Assembly (NCBI GenBank): GCA_021817345.1
Contig: JAKAVC010000009.1
Span: 1 to 51,027 of the forward strand
Source: Deltaproteobacteria bacterium
Lineage (GTDB): Bacteria > Desulfobacterota > Binatia > Binatales > Binataceae
DNA: 51,027 bases
Reading direction: 5' to 3'
Part shown: one piece after another, positions 1 to 51,027 of the stretch
Layout of the letters: every line of letters begins with the position of its first letter
How positions within the stretch are numbered: the first letter of the stretch is position 1
Translations under genes and position numbers: made by a program
The notes under the pieces: model-generated
Seen by the model: the letters and a program-made list of their open reading frames with translations, nothing else
Database searches by the model: none
Told to the model about the DNA's origin: nothing

Positions 1-1
1 G

Positions 2-958
2 GTTCCGCGCGACCGCTTGGGCCACTACCGCAGCGCGCTTGTGCCGTTTCGCAAGCGGCGCACCGAGGAGCTGGAAAAGCTGGCCGCAGAGATGTTCCTG
101 GCCGGGCTTTCGACCCGCGACACCGCGCGGGTGCTGGAGCGCCATTTCGGCGAGCGCTTCGATTCCAAGGAGATCAGCCGGATGGTGGCCGGGGTGAGCG
201 CGGAGCTGGATGGCTGGCGCCGGCGCGATCTTAAAGGCGTCAAGTATCGGTTCCTGTTTCTCGGCGGCGCCAACTTCAAGGTCCGGCGCAACCGCCAGGT
301 CGAGCAGCTGCCCTTTTTAGCCGTCATCGGCGCGCGGTCGGCGGACGACAAGCTCGAAGTGTTGGCCATCGAGCTGGGCGACAAGGAGCGCAAGGACTTG
401 TGGGCCGAGCTGTTCCAGGATCTCATCCGCCGCGGATTGGATCCCAACGCGGTGGAGCTGGGGATCATGGACGGGCTGCCGGGGCTGGAAGACGCCTTTC
501 GCGCCGCGTTTGCCAACGCCGCCACCCGGCGCTGCCAGGTTCACGCCAAGCGCAACGCGCTCAAGCGCGTGGGGCGCAAGGAGCGCGCGGCATTCAGCGC
601 CGGCCTGGACCGGGTCTTTTACGCACCCAACGAGGCCCGGGCCCGCGCCGCGTTCGTGGAACTCAAAGGCCAGTGGGGGCATGCCTACACCAGCGCGGTC
701 GGGATCATCGAGCGCGATCTCGACAGCCTGCTGCGCTTCTACCGCTTCGAGCCGAAATACTGGCCGAGCCTGCGCACCACCAACCCCATTGAACGCTTAA
801 ACAAGGAGTTCAAACGGCGGACCAAGGCGATGGAGATAACCGGCGGCGAGCACAATACCTATCGCCTGCTCGCCTACGTGGCGTTGACCATGAATCTCGG
901 CTGGAGGTCGTACGTGCTTTCCCTGCCCAAACCCTTTTACACACTTAAAGCCGCTTGA
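2..958 (+). CDS. IS256-family transposase, 5' end outside window, probably inactive
   Basis: This is a mutator-type DDE transposase, the enzyme that would move its own insertion sequence. The frame is open from base 2, and the residues before a possible TTG at 17 (PRDRLGHYRSAL) match the conserved IS256 segment, so the true start lies left of the window. The Asp of the second catalytic position is in IMDGLPG (codon 470-472), the CxxH motif is in CQVHAKRN, and the final Glu is in NPIERLNKEF (codon 791-793). The first catalytic Asp, expected in a FLDGVNFKVR-like motif, reads FLGGANFKVR, with Gly at 263-265. This suggests a catalytically dead copy. I could not identify the terminal inverted repeat downstream of the stop. 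The family call is firm; inactivity is an inference from one residue. Confidence 0.9.
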   Translation, partial: VPRDRLGHYRSALVPFRKRRTEELEKLAAEMFLAGLSTRDTARVLERHFGERFDSKEISRMVAGVSAELDGWRRRDLKGVKYRFLFLGGANFKVRRNRQVEQLPFLAVIGARSADDKLEVLAIELGDKERKDLWAELFQDLIRRGLDPNAVELGIMDGLPGLEDAFRAAFANAATRRCQVHAKRNALKRVGRKERAAFSAGLDRVFYAPNEARARAAFVELKGQWGHAYTSAVGIIERDLDSLLRFYRFEPKYWPSLRTTNPIERLNKEFKRRTKAMEITGGEHNTYRLLAYVALTMNLGWRSYVLSLPKPFYTLKAA

Positions 959-1080
959 CCGCGACCGGCGGCCATGAACCGCGCGGGCACTGCCGATTGA
1001 GTGGGAAGCGTCGGCTCACGACGGTGGCGCGGTCTGATGATTGCTCTTGCCAGATGGCGCTTTTTCTCGTCCGCGGCGTT

Positions 1081-2304
1081 TCAGGCCGGTACGAGGCGCA
1101 TCGGAAGGCGCGCGTAGGAGCGCGCGACGAAGCTCGAATGCAGCGGCAGCGGCTCGTCGTTCGTAAGCTCGAAGCTCCGCGTCCGCTCCAGCATCGCGCG
1201 CAGCACAACGCATCCCTCGAGTGTCGCGAGCAGCGACCCGATGCACGAGTGCGGTCCGATGCCGAACGCCAGATGCGGATTGTAAGCGCGCCCAACGTCG
1301 AATTCGTCGGGACGCTCAAAGACGGCGGCGTCGCGGTTTGCCGAGCCGATCCACACCAGAACGAGCTGGCCCGTCTCGACTTGCCGGCCGTGCAATTCGG
1401 TGGGCTTCGCCGCCAAACGCGGCATCGCCTGCACCGGAGAGGCGAACCGCAGCACTTCATCGACGGCCGTGGGTATCAGCCCTGGAGCGGTGCGCAGCCG
1501 CGCAAGCTGGTCCCGATGGGCCAGGAGCTCGACCATCATGTTGCTGATGAGCGCGGTGGTGGTCGCATTGCCCGCGACCAGCAGGACGGTCAGCATCTGG
1601 AGCAACTCGGGATACGACAGTTGCGCGCCGTCTTTATGGACGGCGACCAGCGCCGAGACCAGGTCCGCGCGCGGCTTGACCCGGCGCTCTTCGATGAGCG
1701 TTTTGAAATAGGCGTGCATCGCGCGCGTCGCCTCGACATGGCGCTCGACCATCTCCGGGCCCGGCAGCCTGAGCACGCCCTGGACCTGGTTCTGGGTCAG
1801 TTCGCGCGACCACTTTTGAAACTGCGGACCGTCTTCGGCCGGAACTCCCAGCAGCTGAGCGATGACTTGAATCGGAAATGGAGCGGTCAGCGCGGGAACG
1901 AGATCGACTTCGCCCTGCGCGAGCGCCTTGTCGAGCAGAGCGTCCACCGCCGCGCGCATCGCCGGCTCCAGCGCGCGCACCATCTTTGCGGTGAAAGCCT
2001 TGCTGATGAGCGAGCGCATGCGGCGATGGTATTCGCCGTCGGAGGTTGCGAAAAACGGCGGCATCTCCTCGGCAAGTTCGGGGCGTTCGAGAAGATACGG
2101 CTGCACGAAGCGGGCGAAATTGCTCGACCAGGTCTCGGCGTCCCTCAAAATCGCCTCGACATCGGCGTATCGAAAGACCGAAAGGACCGGCAGTCCGCAA
2201 TGCTCATAGACGGGAAACTCACGCCGCGCACGGGCGTACAGTGGAAAGGGACTCCGCCGAGTAGCTTCGTTCAGCGGGTCGAAAGCGAAGTCCTGAGAGT
2301 TCAT
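1081..2304 (-). CDS. cytochrome P450
   Basis: This is a soluble bacterial P450 monooxygenase of 407 aa, the usual length for the class. It would insert one oxygen atom into an organic substrate using electrons from a ferredoxin or flavodoxin partner. The haem-binding loop reads FGIGPHSCIGS, with the thiolate Cys codon at 1243-1245. The I-helix oxygen-activation motif is AGNATTTA, where the common acidic residue before the Thr is Ala. The ExxR motif is EVLR. No ferredoxin, ferredoxin reductase or other biosynthetic gene is adjacent, so the substrate cannot be guessed. A purine-rich GGGGGAG lies just before the ATG but is close to it. The gene stands alone between the transposase and the fluoride region. 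Confidence 0.95.
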   Translation of the reverse strand: MNSQDFAFDPLNEATRRSPFPLYARARREFPVYEHCGLPVLSVFRYADVEAILRDAETWSSNFARFVQPYLLERPELAEEMPPFFATSDGEYHRRMRSLISKAFTAKMVRALEPAMRAAVDALLDKALAQGEVDLVPALTAPFPIQVIAQLLGVPAEDGPQFQKWSRELTQNQVQGVLRLPGPEMVERHVEATRAMHAYFKTLIEERRVKPRADLVSALVAVHKDGAQLSYPELLQMLTVLLVAGNATTTALISNMMVELLAHRDQLARLRTAPGLIPTAVDEVLRFASPVQAMPRLAAKPTELHGRQVETGQLVLVWIGSANRDAAVFERPDEFDVGRAYNPHLAFGIGPHSCIGSLLATLEGCVVLRAMLERTRSFELTNDEPLPLHSSFVARSYARLPMRLVPA

Positions 2305-2498
2305 AGCTCCCCCGAGGTTCCAATCGCTTCAGAACCAGTGGGGCTGATTTTCATTCAATTTGTTAAGCGATTCCAGAGCGTGGGTCGAAAAAGAGCCATT
2401 GGCCGGGTAGCCGGGATTTCGAGTTGTCGCGAGTGTCTTCGCTTACGCGGGCATGGTATCAGAATCGTAGATGATCCCACGCGCCAGGAGGGAGTCCT

Positions 2499-2675
2499 AT
2501 GGACAAGGACGACGCGCTCAGGTGCTCATTTTGTGGCAGGGACGAGGATGAGGTGGCATTTCTGCTCGCGGGCGGGGCGCAAAGCGTTTACATCTGCGGC
2601 GATTGCGTGGACATGTGCGTCGACATAATCAAGCGCGAGAAATTGAGCGGGCACGTTCCGCACACCTCGCACTGA
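2499..2675 (+). CDS. small ClpX-type C4 zinc-finger protein
   Basis: This 58-aa protein consists almost only of the zinc-binding domain found at the N-terminus of ClpX. Two CxxC pairs (CSFCGR near residue 9 and CGDC near residue 33) are spaced as in ClpX, and the segment after the second pair (IIKREKL) resembles the family. The AAA+ motor is absent. A good ribosome-binding site (GGAGGGAG) lies a few bases before the ATG, which supports real translation. In ClpX this domain dimerises and binds adaptors and substrates. A free copy could act as an adaptor or decoy, but that is inference. It reads divergently from the P450 gene. Confidence 0.75.
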
Positions 2676-2845
2676 GGCGGAAAACGCGAATCGCCGAGCG
2701 CGCGCAAACCCCGTGCTCGCGCGTCGCACGCCGCCAATACTCTGGACGGATTGCTCTCCGGGCCGAGGGGGAAGTGTTGCGGCGGAGCCGAGCGGCCGCG
2801 CGCGAAGCGTGAGCCGGCTCCCGCGTCAAGCGCCGCGATACCAGA

Positions 2846-3220
2846 TCAGATCCAGCCGCCCATCGCGATTCCGGCCAGGACGGCGGCGCATCCGGCGAGC
2901 ACGCTGCCGGCCAGATTCGCAAACGCGAGCAGGAACTCGCCGTCCTGCATAAGGCGCATCGATTCGTAGGTGAACGTCGAGAAGGTCGTGTAAGCGCCGA
3001 CGAAGCCCACCGCGAACAGCAGCCGCCAGTTCGGATGGACCCACGGGCGTTCCTGCGCGAAGGCGAGAAAGAAGCCAAGGATGAAGCTGCCGGTGACGTT
3101 GATCACGAAGGTGCCCCACGGAAACACCGTGCCCCATCGCTCGGCGATGAATCCGCCGAGCAGATAACGGGCGTTGGCGCCGAGAAATCCGCCAAGTCCA
3201 ACCCACAGAAGCGACGCCAC
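2846..3220 (-). CDS. crcB: fluoride channel CrcB/Fluc
   Basis: This is a 124-aa inner-membrane fluoride channel of the Fluc family, which works as a dual-topology dimer and lets cytoplasmic fluoride leak out. The sequence has four hydrophobic segments and the diagnostic GFVGAYTTFSTFTYE stretch near residues 72-86, which includes the Phe residues lining the pore and the central Na+ site region. An Asn-bearing VINVTGSF segment is also present. The length is typical. It lies 4 bp after the DUF190/CBS gene on the same strand, and a fluoride riboswitch precedes that gene, so both genes are probably induced together by fluoride. Confidence 0.96.
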   Translation of the reverse strand: MASLLWVGLGGFLGANARYLLGGFIAERWGTVFPWGTFVINVTGSFILGFFLAFAQERPWVHPNWRLLFAVGFVGAYTTFSTFTYESMRLMQDGEFLLAFANLAGSVLAGCAAVLAGIAMGGWI

Positions 3221-3224
3221 CGTC

Positions 3225-4526
3225 CTACATTCCTCCCCTGGCCGCGCCGGCGAGCAGCGCGCGCATCATCTTGGTGCGTCCGACGATTCCGACGAGCTTC
3301 CCATCGGCGTCGACCACCGGCATCCGCTTGGTCCGCTTTTCGGCCGAGAGCGCGAGCGCGCTTGCGACAGGCATCTCCGCGCGCACCGTGACGACTTTGC
3401 GGGTCATCAGGTCCGCCGCGGTTTGGCCGTGAAGCCGCGCCAGATGTTGCCGTGCTTCCTCGCTTGTTTTTCCGAGCGGCACGCGCGCCACCAGCATCCG
3501 GATGAGCCCGGCGCGGCTTTCCGGGGCGACGCGCGAAACCAGATCGCTATCCGCGATGATCCCGACGACCCTGCGCTCGGAGTCGATCACGACCACCCGC
3601 CTGTGAGTCGAGGAAACCAGCATTTCGAACAGTTCCGCGACAGCGGTGCTTTCGCGCACAGTCGGAACGTCGCGTGACATCACGTCGGCGACGGTCGCGT
3701 GCTCGCCGACGACGGTTGTTCCCGGTTGCCATTCGGGAATGTGGACGGCTGCAATCGTGTTGAGCACATCGAGGCGGCCGAGAATTCCCACCAGCTTTCC
3801 GCTCGCGTCAACCACCGGCAATCGCTTCAGCCGCCGGGTCACCATCAGATGCGCCGCGTCGGCTAGCGAGGTGTCGGGCCGCACGGTTACGACTTCCCGG
3901 GTCATGATCTCGTTGACGCGGCGCTCGGGATTTTCGAGCGAACGATGAAGCTCGCGGACGAACTCAGCGTCGGCGGCGCGTTTAAGGCTGAGCCCGATTT
4001 GCATCCCGCCGCGAGTCAGAAGGTCGGTGTCGCTGACCATTCCGACCACCCGGCCGCCGGTGTCGACGACCGGAAGGGCAGTGAAGTCCTTGTCGAGGAG
4101 CAATTCGACGACGCGGGTCAGCGAGTCGTCGGCCCTGACGGTTACGACCTCGCGGCGCATCACCCGCTCGACCGTCACGTCGGGCAATCCGTGTCGAAAT
4201 CCGATTCCCGGCCGCGCGATTTCGACGTCCTGCAGGGTCATCAGGGCGCTGGGCGCCATCTCCACAAGCGCAGGCAGAATTTGTTCGATCCTTTCGGCGC
4301 GGTCGATTAGGGTAATTACGATGGGAAGGTCCATCGACAGGCGCAGGATGGCGGAGGTGTGGATGCGGCTGGAGGCTCCGAAGCCGGCAACACCTCGCGT
4401 TACGGTTGCGCCCGCGATACCTTCGCGGCGCAGCAATTCCACGATCGCCATGTACAGGGCCTTGTGATGATGCTGGTCGGTTTCGCCCAGGTAGATGGTG
4501 AGCTGTCTGCCCTTGCCGGTGAACAT
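3225..4526 (-). CDS. DUF190 domain protein with four CBS domains
   Basis: This 433-aa cytoplasmic protein has an N-terminal DUF190 domain (about residues 1-105, GlnB-like fold family) followed by two Bateman pairs, four CBS domains in all. The CBS repeats begin near VERVMRREVVTV, VNEIMTREVVTV, VADVMSRDVPTV and AADLMTRKVVTV, each followed by a PVVD- or VVID-type strand and a VGI/VGM loop. CBS pairs usually bind adenine nucleotides, and DUF190 proteins are often encoded beside crcB. The sequence shows no catalytic motif or membrane segment. It is the first gene after the fluoride riboswitch. A GAGGTG site precedes the ATG. A ligand-sensing role in fluoride stress or channel control is inferred. 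Confidence 0.9.
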   Translation of the reverse strand: MFTGKGRQLTIYLGETDQHHHKALYMAIVELLRREGIAGATVTRGVAGFGASSRIHTSAILRLSMDLPIVITLIDRAERIEQILPALVEMAPSALMTLQDVEIARPGIGFRHGLPDVTVERVMRREVVTVRADDSLTRVVELLLDKDFTALPVVDTGGRVVGMVSDTDLLTRGGMQIGLSLKRAADAEFVRELHRSLENPERRVNEIMTREVVTVRPDTSLADAAHLMVTRRLKRLPVVDASGKLVGILGRLDVLNTIAAVHIPEWQPGTTVVGEHATVADVMSRDVPTVRESTAVAELFEMLVSSTHRRVVVIDSERRVVGIIADSDLVSRVAPESRAGLIRMLVARVPLGKTSEEARQHLARLHGQTAADLMTRKVVTVRAEMPVASALALSAEKRTKRMPVVDADGKLVGIVGRTKMMRALLAGAARGGM

Positions 4527-4691
4527 TTCACACCTCGCGGTATCGCGATCCGCGCGTCCGATGGCGCGTGCCGCGGCGGGCCCGGCGATGCGCTCGCGAA
4601 CCTCGCGCTGGCATCGGCGAGCCTGTTACATTTGCCGGATAGTCCAGTCGGGGCGGAGTCTGGAAGGAACACTCCCGCCGATGGGAAATCC

Positions 4692-4745
4692 AGCAGGAGT
4701 CATCAGCTTCCCGACGGAAGCGGTTTCGGTGAACCCCATCACCGC
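4692..4745 (-). ncRNA. fluoride riboswitch (crcB motif)
   Basis: Read on the minus strand, the segment contains GGTGATGGGGTTCACC, a short linker AAACCGCTTCC, and then GGAAGCTGATGACTCCT. These match the fluoride riboswitch consensus: the 5' GG-N-GATGG-N-GTTC-N-CC helix, the second hairpin, and the near-invariant TGATGACTCCT 3' strand that closes the pseudoknot around the Mg-bound fluoride ion. The GATGACTCCT strand is at 4695-4704. About 165 nt of leader separates it from the start codon of the DUF190/CBS gene. I did not recognise a clear terminator or a sequestered ribosome-binding site, so the mode of switching is undecided. Confidence 0.9.
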
Positions 4746-4749
4746 GTAG

Positions 4750-4784
4750 ATTCTATAGATGGAGCAGGCCGTGATTGCAGTCAA
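4750..4784 (-). promoter_or_regulatory. candidate promoter of the fluoride operon
   Basis: On the minus strand TTGACT (4779-4784) is followed by TATAGA (4752-4757) or the overlapping TAGAAT (4750-4755), just upstream of the riboswitch. The -10-like hexamers are good, but the spacing (21-23 bp) is longer than ideal, so only the general position is supported. Confidence 0.35.
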
Positions 4785-4906
4785 GCACCCGCTCGAACGT
4801 CCAGGCGGTTGAGCGGGAGGCGGACCGCAAAGCAAGCCGATGCGGCCCATTATCGCGTCGGCGGGCCGGGCTGGGAGTGCGGAGAATCATAACGCAGGAG
4901 AATCAC

Positions 4907-5173
4907 ATGAAGGGACTTGCAGTTGCGGTTTTGGTTCTGGGCCTGATCGTACTGGCCGGTGCGGCGGCGGCGTTGTTCATGATCTTGAGTCCGTCGGTGA
5001 CGGTGATGCCCACGACGATTCTGACCGGAGTGGTCGAAGGAATCATTCTGCTCGCGCTGTGCAATTTGGGTCTCGCGACCGTGGTCATCGCGCGATGCCG
5101 CGAGCCGAAGGCGACGGCCCATCAGGCGCCTTCGGCGCCTCCCGCCGGGCCGCCGGAATTCCGGGCTCAGTAG
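4907..5173 (+). CDS. small membrane protein, unknown function
   Basis: This 88-aa protein has two predicted membrane segments: a Leu/Val/Ala-rich stretch near residues 3-28 and a second near residues 40-63. They are followed by a short cytoplasmic-type tail rich in Pro and Ala. The ATG at 4907 was chosen because GCAGGAG lies six bases before it; an in-frame ATG 44 codons upstream has no such site. It is divergent from the fluoride operon and shares the intergenic region with it. I recognise no family. Its third codon positions are GC-rich, like the neighbouring genes. Confidence 0.65.
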   Translation: MKGLAVAVLVLGLIVLAGAAAALFMILSPSVTVMPTTILTGVVEGIILLALCNLGLATVVIARCREPKATAHQAPSAPPAGPPEFRAQ

Positions 5174-5178
5174 CCCGG
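5161..5178 (+). terminator. hairpin at the end of the small membrane-protein gene
   Basis: CCGGGCT-CAGT-AGCCCGG forms a perfect 7-bp stem spanning the stop codon of the upstream small gene. A short T-rich stretch (ATTTTG) follows a few bases later. It could act as a weak intrinsic terminator. Confidence 0.4.
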
Positions 5179-5182
5179 ACGG

Positions 5183-5254
5183 TCAAGATTTTGCCTGAGG
5201 GGACTCGAACTCGCGCATCGCGGCCAGGAAGAAGTTGCGCGCGATAAACGAGCG
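5183..5254 (-). pseudogene. possible C-terminal remnant of a protein-coding gene
   Basis: On the minus strand, a frame ending in TGA at 5183-5185 reads RSFIARNFFLAAMREFE and then SPQAKS. Nearly every codon in this stretch ends in G or C, as in the real genes of the window, and the composition looks protein-like. The frame can be followed upstream to an ATG near 5358 (58 codons in all), but the upstream part is Arg/Ala-rich and unconvincing. It may be a decayed gene end or chance. I recognise nothing else in the 5186-5437 stretch. Confidence 0.25.
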
Positions 5255-5437
5255 CCCGCCCGCGGCCTCGCTTTGCCGCGCCGGAAACCCCGCGGCTGCT
5301 CGCCGACCGCCTTCCGGCTTAGCGATGGATAAACGTCGCGCACGACGAGCGGCGCGCATCCCGCAAATCGGTTTGCGCGCGGACGAGAATGCGGCCCTGT
5401 CGCATTACGGCCGGGTTTGCGCGGGCGGCGGCGCGCT

Positions 5438-5465
5438 TTGCCCCGATGTAACATGGGGATATCCT
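5438..5465 (+). promoter_or_regulatory. candidate glgB promoter
   Basis: TTGCCC (5438-5443), a 16-bp spacer and TATCCT (5460-5465) resemble a housekeeping promoter about 50 bp before glgB. A GC-rich hairpin (cgccgcg/cgcggcg, 5474-5489) with a TTTT tail would sit at the very 5' end of the transcript. Confidence 0.4.
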
Positions 5466-5514
5466 CTTTCGGACGCCGCGCCCGCGGCGCTTTTCCATCG
5501 CAGGGAATGAAGGC

Positions 5515-7749
5515 ATGAAGGAAACGGTTCGAATGCATAATGACGACACTGGAACGCGGGAACCGTGGCGGGCGCCGAATGCCGAAATCGAGCGGCTGCT
5601 CGCCCTGGAGCATCCCGACCCGCACTCGCTCCTCGGCATCCATCCGACGCCCGACGGGGTGGTGGTTCGCGCGTATCGGCCCGACGCCGAGCAAGTCGTT
5701 CTGATTGTCGAGGATAAGATTCGCCTGCCGATGGAGCGGCGGCATGATGACGGATTTTTCGAAATCCTGGTCCGGGAGCGGCGCGAGGTCTTTAAATATC
5801 TCCTGGAGGTCCATTACCCGCGCGGCGAGACCTTCACTATCGTCGATCCGTACCGCTTCCTTCCCACGGTCGGAGAACTCGACCTTCATCTATGGGCCGA
5901 GAGCAAGCACGAGCGCGTTTACGACAAGCTCGGCGCCCACCTGCGCGAGATCGACGGGATTCGCGGCGTATCGTTCGCGGTATGGGCGCCGAACGCGCGC
6001 AGCGTCAGCGTAATCGGCGATTTCAACGGGTGGGACGGCAGGCTTCACCTGATGCGAGTGTTGGGAAGCTCGGGCGTATGGGAGCTGTTCGTGCCCGACG
6101 CCGGTGCGGGCTCCAAGTACAAATACGAGATTCGCACTGGCGACGGCGGACTGCTGCTCAAAGCCGACCCGTTCGCGACGCTGATGGAGACGCCGCCGGC
6201 AACCGCGTCCGTCGTGTTCCAGTCTTCCTACCGGTTCAACGACCAGGAATGGATGGACGGGCGCCCGGGGCGCGAGGCGATCAAAAGCCCGATGTCGATC
6301 TATGAGGTGCATCTCGGCTCATGGCGCCGCGTGCCCGAGCAGGGACATCGCTCGCTCACCTACCGTGAGCTCGCCGAACAGCTGGGCGATTACGTCTCGG
6401 ACATGGGATTTACCCACGTCGAGCTGCTGCCCGTGATGGAGCATCCGTTCGCCGGCTCGTGGGGCTACCAGGTGAGCGGATATTTCGCGCCGACCTCGCG
6501 CTTTGGAACGCCCGACGACTTCCGCTTCTTCGTTGACGAGATGCATCGGCGCAATATCGGCGTGATTCTCGACTGGGTGCCGGCGCACTTTCCGCGCGAC
6601 GCGTTCAGCCTGGGGCGATTCGACGGCACCGCGCTCTACGAGCATCTCGATCCCCGTCTCGGTTATCATCCGGAATGGGACACGTACATTTTCAACTACG
6701 GCCGCAACGAGGTCAGGAGCTTCCTCATCGCGAGCGCGCTCTACTGGCTCGGCGAGTTCCATGCCGACGGGCTTCGTGTCGATGCGGTTGCGTCGATGAT
6801 TTACCTGGATTACGGGCGGCGCGACGGCGAATGGGTGCCGAACCCGTACGGTGGAAAGGAGAACCTCGACGCGATCTCGTTTCTGCGCGCGATGAACGAG
6901 CGGGCCTACGCGCTTAACCCGGGCATCGTGATGGTGGCCGAGGAATCGACCGCGTGGACCGGCGTCAGCCGGCCGACCTACGCGGGAGGGCTTGGCTTCG
7001 GGCTCAAGTGGGATATGGGCTGGATGCACGACACACTCGAGTATTTCTCGCTCGACCCCGTCTATCGCCGCCATCATCATCGCGATCTTACCTTCGGGAT
7101 GCTTTACGCGTGGAGCGAGAACTTCGTGCTTCCGCTTTCCCATGACGAGGTGGTGCATGGAAAGCGCTCGATGCTCTCGAAGATGCCGGGGGACCGATGG
7201 CAGCAGTTCGCGAACCTGCGCGCCCTTTACGCATACATGTGGGCGCGATGCGGCAAGAAGCTGCTCTTCATGGGCAGCGAGTTCGGCCAATGGCGCGAAT
7301 GGAACCACGACGAGAGCCTTGACTGGAACCTGCTCGACTACGACGAGCATCGCGGACTGCAGCGCCTGGTGCGCGATTTGAACTGGCATTACCGGGTCGA
7401 GCCGGCGCTATGGGAGGCCGATGTCGAGCCCTCGGGCTTCCAATGGATCGCGCCGGATAACGCCGACGACAACGTGATCGTCTTCATGAGAATCGCGCCG
7501 TCGAGCGGCCAGAAGCTCATCTGCGTGTGCAACTTTTCGCCCGTGATGCGCGCGCCGTACCGGGTCGGCGTGCCGGAACCGGGCTTCTATCGCGAGATTC
7601 TCAACACCGACTCCGCGTACTACGGCGGCACGAACGCGGGAAACGCGGGCGGCGTCGAGGCGCGGAAGATCGAGTGGTTCGGTTTTTCGCACTCAATCGC
7701 GATCACTCTGCCGCCGCTTGCCGTGGTTTGGTTCCGCGCACCCTCCTAG
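5515..7749 (+). CDS. glgB: 1,4-alpha-glucan (glycogen) branching enzyme
   Basis: This 744-aa GH13 enzyme cuts alpha-1,4 glucan chains and rejoins them as alpha-1,6 branches in cytoplasmic glycogen synthesis. It has an N-terminal N1 module, a CBM48 module (AVWAPNARSVSVIGDFNGWDG, about residues 155-175), the catalytic barrel with DGLRVDAVASMIYLDYGR (nucleophile Asp), the acid/base Glu in VMVAEESTAW, and LPLSHDEVVHGK, then the C-terminal all-beta domain. The length is typical of the long E. coli-like form. An in-frame ATG six codons inside (5533) is an alternative start. No other glycogen gene is adjacent. Confidence 0.97.
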   Translation: MKETVRMHNDDTGTREPWRAPNAEIERLLALEHPDPHSLLGIHPTPDGVVVRAYRPDAEQVVLIVEDKIRLPMERRHDDGFFEILVRERREVFKYLLEVHYPRGETFTIVDPYRFLPTVGELDLHLWAESKHERVYDKLGAHLREIDGIRGVSFAVWAPNARSVSVIGDFNGWDGRLHLMRVLGSSGVWELFVPDAGAGSKYKYEIRTGDGGLLLKADPFATLMETPPATASVVFQSSYRFNDQEWMDGRPGREAIKSPMSIYEVHLGSWRRVPEQGHRSLTYRELAEQLGDYVSDMGFTHVELLPVMEHPFAGSWGYQVSGYFAPTSRFGTPDDFRFFVDEMHRRNIGVILDWVPAHFPRDAFSLGRFDGTALYEHLDPRLGYHPEWDTYIFNYGRNEVRSFLIASALYWLGEFHADGLRVDAVASMIYLDYGRRDGEWVPNPYGGKENLDAISFLRAMNERAYALNPGIVMVAEESTAWTGVSRPTYAGGLGFGLKWDMGWMHDTLEYFSLDPVYRRHHHRDLTFGMLYAWSENFVLPLSHDEVVHGKRSMLSKMPGDRWQQFANLRALYAYMWARCGKKLLFMGSEFGQWREWNHDESLDWNLLDYDEHRGLQRLVRDLNWHYRVEPALWEADVEPSGFQWIAPDNADDNVIVFMRIAPSSGQKLICVCNFSPVMRAPYRVGVPEPGFYREILNTDSAYYGGTNAGNAGGVEARKIEWFGFSHSIAITLPPLAVVWFRAPS

Positions 7750-7846
7750 GCTCTCAATCTGCCCGTTGCCCGGCTTGGCTGGGTCCCGTCAAACGGATAG
7801 AAAATGGCGCTGGCGGTTTTGGTCTCTGTCCCGCGAGGGAAGCTTC

Positions 7847-8419
7847 ATGCGTGACGATTCGCGTTACAGGAAGCTGTTGGAATACCTCGGATTCGCCGAG
7901 TTGATGGGGGCGCTGATGGTGCTTGCCACGGCTTTCAGCGCGGTTGCGACCTGGCGCACCGCCAGCATCGCGAACGCCTTGTACAATGCCTCCGAGCGTC
8001 CCTACGTCGGAGTCGAGAACGTGTCGCTGGAACGCCTGCGGCCCGACGACTGCCATGTCGTGGCCCGTTATCGGAACTTCGGTAGCGTGCCGGCGGAAGG
8101 CGTCATTGTTACAGAGCGTCTTTTCCTTGACGGCAAGCCGGCCGATCATCGGCTCACGCTCGAGGCGGGAATTCTTTCTCCCAATGCTTCACATCACATG
8201 TTCGTCCATGTCCCGGCCGGCCGGATTGCGGCGGTCCTTTCCGGCCAGAGCAAGCTGAGCGTGGTGGTTGCCGCGTCGTATCGCGGGCCGGTCCGTTCCG
8301 GCCTCTGCTACGCGGAGCGGTTTACCTACATGCCTGAGACGAAAACCCTGGAGGTTGACGGCGGCTCGCCGCGATGCTCGGAGATCGGCCATTGGATCGA
8401 CGGCGGTTCGCGGCGTTGA
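7847..8419 (+). CDS. unknown membrane-anchored protein
   Basis: This 190-aa protein has one predicted membrane helix near residues 15-40 (MGALMVLATAFSAVATW) and a soluble remainder with beta-rich character. No enzyme motif is visible. I chose the ATG at 7847 because CGAGGGA precedes it, and an in-frame start 43 codons upstream overlaps the end of glgB. Cys residues in the second half (two pairs spread over about 70 residues) could form disulfides if the domain is outside the cytoplasm. I do not recognise the family. It lies about 100 bp after glgB and may be co-transcribed. Confidence 0.7.
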   Translation: MRDDSRYRKLLEYLGFAELMGALMVLATAFSAVATWRTASIANALYNASERPYVGVENVSLERLRPDDCHVVARYRNFGSVPAEGVIVTERLFLDGKPADHRLTLEAGILSPNASHHMFVHVPAGRIAAVLSGQSKLSVVVAASYRGPVRSGLCYAERFTYMPETKTLEVDGGSPRCSEIGHWIDGGSRR

Positions 8420-8465
8420 AGCTTGCGGCCTGATTTGGCAGCCTTGATTGCAGGGTAAAAACAAC

Positions 8466-8654
8466 ATGCGTTGTCCCATTTGCCGCAAGCCGGTTGACGT
8501 CTCGTCCGCGAATCGATTTCGCCCGTTCTGTTCGGAGCGATGCCGCATGATCGACCTCGGAACCTGGGCAAGCGAGGAGTACCGGGTCGCGGGCGGAAAA
8601 GCCGACGACCGCGAGCATCCCGACGACCTGCCCAACAAAAGGACTCTTCATTGA
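8466..8654 (+). CDS. yacG: DNA gyrase inhibitor / zinc-binding protein YacG
   Basis: This 62-aa zinc-ribbon protein has CPIC at residues 3-6 and CSERC near residues 22-26, followed by the family signature MIDLGTWASEEYRV. In E. coli YacG binds GyrB and inhibits gyrase activity. The start at ATG 8466 places MRCPIC at the N-terminus, as in relatives; an upstream in-frame start adds only six residues. AGGGT lies about ten bases before it. It is 21 bp upstream of lpxA and possibly in the same transcript. Confidence 0.92.
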   Translation: MRCPICRKPVDVSSANRFRPFCSERCRMIDLGTWASEEYRVAGGKADDREHPDDLPNKRTLH

Positions 8655-8675
8655 GTCCACGGGTGTCGCGCCGCA

Positions 8676-9518
8676 ATGCCGGCCGGTAGCACCAACGCAG
8701 GGAGCCGCGCCCGAATTCATCCGAGCGCCGTCGTCGGGCCGCAAGTCGAACTGGGCGCGGGCGTTGAGGTTGGCCCGTTCTGCTTTCTCGACGGCCGTGT
8801 CAGGCTGGGTGCGGGGAGCAGGCTTATCAGCCACGTCACCATCCTCGGCGACACCGAACTCGGCGAGGGCAACGTCCTGCATCCCAACGTGGTTATCGGC
8901 GACGAGCCGCAGGACCTCGCCTACAGCGGCGGACCGCGCCTGGTCCGTATCGGCAGCGGCAACGTCTTTCGCGAGGGCACGACCATCCATCGCGCGAGCG
9001 AGCATGGCCGCGAAACCGTGATCGGCGACGGGAATTTCTTCATGCAGAACTCGCATGCCGCGCACGACTGCAGGGTCGGAAACCAAACCATAATCGCCGG
9101 CGGCGCGCTGCTCGCGGGATGGGTCGAGGTGGGTGATCGGGCAATTGTCTCGGGCAACTGCGTGGTGCATCAGTTCACTCGGATCGGACGGCTTGCGATG
9201 CTTCGCGGGCTGAGCCGCGCGAGCCGCGACGTTCCCCCGTTCTGCATCATGGACCTGACCCACACGCTGCGTGGCATAAATGTGGTCGGGCTTCGCCGCG
9301 CCGGTTTCAAGACTGCGCGGATACGAGCGCTCAAAGACGCGTTCGCGGTGCTGTTCGGACAGCGTCAAAACCTGAAGCTTGCGCTTGAAAGGCTTCTCTC
9401 GGAGGGCCCCGCGACCGCCGAGGTGCTTGAGATGGTCGAATTCATCCGTTCTTCGAAACGCGGAGTGGCGTTCGGCCCGCGCCGTCGAGGGGCGGACGAA
9501 GACTCGGCCGAGGAGTGA
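8676..9518 (+). CDS. lpxA: acyl-ACP--UDP-N-acetylglucosamine O-acyltransferase
   Basis: This is the first enzyme of lipid A synthesis. It transfers a 3-hydroxyacyl chain from acyl-ACP to UDP-GlcNAc in the cytoplasm. The 280-aa protein is a left-handed beta-helix of hexapeptide repeats (IHPSAVVGPQVELGAGVEVGP onward) with the LpxA signature VIGDEPQDLAYSGG and the catalytic His in NSHAAHDC. A C-terminal helical domain follows. The N-terminal extension of about 12 residues before the first hexapeptide is slightly long. Its presence shows a Gram-negative envelope. The other lpx genes are not in the window, so lpxA is separated from the common fabZ-lpxA cluster here. Confidence 0.95.
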   Translation: MPAGSTNAGSRARIHPSAVVGPQVELGAGVEVGPFCFLDGRVRLGAGSRLISHVTILGDTELGEGNVLHPNVVIGDEPQDLAYSGGPRLVRIGSGNVFREGTTIHRASEHGRETVIGDGNFFMQNSHAAHDCRVGNQTIIAGGALLAGWVEVGDRAIVSGNCVVHQFTRIGRLAMLRGLSRASRDVPPFCIMDLTHTLRGINVVGLRRAGFKTARIRALKDAFAVLFGQRQNLKLALERLLSEGPATAEVLEMVEFIRSSKRGVAFGPRRRGADEDSAEE

Positions 9519-9696
9519 TCCGGCGGCGTGCCAGCGCGCTCGCCATTTCGACAATAGCGGGTCGGAATTGCGATTGGTGCCTGCGAACGATCGGGTTGAG
9601 GACTTGGCGCGTTCTCACGGCCGCAGTCGCATCGGCGCCGCCGCCGGCCCGCCCAACGAGCGGCTTATTGAGTCTCAAACGCGGAGGAATGGAACG

Positions 9697-10317
9697 ATGA
9701 AGTGGATTGTCGTTCTTGTACTGTTGGCGGTAATGCTCAACGGCTGCGCTTTGCTTGGCGCGCCGATCGTGGAAGAAGGTGGCACGCTGGTGGAGATGGC
9801 CGGCTCAGGCGCAAGTGGCGTTTCGGGCGTGATGGGCACCGAGTCGACGGTGGACGTCAATAGTTCGTGGATCGACAACAATAAAATGCAGACGCGCTAT
9901 ATGTACGCCCAGTTGGAGGCGATGCGCCGCAAACGTGATGCTGAACGGAGCAAACGCGCGGCGTCGGTGGGAATTTTGCGGGAGATGGCCGCGTCGAATC
10001 ATGACCCGCGCCTGGCAGACCTCGCGCAATGGGTCAATGCCGGCGGCGATCCGCAGTTCGCGCTCAATTACGCGCTGTCGCGCGCTCGCGATGACGCCGT
10101 GCGAAGGCAGACCGTGAGAATCCTCAAAAACCTGTCCGAAAGGGAAAACAACCCAAGGCTCTACCAATTGGCGCTGTGGGTGGATTCGGGAGGAGATGCG
10201 AAATTCGCCCTCGATTATGCGCTCAAGCATTCGCGCGCGAGCGACTGGGCGTCTCTGGAGGCCCAGTCCGACGTCGCGCAAGATCCCCTTGCTTCGGCCG
10301 ACCCGCCGAAGCCTTAG
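9697..10317 (+). CDS. lipoprotein with two 49-residue-spaced repeats, unknown function
   Basis: This 206-aa protein has a signal peptide with a lipobox ending at Cys17 (MLNGC), so it should be lipid-anchored on the envelope. After a Gly/Ser-rich linker and a charged helix (about 65-90), two similar units follow: residues 93-130 and 142-179. Each runs IL-x(10)-PRL-x2-LA-x-WV-x2-GGD-x2-FAL-x-YAL. I count 18 identities in 38 aligned positions, so the gene contains an internal duplication. The ATG at 9697 is preceded by GCGGAGGA at a good distance. I recognise no family. Helical pairs of this kind often form solenoids, but that is inference. Confidence 0.75.
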   Translation: MKWIVVLVLLAVMLNGCALLGAPIVEEGGTLVEMAGSGASGVSGVMGTESTVDVNSSWIDNNKMQTRYMYAQLEAMRRKRDAERSKRAASVGILREMAASNHDPRLADLAQWVNAGGDPQFALNYALSRARDDAVRRQTVRILKNLSERENNPRLYQLALWVDSGGDAKFALDYALKHSRASDWASLEAQSDVAQDPLASADPPKP

Positions 10318-10621
10318 CTGGTTTTCCACAGGCGGACCGCCAAGCCCTCGCTGTCGCGAAAACTGTGGGCGGCGATAAATATGAAGATCTATCAAACGTG
10401 CTTATGCCCGGGCATCCGAGCGTCGGCAGCAAAATAATGCCGGTTCCATCCTGATTGCGCGTCGAAGCTCGGGAGACAGGCGGGTCTTTGGATAGCGGGA
10501 AGGCCTGTTGAATCGTCCCCGGCGACGATGCTCGGCGAAGTTGTTACTAGAGCCGGAGACTGACAGAATTGAGGCACCGGAAGGCGCTGGCGGACCGTCC
10601 CGCGTTATCCTCGGGCGGCCG
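10318..10621. other. intergenic region before the ccm cluster
   Basis: This 304-bp stretch has no convincing gene. It holds an inverted repeat pairing CCACAG near 10326-10331 with CTGTGG near 10363-10368 just after the lipoprotein gene, and an AT-richer patch around 10374-10400 that could contain the ccm promoter. I could not define -35 and -10 boxes. Confidence 0.4.
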
Positions 10622-11095
10622 ATGCGCACGACCGATACAACCATGCGAGTAAGATGGCGGTTTCTTGTAGGGGCGGGTTTGATTGTGGCCGCGATCGCCT
10701 ACCTCATTGTGGCGGCGATCCAGAGCACATCGGAATATTATCTCACCGTCAACGAGGTCAGCGCCCGCCGGGCGACCCTCGCCGGACAGGCGCTTCGTGT
10801 CGCGGGACGGGTCAAACCCGGCACAATCACCTGGGATCCGCGAACCCTTACGCTGAAATTTGCGATTATGCCCCCTCCGCCCCAGGGCAACTCCGGAGTA
10901 ACGCCGGTTACGCAGGCCGACCCGCCGACCGCGCCGTCCTTCAAGGTTATCTGCAAGGGCGAACCGAAGCCTGACATGTTTGCGGCGAATCGTGACGTGA
11001 TCGTTGAGGGAACGCTCGGCTCCGACGGAGTGATCGCCGCGACCCAGGTGCTCACCAAGTGCCCGTCGAAGTACCAGCCGAGCAAGGGAAGTTAG
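10622..11095 (+). CDS. ccmE: cytochrome c maturation haem chaperone CcmE, cysteine (CXXXY) type
   Basis: CcmE takes haem from the CcmABCD complex, holds it covalently in the periplasm and passes it to CcmF for attachment to apocytochromes. This 157-aa protein has an N-terminal membrane anchor (residues 13-33) and the OB-fold core (YYLTVNEV, LRVAGRVKPGT, VIVEGTLGSDGVIAATQVLTKC). The usual haem-binding HDxxY motif is replaced by CPSKY, with Cys147 and Tyr151 forming CXXXY. That variant is known from Desulfovibrio-type systems. ATG 10622 and ATG 10643 are both possible starts and neither has a strong ribosome-binding site. It is followed 6 bp later by ccmF. Confidence 0.93.
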   Translation: MRTTDTTMRVRWRFLVGAGLIVAAIAYLIVAAIQSTSEYYLTVNEVSARRATLAGQALRVAGRVKPGTITWDPRTLTLKFAIMPPPPQGNSGVTPVTQADPPTAPSFKVICKGEPKPDMFAANRDVIVEGTLGSDGVIAATQVLTKCPSKYQPSKGS

Positions 11096-11101
11096 CCATC
11101 G

Positions 11102-13123
11102 ATGCCTAATCTGGGTGAACTTGCGCTCGCGGTCGCACTGCTGCTCGCAATCTATTCGATCCTGGCGAATCTCTACGGCGCCCGGAACAACCGCGCCGAC
11201 GTGCTGCAGAGCGCCCGCCACGCGCTGTGGGCGATGACTGTGATGGTCGCGCTGGCGGCGATCTCGTTGTGGATGGGATTGCTGACCAGCGATTTTTCTC
11301 TCGCCTACGTCGCCGAGCATTCCAGCCGTTCGCTTTCGGACTTCTACAAGTTCACTGCGTTATGGGGCGGGCAGGAAGGCTCGATGCTCTTCTGGACGCT
11401 GCTGCTATCAATCTTTACCTCGATAGCCGCCTACCAGAACCGCACCCGCAACCCGGAGATCGCGCCCTACGCGCTGGCGGTCCTGGGCGCCGTCGCGGTC
11501 TTCTTTCTCGGGATGCTGAATTTCGTGACGCCGCCGTTCCTGCTGCTCGCCCATCGCCCGCCCGACGGCGCGGACCTGAACCCGCTGCTGCAGAACTACT
11601 GGATGGCGATTCATCCGCCTTCGCTGTACACGGGCTACGTGAGCACGACGGTTCCGTTCGCTTTCGGCGCGGCGGCGCTGATCACCGGCAAGCTCGACGA
11701 CACCTGGATCAGGACCACGCGCCGATGGGCGATTTTTTCGTGGTTCTTCCTGACGCTGGGCAACCTGTTCGGTGCGCGATGGGCCTACGAGGTGCTCGGA
11801 TGGGGCGGCTACTGGGCGTGGGACCCGGTTGAGAACGCCGCCTTCATGCCGTGGCTCGTGATGACGGCCTACCTGCATTCGGTGATGATCCAGGAGCGCA
11901 AGGACATGCTGAAGGTGTGGAATCTCGCGCTTATCGGGCTCGCCTTTGCGCTCACGCTGTTCGGCACGTTCATCACCCGAAGCGGCGTCATTTCCTCGGT
12001 GCACTCGTTTACGCAATCGGGCCTCGGGCCATACTTCCTCAGCTTTGTTATCGGCGTTGTCGTAATGTACACGGCGCTGCTGATTTATCGCGTGCCCGAC
12101 TTGAGAAGCCCGGCCGAATTCGAGTCCTATCTCTCGCGCGAAGCCGCCTTCCTGTTCAACAACCTCATCCTGGTCGGAATCGCGTTCGCGGTCTTCTGGG
12201 GCACGATCTTTCCGATTCTGTCGGAAGCCGTTCGAGGCGTGAAGATCACGGTGGGACCGCCGTTCTTCAACAAGGTCAACGGGCCGCTTGCGCTCGCGCT
12301 GGTCTTCCTGATGGGAGTCGGTCCGCTGATCGCATGGCGGCGCATGACGGTGAAAAATCTGCTGCGAGTCTTTGCCGCGCCCGCCGTGCTCGGAGTCGCA
12401 ACCGGGGTGGCGCTGTTCGCTCTCGCCGGACTGCGCCAATGGTACGTGCTGACGGCCGGTTCGCTGGTCGGATTCGTCGCCGGAACCATCCTCGCCGAGT
12501 TCCGCCGCGGAGTGGTCGCGCGCCGCCATATAGTGAACGAGACCGTGCCGCGCGCGGTCGCCAATCTCATCTCAAAGAACAACCGCCGCTACGGCGGCTA
12601 CATCATTCATATCGGCGTTCTGATCGCTTTCGTCGGGATTATCGGCTCCTCGTTCTTCAAAACCCAGGTCAAGCGGACCGTCAAGCAGGGGCAAAGCTTT
12701 GCCGTCGGCCCGTACCAGATCAAGTATCTCGGTCTTACCACCGCCGATACCCCGCACATGGCGAGCGCGACGGCGCGAATCGAGGTGCTCGAGAACGGGC
12801 GCGAGATCGCGCTGATGGACCCGGCCCGGGTCTTTTACAAGGCGCCGCAGCAGCCCGCGACCCAGGTTGCGATCCGCTCAACGCCGCTCAACGACCTGTA
12901 CGTGGTGTTGGCGGGAATCGACGACGGAGGGCTGGTCACGTTCCAGGTGTTCCTGACGCCGCTTGTTCTGTGGCTGTGGGCAGGGGGCCTGGTGATGGCT
13001 CTCGGAACGGTGGTCGCGATGTGGCCGAACGTCCGTGAGCGCGCCGCGATTGCGCAGGCGCTTAAGGCGCAAAGGGGCGAGGACGAAGAACTCGCCGCCG
13101 ACATCGCGCGGGGGACTGATTGA
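11102..13123 (+). CDS. ccmF: cytochrome c haem lyase subunit CcmF
   Basis: CcmF is the large polytopic inner-membrane component that receives haem from CcmE and attaches it to the CXXCH of apocytochromes on the periplasmic side. The 673-aa sequence is built of many hydrophobic helices. It carries the tryptophan-rich haem-handling motif WAYEVLGWGGYWAWDPVENAA (about residues 223-243) and conserved His residues in flanking loops (for example IHPPSLYTGYV and HSVMIQERKD). The C-terminal region has the expected periplasmic beta-rich domain before the last helix. The length is typical. Its stop overlaps the proposed TTG start of ccmH by 4 bp. Confidence 0.97.
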   Translation: MPNLGELALAVALLLAIYSILANLYGARNNRADVLQSARHALWAMTVMVALAAISLWMGLLTSDFSLAYVAEHSSRSLSDFYKFTALWGGQEGSMLFWTLLLSIFTSIAAYQNRTRNPEIAPYALAVLGAVAVFFLGMLNFVTPPFLLLAHRPPDGADLNPLLQNYWMAIHPPSLYTGYVSTTVPFAFGAAALITGKLDDTWIRTTRRWAIFSWFFLTLGNLFGARWAYEVLGWGGYWAWDPVENAAFMPWLVMTAYLHSVMIQERKDMLKVWNLALIGLAFALTLFGTFITRSGVISSVHSFTQSGLGPYFLSFVIGVVVMYTALLIYRVPDLRSPAEFESYLSREAAFLFNNLILVGIAFAVFWGTIFPILSEAVRGVKITVGPPFFNKVNGPLALALVFLMGVGPLIAWRRMTVKNLLRVFAAPAVLGVATGVALFALAGLRQWYVLTAGSLVGFVAGTILAEFRRGVVARRHIVNETVPRAVANLISKNNRRYGGYIIHIGVLIAFVGIIGSSFFKTQVKRTVKQGQSFAVGPYQIKYLGLTTADTPHMASATARIEVLENGREIALMDPARVFYKAPQQPATQVAIRSTPLNDLYVVLAGIDDGGLVTFQVFLTPLVLWLWAGGLVMALGTVVAMWPNVRERAAIAQALKAQRGEDEELAADIARGTD

Positions 13124-13632
13124 ACCTGCGTCCGGCCGCCATATTGCGCGGGTACGCGTTGATTCTGCTCGCCGTGGCCGCGACGTTCGGCCTTCATGCG
13201 TCGTCGGGCGGCGCGGCGACCCGGCCCACAGTGGAAAGCGTCGCGCAGGGACTGACGTGCCAATGCGGATGCGGCCTGACGGTCGCCAATTGCAACCACC
13301 CCAATTGCGAATTCGCCGTGCCGGCGCGCGCGCAAATCGCCAAAATGATCAGTCGCGGGATGACCCGCGTCCAGATCATCGCCTTCTTCCGCAAGAAGTA
13401 CGGGGACAAAATTCTTTCCGCCCCGCCCGCCCAGGGCTTCAACCTGCTCGCCTGGACGATGCCGTTTATCGCGCTGGCGGCCGGCGGCGCCCTGATCATG
13501 CTCCTGCTCGAACGATGGCGGCGCGCCACACCTTCGCTGCCGAGCGGTTCCGAAGCCGTTGCCGAGCGGCTCCCGGTGACGGATCCGAAGCTTCGCGAGA
13601 AGCTTGAAAAAGAAATTCGGGAGCAATTCTAG
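13120..13632 (+). CDS. ccmH: CcmH-type thiol protein with CxCxC motif
   Basis: CcmH proteins are membrane-anchored periplasmic thiol proteins that keep the apocytochrome CXXCH reduced for haem attachment. This 170-aa form has an N-terminal signal or anchor (residues 8-30), then LTCQCGCGLTVANC and HPNC (Cys 47, 49, 51, 58 and 63), the helical segment ISRGMTRVQIIAFFRKKYG and a C-terminal membrane helix. The classical LRCxxCQ motif is replaced by a five-Cys pattern. The TTG start overlaps the ccmF stop; GGGGA lies upstream and no better in-frame start exists. Assignment rests on the fold pattern and on its position after ccmF. Confidence 0.88.
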   Translation: MNLRPAAILRGYALILLAVAATFGLHASSGGAATRPTVESVAQGLTCQCGCGLTVANCNHPNCEFAVPARAQIAKMISRGMTRVQIIAFFRKKYGDKILSAPPAQGFNLLAWTMPFIALAAGGALIMLLLERWRRATPSLPSGSEAVAERLPVTDPKLREKLEKEIREQF

Positions 13633-14261
13633 TGGTTTTCTACGTGGCGACCCTTCTGATTGTCACCGGGGTTGCGCTTTATGTCGCCTCGCCTCTGGTG
13701 AGCGGCCTTGGCCGCGCCCGCAGAACCCAAAGCCGCGAGGAACTGGTCGTCCAACACTGGGAGCACGAACACGCGCTCGCCGTCCAGGGCCTGAGAGATC
13801 TTGAATTCGACCGCCAGATGGGCAAGCTGGCCGACGCCGACTACGAATCGCTCCGCGCGGCGCTCGAAACCAAGGCGCTGGAAGCGATGAGCGCGCTCGA
13901 AAAAATCCACGACGATATCCGCCAGAAGCGCCTTGCCTCGCTTGAGGCCCCGAAGGTGAAACCCGCCGCGCCTGCCGCCGAGGTCTCCCTGCCGCCCTCC
14001 GCCGAACCCGTGCCGCAGGCATCCGTGCCCGAGACGGCGGCGGTTGCCTACAAAGCGCCCGCTCCCGCGGCGGTTAATCCGGGCCCCGAGCAGCGATGGA
14101 CTCCCGGCGCCTCGGCCGGCGACCATTATCGAGCGAGCAGCGCGCCCCGGCTGCGCTTCTGTCCGCGATGCGGGCTTCGTGTGCTCGCGACCAGCAATTT
14201 CTGCGGCGAGTGCGGCGCGCCATTGCGCACCGGCGAGCGGGTTGTCACGCGGGCTTCATGA
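13632..14261 (+). CDS. CcmI-like membrane protein with C-terminal zinc ribbon
   Basis: This 209-aa protein starts with GTG overlapping the ccmH stop by one base. It has one N-terminal membrane helix (residues 3-22), a helical or coiled-coil region (about 45-105) containing the ALAVQGLRDLEFDRQMGKLADADYESLR type of sequence found near the N-terminus of CcmI/CycH proteins, a Pro/Ala-rich linker, and a zinc ribbon near the C-terminus (CPRC and CGEC, Cys 177, 180, 192 and 195). CcmI normally ends in TPR repeats that bind apocytochrome; here these are missing and a zinc ribbon takes their place. A role in the Ccm complex is inferred from position and from the N-terminal similarity. Confidence 0.75.
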   Translation: MVFYVATLLIVTGVALYVASPLVSGLGRARRTQSREELVVQHWEHEHALAVQGLRDLEFDRQMGKLADADYESLRAALETKALEAMSALEKIHDDIRQKRLASLEAPKVKPAAPAAEVSLPPSAEPVPQASVPETAAVAYKAPAPAAVNPGPEQRWTPGASAGDHYRASSAPRLRFCPRCGLRVLATSNFCGECGAPLRTGERVVTRAS

Positions 14262-14953
14262 TGACGGCGCCGGTCGTCGAAACCCACGCGCTCGGCAAGA
14301 GTTTCGGCGAGACCCCTGTTCTGAGGGACGTCAATCTGAAGCTCTATGCGGGCCGGGCCGCGATACTGATCGGCGGCAACGGCGCGGGCAAATCAACCTT
14401 GCTTAGAATCCTAGCCGGACTCGGGCGTCCCACCACCGGGCGCGTGACGATCTTCGGCGAGGACAGCCTGTCACTCTCGCATCAAAACCGCCGCCGAATC
14501 GGGATGCTGAGCCATCAGAGCTGGCTTTACCCGAATCTGACCGCGGGCGAGAACCTCGAGTTCTATGCAACCCTCTACGGCGTCGCCCATCCCGAGGCTG
14601 TCGCCGACCGATGGCTCGATCGAGTCGGCCTGCTCTCGTTCAGGCGTGAGCGCGTGCGCGCGTTCTCGCGCGGGATGGAGCAGCGGCTTTCGCTTGCGCG
14701 CGCGGTGCTCGCGCAGCCGATGCTGCTTCTGCTCGACGAGCCGTTCGCCGCGCTCGATCCGGACGGGGTCGCGATTGTCGGCGGGATGGTTCGCGAACAG
14801 GTCGAGCGCGGATGCGCGGTGGTGATGACGGCGCACGGGCCGACCGCGGTCGAGGGGCTGGAACTGGAAGCCTATTCGGTCGTGCGCGGGCGTCTCGCGC
14901 CGTATGGCGGCGAGCGCCGCGGCGGGCGCTTGCGCTCGATACCGGGGCGATGA
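14258..14953 (+). CDS. ccmA: haem exporter ATP-binding protein CcmA
   Basis: CcmA is the ATPase of the CcmAB transporter that, with CcmC and CcmD, releases haem-loaded CcmE. The 231-aa protein has Walker A GGNGAGKST (about residues 39-47), the ABC signature FSRGMEQRLSL, Walker B LLLLDEPFAALD and the switch His in MTAHG. The start ATGATG overlaps the stop of the preceding gene, and an upstream in-frame start would extend far into that gene without reason. The stop overlaps the ccmB start by 4 bp, indicating translational coupling. Confidence 0.94.
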   Translation: MMTAPVVETHALGKSFGETPVLRDVNLKLYAGRAAILIGGNGAGKSTLLRILAGLGRPTTGRVTIFGEDSLSLSHQNRRRIGMLSHQSWLYPNLTAGENLEFYATLYGVAHPEAVADRWLDRVGLLSFRRERVRAFSRGMEQRLSLARAVLAQPMLLLLDEPFAALDPDGVAIVGGMVREQVERGCAVVMTAHGPTAVEGLELEAYSVVRGRLAPYGGERRGGRLRSIPGR

Positions 14954-15630
14954 GGGCGATGGGCGCGTTCGCGGCGATTTTGCGCAAGGATCTCCGGCTT
15001 GAGCTTCGCAGCGGGCAGAGCACGGTCGCGTTGTTCGCGCTCTCACTGCTGATACTCGTCGTGCTGGTCTTTACGCTCAGCCCCGACCCTGCCAACCGCG
15101 CCGAGGCCTCGGCGGGGGCGCTATGGGTTGCGATGGTGTTCGCGGGGATGCTCGGCGCGACGCGCGCGCTGCTCGCCGAGAACGAAAACGGATGCATGCG
15201 GGCGCTGGCGACCAGCCCGATCGATCCCGCGATGCTTTACGCGGCGAAACTTGCCGCCGCATTCATCTTCATGACCGTCGCGGAGGGTGCGGCGGTAATC
15301 CTGGTGGTGCTTTTCTTCAATCTCGAGTTCGGCCCCGAATTGCTGAGGCTTGCGCCGCCGGTGGTGCTCGGAACACTCGGATTTTCCGCGCTCGCGACGC
15401 TGCTCGCGGCGATTTCCGGCCGCACGCGCGCGGGCGACCTGCTGCTTCCGCTGCTCGCGGTGCCGATGTTCGTGCCGGCGCTGATTGCCGGAGTGAAGGC
15501 GAGCGCCGCCGCGCTTTCGGGCGCGGAACTTTCCGCAATGACCCGCTGGCTCGGGGTGCTGGTTGCCTTCGACGTCCTGTTCGTTACGCTCGGAGGATTG
15601 CTTTTCGAGCACGTGATCGGTGAGGATTAA
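14950..15630 (+). CDS. ccmB: haem exporter membrane protein CcmB
   Basis: CcmB is the six-helix membrane partner of CcmA. The 226-aa protein has the expected hydrophobic pattern. It begins AAILRKDLRLELRSGQS and contains the segment ALWVAMVFAGMLGATRALLAENENGCMRAL, which matches the conserved CcmB region, plus the later GDLLLPLLAVPMFVPALIAG. The length is normal for the family. The ATG at 14950 overlaps the end of ccmA; longer versions would intrude into ccmA. ccmC follows after 8 bp. Confidence 0.94.
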   Translation: MRAMGAFAAILRKDLRLELRSGQSTVALFALSLLILVVLVFTLSPDPANRAEASAGALWVAMVFAGMLGATRALLAENENGCMRALATSPIDPAMLYAAKLAAAFIFMTVAEGAAVILVVLFFNLEFGPELLRLAPPVVLGTLGFSALATLLAAISGRTRAGDLLLPLLAVPMFVPALIAGVKASAAALSGAELSAMTRWLGVLVAFDVLFVTLGGLLFEHVIGED

Positions 15631-15638
15631 CCGGTTCG

Positions 15639-16406
15639 ATGGCCGCAAGTTCTTCCCGTGGCAGTGCCGTTAACCCATCCGGCGCGAAGAAGGCGCGCGG
15701 GGTGCCCGCGCTCGCGCCGTGGCTCGGCGTGGCGACGCTCGCCCTGATGGTGGCGTCGCTGTTCATGGTCTTCGAGTACGTTCCGACCGAGGCCGAGCAG
15801 GGCATCGTCCAGCGCATCTTCTATTTCCACGTGCCGTGCGCGTGGGTCGCGTTCGCGGCGTTCGGACTGGTGGCGATATCGGGCGCCTTTTACCTGTGGC
15901 TGGGCGACCAGATATGGGACGACCTCGGTTACGCGTCGGCCGAGATCGGGATGGTCTTCTGCACGCTCGTGCTGATCACCGGCTCGCTGTGGGCCAAGCC
16001 GATCTGGGGCGCGTGGTGGACGTGGGATTCGCGTCTTACGACGACCTTCATCCTGTGGCTGCTTTACGGCGGGTACCTGATGCTGCGCGCGATGGCCGAT
16101 GACACGCCCGAAGTCGCGCGCTTCGGCGCGGTGGTCGGAATCGTGGCCGCGCTCGACGTGCCGGTGATTATCGTGTCGGTCAGGCTCTGGCGCACGATAC
16201 ATCCCGCGGTGCTGGTCACGCGCCAGGGCGGTCATGGGCTGGAGGATCCGCGGATGGTCGCGACGCTCCTGGTTGCGACCGTCGCCTTCACGGTGATGTT
16301 CGCGTGGCTGCTGATGTTGCGCTTCGCGCAGCTTCGGTTGCGCACCCGGATGAAGGAACTCAGGCGCCAACTGGCTCTTGCGGAAGCTTCGGCGGGAGAT
16401 CTGTGA
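15639..16406 (+). CDS. ccmC: haem-handling protein CcmC
   Basis: CcmC binds haem at the outer face of the inner membrane and is needed to attach it to CcmE. The 255-aa protein has six hydrophobic helices, the WGAWWTWDSRLT tryptophan-rich motif (about residues 126-137) and conserved His residues in YFHVPCAW and TIHPAV, the usual haem ligands. The N-terminal 28 residues before the first helix are longer than usual. Its stop shares an A with the start of the next gene. Confidence 0.95.
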   Translation: MAASSSRGSAVNPSGAKKARGVPALAPWLGVATLALMVASLFMVFEYVPTEAEQGIVQRIFYFHVPCAWVAFAAFGLVAISGAFYLWLGDQIWDDLGYASAEIGMVFCTLVLITGSLWAKPIWGAWWTWDSRLTTTFILWLLYGGYLMLRAMADDTPEVARFGAVVGIVAALDVPVIIVSVRLWRTIHPAVLVTRQGGHGLEDPRMVATLLVATVAFTVMFAWLLMLRFAQLRLRTRMKELRRQLALAEASAGDL

Positions 16407-16594
16407 TGCAGAATTTCGGTTACCTGTTCGCGGCCTACAGCATCATTTTCGCCGTGATCTTTTTCTACGTGATGTTCATCTGGCGGCGCCAGGCCGGTCT
16501 GGAGGCGGAAGTTCGCGCGATCGAGGCGCGGCTCAAGGAACTCGGTCAAAGCTCGCCCGCGGCTCCCGCCAATAGCTCGCGAGCCGGGCAATAG
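16406..16594 (+). CDS. ccmD: CcmD-like small membrane protein
   Basis: This 62-aa protein has a single membrane helix near residues 5-26 (FAAYSIIFAVIFFYVMFIWRRQ) followed by a charged coil (LEAEVRAIEARLKEL), the usual CcmD pattern. CcmD stabilises CcmC and helps release loaded CcmE from CcmABC. CcmD sequences are poorly conserved, so the call rests on size, topology and position directly after ccmC, whose stop codon it overlaps. No ccmG follows. Confidence 0.85.
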   Translation: MQNFGYLFAAYSIIFAVIFFYVMFIWRRQAGLEAEVRAIEARLKELGQSSPAAPANSSRAGQ

Positions 16595-16648
16595 CACCAC
16601 TGGGGCGCGAACCGAAGCCGCGCCTTAATTCTCCCAAGCGACGCGGCC

Positions 16649-16677
16649 TTGCGGCTGTCACCCCGCGTGCGCATCTT
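16649..16677 (+). promoter_or_regulatory. candidate dnaJ promoter
   Basis: TTGCGG (16649-16654), a 17-bp spacer and CATCTT (16672-16677) lie 20 bp before dnaJ. The -35 and the spacing fit; the -10 is a weak match. A single CTTGAG half-site overlaps its end. Confidence 0.35.
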
Positions 16678-16697
16678 GAGAGGACGGACGCTCCACG

Positions 16698-17810
16698 ATG
16701 GAGTTCAAGGACTACTACAAGACGCTGGGCCTGGAACGCACTGCCACCGACGCGGAAATCAAGAGCGCCTACCGCAAGCTCGCCCGCAAGTTCCATCCCG
16801 ACCTCAATCCGAACAACAAGGAAGCCGAGCGCCGCTTCAAGGAGATCAACGAGGCCTACCAGGTCCTGAGCGACGCCGAAAAGCGCCGCAAGTACGATCA
16901 GCTCGGCGCCGACTGGGAGCACGGAGCGACCGAGGACGAAATCCTGCGCCGTTACGCCGCCGCAGGCGCCGGGGCACGTGCGGGCGCAGGTTCGCGATGG
17001 AGCACGGCGGGCGGCATGAGCGACTTCTTCGAGCAGTTCTTCGGCTTCGGCGCATCGCCGTTCGGAGCCGAGACGGCCGGAGCACGAGGCGGCCCGTTCG
17101 GTTTCGGTGGCGCGGCTGAGCGCCCCGCGCGCGCTCCTGACGTTACCGCCGAGGTTACGATATCGCTCGAGGACGCCGTACGCGGCGCCACGCGCAGGAT
17201 CGAGCTTGCCGCGCAGGACGAATGCCCGCTATGCGGCGGAACCGGGATGGTCACGCGCGAGCAGCGCCAGGGCAAGCTTCGTGTTATCCGCTCCGCTCAG
17301 CCATGCCCGCATTGCGGCGGCGCCGGGATCATTCCCGTCAGGCGAGCCCTCGAAGTCTCGATCCCCGCAGGCGTCACCGAGGGCACGCGTATCAGGCTCA
17401 AAGGGCAGGGTGGACGCGGCGTGCGGCCCGATCTCAACGGCGACCTGTTCCTCGTCGTGCGTCTCCAACCGCATCCGGTGTTCACCGTCTCCGGGCGCGA
17501 CCTCCGATGCCAGCTTCCGGTATGGGACTACGAAGCCGTGCTCGGCGCCGAAGTCAGCGCGCCCACGCTCGACGGAAAGATCTCGCTCAAGATCCCTCCT
17601 GAGAGTCAGACCGGACGAGTGCTGAGGCTTCGCGGGCGCGGGCTTCCCGCTCGCGGCGGCGAGCGTGCCGGCGATCTGCTCTATGAACTCAAAGTCCTTG
17701 CTCCGACCGGCCTGACCGCCGAAGAGCGTTCGCTGATGGAGCAGCTTGCCCACAAGCGGCGCGCACGCGGCGTCGCCGACCCGCGCGCCGAACTGATGAA
17801 GAAGGGTTAG
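16698..17810 (+). CDS. DnaJ-type co-chaperone with reduced zinc centre
   Basis: This 370-aa protein stimulates Hsp70 (DnaK) ATPase. It has an N-terminal J-domain (residues 1-70, with HPD in RKFHPDLN), a Gly/Phe-rich linker (about 90-145), and the peptide-binding C-terminal domains. Type I DnaJ has four CxxCxGxG repeats; only two are present here (CPLCGGTG near 176 and CPHCGGAG near 203), enough for one zinc site. It is therefore intermediate between DnaJ and CbpA. A MerR-like gene follows after 4 bp, as cbpM follows cbpA in other bacteria. No dnaK or grpE is nearby. Confidence 0.92.
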
Positions 17811-17814
17811 AGCG

Positions 17815-18132
17815 ATGGCGCGCTCGCGAAGGGATGAGCGGAAAGCCGCAAAGTTTCCGGCCGGCTCGGCGAGCTACATGAGCCGGTCGGTCGTATGCCG
17901 GCTCGGCGGAATCACCGAAAGCCAACTGATGCTCTGGGAGCACGAGGAGTTTGTCGCGCCGGCGGCGACGCTCCAGGTGGGACGGCGCTCGGAGCCGCTC
18001 TACGACGAAGGCGCGCTCAGGCGAATCCGCACTATCCGCACCCTCGCCGAGGAACTCGGCGTCAACCTCCCCGGCATCGGCGTGATTCTCCATCTCCTCG
18101 ACCGGATGGGCGCACCCGGCGATCGGGACTAG
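17815..18132 (+). CDS. MerR-like helix-turn-helix protein, possible CbpM/HspR-type modulator
   Basis: This 105-aa protein has a MerR-type winged helix region: SRSVVCRLGGITESQLMLWEHEEFV near residues 22-46, a YDEGALRRIRTIRTLAEELGVNLPGIGVIL segment, and a short C-terminal helix. It lacks a long dimerisation coil and metal-binding Cys residues. Its position 4 bp after the J-protein suggests either a chaperone modulator like CbpM, which binds the J-domain, or a heat-shock repressor like HspR. The sequence alone does not separate the two. Confidence 0.8.
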   Translation: MARSRRDERKAAKFPAGSASYMSRSVVCRLGGITESQLMLWEHEEFVAPAATLQVGRRSEPLYDEGALRRIRTIRTLAEELGVNLPGIGVILHLLDRMGAPGDRD

Positions 18133-18165
18133 CCCGGCCATCTCGCCGCCAGCGAAATGCCGGCG

Positions 18166-18194
18166 TTGCCCCGTGTGGCGACCGTGGATAGCTT
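18166..18194 (+). promoter_or_regulatory. candidate tilS promoter, nearly leaderless
   Basis: TTGCCC (18166-18171), a 17-bp spacer and TAGCTT (18189-18194) end nine bases before the GTG start of tilS, so transcription would begin almost at the start codon. No ribosome-binding site is visible, which agrees with a leaderless message. Confidence 0.4.
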
Positions 18195-18203
18195 TACATT
18201 GTA

Positions 18204-19589
18204 GTGGCTTTCCAACACGAGACGCGGCTCTTACGCAAGGTCGCGGGCGCGCTCTCACGGATCGGCCTTCGTCCCGGCGCGCTCGTGCTCGTCGCGCTCT
18301 CGGGCGGCGCCGATTCCGTTGCCCTGGTGCGCGCGATGCTCGCGCTCGGCGACAAATTCGGTTATCGGCTCGCCGCCGCCCATCTGAACCATCGCATTCG
18401 AGGCGAGGAGTCCGAGCGCGACGAGGCGTTCGTGCGGGCGCTGTGCGACAGGCTCGGCCTCGACCTTGAAGTCGAACACGCCGAGGGGCTTCGCGCGGGA
18501 ATGCCGAATCTCGAAGAGCGTGCGCGCGAATATCGCTACGGGTTCTTCGAGCGAGTCGTGAAGGCGCGAGGCGCGGAGTACCTGGCGCTCGCCCATCAGG
18601 CCGACGATCAGGCTGAGACCGTGATGCTGCGCCTTTTACGCGGCGCGGGCGCGGCGGGACTTGCCGCGATGGACGAGCGTGGGCCGGGCCGAATTATCCG
18701 CCCGATGCTTGCGGCGACGCGCGCCGAGGTGCTCGGATACCTTGACGCAATCGAGGAGAACTTCGTATCCGACAGCACCAATTTGTCGCCCGCGATCCTC
18801 CGAAACCGGGTGCGGATGGAACTGCTGCCGATGCTCGAGCGCGAGTACGCGCCGGGACTCGCGGGACGGTTTTGCGAGCTTGCCGATGAGATGCGCGAAC
18901 TCGACGGCTTCGTCCGGATTGCGGGAGGCAGGGAGTTGGCGGCGCGGATTGGCGCGGATGGCACGCTCAGCATCGCGGGCTTCGCCCGGCTCCATCCCGC
19001 GCTCCAGCGCGCGATCGTCCGCCTGTTCATGGAGAATCGGCTCGGAAGCCTGCGCCGGATTTCACGCGCGCATGTCGAGGCGATTCGCCGGCTATGCCTT
19101 GACGGACCGCCGAACGCAAGCCTTGATCTGCCGCACGGAACGCGCGCGGTTCGCGTGTACGAGAGGCTTCTTCTCGGTCGCGCGGAGGTTCTTGCGCGGC
19201 CGCGCTTTCGCGCTGCGATTGCGCCGTCGGGAACGACCGTTGTGCGCGAGGCGGGCTTCGAGTTCGAAGCGGCGACGCTTTCGGCTCGGGAAGTATCGCT
19301 TCCGGCGAACAAGATGGAGGCGCTGTTTGACGCGCGCGAAATCCCGGACGGCCTCGTCGCGCGCAATTTCCAGCCCGGGGACCGGCTCAATCCGCCCGGG
19401 ATGCAGGGTCGGCGCAAGGTCAAGAAGATATTCATCGACGCGCGGATTCCCAGGGCCGAACGAATGACGTTTCCGGTGGTCGAATCCGGCGGCGAGATCG
19501 TATGGCTTCCGGGGCTGGCGCGCGCCGGCAAAGCGCGGGTGGGCGAGGGCACCGAGACTGTGCTACGACTGACTGCACATCGACTTTAA
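18204..19589 (+). CDS. tilS: tRNA(Ile)-lysidine synthase
   Basis: TilS uses ATP and lysine to convert C34 of the CAU-anticodon tRNA-Ile into lysidine, changing its decoding from AUG to AUA. The 461-aa protein has the N-type PP-loop ATP site LVALSGGADSVALV (about residues 28-41), the HLNHRIRGEESERDEAF region, HQADDQAETVMLRLLRGAG, and the C-terminal TilS substrate-binding domains (LVARNFQPGDRLNPPGMQGRRKVKKIFIDARIP). The start is a GTG with no visible ribosome-binding site, but it places the PP-loop where relatives have it. ftsH follows, as in many bacteria. Confidence 0.96.
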   Translation: MAFQHETRLLRKVAGALSRIGLRPGALVLVALSGGADSVALVRAMLALGDKFGYRLAAAHLNHRIRGEESERDEAFVRALCDRLGLDLEVEHAEGLRAGMPNLEERAREYRYGFFERVVKARGAEYLALAHQADDQAETVMLRLLRGAGAAGLAAMDERGPGRIIRPMLAATRAEVLGYLDAIEENFVSDSTNLSPAILRNRVRMELLPMLEREYAPGLAGRFCELADEMRELDGFVRIAGGRELAARIGADGTLSIAGFARLHPALQRAIVRLFMENRLGSLRRISRAHVEAIRRLCLDGPPNASLDLPHGTRAVRVYERLLLGRAEVLARPRFRAAIAPSGTTVVREAGFEFEAATLSAREVSLPANKMEALFDAREIPDGLVARNFQPGDRLNPPGMQGRRKVKKIFIDARIPRAERMTFPVVESGGEIVWLPGLARAGKARVGEGTETVLRLTAHRL

Positions 19590-19618
19590 TGACTGCTTGC
19601 AGGGGAGAATAAGCGCCG

Positions 19619-19648
19619 TTGCGAACTATTTAACACGCATGGTAGCCT
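19619..19648 (+). promoter_or_regulatory. candidate ftsH promoter
   Basis: TTGCGA (19619-19624), an 18-bp spacer and TAGCCT (19643-19648) lie just upstream of ftsH. The same -35 hexamer appears before csoR and the oxidase operon. Confidence 0.35.
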
Positions 19649-19658
19649 GTTAGTTGGG

Positions 19659-21593
<1,935 letters not shown>

Positions 21594-21657
21594 CCGAATC
21601 GGCTAAAAGGAGCGGAAAGGATATCCGGTTTCGGCGCGCGTTCGCCGATGCTCGTGA

Positions 21658-22542
21658 ATGAACCTCGCGACTGCGCCCCGCCGATCGGATGAGCCGCGGC
21701 GACCCGGATCGCTCAGACTCAAGGGCAGCCTGACGATTCGCCTGCCCGCCGTGATGGGCGTTCTCAATGTAACGCCCGATTCGTTTTCCGACGGGGGCAG
21801 CTACTTCGAACGCGACCGCGCAATCGCGCACGGGCTGGAGTTGATCCGGGCTGGCGCGGATATTGTCGATGTGGGCGGCGAATCGACCCGCCCGGGAGCT
21901 CGCGAAGTTTCGGTGGACGAAGAGATCGCGCGGGTGGTCCCGGTTATCGAGGCGCTTGCCGCAAGCGCTCGGACTCCCATCTCCATCGACACGCGCAAGG
22001 CGGCGGTGGCGCGGGCGGCGCTTTCGGCCGGAGCGCGAATCGTCAATGACGTAAGCGGTCTCGTCTTCGATCCGGCGATGGTTGAGACTGTGGCGGAGGC
22101 TGACGCGGCAGTGGTGATAATGCATATGCGCGGGACGCCGGAAACGATGATGCGGCTCGCCCGCTATCGCGATGTCGTCACGCAGGTGCGGGGATGGCTC
22201 AAGGCGCGCGCGGCGTGGGCCGAGAGGGCGGGAATCAGGCGCTCGCGCATCATCGTCGATCCCGGTCTGGGTTTCGCCAAGACCGCAAACCATAATCTCA
22301 GACTGCTGGCCGCCTTGCCCTGGCTCTGCACCCTCGGCTATCCGGTATTGGTAGGGGCTTCGCGCAAGAGCTTCATACGGCGAATCGCGGGAGCCGATCC
22401 CGCCGGGGTAAGCTACGCAAGCGCGGCGGTGGGCGCGCTCGCGGTCGCCGCGGGAGCTTCGATCGTGCGGGTCCATGAACCCGGCGCGGCCCGCGCCGCA
22501 GTCGCGATGGCGTCGGCGGTGGCCCGCCGGGGACTGCGCTGA
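21658..22542 (+). CDS. folP: dihydropteroate synthase
   Basis: FolP condenses p-aminobenzoate with dihydropterin pyrophosphate in folate synthesis and is the sulfonamide target. The 294-aa TIM-barrel protein has the two Prosite signatures: VMGVLNVTPDSFSDGG (about residues 33-48) and DIVDVGGESTRPGAREVS. It also has the conserved DVSGL, HMRGTPETM and DPGLGFAKT segments and the C-terminal VGASRKSFI motif. The N-terminus carries about 25 extra residues before the first strand. It follows ftsH by 64 bp and precedes cdaA by 17 bp, the common order in deltaproteobacteria. Confidence 0.97.
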   Translation: MNLATAPRRSDEPRRPGSLRLKGSLTIRLPAVMGVLNVTPDSFSDGGSYFERDRAIAHGLELIRAGADIVDVGGESTRPGAREVSVDEEIARVVPVIEALAASARTPISIDTRKAAVARAALSAGARIVNDVSGLVFDPAMVETVAEADAAVVIMHMRGTPETMMRLARYRDVVTQVRGWLKARAAWAERAGIRRSRIIVDPGLGFAKTANHNLRLLAALPWLCTLGYPVLVGASRKSFIRRIAGADPAGVSYASAAVGALAVAAGASIVRVHEPGAARAAVAMASAVARRGLR

Positions 22543-22559
22543 GAGGTAGGCTGCCTTCG

Positions 22560-23312
22560 ATGCATCATTATCTGCCGGTGCTGCCTGCGCCACGATGGCA
22601 GGACATTATCGACATCCTGATCGTCGCCTACGTAATCTACCGGATCGCGCTTTTGATTCGGGGAACGCGGACGATGCAGATGGTCGTGGGGCTGGCGATC
22701 GTCGGAATCGCGTACGTGACCTCGCAGGTGTTCGGGCTGTTCACGCTCAACTGGCTGCTCAATAATTTCCTCGGGTCCCTGTTCGTCATCCTGGTGGTGA
22801 TTTTCCAGGCCGATATCAGGCGCGCGCTCACCCGGGTGGGAGCGGGACCGTTCTTCGGCGCGCGCGTGACCAGTGCGGGAATAGCCGAGGAGCTTGCGAT
22901 GGCGGCGGCGTGGCTTTCGGCCCGCAGAATAGGGGCGCTTATCGTTATCGAGCAGGAGGACGGCCTGAACGAGTTCGTCGAAACCGGAAGGATGCTTTAC
23001 AGCCGGGTCTCGCCAGAGCTGCTCGAAACGATTTTCATGCGCGGCTCGCCGCTTCATGACGGGGCGGTGATAATCAAGGGCGATCAGATACTGGCCGCCT
23101 CGTGCGTGCTGCCGCTCTCATCGAACCCCAGCGTGAGCCTTGCGCTTGGCACCCGCCATCGGGCGGCGATCGGCATGACCGAGGATACCGACGCGGTCGT
23201 GCTCGTGGTCTCGGAGGAGGACGGCACCATCTCGATTGCGCGAAACGGCCAGCTCGAGCGCGGACTCGAACCCTCCGAGTTGCTGAGCACGCTGCGGAAG
23301 CTTCTGGCATGA
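22560..23312 (+). CDS. cdaA: diadenylate cyclase CdaA
   Basis: CdaA makes cyclic di-AMP from two ATP at the inner membrane. The 250-aa protein has three N-terminal membrane helices (about residues 15-90) and a DAC (DisA_N) domain with the catalytic RGSPLHDGAVII motif (about 161-172) and the GTRHRAAIGMTE motif (about 198-209). The order cdaA-cdaR-glmM is the standard operon in which CdaR and GlmM regulate the cyclase. Its stop overlaps the cdaR start by 4 bp. c-di-AMP commonly controls potassium and osmolyte transport and cell-wall balance. Confidence 0.96.
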   Translation: MHHYLPVLPAPRWQDIIDILIVAYVIYRIALLIRGTRTMQMVVGLAIVGIAYVTSQVFGLFTLNWLLNNFLGSLFVILVVIFQADIRRALTRVGAGPFFGARVTSAGIAEELAMAAAWLSARRIGALIVIEQEDGLNEFVETGRMLYSRVSPELLETIFMRGSPLHDGAVIIKGDQILAASCVLPLSSNPSVSLALGTRHRAAIGMTEDTDAVVLVVSEEDGTISIARNGQLERGLEPSELLSTLRKLLA

Positions 23313-24340
23313 GCACCGCCGAGCAAACATCCGGCAAGGTTCCGGAACCGCAAGAGCCCGAGGCGGGCGGCGCGGGGCGGCGGAGTCTCGCGCGTCAGTC
23401 GCCGACAAGCGGGCTATGGCGGCGTGTGCGCAGGAATATCGGACTCAAGATTCTTTCGCTCGTGATTGCAATCGGGCTCTGGACCTTCGTCAATGCCGGC
23501 CAGCGCAGCGCGATCGAGTCGATGCAGGTACCTGTCACCTATCACGGCCTTGCCCAGGGACTCGTTATCGTCAACCATCCCATCGACTTCGTGAAAATCC
23601 AGGTGATGGGGCCGCGTACGCTGCTTTCACTGCTCGATCCCGAGCGCCTCGCGGTCAAACTCGATTTATCTTCGATCGGGCCCGGCCAGGCGTCGTTCAA
23701 GATCACGCCCGCGATGTTCGACATTCCGCGCCAGACCAGCGTGACCAGCGTTTCACCGTCGGACGTGATGCTTGACGTTGACCGTATCGTGCGTCGCGAT
23801 GTTCCCGTGCGTCTTGTAGTCCAGGGCAAGGTTGCCAAGGGGTACGCCGTGCAGTCCGCCAAAGTGCAGCCGCCGACCGTCAGGGTGATTGGTCCTAGCC
23901 GCTACGTCGATGCGCTTGAAGCGATCTTCAGCGAGCCGGTCGATGTGACGGGGGTCTCCTCAGACGTCGATCGGACGGTCAATTTGCGCAACCCCAGTGG
24001 CGTCGGGGTTGTGCTATCGATCGTCAAAGTCGAGGCGAGCATCACGGTCACGCAGAAAGTCACCGATCGCGAGTTTCGCAACGTCGCCCTTCAGGTCAAG
24101 GACAGCGGCTACAGGTACCGGATCATGCCGAAGACCGGCGCGGTTACCGTTCGCGGCCCGGAATTGCTGCTCGCGCAACTCAACTCCGACGGCCTTCTCT
24201 ACGTCGAGGCGAAAGATCTCCGTCCCGGCCTTCATTCGGTCGCGGTCCAGGTCAATCTGCCCGACGGTATCAAGCTGGTGCGCCAGTCGCCCGATACGGC
24301 TAAACTGAGGCTCTATCCCGAGAAGATTTCCAGGAACTGA
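23309..24340 (+). CDS. cdaR: CdaA regulator with YbbR domains
   Basis: CdaR is a membrane-anchored extracytoplasmic protein that tunes CdaA activity. The 343-aa protein has a cytoplasmic N-terminal tail of about 45 residues, one membrane helix (NIGLKILSLVIAIGLWTFVNAG, about 44-65) and then tandem YbbR repeats. The repeat motif is seen in VPVTYHGL with FVKIQVMGPRTLL, in VRLVVQGKVAKGY with TVRVIGPSRYV, and in FRNVALQVKDSGYRYRIMPKTGAVTVRGP. The start ATG overlaps the cdaA stop. The N-terminal tail is longer than in Bacillus CdaR and rich in Glu, Gly and Arg. Confidence 0.92.
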   Translation: MSTAEQTSGKVPEPQEPEAGGAGRRSLARQSPTSGLWRRVRRNIGLKILSLVIAIGLWTFVNAGQRSAIESMQVPVTYHGLAQGLVIVNHPIDFVKIQVMGPRTLLSLLDPERLAVKLDLSSIGPGQASFKITPAMFDIPRQTSVTSVSPSDVMLDVDRIVRRDVPVRLVVQGKVAKGYAVQSAKVQPPTVRVIGPSRYVDALEAIFSEPVDVTGVSSDVDRTVNLRNPSGVGVVLSIVKVEASITVTQKVTDREFRNVALQVKDSGYRYRIMPKTGAVTVRGPELLLAQLNSDGLLYVEAKDLRPGLHSVAVQVNLPDGIKLVRQSPDTAKLRLYPEKISRN

Positions 24341-24344
24341 ACGG

Positions 24345-25709
24345 ATGGGTACGCGTCGCAGGTTGTTCGGCACTGACGGAATCAGAGGCGTGGCGAATGA
24401 AGAGCCGATCACGCCGGAAACCGCGCTCAGGCTCGGGCGCGCGCTCGCCCATGTCTTCAAAGACCACGCCGGACGTCATCGCCGAATCCTGATCGGCAAG
24501 GACACCCGGCTCTCGGGCTACATGCTCGAGACCGCGATCGCCTCGGGGATCTGCTCGATGGGCGTGGACGTGTTGCTGGTCGGCCCGCTTCCGACGCCCG
24601 CAATCGCCTTTCTCACCCGCAGCATGCGCGCCGAGGCGGGAGTGGTGATTTCGGCCTCGCACAATCCGTTTCAGGACAACGGGATCAAGTTTTTCTCGCG
24701 CGACGGATTCAAGCTCGACGACGATATCGAACAGCGTATCGAGGATCTCGTCTTCGACGACAGCGTGCTCGCCCGCGCGCGCGCAACCGCCGGCGATATA
24801 GGCAAGGCCGCGCGTATCGACGACGCGCTCGGCCGCTACCTGGTGTTTCTCAAGACCTGCGTGCCGCGCGACGTCACTTTCGACGGCCTCAAGGTCGCCA
24901 TTGATTGCGCAAACGGCGCGGCCTACCGGGTCGGGCCCGAGGCGCTCGAGGAACTCGGCGCCGAGGTCGTGGCGCTCGGCGTTGAGCCCGACGGCACCAA
25001 TATCAATCTCGGATGCGGCGCGGTTCACACCGGCGCGCTTCGCGAAACCGTCGTGCGCGAGCGATGCCACGTCGGGATCGCGCTCGACGGCGACGGCGAC
25101 CGCGCAATCCTGGTGGACGAACGCGGCGAACTGTTCGACGGCGACGACGTGATGGCGCTGATGGCGCGGCGGATGAGCCGGGCCGGAACGCTTCGCAACA
25201 ATACCGTGGTCGCCACCGTGATGAGCAACTTCGGGCTCGAACTTTCGCTGCGTCAGGCTGGGATCAAGCTGGTGCGCACGGAGGTTGGCGATCCCGCGGT
25301 GGTGCGCGAGATGCGCGCGAATTCCTACAACCTCGGCGGCGAGCAATCGGGGCACGTCATTTTCATGGACCATTCGACGACCGGCGACGGCCTTATTTCC
25401 GCGCTGACGGTCCTGTCGCAGATGGCGGGATTGGGGAAACCGCTCAGCGAGCTGCGCGCGATGCATCGTGTGCCCCAGGTGCTGGAAAACGTCCGCGTGC
25501 GCGAGCGCGTGCCGCTTAGCGAAATGCCGGACGTTGCCGGCGCGATCGCCCAGGCCGAGGCGCGCCTTGCCGGCAGCGGGCGGCTTTTGGTTCGTTACTC
25601 AGGCACCGAGATGCTTGCGCGCGTGATGGTCGAGGGCGAGGACCACGCGGAGATAAGCACGCTCGCCCGCGAGATCGGCGCGGCAATCCAGAGACGAGTC
25701 GGCGCCTAG
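24345..25709 (+). CDS. glmM: phosphoglucosamine mutase
   Basis: GlmM interconverts glucosamine-6-phosphate and glucosamine-1-phosphate, the step that feeds UDP-GlcNAc into peptidoglycan and lipid A. The 454-aa protein starts RRLFGTDGIRGVAN, has the active-site phosphoserine in VISASHNPFQDNGIKFFS (about residues 102-119), the Mg-binding DGDGDR (about 249-254), the sugar-specificity loop GEQSGHVIF and the phosphate-binding C-terminal RYSGTEMLARVMVEG. The length is exactly as expected. GlmM also binds and inhibits CdaA in several bacteria. Its stop overlaps the stop of the convergent pdxJ by 4 bp. Confidence 0.98.
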   Translation: MGTRRRLFGTDGIRGVANEEPITPETALRLGRALAHVFKDHAGRHRRILIGKDTRLSGYMLETAIASGICSMGVDVLLVGPLPTPAIAFLTRSMRAEAGVVISASHNPFQDNGIKFFSRDGFKLDDDIEQRIEDLVFDDSVLARARATAGDIGKAARIDDALGRYLVFLKTCVPRDVTFDGLKVAIDCANGAAYRVGPEALEELGAEVVALGVEPDGTNINLGCGAVHTGALRETVVRERCHVGIALDGDGDRAILVDERGELFDGDDVMALMARRMSRAGTLRNNTVVATVMSNFGLELSLRQAGIKLVRTEVGDPAVVREMRANSYNLGGEQSGHVIFMDHSTTGDGLISALTVLSQMAGLGKPLSELRAMHRVPQVLENVRVRERVPLSEMPDVAGAIAQAEARLAGSGRLLVRYSGTEMLARVMVEGEDHAEISTLAREIGAAIQRRVGA

Positions 25710-26518
25710 TAGCGTCCGCGCGAGGCTGATTTCGCAGGGTATTTCCTTGCGGCGGAGACGGGTTTCGCGCGTTTGAGCGCGGCGGGTTTTGAGCCGAGAG
25801 CCTTCAGGTACATCCTGACCGTGCGTTTGAGCCCGTAGTAAAGCGCGTCGGCGACAAGCGCCTGTCCAATCGACGTCTCGAGCAGCCCGGGCACGTTCTT
25901 CACATAGGCGGGAAGATTGTCGAGGTTGAGGTCGTGCCCCGCGTTCAGCCCGAGTCCGACGCTTTTGGCGACGAGCGCGGCCTCGCGATGACGCTTCAGG
26001 ATTGCTCTGCCCTCACGCGTTCCGAACGCCATCGCGTACGGCCCGGTGTAAAGCTCGATCCGGTTTGCGCCGAACTCTTTCGCCTGCCGCACCGTCTCTT
26101 GATCCGGCTCGACGAACAGGCTGACCCGCATCCCGCCCTCGGTGAGCCGCTTTATGGCATCGCGAAGCCATGCGGTGCGTTCGTCGAGCGCCCATCCCTG
26201 GTTCGAGGTGAGCACGTCGGGCGCGTCGGGCACCAGCGTGACCTGCGTCGGCTTGACCGCGCACACCAAGTCGAGAAAATCGGGACTCGGATAACCTTCG
26301 ACGTTGAACTCGCGCCCGTATTCGTTCATCACGACCGGAGCAACCTCGTACACGTCGCTACGGCGGATATGGCGCTCGTCGGGGCGCGGATGCACCGTGA
26401 TGCCGTGGCATCCCGCCTCGCTACAGGTGCGCACGGCCTTGAGCAGGTTGGGAATGTCGCCGCCGCGCGCGTTACGCAAAAGCGCTATCTTGTTGACGTT
26501 TACGCTGAGGCGGACCAT
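25706..26518 (-). CDS. pdxJ: pyridoxine 5'-phosphate synthase
   Basis: PdxJ closes the pyridine ring of vitamin B6 from 1-deoxyxylulose-5-phosphate and aminoacetone phosphate. The 270-aa TIM-barrel protein begins RLSVNVNKIALLRNARGG and has the conserved GITVHPRPDERHIR, FNVEGYPS, QVTLVPDAP, RVSLFVEPD, IELYTGPYA and GLNAGHDLNLDNL segments. It carries an extra Lys/Arg/Ala-rich tail of about 28 residues. In related genomes pdxJ follows glmM on the same strand; here it is inverted and ends tail-to-tail with glmM. acpS, often its neighbour, is absent. Confidence 0.96.
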   Translation of the reverse strand: MVRLSVNVNKIALLRNARGGDIPNLLKAVRTCSEAGCHGITVHPRPDERHIRRSDVYEVAPVVMNEYGREFNVEGYPSPDFLDLVCAVKPTQVTLVPDAPDVLTSNQGWALDERTAWLRDAIKRLTEGGMRVSLFVEPDQETVRQAKEFGANRIELYTGPYAMAFGTREGRAILKRHREAALVAKSVGLGLNAGHDLNLDNLPAYVKNVPGLLETSIGQALVADALYYGLKRTVRMYLKALGSKPAALKRAKPVSAARKYPAKSASRGRY

Positions 26519-26642
26519 CTGCGGATACGATCAAGGCTAAGCCCCAGCGCGGGGGCGCGCAATCGCCCGAAGGCGAACCGGCATGCCCGCCATCCGTTCC
26601 CGCGCGCGGTTTTGGTAACATCGGGGCGTAGCCGGGATCACG

Positions 26643-28199
26643 ATGATACTTCTTAGCGCCTCGGAAAGCCGCGAACTCGATCGCCTGAGCCAGGAAAAAT
26701 ACGGCGTTGCGTCGTACTCGCTGATGACCCGCGCGGGCGAGGCGGTCGCGCTTGCTGCAATCGAACGCTACGGCGAGGCGTTGCGCTCGGGCGTGCTCGT
26801 CGTCGCGGGCAAAGGCAACAACGGCGGCGACGGGATGGTCGCGGCGCGAAGGCTCAGGCAGGAGGGAATCGCGGTGCGGGCCGTGCTGCTCGGCAGGACC
26901 TCGCAGCTCAAGGGCGACGCGGCGCGCGCGCTTTCGGATTATCTCGCAACCGGGACAAGTGTCGCCGAAGCGGATTCCGAAGATGCGCTCACGCGCGCAT
27001 TCTCGACTCGTCCCGGCGCGGTAATCGACGCCGTCTTCGGCACCGGGCTCAACGCGGAGGTCGCGGGACTACCGCGCAGGGCGCTCGAGATGATCAACTC
27101 GCTTGGGGTTCCCATCGTCGCCGTGGATATCGCCTCGGGCGTCAACTCCGACACGGGCGCGGTGATGGGCGCGGCCGTGCGCGCCTCGATGACGGTCACG
27201 TTCGGCTTCGCCAAGTTCGGGCACGTTTCCTATCCGGGTGCGGACAATTGCGGCGAGCTTCGGATCGAGGAAATCGGATTTGCGCCGTCCGCGATCCAGG
27301 ATATCGCGCCGCGCGGACGCTTTCTCGAGGCCGCAGACGTGCGCGGCCTGATTGGGCGGCGTCCGATGAACTCGCACAAGGGACTCAACGGGCACGTGAT
27401 GGTGATCGCCGGAGGGCGCGGCAAGGGCGGCGCGTCGCTGCTCGCCTCGCGCGGGGCCTTGCGAACAGGCGCCGGTCTCGTCACCGCGGCGATTCCCCAA
27501 TGTGTCGCGGACATCGTTGCCGCGGGGCAGGCCGAGTTGATGACCGAGCCGATACCCGATCGCCACGGACATTTCGACGCCGACGCGGCGGCGGGCGTGC
27601 TGTCGGCGCTCGTTGAGGGCAAGGACGCATTGGTCGCCGGTCCCGGAATCGGAATCAGCGACGACACCGAACGGCTGGTCGAATGGCTGATTGTGCACGG
27701 AGTCGCGCCCGGGCGTCCGATGCTGCTCGACGCGGATGCGCTGAACGTGCTCGCGCGGCTCGGATGCGAACGGCTGCGCGAGGCGCGCGGCCCGGTCGTG
27801 ATGACGCCTCATCCGGGCGAGATGGCCCGTCTGCTCGGAAGTTCCACCGCGATCGTGAACGCCGACCGGATAACCGCCGCGCGAACTCTCTCGCAGCGCA
27901 CCGGCGCGGTCGTGCTGCTGAAGGGCGCGCGTTCGGTCGTCTGCGGCCCTCAGGGTGAAGTTTACGTTAATTCGACCGGGAATCCCGGGATGGGTTCGCC
28001 GGGGATGGGCGACGCGCTTTCAGGGATGGTCGGCGCGCTGATGGGGCAGGGGTTGAAGGCGCTCGATGCGCTGGCGCTCGGGGTTTTCCTGCACGGCTAT
28101 GCGGCCGACCGCGCCGCAAAACGCATCGGTCAGGTCGGTTACCTGGCCGGCGATCTTATCGACGAAATCCCCCGCGCCCGCGAAGCGCTCGCCTCGTAA
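26643..28199 (+). CDS. nnr: bifunctional NAD(P)H-hydrate epimerase / ADP-dependent dehydratase
   Basis: This enzyme repairs hydrated NADH and NADPH. The N-terminal domain (about residues 1-215) epimerises R- to S-NAD(P)HX and contains GKGNNGGDGMVAARRL and AVDIASGVNSDTG. The C-terminal ribokinase-like domain (about 230-515) dehydrates S-NAD(P)HX with ADP and contains GGRGKGGASLLASRGALRTGAGLV, VMTPHPGEMARL and NPGMGSPGMGDALSG with the catalytic Asp. The 518-aa length fits the fused form. tsaE follows after 44 bp, the usual partner. Confidence 0.96.
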   Translation: MILLSASESRELDRLSQEKYGVASYSLMTRAGEAVALAAIERYGEALRSGVLVVAGKGNNGGDGMVAARRLRQEGIAVRAVLLGRTSQLKGDAARALSDYLATGTSVAEADSEDALTRAFSTRPGAVIDAVFGTGLNAEVAGLPRRALEMINSLGVPIVAVDIASGVNSDTGAVMGAAVRASMTVTFGFAKFGHVSYPGADNCGELRIEEIGFAPSAIQDIAPRGRFLEAADVRGLIGRRPMNSHKGLNGHVMVIAGGRGKGGASLLASRGALRTGAGLVTAAIPQCVADIVAAGQAELMTEPIPDRHGHFDADAAAGVLSALVEGKDALVAGPGIGISDDTERLVEWLIVHGVAPGRPMLLDADALNVLARLGCERLREARGPVVMTPHPGEMARLLGSSTAIVNADRITAARTLSQRTGAVVLLKGARSVVCGPQGEVYVNSTGNPGMGSPGMGDALSGMVGALMGQGLKALDALALGVFLHGYAADRAAKRIGQVGYLAGDLIDEIPRAREALAS

Positions 28200-28243
28200 G
28201 CGCGCTATAATCGGCAAAGCAACGACACCGCGCATTTTTGACG

Positions 28244-28753
28244 ATGAGCGAAGCATCCAGATTCCCCACCGACGCAGGCGACGAGGTCGTTTTCGTCGTC
28301 GAGAGCAATTCATCCCGCGAAACCAAGGCCTGGGGGCGGCGGCTTGCCTCGCTGCTCCGGGGCGGTGAACTTATCGGGCTGACCGGCGAACTGGGCGCCG
28401 GCAAGACCTGCTTTATCAAGGGCCTCGCGCGCGGGCTCAGGCTGCGCGAAGAGGACATTCTCAGTCCCACTTTCACGATGATCCAGGAGCATCACGGCCG
28501 TCTCGGCCTCTACCATATCGATCTCTACCGTCTCGAAGCGCCAAGCCTCGACGACATGGGCCTGCGCGAATACCTGTTCTCGGACGCCGTCGCGGCGGTC
28601 GAATGGTGCGAGCGCCTGCGAGAGGCGAACGAGCTGGAGATGCTGTCGATTAGAATCAGCTACGCCGGGGCGAGCAGCCGGCGGATGGAATTTCGCGCCG
28701 GCGGCTCGCGCTATCACGCGCTTCTTGGCGAGCTTAGACGCCGCTTTTCATGA
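28244..28753 (+). CDS. tsaE: tRNA t6A biosynthesis ATPase TsaE
   Basis: TsaE is the ATPase that resets the TsaB-TsaD complex making N6-threonylcarbamoyl-adenosine at A37 of ANN-decoding tRNAs. The 169-aa protein has the Walker A motif LTGELGAGKTCFIKGLA (about residues 45-61), the SPTFTMIQEH segment and HIDLYRLE, then the C-terminal VEWCERL. I chose ATG 28244 over a TTG two codons upstream. tsaB and tsaD are not in the window. It sits between nnr and lysC, as in deltaproteobacteria. Confidence 0.95.
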   Translation: MSEASRFPTDAGDEVVFVVESNSSRETKAWGRRLASLLRGGELIGLTGELGAGKTCFIKGLARGLRLREEDILSPTFTMIQEHHGRLGLYHIDLYRLEAPSLDDMGLREYLFSDAVAAVEWCERLREANELEMLSIRISYAGASSRRMEFRAGGSRYHALLGELRRRFS

Positions 28754-28872
28754 AACCGGCCTTGCGGCTCCCGATACCCGGCGCAGGCGCAAAGCCCTCT
28801 GGTCTGCGTGACAGTTTACCATCATAATTAGCCTCTACTCGCAAACGTGCGCAGTTTGGGACTCCCTGTACG

Positions 28873-30108
28873 ATGAGTCTGGTTGTTCAGAAGTATGGTG
28901 GCACGTCGGTCGGCTCGATCGAGCGGATCAAGGCGGTGGCCGAACGTGTCGTTGAAAGCCGCAAGCGCGGCAACGACCTGGTGGTGGTCGTCTCCGCGAT
29001 GGCGGGCGAGACCAATCGCCTGTTCAAGCTCGCCCAGGAACTGAGCGAGATGCCGAACCCGCGCGAGACCGACGTTCTGGTCTCGACCGGAGAGCAGGTC
29101 TCGGCGGCGCTGCTGGCGATTCGGCTTGAAGCGCTCGGATACCCGACCGTCTCGTTCCTGGCCCATCAGCTCCGTATCGCGACCGACTCGAATCACGGCC
29201 GTGCGCGCATCAGGTCCGTCGAGTCCGACCGGGTAAGACGCGCGCTCGACGACGGCATGATAGCCGTGGTTGCGGGCTACCAGGGCGTGGACCCGGCCGG
29301 CGACATCACGACGCTCGGGCGCGGCGCGTCGGACCTGACAGCGGTTGCGCTTGCGGCTGCGCTTCATGCCGATCTGTGCGAGATCTATACGGACGTCGAG
29401 GGCGTTTACACCGCGGACCCGAATATCGTGCCGGGTGCGCGAAAACTCGCACGCATCTCGTACGACGAGATGATGGAGATGGCCGGGCTCGGCGCCAAAG
29501 TCCTGCAATTGCGCTCGGTTGAACTCGCGCAGCGATACAATGTACCCCTGGTGGTGCGTTCCAGTTTCAGTTCGGCGGAGGGAACCTGGGTGGGCCAAGG
29601 TGATCGTTCGATGGAAGACGTGCTGGTCTCGGGAGTCACTCTCGATCAGAACCAAAGCAAGATTACGATTGCCGGAGTCGAGGACCGTCCCGGCCTTGCG
29701 GCGAAGATTTTCGGCCCTATCGCCGACGCCGGGATCGTCGTTGACATGATTATCCAGAACGCGAGCGCCGACGGGCGCACCGATATGACTTTCACGGTTG
29801 CGCGCGACGAGCTGCGCCGCGCCCTCGATATCGTCAAGCGCGTTGCCGGCGAGATCGGCGCCCAGGGCGTGCGCCATGAGGATCCGGTCGCGAAAGTCTC
29901 AATTGTGGGGCTCGGGATGCGCACCCATGCCGGAGTGGCCGCCACGATGTTCCGGGTGCTGTCCGACGAGCGGATCAATATCGAGATGATCGCGACCTCG
30001 GAGATAAAGGTTTCGGTGGTGGTCAACGCGAAGTACGGCGAGCTTGCGATGCGGGCGCTGCACGACGCATTCCTGGGCGGCGCGAATACCGCGTCGGAAA
30101 CGGTTTGA
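28873..30108 (+). CDS. lysC: aspartate kinase
   Basis: Aspartate kinase phosphorylates aspartate in the first step of the pathway to lysine, threonine, methionine and diaminopimelate. The 411-aa monofunctional protein has the kinase N-terminus VQKYGGTSVG, the GRGASDLTAVALAAAL segment (about residues 155-170), the DVEGVYTADP loop, and two C-terminal ACT domains (VEDRPGLAAKIF and IVGLGMRTHAGVAATMFRVL) for allosteric feedback. The 119-bp upstream gap has a CATAAT that could be a -10 box but no convincing -35. cimA follows after 3 bp, so the two are co-transcribed. Confidence 0.97.
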   Translation: MSLVVQKYGGTSVGSIERIKAVAERVVESRKRGNDLVVVVSAMAGETNRLFKLAQELSEMPNPRETDVLVSTGEQVSAALLAIRLEALGYPTVSFLAHQLRIATDSNHGRARIRSVESDRVRRALDDGMIAVVAGYQGVDPAGDITTLGRGASDLTAVALAAALHADLCEIYTDVEGVYTADPNIVPGARKLARISYDEMMEMAGLGAKVLQLRSVELAQRYNVPLVVRSSFSSAEGTWVGQGDRSMEDVLVSGVTLDQNQSKITIAGVEDRPGLAAKIFGPIADAGIVVDMIIQNASADGRTDMTFTVARDELRRALDIVKRVAGEIGAQGVRHEDPVAKVSIVGLGMRTHAGVAATMFRVLSDERINIEMIATSEIKVSVVVNAKYGELAMRALHDAFLGGANTASETV

Positions 30109-30111
30109 GCG

Positions 30112-31791
30112 ATGGCCGCGGTAAAGAAAATACAAATCTACGACACGACGCTGCGCGACGGATGCCAGTCCGAGGACGTTTCGCTCACGGTTGAAGACAA
30201 GGTCCAGATCGCAAGAAAGCTCGACGATCTCGGCGTCGATTATATCGAGGGCGGATGGCCCGGCTCGAACGAGCGCGACGCCGCGTTCTTCCGCGAGGTG
30301 AAGAAGGCGCGCCTCAAGCACGCGCGTGTTGCCGCGTTCGGCTCGACTCGCCGCGCCAATATCAAGGCCTCGCAGGACCGCAACCTTCACCTCCTGCTCA
30401 AGGCCGACACCCCGGTCGCGACCGTGGTCGGCAAGACCTGGGATCTCCACGTGCGCGAGGCGCTTCGGATTTCCAACCAGGCGAACCTCGAGATCCTTCA
30501 CGACACGATCGCTTTCCTGAAAAAGCACGTCGACGAGGCGATCCTCGACGCCGAGCATTTTTTCGACGGCTACTACAACAATCCCGACTTCGCGCTGGCG
30601 TGCCTGCGCGCGGCGGAAGACGCGGGAGCCGACCTCATCTGCCTGTGCGACACCAACGGCGGGCGGCTGCCTCACGAAATCGAGGACGCCGTGCGGGTTG
30701 CGGCCGAAACCGTGAAATGCCCGCTCGGAATCCATTGCCATAACGATTCCGAGGTCGCGGTCGCCAATTCGATCGCCGCCGTGCGCGCCGGCGCGGTGCA
30801 GGTCCAGGGCACGATCAACGGGCTTGGCGAGCGATGCGGCAATGCCAACCTGGTTTCGATTATCCCCGACCTGCAACTGAAGCTCGGCTACCAGTGCGTC
30901 GCCCCGCAGAAATTGAAGGCGCTGCAGGAAGTCTCGATGCTCGTGTATGAGCTGGCCAATATCACGCCGCATCCGCGCCAGCCCTACGTCGGGCGAAGCG
31001 CCTTCGCGCACAAGGCGGGACTCCACGTCTCCGGGATTCAGCGCGACGCGCGCACCTACGAGCACGTCGATCCCGCGCTGGTCGGCAACGACCGCCGCGT
31101 GCTTCTGTCCGAACTCTCCGGGCGCGCCAATATCGTTTACAAGAGCAAGGAGTTCGGCCTCGATATCGCGCAGAATAACGAGAAGATCGGCCATCTGCTC
31201 GACGAACTTAAACGCCTGGAGAGCGAGGGCTATTCGTTCGAAGGTGCCGACGCGTCGTTTGAGCTCCTGATGCTGCGTACGCTCGGCCTGGCCCGCGAGT
31301 ACTTCAAGTTCGTGAGCTTTCGCGTCTTTGACGACAAGTGGCACGAGGACCGCGCGCCGTTTAGCGAGGCGGTCGTGGTGATCGAGGGTCCCGACGGCAG
31401 GCGCTCGCGCACCGCGGCGATCGGCAACGGCCCGGTCAATGCGCTCGACTCGGCGCTGCGCCAGGCGCTGGTTCCCTACTATCCGTCCCTTGAGGCGATG
31501 GAACTGAGCGACTACAAGGTCCGCGTGCTCAGCAACGGCGGCGCGGGAGGCACCGGCGCCCGGGTCCGAGTGCTGATCGAATCGAGCGACGGAAAACGGC
31601 GATGGGGCACGGTGGGCGTGTCGGCCAACGTGGTCGACGCGAGCTGGCAGGCCCTGGTTGACTCTGTCGAATACAAGCTCCACAAGGATAATGTGAAGCC
31701 TCGCGTCAAGGCGCATCCGGCCGGCGCCAATTCCCGGCATCGTTCCAAGCGCGCCGCCACGCGCGGCGAGCCCGCCCAATCGGGAGCCTGA
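30112..31791 (+). CDS. cimA: (R)-citramalate synthase
   Basis: CimA condenses acetyl-CoA with pyruvate to citramalate, giving a threonine-independent route to 2-ketobutyrate and isoleucine. The 559-aa protein belongs to the LeuA-like family. It has [22 protein letters not shown] with the catalytic Arg and metal Asp (about residues 8-29), [15 protein letters not shown], the [15 protein letters not shown] signature and the [12 protein letters not shown] motif. A C-terminal LeuA regulatory domain (about 405-530) would bind the feedback inhibitor. The length and lysC neighbourhood favour CimA over isopropylmalate synthase. The last 30 residues are basic and Ala-rich. Confidence 0.95.
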
Positions 31792-31823
31792 AGACGGCTC
31801 CGGCGGCGGACCAGGGTGAACCG

Positions 31824-32567
31824 ATGGGCATTCTCGCCCGCATGCGTGAAGATATTCAGGCCGCGTTCGATCACGATCCTGCCGCGCGAACCACGCTCGA
31901 GGTGATTCTCACCTACCCGGGCCTTCACGCCATCTGGGCGCATCGCTTCTCCCACTGGCTGTGGAACCATCGCCTGAAACTTCTCGGCCGCCTGGTAAGT
32001 GAATTCTCCCGATGGCTGACCGGGATCGAAATCCATCCCGGCGCGACCATCGGCCGGCGCCTGTTTATCGACCACGGCATGGGCGTGGTGATCGGCGAGA
32101 CCACTGAAATCGGCGACGACGTGCTTATCTACCAGGGCGTGACCCTCGGCGGCACCAGCCTCAAGAAGGAAAAGCGCCATCCCACGATCGAAGACCATGT
32201 GATGATAAGCGCCGGCGCCTGCGTGATCGGTCCCGTGCGGATCGGACGCGGTAGCAGGATTGGCGCGGGTGCGGTTGTGGTTCTCGACGCGCCGCCTTAT
32301 TCCACAGTCGTCGGAATTCCGGGCAAGGTGATCGAGGGCCAGAGCGCACGCCAGGACGTGCTCGAACTCGAGCATCGCAAGCTCCCCGATCCGGTCGCGC
32401 GCGCGATGAACCAGCTCGTTGACCGGATCAACCGGATGAACGTCCGGCTTGCCGAAATAGAGGAGCGCCAGGACTGCCTTGAAGACAAACTCGCGTCGGC
32501 CGACGGCCGTCTAAGCGAACCTTCGGAGCATCCGGAACCTCCGCTTCCCGATCCCAAGGAGCGCTGA
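31824..32567 (+). CDS. cysE: serine O-acetyltransferase
   Basis: CysE makes O-acetylserine from serine and acetyl-CoA for cysteine synthesis. The 247-aa protein has the helical N-terminal part ([32 protein letters not shown]) and the hexapeptide beta-helix. It includes [32 protein letters not shown] with the catalytic Asp-His pair, VTLGGTSL and [22 protein letters not shown]-terminal extension of about 55 residues (coiled and then Pro/Glu-rich) follows the usual end. It precedes iscS, which uses cysteine as its sulfur source. Confidence 0.95.
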
Positions 32568-32620
32568 AGCCTCCGTTTTACAGGCGTTCGCATCGCGGAC
32601 CGCGCTCCGACCCGTCTTCT

Positions 32621-32648
32621 TTTGCATCGTCGCAGGGTAAGCTAAGTT
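32621..32648 (+). promoter_or_regulatory. candidate iscS promoter
   Basis: TTTGCA (32621-32626), a 16-bp spacer and TAAGTT (32643-32648) fall in the 114-bp gap before iscS. Both boxes are partial matches. Confidence 0.25.
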
Positions 32649-32681
32649 AATACCTCTTTCAGCGGCAGCATTGCGCATGCG

Positions 32682-33857
32682 ATGACTATCTATCTCGACC
32701 ATAACGCGGGCGCCCCGGTAAGGCCGGAGGTGCGCGCGGCGATCGAGCGATTCCTTGCCGACGAGGGCGGAAATCCATCGTCGGTCCATCGCGCCGGCCA
32801 GCGTGCGCGCCGGGCGCTCGAGCACGCGCGCGCCAGCGTTGCGCGTCTGATCGGAGCTGCGCCACGCCAGATCATCTTTACCAGCGGCGGGACCGAATCG
32901 AACAATCTCGCGATTTTCGGCGCCGCAAAGGCGCACAGCGCTCGGCGCAGGATCGTGAGTTCAGCGATCGAGCACTCCTCGGTTCTTGCGCCGCTTTCGG
33001 AGCTGGAATCGGGAGGATTCGAGATAGTTCGCGTCGTGCCCGGCCGCGACGGACGAATCGCGCCTGAGCGGGTTGTCGAAGCGCTCGATCGCAACACCGC
33101 GCTGGTAACGCTCGCGATGGCGAACGCGGAGGTCGGCACCCTCCAGGAACTCGCTCCGGTTGGAATTGCCGCGCGTGAGGCCGGAGCGCTGTTCCATGTC
33201 GACGCGGCGCAGGCCGCAGGCCGCGTGCGGGTTGCCGTCGATGAGCTCGGGTGCGACCTGATGACGCTCAGCGCGCACAAGCTCGGAGCGCCGGCGGGTA
33301 TCGGCGCCCTCTACGTGCGCGACCCGGCTCGACTCGCGCCGATAACCGTCGGCGGAGCGCAGGAGGGCGGTCTTCGCGCAGGCACCCAGAATCTGCTCGG
33401 CGCGCTCGCGTTCGGCGCCGCCGCTGAAACCGTCGAGCGCGTGTTCGAGGACGAAACCGCGCGCGTCGCCGCGATGGCCGAACGGATGCTGGCGCGGCTG
33501 ACGGCCGCGATCCCGGGACTGCGGCTGAACGGGCCGCGAGCGGGTCGAATCGCCAATACGCTCAACCTCACTTTTCCGGGCGTTCTCGGCGAGAGCCTGC
33601 TGATCGCGCTCGATCTTGAAGGCGTGGAAGTCTCGATGGGCTCGGCGTGCGCGGCCGGCGCGGTTGAGCCTTCGCACGTGCTGCTCGCGATGGGCCTCGG
33701 CGCGGCCGAGGCGCGAAGCTCGCTGCGGCTCAGCCTCGGATGGAACACCACCGGCGAGGACGTCGAGCGCGCCTCGGAAATAATCGTCCGCGTGTGGCGG
33801 CGAGTGGCCGAATCCGAGCCGGCGCCGCGCGGCGAAGCGGCGGAGGCCGTCCGATGA
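32682..33857 (+). CDS. iscS: cysteine desulfurase (IscS/NifS type)
   Basis: This PLP enzyme takes sulfur from cysteine as an enzyme-bound persulfide for Fe-S clusters and tRNA thiolation. The 391-aa protein begins IYLDHNAGAPV and has TSGGTESNNLAI, IEHSSVL, HVDAAQAAGR, the PLP lysine in TLSAHKLGAPAGIGALYVR (about residue 205), GGAQEGGLRAGTQN, and the active-site Cys in VSMGSACAAGAVEPSHVL (about residue 324). No iscU or iscR is adjacent. mnmA overlaps its end by 4 bp, so direct sulfur delivery to MnmA is likely. The symbol iscS rather than nifS is a choice of convention. Confidence 0.94.
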   Translation: MTIYLDHNAGAPVRPEVRAAIERFLADEGGNPSSVHRAGQRARRALEHARASVARLIGAAPRQIIFTSGGTESNNLAIFGAAKAHSARRRIVSSAIEHSSVLAPLSELESGGFEIVRVVPGRDGRIAPERVVEALDRNTALVTLAMANAEVGTLQELAPVGIAAREAGALFHVDAAQAAGRVRVAVDELGCDLMTLSAHKLGAPAGIGALYVRDPARLAPITVGGAQEGGLRAGTQNLLGALAFGAAAETVERVFEDETARVAAMAERMLARLTAAIPGLRLNGPRAGRIANTLNLTFPGVLGESLLIALDLEGVEVSMGSACAAGAVEPSHVLLAMGLGAAEARSSLRLSLGWNTTGEDVERASEIIVRVWRRVAESEPAPRGEAAEAVR

Positions 33858-34948
33858 GCGCGCGGGTTCTGGTTGCGATGTCGGGCGGGGTGGACAGCTC
33901 CGTCGCCGCGGCGCTTCTCCGCGAACGCGGCTACGACGTGGTCGGCGTCGCGATGAGGCTTGCGCCGGAACCGCCCGCGGGAATTGCGCGCCGGCGCGCC
34001 ACCTGCTGCTCGCACGACGACTTCGAAGACGCACGCCGCGTCGCGGAGCGGATGAACTTCCCGTTCTACGTCGTCGATCTGCGCGAGGACTTCGCCGCGC
34101 GCGTTATAGTGAACTTCATCAACGAATATCTCGACGGGCGCACCCCGAATCCGTGCGTGATGTGCAACCGCGAGATCAAGTTCGACCGCCTATGGAGCAG
34201 GGCGCGCGCGCTTGGCGCCGACTTCGTCGCAACCGGCCATTACGCGCGAGTCGAGCGCGGCGCCGACGGCCGCTATCGTCTCATGCGCGCGGCCGATTCG
34301 ACCAAGGATCAGTCCTACTTCCTGTTCACGCTCGGACAGACAGAGCTTTCGCGCACGCTCTTTCCGCTCGGCGCGATGACCAAGGCCGAGGTGCGCGCAC
34401 GCGCGCGGGAACTCGGGCTTGCCAACGCCGACAAGCCCGAAAGCCAGGAGATATGCTTCGTCGCCGACGGCGATTACGCGCGTTTCGTCGAGCGCGAAGC
34501 CCCGAGCGGACGAATTCGCCCCGGCCGCGTCGTCGATCCCGAGGGCAGGATTCTCGCCACGCATGCCGGGATGCATCGGTTCACCGTCGGCCAGCGCCGT
34601 GGCCTCGGAGTCGCCGCGGGCGAGCCGCTTTACGTCCGCGAAATAAGAGCGGAAAGCGGCGAAGTCGTGGTCGCAAGGCGCGAGGCGCTGCGATGCGCCG
34701 GGCTGGTCGCAAACCGGGTCAATCTCGTCGACCCGGAGCTTTGCCGTGAAGGCGCGGTAGAGGTTGAGGCAAAGATCCGCTACCGTCATCCGGCCCTGCC
34801 CGCCGTGCTTTCGATGGACGGCGCCGAGCGCGCGGAAGTCCGCTTTCGCTTGCCGGCTCCCGCAGTTACGCCCGGACAGGCGTGTGTGTTTTACCAGGGC
34901 GACGAAGTCGTGGGCGGCGGATTTATCGAAAGGGCGATCGAAGGATAG
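33854..34948 (+). CDS. mnmA: tRNA-specific 2-thiouridylase MnmA
   Basis: MnmA places sulfur at position 2 of wobble U34 in tRNA-Lys, tRNA-Glu and tRNA-Gln. The 364-aa protein has the PP-loop ATP site [16 protein letters not shown] (about residues 7-22), the first catalytic Cys in TPNPCVMCNREIKF (about residue 101), the HYARVERG segment, STKDQSYFLFTL, and the second catalytic Cys in ESQEICFV (about residue 199). The ATG overlaps the iscS stop; a longer frame upstream runs inside iscS and is not needed. Relatives have the same short N-terminus. Confidence 0.97.
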   Translation: MSARVLVAMSGGVDSSVAAALLRERGYDVVGVAMRLAPEPPAGIARRRATCCSHDDFEDARRVAERMNFPFYVVDLREDFAARVIVNFINEYLDGRTPNPCVMCNREIKFDRLWSRARALGADFVATGHYARVERGADGRYRLMRAADSTKDQSYFLFTLGQTELSRTLFPLGAMTKAEVRARARELGLANADKPESQEICFVADGDYARFVEREAPSGRIRPGRVVDPEGRILATHAGMHRFTVGQRRGLGVAAGEPLYVREIRAESGEVVVARREALRCAGLVANRVNLVDPELCREGAVEVEAKIRYRHPALPAVLSMDGAERAEVRFRLPAPAVTPGQACVFYQGDEVVGGGFIERAIEG

Positions 34949-34955
34949 CCGCGCG

Positions 34956-36281
34956 ATGCGTTTTGCGATTGCGACGCTTGGATGCAAGGTCAACCAGTAC
35001 GACTCGGCGATGATCGAGTCGCGCCTTGCCGCGCGCGGACTTATCCGATGCGAGTTCGACCAGCCAGCCGACGTCTATATCGTCAACACCTGCACGGTGA
35101 CCGACCGGGCCGACTCCGAGAGCCTGAGGCTCGCCCGGCGCGCGCGCCGGCTCAATCCCAAAGCGCGGGTTGTCATGACCGGATGCTTCGCGCAGGCCAA
35201 TCCGGCCGCGCTCTCGCGCGCGCACGAGGTTGACGCGGTGGTCGGCCTGGCGCGGCCCGACGATCTGGAACGCGCCGTGATTGGCGACGCGCCGGAGCGC
35301 GTGATGGTTTCCAACCTGCGCAAGGTGCGCGGGGAAATCGAGCTTAAGGGCGTTGCGATGGAGGGGCAGACGCGCGCGTTTCTCAAGCTGCAGGAGGGAT
35401 GCGATCAGTTTTGCAGCTTCTGTATCGTGCCGGTTTCGCGCGGCGCCTCGCGCAGCGTCGAACCGCGCAGGGTAATCGACGCGCTCGACCAGCTTCATGA
35501 GCGCGGCTTCAAGGAGGTTATCCTCTCGGGCGTCCATCTGGGCGGCTACGGACGGGATCTCGACCCGCCGGTCGAACTGGCGCATCTGCTGGAGATGGTC
35601 GCCGAGCGCTCTCCGATTGGGCGAATCAGAATCAGCTCGCTCGACCCGGAAGAGCTAAGCGACGGAATAATCGCTATAATTACATCAAGCGAGAAGTTCT
35701 GTCCGCATCTCCATCTGCCGCTCCAGGCGGGAGAAGACCGGGTGCTGGGCGCGATGCGCCGGCGATACGATACCGCCTTCTATCGCGACCGGGTCGAGCG
35801 CGTGCTAGAGGCGATGCCTGACGCGGCGATCGGGACCGACCTTATCGTGGGATTTCCGGGCGAGAGCGCAGAGGAGTTCGCGGCTTCGATCAAATTTGTC
35901 GAAAGCCTTCCGCTCGCGTACTTGCACGTTTTTCCATACGCGGTCAGGGCCGGAACCACTGCGGCCAAAATACCCGGCAAGGTGAGTCCTGCCGAGATAA
36001 AGCGCCGCGCCGCCGCGATGCGGCGGGTGGGAGAGCGAAAGCGAACGCTCTTTATGGAGCGCTTCATCGGACAAACACTTAAAGTGTTACTTGAAGAACA
36101 AAGACAGGACGGGGGGATTGGAGGCTATAGCCGCAACTACGTGCGGGTATTGACGCGCAGTCCCTCCGACTTGAGCAACCAAGAAGTTGAGGTGGAGGCT
36201 TCGTTTGTCGAAGGCGCCCAGATGGTTGGGCAGATTGTTTCGGTTCAGGGCCGCGACGCCGCCCGAGCCGAAGCCAACTGA
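34956..36281 (+). CDS. mtaB: tRNA t6A37 methylthiotransferase MtaB
   Basis: MtaB is a radical-SAM enzyme that turns t6A37 into ms2t6A37. The 441-aa protein has an N-terminal UPF0004 domain with three cluster-binding Cys (LGCKVNQYDS, NTCTVTDRAD and TGCFAQ), the radical-SAM triad in GCDQFCSFCIVP (about residues 151-162) and a C-terminal TRAM domain. The LGCKVNQYD motif and TVTDRAD favour MtaB over MiaB or RimO. Its substrate t6A requires TsaE, also encoded in this window. The coding region overlaps the start of rnc. Confidence 0.94.
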   Translation: MRFAIATLGCKVNQYDSAMIESRLAARGLIRCEFDQPADVYIVNTCTVTDRADSESLRLARRARRLNPKARVVMTGCFAQANPAALSRAHEVDAVVGLARPDDLERAVIGDAPERVMVSNLRKVRGEIELKGVAMEGQTRAFLKLQEGCDQFCSFCIVPVSRGASRSVEPRRVIDALDQLHERGFKEVILSGVHLGGYGRDLDPPVELAHLLEMVAERSPIGRIRISSLDPEELSDGIIAIITSSEKFCPHLHLPLQAGEDRVLGAMRRRYDTAFYRDRVERVLEAMPDAAIGTDLIVGFPGESAEEFAASIKFVESLPLAYLHVFPYAVRAGTTAAKIPGKVSPAEIKRRAAAMRRVGERKRTLFMERFIGQTLKVLLEEQRQDGGIGGYSRNYVRVLTRSPSDLSNQEVEVEASFVEGAQMVGQIVSVQGRDAARAEAN

Positions 36282-36978
36282 GTCCGCCCAGACCGCTACA
36301 GCCGAACTCGAAACCAGACTGGGATACAGGTTCGCTCGCCCGGAGCTTCTGATGACCGCGCTTACGCATCCCAGCGCGGCGACCGGAAGCGACGCCCATT
36401 ACGAGCGCCTTGAATTCCTTGGCGACGCGGTTCTCGATTTGGCCATTGCCGATATGCTCATGCGCCGTTTCCCGGAGGCGAAGGAGGGCCCGTTGTCCAA
36501 GCAGCGCGCCTCGATCGTCAACGGCCGCACCCTTGCCCTCAAGGCCCAGGCTATCGGGCTCGGCGACCTGCTCAAGCTCGGCAAGGGCGAGGAGAAAAGC
36601 GGCGGGCGCGAGAAAATCTCGATCCTTGCCGCCGCCTTTGAGGCCGTTATCGGCGCTATCTATATCGACGGCGGACTCGGCCCCGCCCAGCGCGTGGTCG
36701 AATCGCTGTTCGCCGATGATATCGGCGGACCCGCCGCCGAGCGCGATTACAAGACTGAACTTCAGGAAATCGCCTACCGCCGCTTCCGCGCGCAGCCGGT
36801 TTACGAACTGGTCTCCGCGCGCGGCCCCGACCACGCCAAGCGTTTCACGACCCGCATCCGTATCGCGGGCCGCGAGCTGGGGGTCGGCGAGGGCGGCAGC
36901 AAGAAGCAGAGTGAACAGGCCGCGGCGCGCGCCGCGCTGATGCGGATCGAAGACGAGTTACGTGAACGCGGAAAGTAG
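36205..36978 (+). CDS. rnc: ribonuclease III
   Basis: RNase III cuts double-stranded RNA, including the rRNA precursor. The 257-aa protein has the catalytic domain with the signature ERLEFLGDAVLDLAIADMLMRR and the C-terminal double-stranded RNA-binding domain (DYKTELQEIAYRRF to KKQSEQAAARAALMRI). There is no in-frame ATG or GTG before the catalytic domain. I chose TTG 36205 because GGTGGAGG ends six bases before it. Other TTG codons at 36187, 36226 and 36235 are possible. This start lies about 77 bp inside mtaB, which implies overlapping translation. era follows with a 17-bp overlap. Confidence 0.93.
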   Translation: MSKAPRWLGRLFRFRAATPPEPKPTESAQTATAELETRLGYRFARPELLMTALTHPSAATGSDAHYERLEFLGDAVLDLAIADMLMRRFPEAKEGPLSKQRASIVNGRTLALKAQAIGLGDLLKLGKGEEKSGGREKISILAAAFEAVIGAIYIDGGLGPAQRVVESLFADDIGGPAAERDYKTELQEIAYRRFRAQPVYELVSARGPDHAKRFTTRIRIAGRELGVGEGGSKKQSEQAAARAALMRIEDELRERGK

Positions 36979-37864
36979 GCATCGATGCGGTTTCGTTGCA
37001 GTCGGCGGACGCTCGAACGTGGGAAAATCCACCCTCGTCAATCGCCTCGTCGGCCGCAAGGTCGCAATCGTCACCCCCAAGCCGCAGACCACCCGCCGCC
37101 GCCTGCTCGGAATCCTGAGCGGTCTCGACGCTCAGGTCATTTTTATCGACACGCCCGGTGTCCACGAGGCCGCGCGCCTGATTAACCGCCGCATGGTCGA
37201 GGCGGCGCGCCGTGCGCTCGCCGAGGGCGACGTCCTGATGGGCGTGGTCGAGGCCGGCCCCGAACTCGATCGCCGCGACCGCGCGTTTATCGCCGAGATG
37301 AACACGATCGCCCGCCCCCGGATACTGGCGGTCAACAAGATCGATCTGCTCGGACGCGAACGGATGCTCCCGATGCTCGAGCAGTGCCGCGAGGCCGCTC
37401 CCGACGCCGAGATCGTTCCGGTAAGCGCGCTCACCGGCGAGAATGTCGCGGAACTGCTCAACACCATAAAGAACCTCCTGCCCGAAGGGCCGCCGCTGAT
37501 GCCTGAGGACGAGTACACCGACCAGAGCGAACGGATGCTCGCCGGCGAAATTATCAGGGAGAAACTGTTCCTCAAGGTTCACGAGGAAATTCCCTTCACC
37601 AGCGCGGTCCGGGTCGAGCAGTTCGTCGAGGAGCCCGAGCGCAAGCTCATCAGGATATCCGCGCTCATCGTCGTCGAACGCGACTCGCACAAGGCGATCG
37701 TGATCGGCGCGGGCGGCCGCATGGTCAAGGAAATCGGCACCGCCGCGCGGCTCGAACTCGAGGAGATCCTCGGGTCTAAAGTGTTCCTTGAACTTCACGT
37801 CAAGGTCGATCCGCATTGGACCAGGAACCTGCGCAAGCTCGAGGAGATGGGAATCGGAACGTGA
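36962..37864 (+). CDS. era: GTPase Era
   Basis: Era binds 16S rRNA and helps mature the 30S ribosomal subunit. The 300-aa protein has the GTPase motifs G1 GRSNVGKST (about residues 16-24), TTRRR in switch I, G3 DTPGVH, G4 NKID and G5 VSALTG. It ends with a type 2 KH domain containing VVERDSHKAIVIGAGGRMVKEIGTAAR. The start is GTG at 36962, inside the end of rnc, and the rnc-era pairing is common. Its TGA overlaps the GTG start of der by 4 bp, giving an rnc-era-der run of ribosome-assembly genes. Confidence 0.96.
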   Translation: MNAESRHRCGFVAVGGRSNVGKSTLVNRLVGRKVAIVTPKPQTTRRRLLGILSGLDAQVIFIDTPGVHEAARLINRRMVEAARRALAEGDVLMGVVEAGPELDRRDRAFIAEMNTIARPRILAVNKIDLLGRERMLPMLEQCREAAPDAEIVPVSALTGENVAELLNTIKNLLPEGPPLMPEDEYTDQSERMLAGEIIREKLFLKVHEEIPFTSAVRVEQFVEEPERKLIRISALIVVERDSHKAIVIGAGGRMVKEIGTAARLELEEILGSKVFLELHVKVDPHWTRNLRKLEEMGIGT

Positions 37865-39285
37865 CCGCGCTCGAAAAATCAAAGCGCCGACCGGCGCCGT
37901 CCGCAGCCGAGGCCGCGCTTGCCGGCGGCCTTCCGTGCGTGGTCCTGGTCGGGCGCGCCAATGCCGGCAAATCCACGCTGTTCAACCGCATCGCCGGCGG
38001 ACGCCGCGCGCTCACCAGTGCGATTCCCGGCACCACCCGCGACCTCAACTTCGCCCGCGTCTCGCACGGCGGGCGCGACTTCGTGCTCGTCGATTCGGGC
38101 GGACTGGAACTCGGCGGGCGCGAGCCGATGTCCGAGCGCGTGATGCGCGAGGCGCTCGCCGCGGTCGGCGTCGCCGACGTGGTCGTGATGCTGTTCGACG
38201 GGCGCGCGGGATTTTCCCAGGCCGACGCCGAGGCGCTTGCGCTTATCCGCGAGGCGGGATGCCCGATGCTGGTCGCGGTCAACAAGATAGACCGTCCCGG
38301 ACAGGAGGCCGCGGCTTCCGAATTCTATGCGGCCGGCGCCGAGAAGCTCTATTTCGTGTCCGCAGCGCACGGGCTTGGCGTCGAGGAGCTGCTCGACGCG
38401 GTGGCCGAGCGGCTTCCCGCGCGCGAGGCCGCGCCCGAGGAAAAGCCCGAACTCAAGGTCGCGCTTATCGGACGGCCCAACGTCGGCAAGTCCTCGCTGC
38501 TCAACCGGCTTTCCGGCTACCAGCGCGCGATTGTAAGCGAGATGCCCGGAACGACGCGCGACACGCTCGACGTCCCGCTCACCTTCGAGGGGCGCCGCCT
38601 TCTGCTTATCGATACCGCCGGAATTCGGCGCCGCACGCGGGTCGCCGGCGACCTCGAGCAGGCCGCCGTCGGCCGCGCTCTCGACACGATACGCCGGGCC
38701 GACGTGCTCGTCCTTGTTATCGACGCGAGCGAGGGAATCACCGACCAGGACGCGCGCCTGGCGAGTCTGGTCGATAGCAACGACCGCGCGATGGTGCTGG
38801 TGTGCAACAAATGGGACCTCGCGGCGCGCGAGGGCGCGAAGATTCCCGCATTCGTGCGCCAGGCCCATGCGCGATTTCCCTTCCTTGAGTACGCCACGAT
38901 GGTGTTCACGTCGGCGGTGACCGGCGACGGGGTGCGGGACGTGCTTCCGGCGGTGCTGGCGGCGGGCGAATCGTGGCGCGCGACGTTCCAGACCTCGCGC
39001 CTCAACCGGATTCTGGCCGAGGCCCTGGCCGCGATGGATCCGCCGATCATCGCGCGCCGGCGCCTCAACCTGATGTATGTGACGCAGGTCGGGAGCGCGC
39101 CGCCGAGGCTCAAGTTCTTTTCCAACCTGGACCGCGACATCCCGGCCCATTACGTGCGCTTCCTGGAGTCGCGCTTTCGAAATGCCCTTGGGCTTGTCGG
39201 GACGCCGCTTCGGCTCACATTTCGCCGCACCGGGCGCGACGAGCGGCGCTCGGGCGCCGCCGCGGCAGCCAGGCGCAGACGATGA
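37861..39285 (+). CDS. der: double-GTPase Der (EngA)
   Basis: Der has two tandem GTPase domains and is needed for 50S subunit assembly. The 474-aa protein shows G1 GRANAGKST with NKID (domain 1, about residues 30-190) and G1 GRPNVGKSS with DTAGIRRR and NKWD (domain 2, about 200-375), followed by the KH-like domain (RRRLNLMYVTQVGSAPPRLKFFSN). The N-terminus has about 25 extra basic and Ala-rich residues. GTG 37861 overlaps the era stop. The C-terminal tail is Arg- and Ala-rich. Confidence 0.96.
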   Translation: MTALEKSKRRPAPSAAEAALAGGLPCVVLVGRANAGKSTLFNRIAGGRRALTSAIPGTTRDLNFARVSHGGRDFVLVDSGGLELGGREPMSERVMREALAAVGVADVVVMLFDGRAGFSQADAEALALIREAGCPMLVAVNKIDRPGQEAAASEFYAAGAEKLYFVSAAHGLGVEELLDAVAERLPAREAAPEEKPELKVALIGRPNVGKSSLLNRLSGYQRAIVSEMPGTTRDTLDVPLTFEGRRLLLIDTAGIRRRTRVAGDLEQAAVGRALDTIRRADVLVLVIDASEGITDQDARLASLVDSNDRAMVLVCNKWDLAAREGAKIPAFVRQAHARFPFLEYATMVFTSAVTGDGVRDVLPAVLAAGESWRATFQTSRLNRILAEALAAMDPPIIARRRLNLMYVTQVGSAPPRLKFFSNLDRDIPAHYVRFLESRFRNALGLVGTPLRLTFRRTGRDERRSGAAAAARRRR

Positions 39286-39331
39286 GCGCGGCGCGTCCGG
39301 GTCTCGCGCCCCGCCCGCAAGGCTATTCGTC

Positions 39332-39354
39332 GGCGCGCGAGTGTCGGTTATATT
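39332..39354 (+). promoter_or_regulatory. candidate guaA promoter -10 region
   Basis: In the 90-bp gap after der, TATATT (39349-39354) is a good -10 box 21 bases before the GTG of guaA. The -35 position about 17 bp upstream is only a weak match (TTCGTC, running into 39332). Confidence 0.35.
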
Positions 39355-39375
39355 AGCGGTCCAAGGCAAGCCGCC

Positions 39376-40908
39376 GTGATACTCATCCTTGATTTCGGAA
39401 GCCAGTACACGCAGCTAATCGCACGGCGCGTGCGAGAGGCGCACGTCTATTGCGAGATTCATCCGTACAATCTCGCGCCCGCGAAGATCCGCGCGATGAA
39501 GCCGCGCGGGATTATCCTGTCAGGCGGCCCCGCGAGCTTCTACGAGGACAACGCGCCCGACGTCGCGCCCGAAACGCTCGCGCTCGACGTCCCGTATCTC
39601 GGAATCTGCTACGGGATGTATCTGCTCGCCCATCATGCCGGCTCCAGGACCGCGCCCGCGCGCACCCGCGAGTACGGCCCCGCAACCCTGGTTATCGACG
39701 AGGACGATCCGCTCTTCGCCGGCCTCGACCGCCACGAACAGAAAGTCTGGATGAGCCACGGCGATCGGGTCGAGAGGCTCGCGCCCTCGCTTCGTTCGAT
39801 CGCGCACACCGAGAATGCTCCGTGCGCCGCGCTTAGAAGCGCCGACGGCCGGATGCGCGGAATCCAGTTCCATCCCGAGGTCGTCCATACGCCCAACGGC
39901 GCGCAAATTCTGCGCAACTTCGTGCTCGGCATCTGCGGCGAGCCGGGCGACTGGACGATGGCGAACTTTATCGAGACCAAGGTCGCTGAAATCCGCGCCA
40001 AGGCCGGCCCGTCCGACAAGGTCGTGATGGGTCTTTCCGGGGGCGTCGATTCCTCGGTTGCCGCCGTGCTGCTCCATCGCGCGGTCGGCGACCGGCTCGA
40101 ATGCGTGTTCGTGGATACCGGGCTTCTGCGCGCGGGCGAGCGCGAACGCATGGAAAATATCTTTGCGAAGCAGATCGGAATCCGCCTTCGCCTGGTGGAC
40201 GCCTCCGGGCTGTTTATCGAGCGCCTTTCGGGCGTGACCGACCCCGAGCAAAAACGCCGCATCATCGGGCATACCTTTATCGAGGTGTTCGACGCCGAGG
40301 CGCACAAGCTCGGCGGCGCGCGCTTCCTCGGCCAGGGCACGCTCTATCCCGACGTGATCGAGTCGGTCTCCTTCAAGGGGCCGTCGGCGACGATCAAGAG
40401 CCATCACAACGTCGGCGGCCTGCCCGAGCGGATGAAGCTCGAACTTATCGAGCCGCTGCGCGAGTTGTTCAAGGACGAGGTGCGCGAGCTTGGGCGCGAA
40501 CTCAACCTTCCGCCCGAGATCGTCGAGCGCGAGCCGTTTCCCGGCCCGGGGCTTGCCGTGCGGATCGTCGGCGAGGTGACGCGCGAGCGGCTGGAACTTC
40601 TGCGGCGCGCCGACGAGATCGTGATGCAGGAATTCGAGCGCTCGGGCGTGCGGCGCCGCCTATGGCAGGCGTTCGCCGTCCTGCTCCCGCTCAAGACCGT
40701 CGGCGTGATGGGCGACGGGCGCACCTACGAGAGCGTGATCGCGATTCGCGCGGTCGAGTCGCAGGACGGGATGACCGCGGACTGGGCGCGGCTTGACCCG
40801 GACTTTCTCGCGCGGCTTTCGAGCCGCATCACCAACGAGGCCAGGGGCGTCAACCGCGTGGTTTACGATATAACCTCGAAGCCGCCCGCAACGATTGAAT
40901 GGGAGTGA
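39376..40908 (+). CDS. guaA: GMP synthase (glutamine-hydrolysing)
   Basis: GuaA converts XMP to GMP with ATP and ammonia from glutamine. The 510-aa protein has the class I glutaminase domain with [17 protein letters not shown], the nucleophile Cys in [13 protein letters not shown] (usually GMQ; here Met-Tyr) and [11 protein letters not shown]. The ATP-pyrophosphatase domain has [14 protein letters not shown] (about residues 216-229). The C-terminal dimerisation domain contains [16 protein letters not shown] and ends in KPPATIEWE. The start is GTG with AAGG upstream. gltX follows after 3 bp. Confidence 0.97.
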
Positions 40909-40911
40909 CAC

Positions 40912-42357
40912 GTGACGGTTCGCACCCGCTACGCTCCGAGCCCAACCGGCTCGCTGCACATCGGCAACGTCCGCTCCGGGCTGTTCGCCTATCTCTTCGC
41001 GCGCCATAACCAGGGCGCGTTCATCCTGCGGATCGACGACACCGACCGCGAGCGCTCGACCAAAGAATCGCTCGACGAGATCCTGGAGAGCCTCCGATGG
41101 ATCGGGATGGAATGGGACGAGGGTCCGCCCGACCCGCGCTACTTCCAGTCGAATCGCTTCGCTCTCTATCGCGAGGCCGCGCGAAAACTCCTGCGCGAGG
41201 GCAAGGCGTATCCGTGTTACTGCACCGCCGAGGAACTCGAGGCGAAACGCAAACAGGCCGAACGCGAACGCCGCAAGCCCGGCTACGACGGCAAATGCCG
41301 CGACCTCGCTTTCCCGCCCGATATCGAGCTTCCCGACCGCGACGCGGGCCGCAACTACACGATCCGCTTCCGCTCGCCGCGCGAAGGCCAGACCGTCGTT
41401 GACGATCTGATCAAGGGCCGCGCGGTGTTCGAGAACTCGGAACTCGACGACCTGATAATCTTCCGCTCCGACGGCGTGCCGACCTACAACTTCGCAACCG
41501 TTATCGACGACGCCGACTTCCGCGTCACGCACGTCGTGCGCGGCGACGACCATCTGCCGAACACTCCGCGCCAGATGCAGATTTTCCGCGCGCTCGGGCT
41601 TGAGCCGCCCGCCTACGCGCATCTGCCGATGGTGATGGGTCCGGACGGGACCAAGCTCTCCAAGCGCCACGGCGCGACTTCGGTGTTCGCCTACCGCGAC
41701 GCGGGATATTTTCCCGAGGCGCTCATCAATTACCTTGCGCGCCTTGGATGGTCGCACGGGGACCAGGAAATCTTCACGCGCCAGGAGCTGATCGAGTATT
41801 TCGATTTTTCCGGATGCGGCAAATCGGCCGGCATCTTCAACGCGGAAAAGCTGCTCTGGCTCAACTTCCATTACATGAAGCAGCGAAGCCTCTCGCAGCT
41901 CGCGCGCGAAGTGAAGCCCTTCATCGCGCGGGCCGGCTACTCGATTCCCGGCGACGACGCGTGGCTCGAAAAGATGATCGCGACGCTTCGCGAGCGCGCC
42001 AAAACGCTGGTCGAGCTGGTCGATTTCGCCAAGTTCTACTTAAGCGACGAAATCGCGATCGATCCCAAGGCCGCCGCCAGGTTCCTCAAGCCGCAGGTCG
42101 CCGAGCAGCTCGCCGCGCTTGCGGCGGAACTGGAGTCGCTCGGCGGGGACTTCTCCGAGACCGCTATTGCCGAAGCGTTCGGCCGGGTCCTGGAGCGCTT
42201 CGCGATCAAGCTCGGGCAGTTGGCGCAGCCCGTTCGCGTGGCGCTTACCGGAGGCACCGTGAGCCCGGGAATCTACGAGGTAATCGCGGTGCTCGGAAAG
42301 GAACGCACGCTCAGGCGTCTTCGAGCGGCGATAAAGCTTGCCCAGGCCGCGGGATGA
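40912..42357 (+). CDS. gltX: glutamyl-tRNA synthetase
   Basis: GltX charges tRNA-Glu with glutamate. The 481-aa class I synthetase has the HIGH motif in APSPTGSLHIGNVRSGLFAYLFAR (about residues 8-31), the zinc-region sequence AYPCYCTAEELEAKR, the KMSKS-type loop KLSKRHGATSV (about residues 247-257) and the helical anticodon-binding domain. The start is GTG 3 bp after guaA. Only one gltX is visible in the window, so whether this enzyme also charges tRNA-Gln cannot be judged. Confidence 0.97.
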   Translation: MTVRTRYAPSPTGSLHIGNVRSGLFAYLFARHNQGAFILRIDDTDRERSTKESLDEILESLRWIGMEWDEGPPDPRYFQSNRFALYREAARKLLREGKAYPCYCTAEELEAKRKQAERERRKPGYDGKCRDLAFPPDIELPDRDAGRNYTIRFRSPREGQTVVDDLIKGRAVFENSELDDLIIFRSDGVPTYNFATVIDDADFRVTHVVRGDDHLPNTPRQMQIFRALGLEPPAYAHLPMVMGPDGTKLSKRHGATSVFAYRDAGYFPEALINYLARLGWSHGDQEIFTRQELIEYFDFSGCGKSAGIFNAEKLLWLNFHYMKQRSLSQLAREVKPFIARAGYSIPGDDAWLEKMIATLRERAKTLVELVDFAKFYLSDEIAIDPKAAARFLKPQVAEQLAALAAELESLGGDFSETAIAEAFGRVLERFAIKLGQLAQPVRVALTGGTVSPGIYEVIAVLGKERTLRRLRAAIKLAQAAG

Positions 42358-42395
42358 CAGGCGCGCCGCTCTTCGCCGTTTCCCGAAGCGGCGAT

Positions 42396-42482
42396 CTATG
42401 ATTTCCGGTGCGCCGGCAACACCAGAATCTGCCCGCTCATCTCGGGCTGATGGATCGCGCAATAGAAGCTGTACAGTCCGGG
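42396..42482 (-). pseudogene. remnant of a cupredoxin (blue-copper) gene
   Basis: On the minus strand a 28-residue reading ends at TAG 42396-42398 and contains PGLYSFYCAIHQPEMSGQI. This is the C-terminal copper-binding loop of plastocyanin-like proteins, with Cys, His and Met in the expected order. An in-frame TGA lies two codons upstream, so no intact gene exists. In another frame just upstream (about 42483-42566) there is a signal-peptide-like stretch (RFRIILLAAVLCGV then AGAAPAK). This looks like a cupredoxin gene that lost its middle. Nothing else is evident in the 320-bp gltX-clpP gap. Confidence 0.6.
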
Positions 42483-42677
42483 CCTTCACTTTGGCGGGCG
42501 CCGCGCCTGCGCGAGGCGGGCGGACTCCGCATAGTACTGCGGCCAGCAGGATGATCCGGAAGCGGGACGGAGTGATGCCCGCAGAGCGCCGGGTTATGGC
42601 GATGGTTACGGTTCCTTTCGGCGGCTTGGCGGAACCCGTACTCGACGCGAGTCCCACTCCATAGTACCCTTATAGGC

Positions 42678-43283
42678 ATGAGCATTCTCATTCCATATGT
42701 CGTGGAGCAGACCGGCCGCGGCGAGCGGTCCTACGACATCTACTCGCGCCTGCTGAAGGACCGGATAGTGTTCCTCGGCGGCCCTATCGGCGACGAACTC
42801 GCCAACCTTATCACCGCGCAGCTTCTGTTCCTGGAGTCCGAGGACCCGGAACGCGAAATAAACATGTATATCAACTCGCCCGGCGGCTCGGTCACCGCGG
42901 GGCTTGCGATTTACGACACGATGCAGTTCGTGAAGCCCCCGGTTTCGACGCTGTGCGTCGGGCAGGCCGCGAGCATGGGCTCCTTCCTGCTCGCGGCGGG
43001 AGCCAAGGGACGGCGCTACGCGCTGCCTCATTCGAGGATAATGATCCATCAGCTTTCCGGCGGCTTTCAGGGCCAGGCGAGCGATATCGAAATCCAGGCG
43101 CGCGAGGCGCTTCGGCTCAAAGGCATGCTCAATGAAATCCTCGCGCGGCATACCGGCAAGAATCTCAAGCAGATCGAGAAGGACACCGAGCGCGACACCT
43201 TCATGGGCGCGTCGCAGGCGGTCGAGTACGGGATAATTGACGAGGTGATCGTCGCGCGCCCGAACAAGGTCCCGACGGTCTAG
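42678..43283 (+). CDS. clpP: ATP-dependent Clp protease proteolytic subunit
   Basis: ClpP forms the 14-subunit chamber that degrades proteins fed by ClpX or ClpA. The 201-aa protein has [18 protein letters not shown], the nucleophile Ser in [15 protein letters not shown] (about residue 99), the catalytic His in PHSRIMIHQ (about residue 124) and the Asp in ERDTFMGA (about residue 173). clpX and tig are not adjacent, unlike the common tig-clpP-clpX order. A clear terminator follows, so it ends its transcript. Confidence 0.97.
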
Positions 43284-43308
43284 GCTTCGCGGCCCGTTTT
43301 CTTCGCGA

Positions 43309-43347
43309 AAAACGCCTGGCGGTGAAGAAACCGCCGGGCGTTTTTTT
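43309..43347 (+). terminator. intrinsic terminator after clpP
   Basis: AACGCCTGGCGG (43311-43322) pairs with CCGCCGGGCG (43331-43340) around an 8-base loop, followed by seven T residues (43341-43347). This is a textbook rho-independent terminator between clpP and csoR. Confidence 0.9.
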
Positions 43348-43364
43348 GGCGCTCGCGCGGGCGG

Positions 43365-43393
43365 TTGCGAAAAAGCGCCCGCCAACATACTAT
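43365..43393 (+). promoter_or_regulatory. csoR-copA promoter
   Basis: TTGCGA (43365-43370), exactly 17 bp, and TACTAT (43388-43393) form a good sigma-70-type promoter. The expected transcription start is near 43400, at or just before the first ATG of csoR. The copper operator overlaps the -10 box. Confidence 0.65.
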
Positions 43394-43404
43394 GGGGGAG
43401 TATG
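43386..43404 (+). promoter_or_regulatory. probable CsoR operator
   Basis: CATACT-ATGGGGG-AGTATG is a perfect 6-bp inverted repeat around a G-rich centre. It resembles known CsoR sites such as the Bacillus ATACCC/GGGTAT type with a G tract. It covers the -10 box, the likely start of transcription and the ATG at 43402, so CsoR bound here would block RNA polymerase until Cu(I) releases it. Confidence 0.65.
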
Positions 43405-43725
43405 AGAGCGGCAACTAGGCACGCGGCGTGCAAACATCCGCGGATGAAGCAGCGTCCGCGCCCCGCCTCGCTGAAGAGCGAGACCGCGATGCGTCTTAGC
43501 CGGGCCGAGGGACAGCTTCGCGGGATAAAACGGATGGTCGAGGAGGACGCCTATTGTATCGACGTCCTGCAGCAGATCTCGGCGGCGCGCCGCGCGCTTG
43601 AGCGGGTGGCGCTGATGCTGCTGCGCGACCACATGGAGACCTGCGTTGCCGACGCTATCGCCGCGCGCAGGCCCGAAGACAAGATTCGCGAGGTGATCGA
43701 TACGGTCGATCGCTTCCTGGCGTAG
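43402..43725 (+). CDS. csoR: copper-sensing repressor CsoR
   Basis: This 107-aa all-helical repressor is of the CsoR/RcnR family. Its metal site matches the copper type exactly: Cys52, His77 and Cys81 are spaced 25 and 4 residues apart as in M. tuberculosis CsoR (36, 61, 65), and the second-shell Tyr51 and Glu97 are also at matching positions. This supports Cu(I) over nickel or formaldehyde sensing. The ATG at 43402 lies on the operator and would give a leaderless message. ATG 43444 (93 aa) is an alternative start, and neither has a good ribosome-binding site. copA follows after 5 bp. Confidence 0.92.
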
Positions 43726-43730
43726 GCACG

Positions 43731-46277
43731 ATGGAAGTCCAGGCGAAAACCGAACATTTCCGCATCCGCGGGATGCATTGCGCGAACTGCGCCCTCACGA
43801 TCGAGGGCGCGATCGGCGAGATGCCCGGCGTGCGCGAGGCGCGGGTCAATTTCGCCGCCGAGACGCTTACCGTGCAAGCCGAGCCGTCGGTCTCGCGCCG
43901 CGAGATCGAGGAGCGCGTGGCGAAGGCGGGCTACCAGGCGCTCGAACCGGCCGCCGAAGCGGGCGCCGGCGAGTCGGCGCTCGACAGGACTGAGGCGCGG
44001 CGAAACCTCGCGTGGGTTGTGGCAAGCGCAATCGGCGCGGCGCTCGTGATAGCGCTTGCGCACGTTGGCGGCCGCAAGGCCGAGCTTGGCGAATTCGCGG
44101 TCGCCACTATCGTGATGTTCACCGCGGGGCTGACGTTCTATCGCGGAGCGTGGCTCGCGCTTCGCAACCGCACCGCGAACATGGACACGCTGGTCGCGCT
44201 CGGAATCAGCGCCGCGTACTTCTACTCGGTGCTGACGACATTCCCGGCGATTTTCTTCTCCGGGCCGGTCTTCTTCGACACCTCGGTCGAGCTGATCCTG
44301 TTCATCCGCTTCGGCAAATACCTGGAGTCGCGGGCGCGCGGGCGCGCGATGGCGGCGTTGCGCGCGCTGCTCTCGCTGGTGCCCGACGACGCGATCGTTA
44401 TCCGCGACGGGCGCGAAACCGCCGTCAAGGCCTCGGAAATCCGAAAGGGTGACACGGTCGTTGTGCGGCCCGGCACGCGCATTCCCGTGGATGGGAAAGT
44501 CGCTGGCGGATACAGCGCGGTGGACGAGTCGATGCTCACCGGCGAATCGATGCCGGTCGAAAAGGGCGTGGGCGACGACGTCTCGGGCGGAACGCTCAAC
44601 ATGAGCGGCGCACTCACGGTCACGGCGACGCGGGTCGGCGCCGAGACCGCGCTCGCGCAGATCGTCAGGATGGTCGAGGAGGCGCAGGCGGACCGCGCGC
44701 CGATTCAGCGGCTGGCGGATTTCGTCGCGGCGCGCTTCGTGCCGAGCGTGATCGCGATCGCGATTCTGACCTTTGCCGCGTGGGCGTGGTTCGGGCCGAG
44801 CGCGGTGATGGCGCTTACGGCGGCGACCGCGGTGCTGGTGATCGCGTGCCCGTGCGCGATGGGCCTGGCGACGCCGACCGCGCTGATGGTCGGAAGCGGG
44901 GTGGGGCTTCGCGCGGGAATCCTTTTCAAGCGCGCTTCCGCGCTCGAACTGATAACCCGCGTCAAGGTGATGTTCTTCGACAAGACCGGCACGCTGACCG
45001 AGGGAAGGCCCGAAGTCGAATCGATAGCGGTTGTCGGCGGCGTCGGCGAATCGCAGGCGCTTGCGCTGGCCGCGGCGGCCGCCTCCGGCTCGGTGCATCC
45101 GCTCTCACGCTCGGTCGTCGCCTGCGCGCAGGCGCTCGGAATCGAAGCGCCGAAGGCCGGGAAGATCGAAGAGGCGCCCGGGATGGGCGTGACCGGCGAG
45201 CTTGACGGCTCAAGGCTCGCGCTCGGCAATGCGCGGCTGATGGAGAGGCGCGGCGTCGCAATCGGCGCCGAGGCGCGCGCCGAAGCGCAGCGCCTTGCGG
45301 CGTCGGCCGCAACGCCCCTTTACCTCGCGCGCGACGGCGCGGTTCTCGCCGTGCTTGGTTTTCGCGATCCGGAAAAGCCCGAGGCGAAAGGCGCGCTGGA
45401 AGAAGTGCGTGGGATGGGCATCCGCACCGTGATGCTCTCGGGCGACAATCATGGGGTTGCGCAAGCGGTCGCCGCGCGGCTTGGAATCGACGAATTTCAC
45501 GCCGAACTCAGGCCCGAGGACAAGATCGCGATTGTCCGGCGCTGCAAGTCCGAAGGGATGTTCACGGCGATGGTCGGCGACGGTATCAATGACGCGCCGG
45601 CGCTTGCCGCCGCCGATATCGGAATCGCGATTGGCTCGGGAACCGACGCGGCGAAGGAGACCGGAGAGGTCGTGCTCACCCGCAACGACCTTTACGATAT
45701 CGTGCGCGCGCTCGAGCTCGGCCGCCTGACACTTCGCAAGGTGAAGCAGAATCTGTTCTGGGCGTTCTTCTACAATACGCTCGGCATTCCGATCGCGGCG
45801 GGCGCGCTCTATCCGTTTTTTGGAATAACCCTGAACCCGGCGTTCGCGGGCCTTGCGATGGCGCTTTCGAGCGTGAGCGTGGTCAGCAATGCGCTGCTGC
45901 TTGGATTCGCCGAAAAGCGCCTCGCCACGATAGGCCCGGGCGCGCGCCCGCGTGGCCAGGAGCATCCGGGTGCGACGCGCGCACCGGCGATAATCGAAAT
46001 TTCAGCGACCCCTGCGGCCGCGTCGGAGCGGGCCGCGGCCGTCGCGGATACGGGTTCGGTCAACGGCAACCCGAAGGAGAGTCACGAGATGGCGAGCAAA
46101 CTTAAATGTTCGAAATGCGGATACGAGATGGCGATGCCGAATCATTGCAACAAGCCGATGCATGTCGGCGCCGTGAAGGGCCGCGATGAACTGGTGTGCT
46201 GGATGGGTCCCGACTGCGGCCATCAGGAAATTCCGAGCCATTGCGGCACGCCGATGCAGGAAGTCGCAACCGCCTGA
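43731..46277 (+). CDS. copA: copper-exporting P1B-type ATPase with C-terminal metal-binding module
   Basis: CopA pumps Cu(I) out of the cytoplasm. The 848-aa protein has an N-terminal HMA domain (GMHCANC, about residues 14-20), eight membrane helices, the CPC transport motif in [15 protein letters not shown] (about 371-385), the phosphorylated Asp in DKTGTLTEG (about 416), [16 protein letters not shown], and the Cu(I)-type helix 7/8 residues [11 protein letters not shown] and [15 protein letters not shown]. After helix 8 comes an unusual linker of about 55 residues and a 62-residue Cys/His/Met-rich module with its own ribosome-binding site and ATG (46089). The length exceeds typical CopA because of this tail. 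Confidence 0.95.
46089..46277 (+). CDS. internal in-frame start giving a free metal-binding module of copA
   Basis: Within the 3' end of copA, AAGGAG (46074-46079) lies nine bases before an in-frame ATG. The resulting 62-aa protein has two CxxC-like or single Cys sites (Cys 7, 10, 20, 37, 43, 52) and two PxHCxxPM units (HCNKPM and HCGTPM, about residues 19-24 and 51-56) with extra His and Met. It resembles small stand-alone Cys/His/Met proteins that I believe occur beside copper ATPases elsewhere. I infer that it may be made both as the tail of CopA and as a free copper chaperone. Independent translation is not proven. Confidence 0.5.
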
Positions 46278-46311
46278 GTCTCGCACGCCGCATACGCGCG
46301 CGCATCTCAGA

Positions 46312-46333
46312 GCGGCGCGCGGGTTTGCGCCGC
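46312..46333. terminator. hairpin between convergent copA and DUF885 gene
   Basis: GCGGCGC (46312-46318) pairs perfectly with GCGCCGC (46327-46333) in the 57-bp gap between two convergent genes. No long T run follows on either strand, so termination is probable but not certain. Confidence 0.4.
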
Positions 46334-46334
46334 C

Positions 46335-48152
46335 CTAAAGCGGCGAGCCCGCGGTACCGAGAAGCGCGCGGCGGATAAGCGGTATCGGGAGTCCGCCCTC
46401 GGCGAGAAATTCGTCGTGGAATTTCTCCAGGGTGAACGCCGCGCCTTCTTTTTTGCGGAGATCGGCGCGCAGCTTGAGGATCATCAGTTTTCCCAGTTCG
46501 TAGCGCAGGTAGCCGGGATCCTCGGTTCCGCGCAGCGCCTCGACGCGCGCGTTGTTCGGCGTCATGTAGGCGTTTTTCTCGAAAAACGCCGTCGCCTGCG
46601 CGACCGTCATCCCTTCGGTGTGCATCTTGATTCCGACCAGGTAGCGGCACGCGCGCAGCAGGGCGAGTTGCAGCATCGCGAGCCGATACTTCGGCTTGTC
46701 CCGGTGAAGTCCCTCGTCGAGCATCATCTGCTCGCAGTAAAACGCCCATCCTTCGACGTTCGCGCCCGAATAATAGAGCGAGCGCACCAGGTCGGGATTG
46801 TGCCGGTTATAGAGGAACTGCACGTAATGGCCCGGATAGACCTCGTGCACCGAGATGTCCGAAATCAGCGGCCGTGAGAAAAATTCCAGCAGTTGCTCGC
46901 GCCGCGCGGCCGGCCACGACGGGTCTGGCAGCGTCACATAGAAATACGCCTCGGCGGATTTCTCGAACGGCCCCGGCGTGTCCATCGAGGCGAACGTCGT
47001 TGCGCGCATGAACGGCGGCGTCTCGCGCACGAGCGGCTCCGGTCCCGGCGGAAGCGTGACGATACGATGCGCGATGACGAACGCGCGCAGCGCGGCGAGA
47101 CCCGCTTTCACTTCGGGGATGACCTTGTCGGCAGGCGGATGCTCGCGATTGACCATCGCGGCGACTTCGGCCGGAGTGCGCGAGGGATCGATTTCATGCG
47201 CGGTCCGATCGAACTCGATTTGAACCGCCGCAAGCTCCTTCTCGCCCACGGCTTCCAACTGGGTGAGCGGCGCGTTGACCATGTCGTCGTCGGCGAGCAT
47301 CCGCCGATACGCGGGCGTTCCGATCGCATAGCTGCCGCGCGCCCGCGCCATCAGGTGGCCGCGCAGCCATCGCGCATAATCCTCGATTGCGGCTGTCAGC
47401 CGCGCGTTCGCCTTCTCGAAGGCGGCCTTGTCGGGACCGTCGGGCACGGAGGCGAACGCCCTGGGCAGATCGCTTTTGAAGAACGCGAGCGTCGCCGGCA
47501 TGTCCGCGAGCACGATCTCGATTGCGACCGGCGGCGTGCGAGAGGCCGTCAGATTGTCCCGCGCCGCCGCCAGATTGGCGAGCGCGGCGGTCTCGCGCGC
47601 CGTAACCGAGCGCATCCGGACCTCGGCGGGCGCGAAATTGCGCTGAATCAGGCTGTAGATCGCGGAAGTCGGAAGATACATCGCGGGATCGCGTTCGAAC
47701 TGGCGAACCTCCTCGTTCCACAGAAGCTCGCTGTCGGTCTGCGCGACTAGCCATTGGCGATCGGCGCGATCCTCGGGCGAAAGTTGACTCGGGATGAACG
47801 CCTCGAAGGCGCGCTTCCAGTTCGTGGCGTGCAGGATCCGCTCGGCGATCCCGCCGCGCGAAAGATCCGCAACCCGAGAGTCGTAGCGATGGTCGCCTTG
47901 GGCGGTTGCCCATCCCGGGGCGAGCCTAAGTTCGGATTCGATAAAGTCGCGGACCTCGGCGCGGAAGCGCGCGTCGGCCGGGTAGTGAACCTCTGCCGTC
48001 TCGGGCGCCGCGGGCGGCGCCGTTCGCCCGGCGCATCCGGCGGCTATCGCGGTACACAACGCCGCGGCGAGAACCGGCGGGACAAGCTTTCGCCGGCGGA
48101 CGGGCAAGGATGAAGACCGCGCGACGCGCAAGGCAAAGCCGTGGACACTCAT
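46335..48152 (-). CDS. DUF885-family lipoprotein, probable metallopeptidase-like
   Basis: This 605-aa protein belongs to the DUF885 family. It has an N-terminal signal with a lipobox-like IAAGC near residue 39, so it is probably envelope-anchored. The family hallmark HEVYPGHYVQFLYN (about residues 437-450) has an HExxxGH arrangement that may bind a metal, followed by EGWAFYCEQMMLDEG, which supplies a conserved Glu. The rest is predicted mostly helical. DUF885 members have no firmly established substrate as far as I know; peptidase activity is a family-level suggestion. It is divergent from the oxidase operon and convergent with copA. Confidence 0.9.
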   Translation of the reverse strand: MSVHGFALRVARSSSLPVRRRKLVPPVLAAALCTAIAAGCAGRTAPPAAPETAEVHYPADARFRAEVRDFIESELRLAPGWATAQGDHRYDSRVADLSRGGIAERILHATNWKRAFEAFIPSQLSPEDRADRQWLVAQTDSELLWNEEVRQFERDPAMYLPTSAIYSLIQRNFAPAEVRMRSVTARETAALANLAAARDNLTASRTPPVAIEIVLADMPATLAFFKSDLPRAFASVPDGPDKAAFEKANARLTAAIEDYARWLRGHLMARARGSYAIGTPAYRRMLADDDMVNAPLTQLEAVGEKELAAVQIEFDRTAHEIDPSRTPAEVAAMVNREHPPADKVIPEVKAGLAALRAFVIAHRIVTLPPGPEPLVRETPPFMRATTFASMDTPGPFEKSAEAYFYVTLPDPSWPAARREQLLEFFSRPLISDISVHEVYPGHYVQFLYNRHNPDLVRSLYYSGANVEGWAFYCEQMMLDEGLHRDKPKYRLAMLQLALLRACRYLVGIKMHTEGMTVAQATAFFEKNAYMTPNNARVEALRGTEDPGYLRYELGKLMILKLRADLRKKEGAAFTLEKFHDEFLAEGGLPIPLIRRALLGTAGSPL

Positions 48153-48249
48153 CTGCGCTCACAATGGCAGGAACTGTCCGTTGAATCGAGGTTGTGCGCA
48201 TCATGGCGCGGCTTCGGCAATCAGGTGGGTGAATGTTTATTGTTGGATT

Positions 48250-48278
48250 TGCGACAAGCGGCAGCATTCGTTACACTT
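48250..48278 (+). promoter_or_regulatory. probable promoter of the ba3 oxidase operon
   Basis: TTGCGA (48250-48255), exactly 17 bp, and TACACT (48273-48278) lie about 30 bases before the first small gene. The match is good, and the position supports the ATG at 48309 as the first start. Confidence 0.5.
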
Positions 48279-48308
48279 GCGCCGCTTTTCGTTGCGGGCA
48301 CCCTGAAG

Positions 48309-48515
48309 ATGAGTAGCAAACTCGTTATCGCGGCGGTCCTGTTCATGCTGGTTGCTCCACCGATAGTGCTGTACGTATGGGGGGTGGTGGACGAAGTTCT
48401 GACCGGCAACTTCCATATCATTCCAATAATCATCGCCGTGGTTCTCGCATGTGTGTTTGTCGCGGCCGCGTACGCTTTCGGCCGCGTGGTCAGCAAGACC
48501 GAACAGCGCGGTTAG
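48309..48515 (+). CDS. small two-helix membrane protein at the head of the oxidase operon
   Basis: This 68-aa protein has two membrane segments (about residues 4-26 and 34-56) and a short charged tail. The ATG at 48309 is chosen because a probable promoter lies just upstream, and because the longer open frame before it runs through that promoter. I recognise no family. It is 24 bp before the subunit IIa gene, so it is likely part of the oxidase operon as an assembly factor or an extra subunit, but this is inference. Confidence 0.6.
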   Translation: MSSKLVIAAVLFMLVAPPIVLYVWGVVDEVLTGNFHIIPIIIAVVLACVFVAAAYAFGRVVSKTEQRG

Positions 48516-48539
48516 CATACCGCGTCGCCGGAGGCCGTG

Positions 48540-48686
48540 ATGTCAGACGAGACGCGCAGGCAGCCTGATATTCCAGAGTTTGATTCCATCCCACCGCCGA
48601 CCGGTACGCTGTTCGTGCTGCTGGTTTATCTCGCGATCCTGGCTGGGATGTGGGGCACGATGTACTTCTACCTGCTGGGCAAGTAG
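48540..48686 (+). CDS. ba3-type oxidase small subunit IIa
   Basis: This 48-aa protein has one membrane helix (TGTLFVLLVYLAILAGMWGTMYFYLL, about residues 21-46) and a Pro-rich N-terminus (IPEFDSIPPPTG), the pattern of subunit IIa in Thermus-type ba3 oxidases. In that family it packs beside subunits I and II and supplies the helix missing from subunit II. CGGAGG lies five bases before the ATG. Subunit II begins 4 bp after its stop. Confidence 0.8.
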   Translation: MSDETRRQPDIPEFDSIPPPTGTLFVLLVYLAILAGMWGTMYFYLLGK

Positions 48687-48690
48687 GACA

Positions 48691-49185
48691 ATGAACCACG
48701 AGGCTGAACGCTACGAAAGATTCTTCCTGATAATCTCGGGCGTGTTCCTGGTGGGGTTCCTGCTGGTGTTGGCTTACACTTCGGTCCACATGCGGGTGAT
48801 GCTTCCGGGCAGGGTCGGGACGATCGAGGCCAATCCGGGCGAGTCACTCGCCGCGGCGGTGTTCCGCACCCCTCCGTTCAATCATCTGGGCGTAACCAAG
48901 GTCGGCCCCGACGAGTACCAGGCAGTGTATTTTGCCCAGGCGTGGGCGTTTTTTCCCCGCGAGATAGATCTTCCGGTGGGAGCGCGGGTCAAGTTCATAG
49001 CCACCTCTGTTGACGTCACTCACGGCTTCTTCATCGCCGGGACGCGGGTGAACATGATGCTGTTGCCGGGGCAGATATCGGAGGAAACCTACACCTTCCG
49101 CAAACCTGGCAAATATCTGCTGCTATGCCATGAGTATTGCGGACTTCTGCATCACACGATGCATGCGTGGGTGATAGTGAAATGA
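48691..49185 (+). CDS. cbaB: ba3-type cytochrome c oxidase subunit II (CuA)
   Basis: Subunit II takes electrons from cytochrome c through a two-copper CuA centre on the periplasmic side. The 164-aa protein has one N-terminal membrane helix (about residues 11-31) and a cupredoxin domain. The ligands are visible in SVDVTHGF (His) and CHEYCGLLHHTM (Cys, Glu carbonyl, Cys, His, Met). The single anchor and short length are typical of the B-family. Its stop overlaps the subunit I start by 4 bp. Confidence 0.95.
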   Translation: MNHEAERYERFFLIISGVFLVGFLLVLAYTSVHMRVMLPGRVGTIEANPGESLAAAVFRTPPFNHLGVTKVGPDEYQAVYFAQAWAFFPREIDLPVGARVKFIATSVDVTHGFFIAGTRVNMMLLPGQISEETYTFRKPGKYLLLCHEYCGLLHHTMHAWVIVK

Positions 49186-50846
49186 GTACGCCTATCGTCG
49201 CGGCGCCGGACGGGTTCGCGCTTCCCCAGGAGCAACGCAGATTCATCAAGTGGACGATTTATCTCGGGTTCATCGTCCTGGCCTTCGGCGTCCTTAACGG
49301 ACTCGACCAGGCGCTGAACTACGCGCACATAGACATATTCAGGTTCTTCCCCGGGATGAGAACCTACTACCAGGGGCTTACCGCGCACGGCGTATTCAAC
49401 GCGATCGTCATGACTTTCGCGTTCGCCAACGGCTTCGTCGCGCTGCTGGTCGCGCGCGGGCTCGGGACGAAGCTGAACTCGGGAATTCTGGCCGCGTCCT
49501 TTTTCACGATCCTGATTGGGACACTGCTGACCGCGGGCGCGATCGTGAGCGGCACGGCGAGCGTGCTGTACACCTTCTATGCCCCGTTGGAAGCGAGCTG
49601 GCCGTTTTACCTGGGGCTCGCGCTGGTGGTGATCAGCACGTGGATCACCTCGCTCAACCTGTTCGTGACGCTGGCGAAGTTTCGCCGCGAGCATCCCGGC
49701 GAACGGATTCCGCTGCTCGCCTACATGGGCGTGGCAACCTACATCTTCTGGGACATCGCTTCGGCCGGAATCGCGATTGAAGTCGTGGTGTTCCTGCTGC
49801 CGTGGTCGCTTGGGCTGTGGCACGGAGCGGACCCGATGGTCGATCGCACGTTGTTCTGGTTCACCGGCCATCCGATCGTCTACTTCTGGCTGTTGCCCGT
49901 ATATATGTCGTGGTACGGGATGATCCCGCGGCAGGTTAACGGAGCGTTGTTCAGCGATTCGGTGGTCAGGATAGTATTTCTGCTTTTCCTGATTATCATT
50001 CCGGTCGGATTTCATCATCAGTTCGTCGATCCGGGCGTGCCGCGGGGACTCAAGTACGCGGTGGCCGTGATGACCTTTGCGCTCTTCGTGCCGAGCCTGA
50101 TGACGGCGTTTTCCGTGATGTACGCGCTGGAGATCGGCGGGCGGCGCGCGGGCGGCAGCGGGCTCATAGGATGGTTCTTCCGCATCCCGTGGAAAGACCC
50201 TTCCGTGTGCGCGCAGGTGCTCGCGATGCTGGCGTTCATGCTGGGCGGAATTACCGGCTTGATGAACGCGAGCTACAACATGAACCTGGAGATTCACAAC
50301 ACGACTTTCGTGCCCGGCCATTTCCATCTGACGGTCGGAACGGCGGTCGCGCTCTCGATCATGGGAATCGCCTACTGGCTGGTTCCGTATCTCGAACAGA
50401 AGGAACTGTGGAGCGCGAAGGCCGGACTGGTGTCGTCGTGGCTCTACTTCATCGGCGTGCTGATTTTCGCGCGCGGGATGATCTCGGGTGGGCTGGCCGG
50501 GATGCCGCGCCGGACCGCGATATCGCTGATACCTTACGCCGAGCCGCCGGGATGGAGGCTGGCGGGAATCCTGGTCGGGGTTGGCGGCTCGATGATGTTC
50601 GCGGGCGCGCTGGTGTTCTTCGTGGTAATCGCGATGACGGTGCTGGCTGGAAAGCGGACGCAGATAGCCGACATACCGTATTCGGTAACGATCGCGAAGC
50701 CGCAGAATGCGGGATGGGAACTGAGCCTCGATCGGCTGCGCTACTGGATTGCGATAGCGGTCGTGCTGTGCGTGGTCGTTTACGGACCGTTCCTCGCAAG
50801 CCAGTTCCCGCTCCAGTTGAACATCCCTGGCTTCCGCGCGTTCTAG
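49182..50846 (+). CDS. cbaA: ba3-type cytochrome c oxidase subunit I
   Basis: This subunit reduces oxygen to water and pumps protons. The 554-aa protein has about 13 membrane helices. Haem ligands appear in LTAHGVFNAIVM (His) and in FVPGHFHLTVG (His pair). CuB ligands appear in FTGHPIVYFWLLP, which also has the Tyr that is cross-linked to His, and in GFHHQFVDPG. The sequence and gene order (IIa-II-I) match the B-family, which has high oxygen affinity. The ATG overlaps the subunit II stop. Confidence 0.96.
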   Translation: MSTPIVAAPDGFALPQEQRRFIKWTIYLGFIVLAFGVLNGLDQALNYAHIDIFRFFPGMRTYYQGLTAHGVFNAIVMTFAFANGFVALLVARGLGTKLNSGILAASFFTILIGTLLTAGAIVSGTASVLYTFYAPLEASWPFYLGLALVVISTWITSLNLFVTLAKFRREHPGERIPLLAYMGVATYIFWDIASAGIAIEVVVFLLPWSLGLWHGADPMVDRTLFWFTGHPIVYFWLLPVYMSWYGMIPRQVNGALFSDSVVRIVFLLFLIIIPVGFHHQFVDPGVPRGLKYAVAVMTFALFVPSLMTAFSVMYALEIGGRRAGGSGLIGWFFRIPWKDPSVCAQVLAMLAFMLGGITGLMNASYNMNLEIHNTTFVPGHFHLTVGTAVALSIMGIAYWLVPYLEQKELWSAKAGLVSSWLYFIGVLIFARGMISGGLAGMPRRTAISLIPYAEPPGWRLAGILVGVGGSMMFAGALVFFVVIAMTVLAGKRTQIADIPYSVTIAKPQNAGWELSLDRLRYWIAIAVVLCVVVYGPFLASQFPLQLNIPGFRAF

Positions 50847-50908
50847 GTTGCGAGACGATACTGCGAGTCATGGCCAGCCGATGAAGCTCGGAGGCCAGCG
50901 GGCGTCAA

Positions 50909-50948
50909 AACGGCGGCGGCGCCACGGGAGGTTGTCGGCGCCGCCGTT
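50909..50948. terminator. hairpin between the oxidase operon and the next gene
   Basis: AACGGCGGCG with GGCGCC (50909-50923) pairs with CGGCGCCGCCGTT (50936-50948) around a 12-base loop. On the minus strand the stem is followed by TTTT, so it can end the gene to its right, and it may also end the oxidase operon. Confidence 0.55.
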
Positions 50949-50953
50949 CGGGG

Positions 50954-51027
50954 TTATTCGCGGACGAGTTGCTTCAGGGCCGCGCGTACTGGCTTTCCGC
51001 CCGAGCGCCCGCAAGTTGCGCGACTTC
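50954..51027 (-). CDS. 3' end of an unidentified minus-strand gene
   Basis: On the minus strand a frame entering from the right edge reads TCGRSGGKPVRAALKQLVRE and stops at TAA 50954-50956, just before the hairpin. Codon third positions are mostly G or C and the placement of the terminator fits a gene end. Too little is present to identify the protein. Confidence 0.45.
   Translation of the reverse strand, partial: SRATCGRSGGKPVRAALKQLVRE

Follow-up and report, generated by a model that had tools for sequence, protein, structure and literature searches.

Fluoride riboswitches that act on transcription have been described in Bacillus cereus and Thermotoga petrophila, where a downstream hairpin uses the pseudoknot strand of the aptamer as its 5' arm. 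According to the passages available of three papers, the terminator hairpin takes this strand when no ligand is bound (PMC13273304, PMC11077080, PMC8752731), and the covarying helices named in those of PMC13273304 are P1, the pseudoknot and P3. The aptamer also contains a reversed Watson-Crick pair, A6-U38, and a reversed Hoogsteen pair, A40-U48; the roles of the long-range pairs are treated in parts of PMC11586693, PMC10687018 and PMC8004769. The genes known under such control include antiporters, pyrophosphatase, enolase and formate hydrogenlyase, and Streptomyces cattleya and Methylobacterium DM4 make extensive use of fluoride riboswitches (PMC11139923, in the passages available).

Here, we analysed a stretch of 51,027 nucleotides (the window) from an uncultured lineage, together with genomes of its class. 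The aptamer in the window shows no essential difference from the fluoride riboswitch class (RF01734), with which it shares the full-length model match, P1, the pseudoknot and P3, the residues of both long-range pairs and a crcB gene in the operon; the first gene of that operon is DUF190-CBS. Like the switches of B. cereus and T. petrophila, it is followed by a hairpin with the pseudoknot strand as 5' arm. Unlike them, it has a weak U-tract, and its relatives add a competing helix between the 3' arm of the hairpin and a later segment.

Fluoride aptamer and operon

A cmscan search of both strands of the window with 4227 Rfam families gave a single match above the gathering score, the RF01734 aptamer on the minus strand (57.2 bits, E 2.5e-13, gathering score 34), whose alignment spans model positions 1-64 of 64 and is untruncated at either end (Table 1). 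The earlier note had read the minus-strand leader as a fit to the fluoride riboswitch consensus and had proposed this Infernal search as a check; that reading is borne out, and the span given there, 4692-4745, is the aptamer core minus both ends. The element is also the sole RF01734 match found at E 0.001 in the whole assembly (3.54 Mb). The pairs of P1, the pseudoknot and P3 are intact (4/4 counted in each), and the residues for both A6-U38 and A40-U48 are present, as read from the sequence and typed by position. The strand TGATGACTCCT, previously called invariant, is indeed there; its invariance does not hold, as TGATG stands at positions 38-42 in 42 of the 89 distinct typed aptamers of the class. 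As far as sequence can tell, the element is confirmed as a genuine, ordinary and well-supported fluoride riboswitch, which would be expected to bind fluoride.

The proposal that this riboswitch stands ahead of a crcB operon is likewise upheld by the PF02537 and TIGR00494 matches of the second gene, the latter of which assigns CrcB to a fluoride exporter family. The start of crcB lies 4 nt beyond the stop of the DUF190-CBS gene. The N-terminal DUF190 region of the 433-aa protein matches the solved structures of PH1503 (2dcl) and TM0021 (1o51), whose fold we take to be PII-like; unlike those proteins, it continues into four CBS domains and is encoded downstream of a fluoride riboswitch. A P450 gene further downstream was considered as a third member and rejected because it is 541 nt away from crcB and an oppositely oriented ClpX-type zinc-finger ORF lies in the gap. 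The operon is therefore limited to two genes, DUF190-CBS and crcB. The terminator scan placed no minus-strand terminator-like site in the crcB-P450 gap, so transcription could read through into the P450 gene. The promoter scan, which covered 2600 to 5600, gave no sigma-70-like promoter. That fluoride would induce the operon can be soundly expected from this arrangement of aptamer and genes. At the contig edge, an IS256-type transposase is encoded at 17-958 of the plus strand.

Table 1. Features of the riboswitch locus in the window, with example variant aptamers from relatives
Feature	Position	Strand	Remarks
Fluoride riboswitch aptamer (RF01734; crcB motif)	4687-4752	-	cmscan 57.2 bits; cut-off 34
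Aptamer P1	4743-4740 with 4731-4728	-	pairs counted in window sequence
Aptamer pseudoknot	4737-4734 with 4699-4696	-	pairs counted in window sequence
Aptamer P3	4721-4716 with 4711-4706	-	pairs counted in window sequence
Residues A6, U38, A40, U48	4739, 4705, 4703, 4695	-	T. petrophila numbering
Candidate OFF hairpin	arms 4700-4690 and 4681-4671	-	11 bp, loop of 8, -16.4 kcal/mol
Weak U-tract GUUCCUUCC	4662-4670	-	4 U of 9; directly after OFF hairpin; compared with other leaders
Possible competing helix, GGCGGGAGU with GACUCCGCC	4679-4671 with 4660-4652	-	would free the pseudoknot strand
Likely Shine-Dalgarno GAGG	4533-4536	-	ahead of ATG 4526; read by eye, unscored
DUF190 + four CBS domains, first operon gene	3225-4526	-	433 aa; PF02641 126.3 bits; PF00571 190 bits, 4 stretches
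crcB fluoride channel gene	2846-3220	-	124 aa, GTG start; PF02537 109 bits (cut-off 32.9); TIGR00494 102.2 bits (cut-off 80.45)
58-aa ORF, lone ClpX-type C4 zinc finger (PF06689)	2499-2675	+	between crcB and P450, opposite strand
P450 gene	1081-2304	-	541 nt beyond crcB
Example G6-C38 aptamer, L036	4929-4998	-	relative
Example G6-C38 aptamer, L031	12359-12428	-	relative
Example G6-C38 aptamer, L039	14260-14321	+	relative
Example G6-C38 aptamer, L045	3518-3595	-	relative; others exist

Expression platform

The earlier note had found no clear expression platform and a spacer of about 165 nt, longer than usual. The measured distance from aptamer to start codon is 160 nt, which is normal for the lineage, since it ranges from 123 to 211 nt across 16 orthologous leaders (window included). 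A candidate platform is present as well: the pseudoknot strand ACUCC (4700-4696) also begins the 5' arm of a hairpin of 11 bp. An equally good pseudoknot-strand hairpin arose in 44 of 5000 dinucleotide shuffles of the 32 nt that follow downstream (1 of 200 in a smaller run), and 8 of the 11 pairs are retained in the register of the relatives. The doubt over the platform is thus answered in part, with modest support from the relatives. Because the tract GUUCCUUCC behind the hairpin is U-poor and the terminator scan of the window showed no excess (3 sites, 2.1 expected), the shared-strand topology is what we take as established, and termination at this point is inferred. In predicted energies of the growing RNA, with the energy of the pseudoknot left out, the OFF hairpin is favoured by 2.8-9.9 kcal/mol for 3' ends between 4671 and 4641, and a fold that spares the pseudoknot is favoured from 4635 on. 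The complete leader is not unusually structured (15/200 shuffles fold as well).

The leaders were aligned for 15 of the 16 orthologues, window included, with G018 omitted for an insert of about 65 nt. In this alignment 78.3% of the cells of the OFF helix are paired against at most 52.5% when it is slid, and 80.6% against at most 65.8% for the competing helix (hairpin 3' arm with a later segment), a comparison biased in favour of both helices because they were drawn on G047. Column shuffles did as well as the OFF helix in 22/500 cases for cells paired, 25/500 for the covariation score, 14/500 for cells changed on both sides, 279/500 for pairs changed on both sides and 145/500 for pair types. 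For the competing helix the figure was 1/500 for cells paired and for covariation, and 199/500 and 216/500 for the two counting measures; in the window alone this helix is no better than chance (551/5000 shuffles fold as well). A further, U-tailed hairpin of segments 3 and 4 was rejected as a general feature, as at least 6 of its 8 pairs occur in 7 of the 15 leaders as aligned and 1 of 8 in the window. Taken together, the leaders of the relatives suggest a chain of mutually exclusive hairpins resembling an attenuator. A good U-tract directly after the OFF hairpin is frequent in orthologous leaders of the same family, for example CUUUUCUUG in G047 and CUUUUUUUU in G018.

Not every copy of this operon carries the riboswitch: in three relatives (G044, G048 and, for a second copy on contig 253, G047), the region upstream of the DUF190-CBS/crcB pair has no RF01734 match. 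Upstream of position 1839 in locus L130, G044 retains platform-like later segments, again with no RF01734 match, and it seems to have lost its aptamer. One leader copy before DUF190-CBS (G027:C61:144498) scores 22.2 bits and has lost two of four pseudoknot pairs.

Proposed mechanism of regulation

We hypothesize that the element is a fluoride riboswitch of the canonical kind that works as a transcriptional ON switch for the DUF190-CBS/crcB operon, and give this reading a probability of about 0.7. Without fluoride, the 11-bp hairpin ending at 4671 would capture the pseudoknot strand and the polymerase would terminate or stall at the hairpin end. With fluoride, the aptamer bound to magnesium and fluoride would retain its pseudoknot strand, the RNA further downstream would fold so as to spare it, and the polymerase would read through to the fluoride channel gene. 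The score of the aptamer, the strand-sharing hairpin, the published strand exchange, the pairing in the relatives, the fold energies and the membership of CrcB in an exporter family all support this reading. On the other hand, it is weakened by the poor U-tract, the modest column shuffles, the lack of a terminator excess, the absence of a sigma-70-like promoter in the stretch scanned and the ordinary structure of the leader, as well as by the chance-level competing helix in the window and the three operons of relatives that have no RF01734 match.

The weak U-tract bears on two other readings. Together with the 160-nt spacer it would leave room for Rho, so that the hairpin would slow the polymerase, Rho would end the transcript further down the leader and fluoride would prevent this via the pseudoknot; we consider such a Rho-dependent shut-off unlikely, as the orthologous leaders of the same family often carry a good U-tract right behind the hairpin (G047, G018). 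The same tract, the second terminator that is absent from the window and the case of G044 could also mean that the aptamer is intact while its platform is decaying and regulation is lost. This is hardly probable for an aptamer in which all pairs of P1, the pseudoknot and P3 are intact at full score, unlike the degraded G027 copy. Control of translation, in which the ribosome site near 4536-4533 would be sequestered without fluoride, is also very improbable: in its favour, the minimum-energy fold of the whole leader pairs the region of this site with the 5' side of the aptamer, and the class includes another family with aptamers about 15 nt from the start codon; against it, about 150 nt separate the site and the aptamer here, 15 of 200 shuffles match the whole-leader fold, and a closer partner for the pseudoknot strand is available. 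The transcriptional ON switch remains the preferred reading.

Fluoride aptamers in the class

RF01734 was matched in 44 of 148 genomes of the same class, that of the window included, at E <=0.001 (42 over the cut-off), with 98 matches in all. Within the same family, at E 0.001 and with some matches below the gathering score, G056 has 11, G027 has 8 and G038, G042 and G047 have 6 each. Loci L031-L038 (G027, G056, G042, G047, G038 and G049) are dense aptamer islands, with 4-11 matches per genome and genes for fluoride-sensitive enzymes. G027 and G038 belong to different genera and share near-identical stretches, owing to either contamination of the bins or recent transfer, and should not be treated as independent. 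The genes adjoining the aptamers of relatives encode dihydroxy-acid dehydratase, complex-I or hydrogenase-4-like subunits, an Na/H exchanger, pyrophosphatase, enolase, SAM synthetase and MutS-domain, dynamin-like, AAA and metallophosphatase proteins. In view of S. cattleya and Methylobacterium DM4, a dense fluoride regulon is not in itself a novelty. A fluorinase was sought because the SAM synthetase gene adjoins fluoride aptamers, and this candidate was rejected: the intervening gene in G038 encodes a YkoP-domain protein, its counterpart in G056 being compared by eye only.

With duplicates counted, the class has 95 typed hits. At least 4 of 6 positions of the pseudoknot strand pair with downstream sequence in 56/60 hits with A-U at positions 6 and 38, in 30/34 with G-C and in the single one with A-C. 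The pairing is matched by at most 10 of 200 shuffles in 37/60 A-U and 28/34 G-C hits, and a tail with at least 5 U of 9 stands behind it in 33/60 and 15/34, respectively. Several aptamers of another family lie 15 nt before the start codon and look translational.

The search for DUF190 gave 75 places in 143 class genomes, 64 of them within 2.5 kb of a crcB match. A riboswitch hit lies at most 2.5 kb upstream of 18 of the 26 places in open frames of at least 400 aa, and of 5 of the 49 in shorter frames. Because most DUF190 places of the class adjoin crcB, DUF190 may be a regulator or partner of the fluoride channel.

Variant aptamers at the 6-38 pair

For typing, three of the 98 hits were dropped by hand as doubtful (G127:C55, G134:C20 and G108:C52, 22.9-26.2 bits), and the low-scoring G027:C61:144498 was kept because of its position before DUF190-CBS; this left 95 typed hits, 89 of them distinct. 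At positions 6 and 38, 59 of the 89 have A-U, the window among them, 29 have G-C, one has A-C and none has G-U. An A at position 39 accompanies 24 of the 29 G-C types and 1 of the 59 A-U types. The 15-48 pair of tRNA is a familiar example of a reversed Watson-Crick pair at which A-U and G-C replace one another.

The G-C type occurs in two families, that of the window (f1) and f5. In f1, the A-U type is found in each of the 16 leaders that precede DUF190-CBS/crcB, and the G-C types precede genes for pyrophosphatase, enolase, YkoP/SAM synthetase and dynamin-like, AAA and metallophosphatase proteins, not crcB. Two cases argue against a strict division of the subtypes by gene: the only G-C aptamer of f5 (G069) has a DUF190-CBS gene behind it, and an A-U aptamer of f16 (G132 contig 59) is followed by an enolase-like start, as judged by eye. 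The A-C case (G056) precedes the same kinds of gene as a G-C case in G027/G038, again by eye, and is like an intermediate.

A pattern scan, restricted to one stem type and open to all four 6-38 combinations, was run on 395 genomes drawn from the phylum and gave 33 places: 30 A-U, 1 A-C and 2 G-C. One of the two G-C places is in f1; the other, in another family (G362), was rejected as a variant aptamer since it has no RF01734 match. Among 349 genomes from the phylum of a Burkholderiales record there were 2 pattern places, one A-U and one A-C (G791, a pattern match only). On these counts the G-C type looks concentrated in the class of the window, and many of its copies may be explained by common descent. 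The change from A6-U38 to G-C is unmentioned in the literature searched, to which the primary structure and discovery papers did not belong, and may be in print; the passages available of PMC13273304 carry no report of 6-38 covariation.

It is conceivable, if rather doubtful, that in the family of the window A6-U38 aptamers serve export, ion-transport and hydrogenase-like operons and G6-C38 aptamers, usually with G39 changed to A, serve genes that encode fluoride-sensitive enzymes and stress proteins. Differences between the subtypes in affinity, kinetics or metal preference would then underlie a two-tier fluoride response.

Significance

The window adds one well-supported fluoride riboswitch, together with a candidate off-switch hairpin, from an uncultured lineage. 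Its relatives are of more consequence, with their dense groups of aptamers and their variants. They provide a test, by natural covariation, of the tertiary A6-U38 pair next to the magnesium-fluoride site, and canonical and variant aptamers within one genome make an in vitro comparison possible. Moreover, the DUF190 protein, encoded next to crcB in most places of the class where it was found, may be a testable partner for the fluoride channel.
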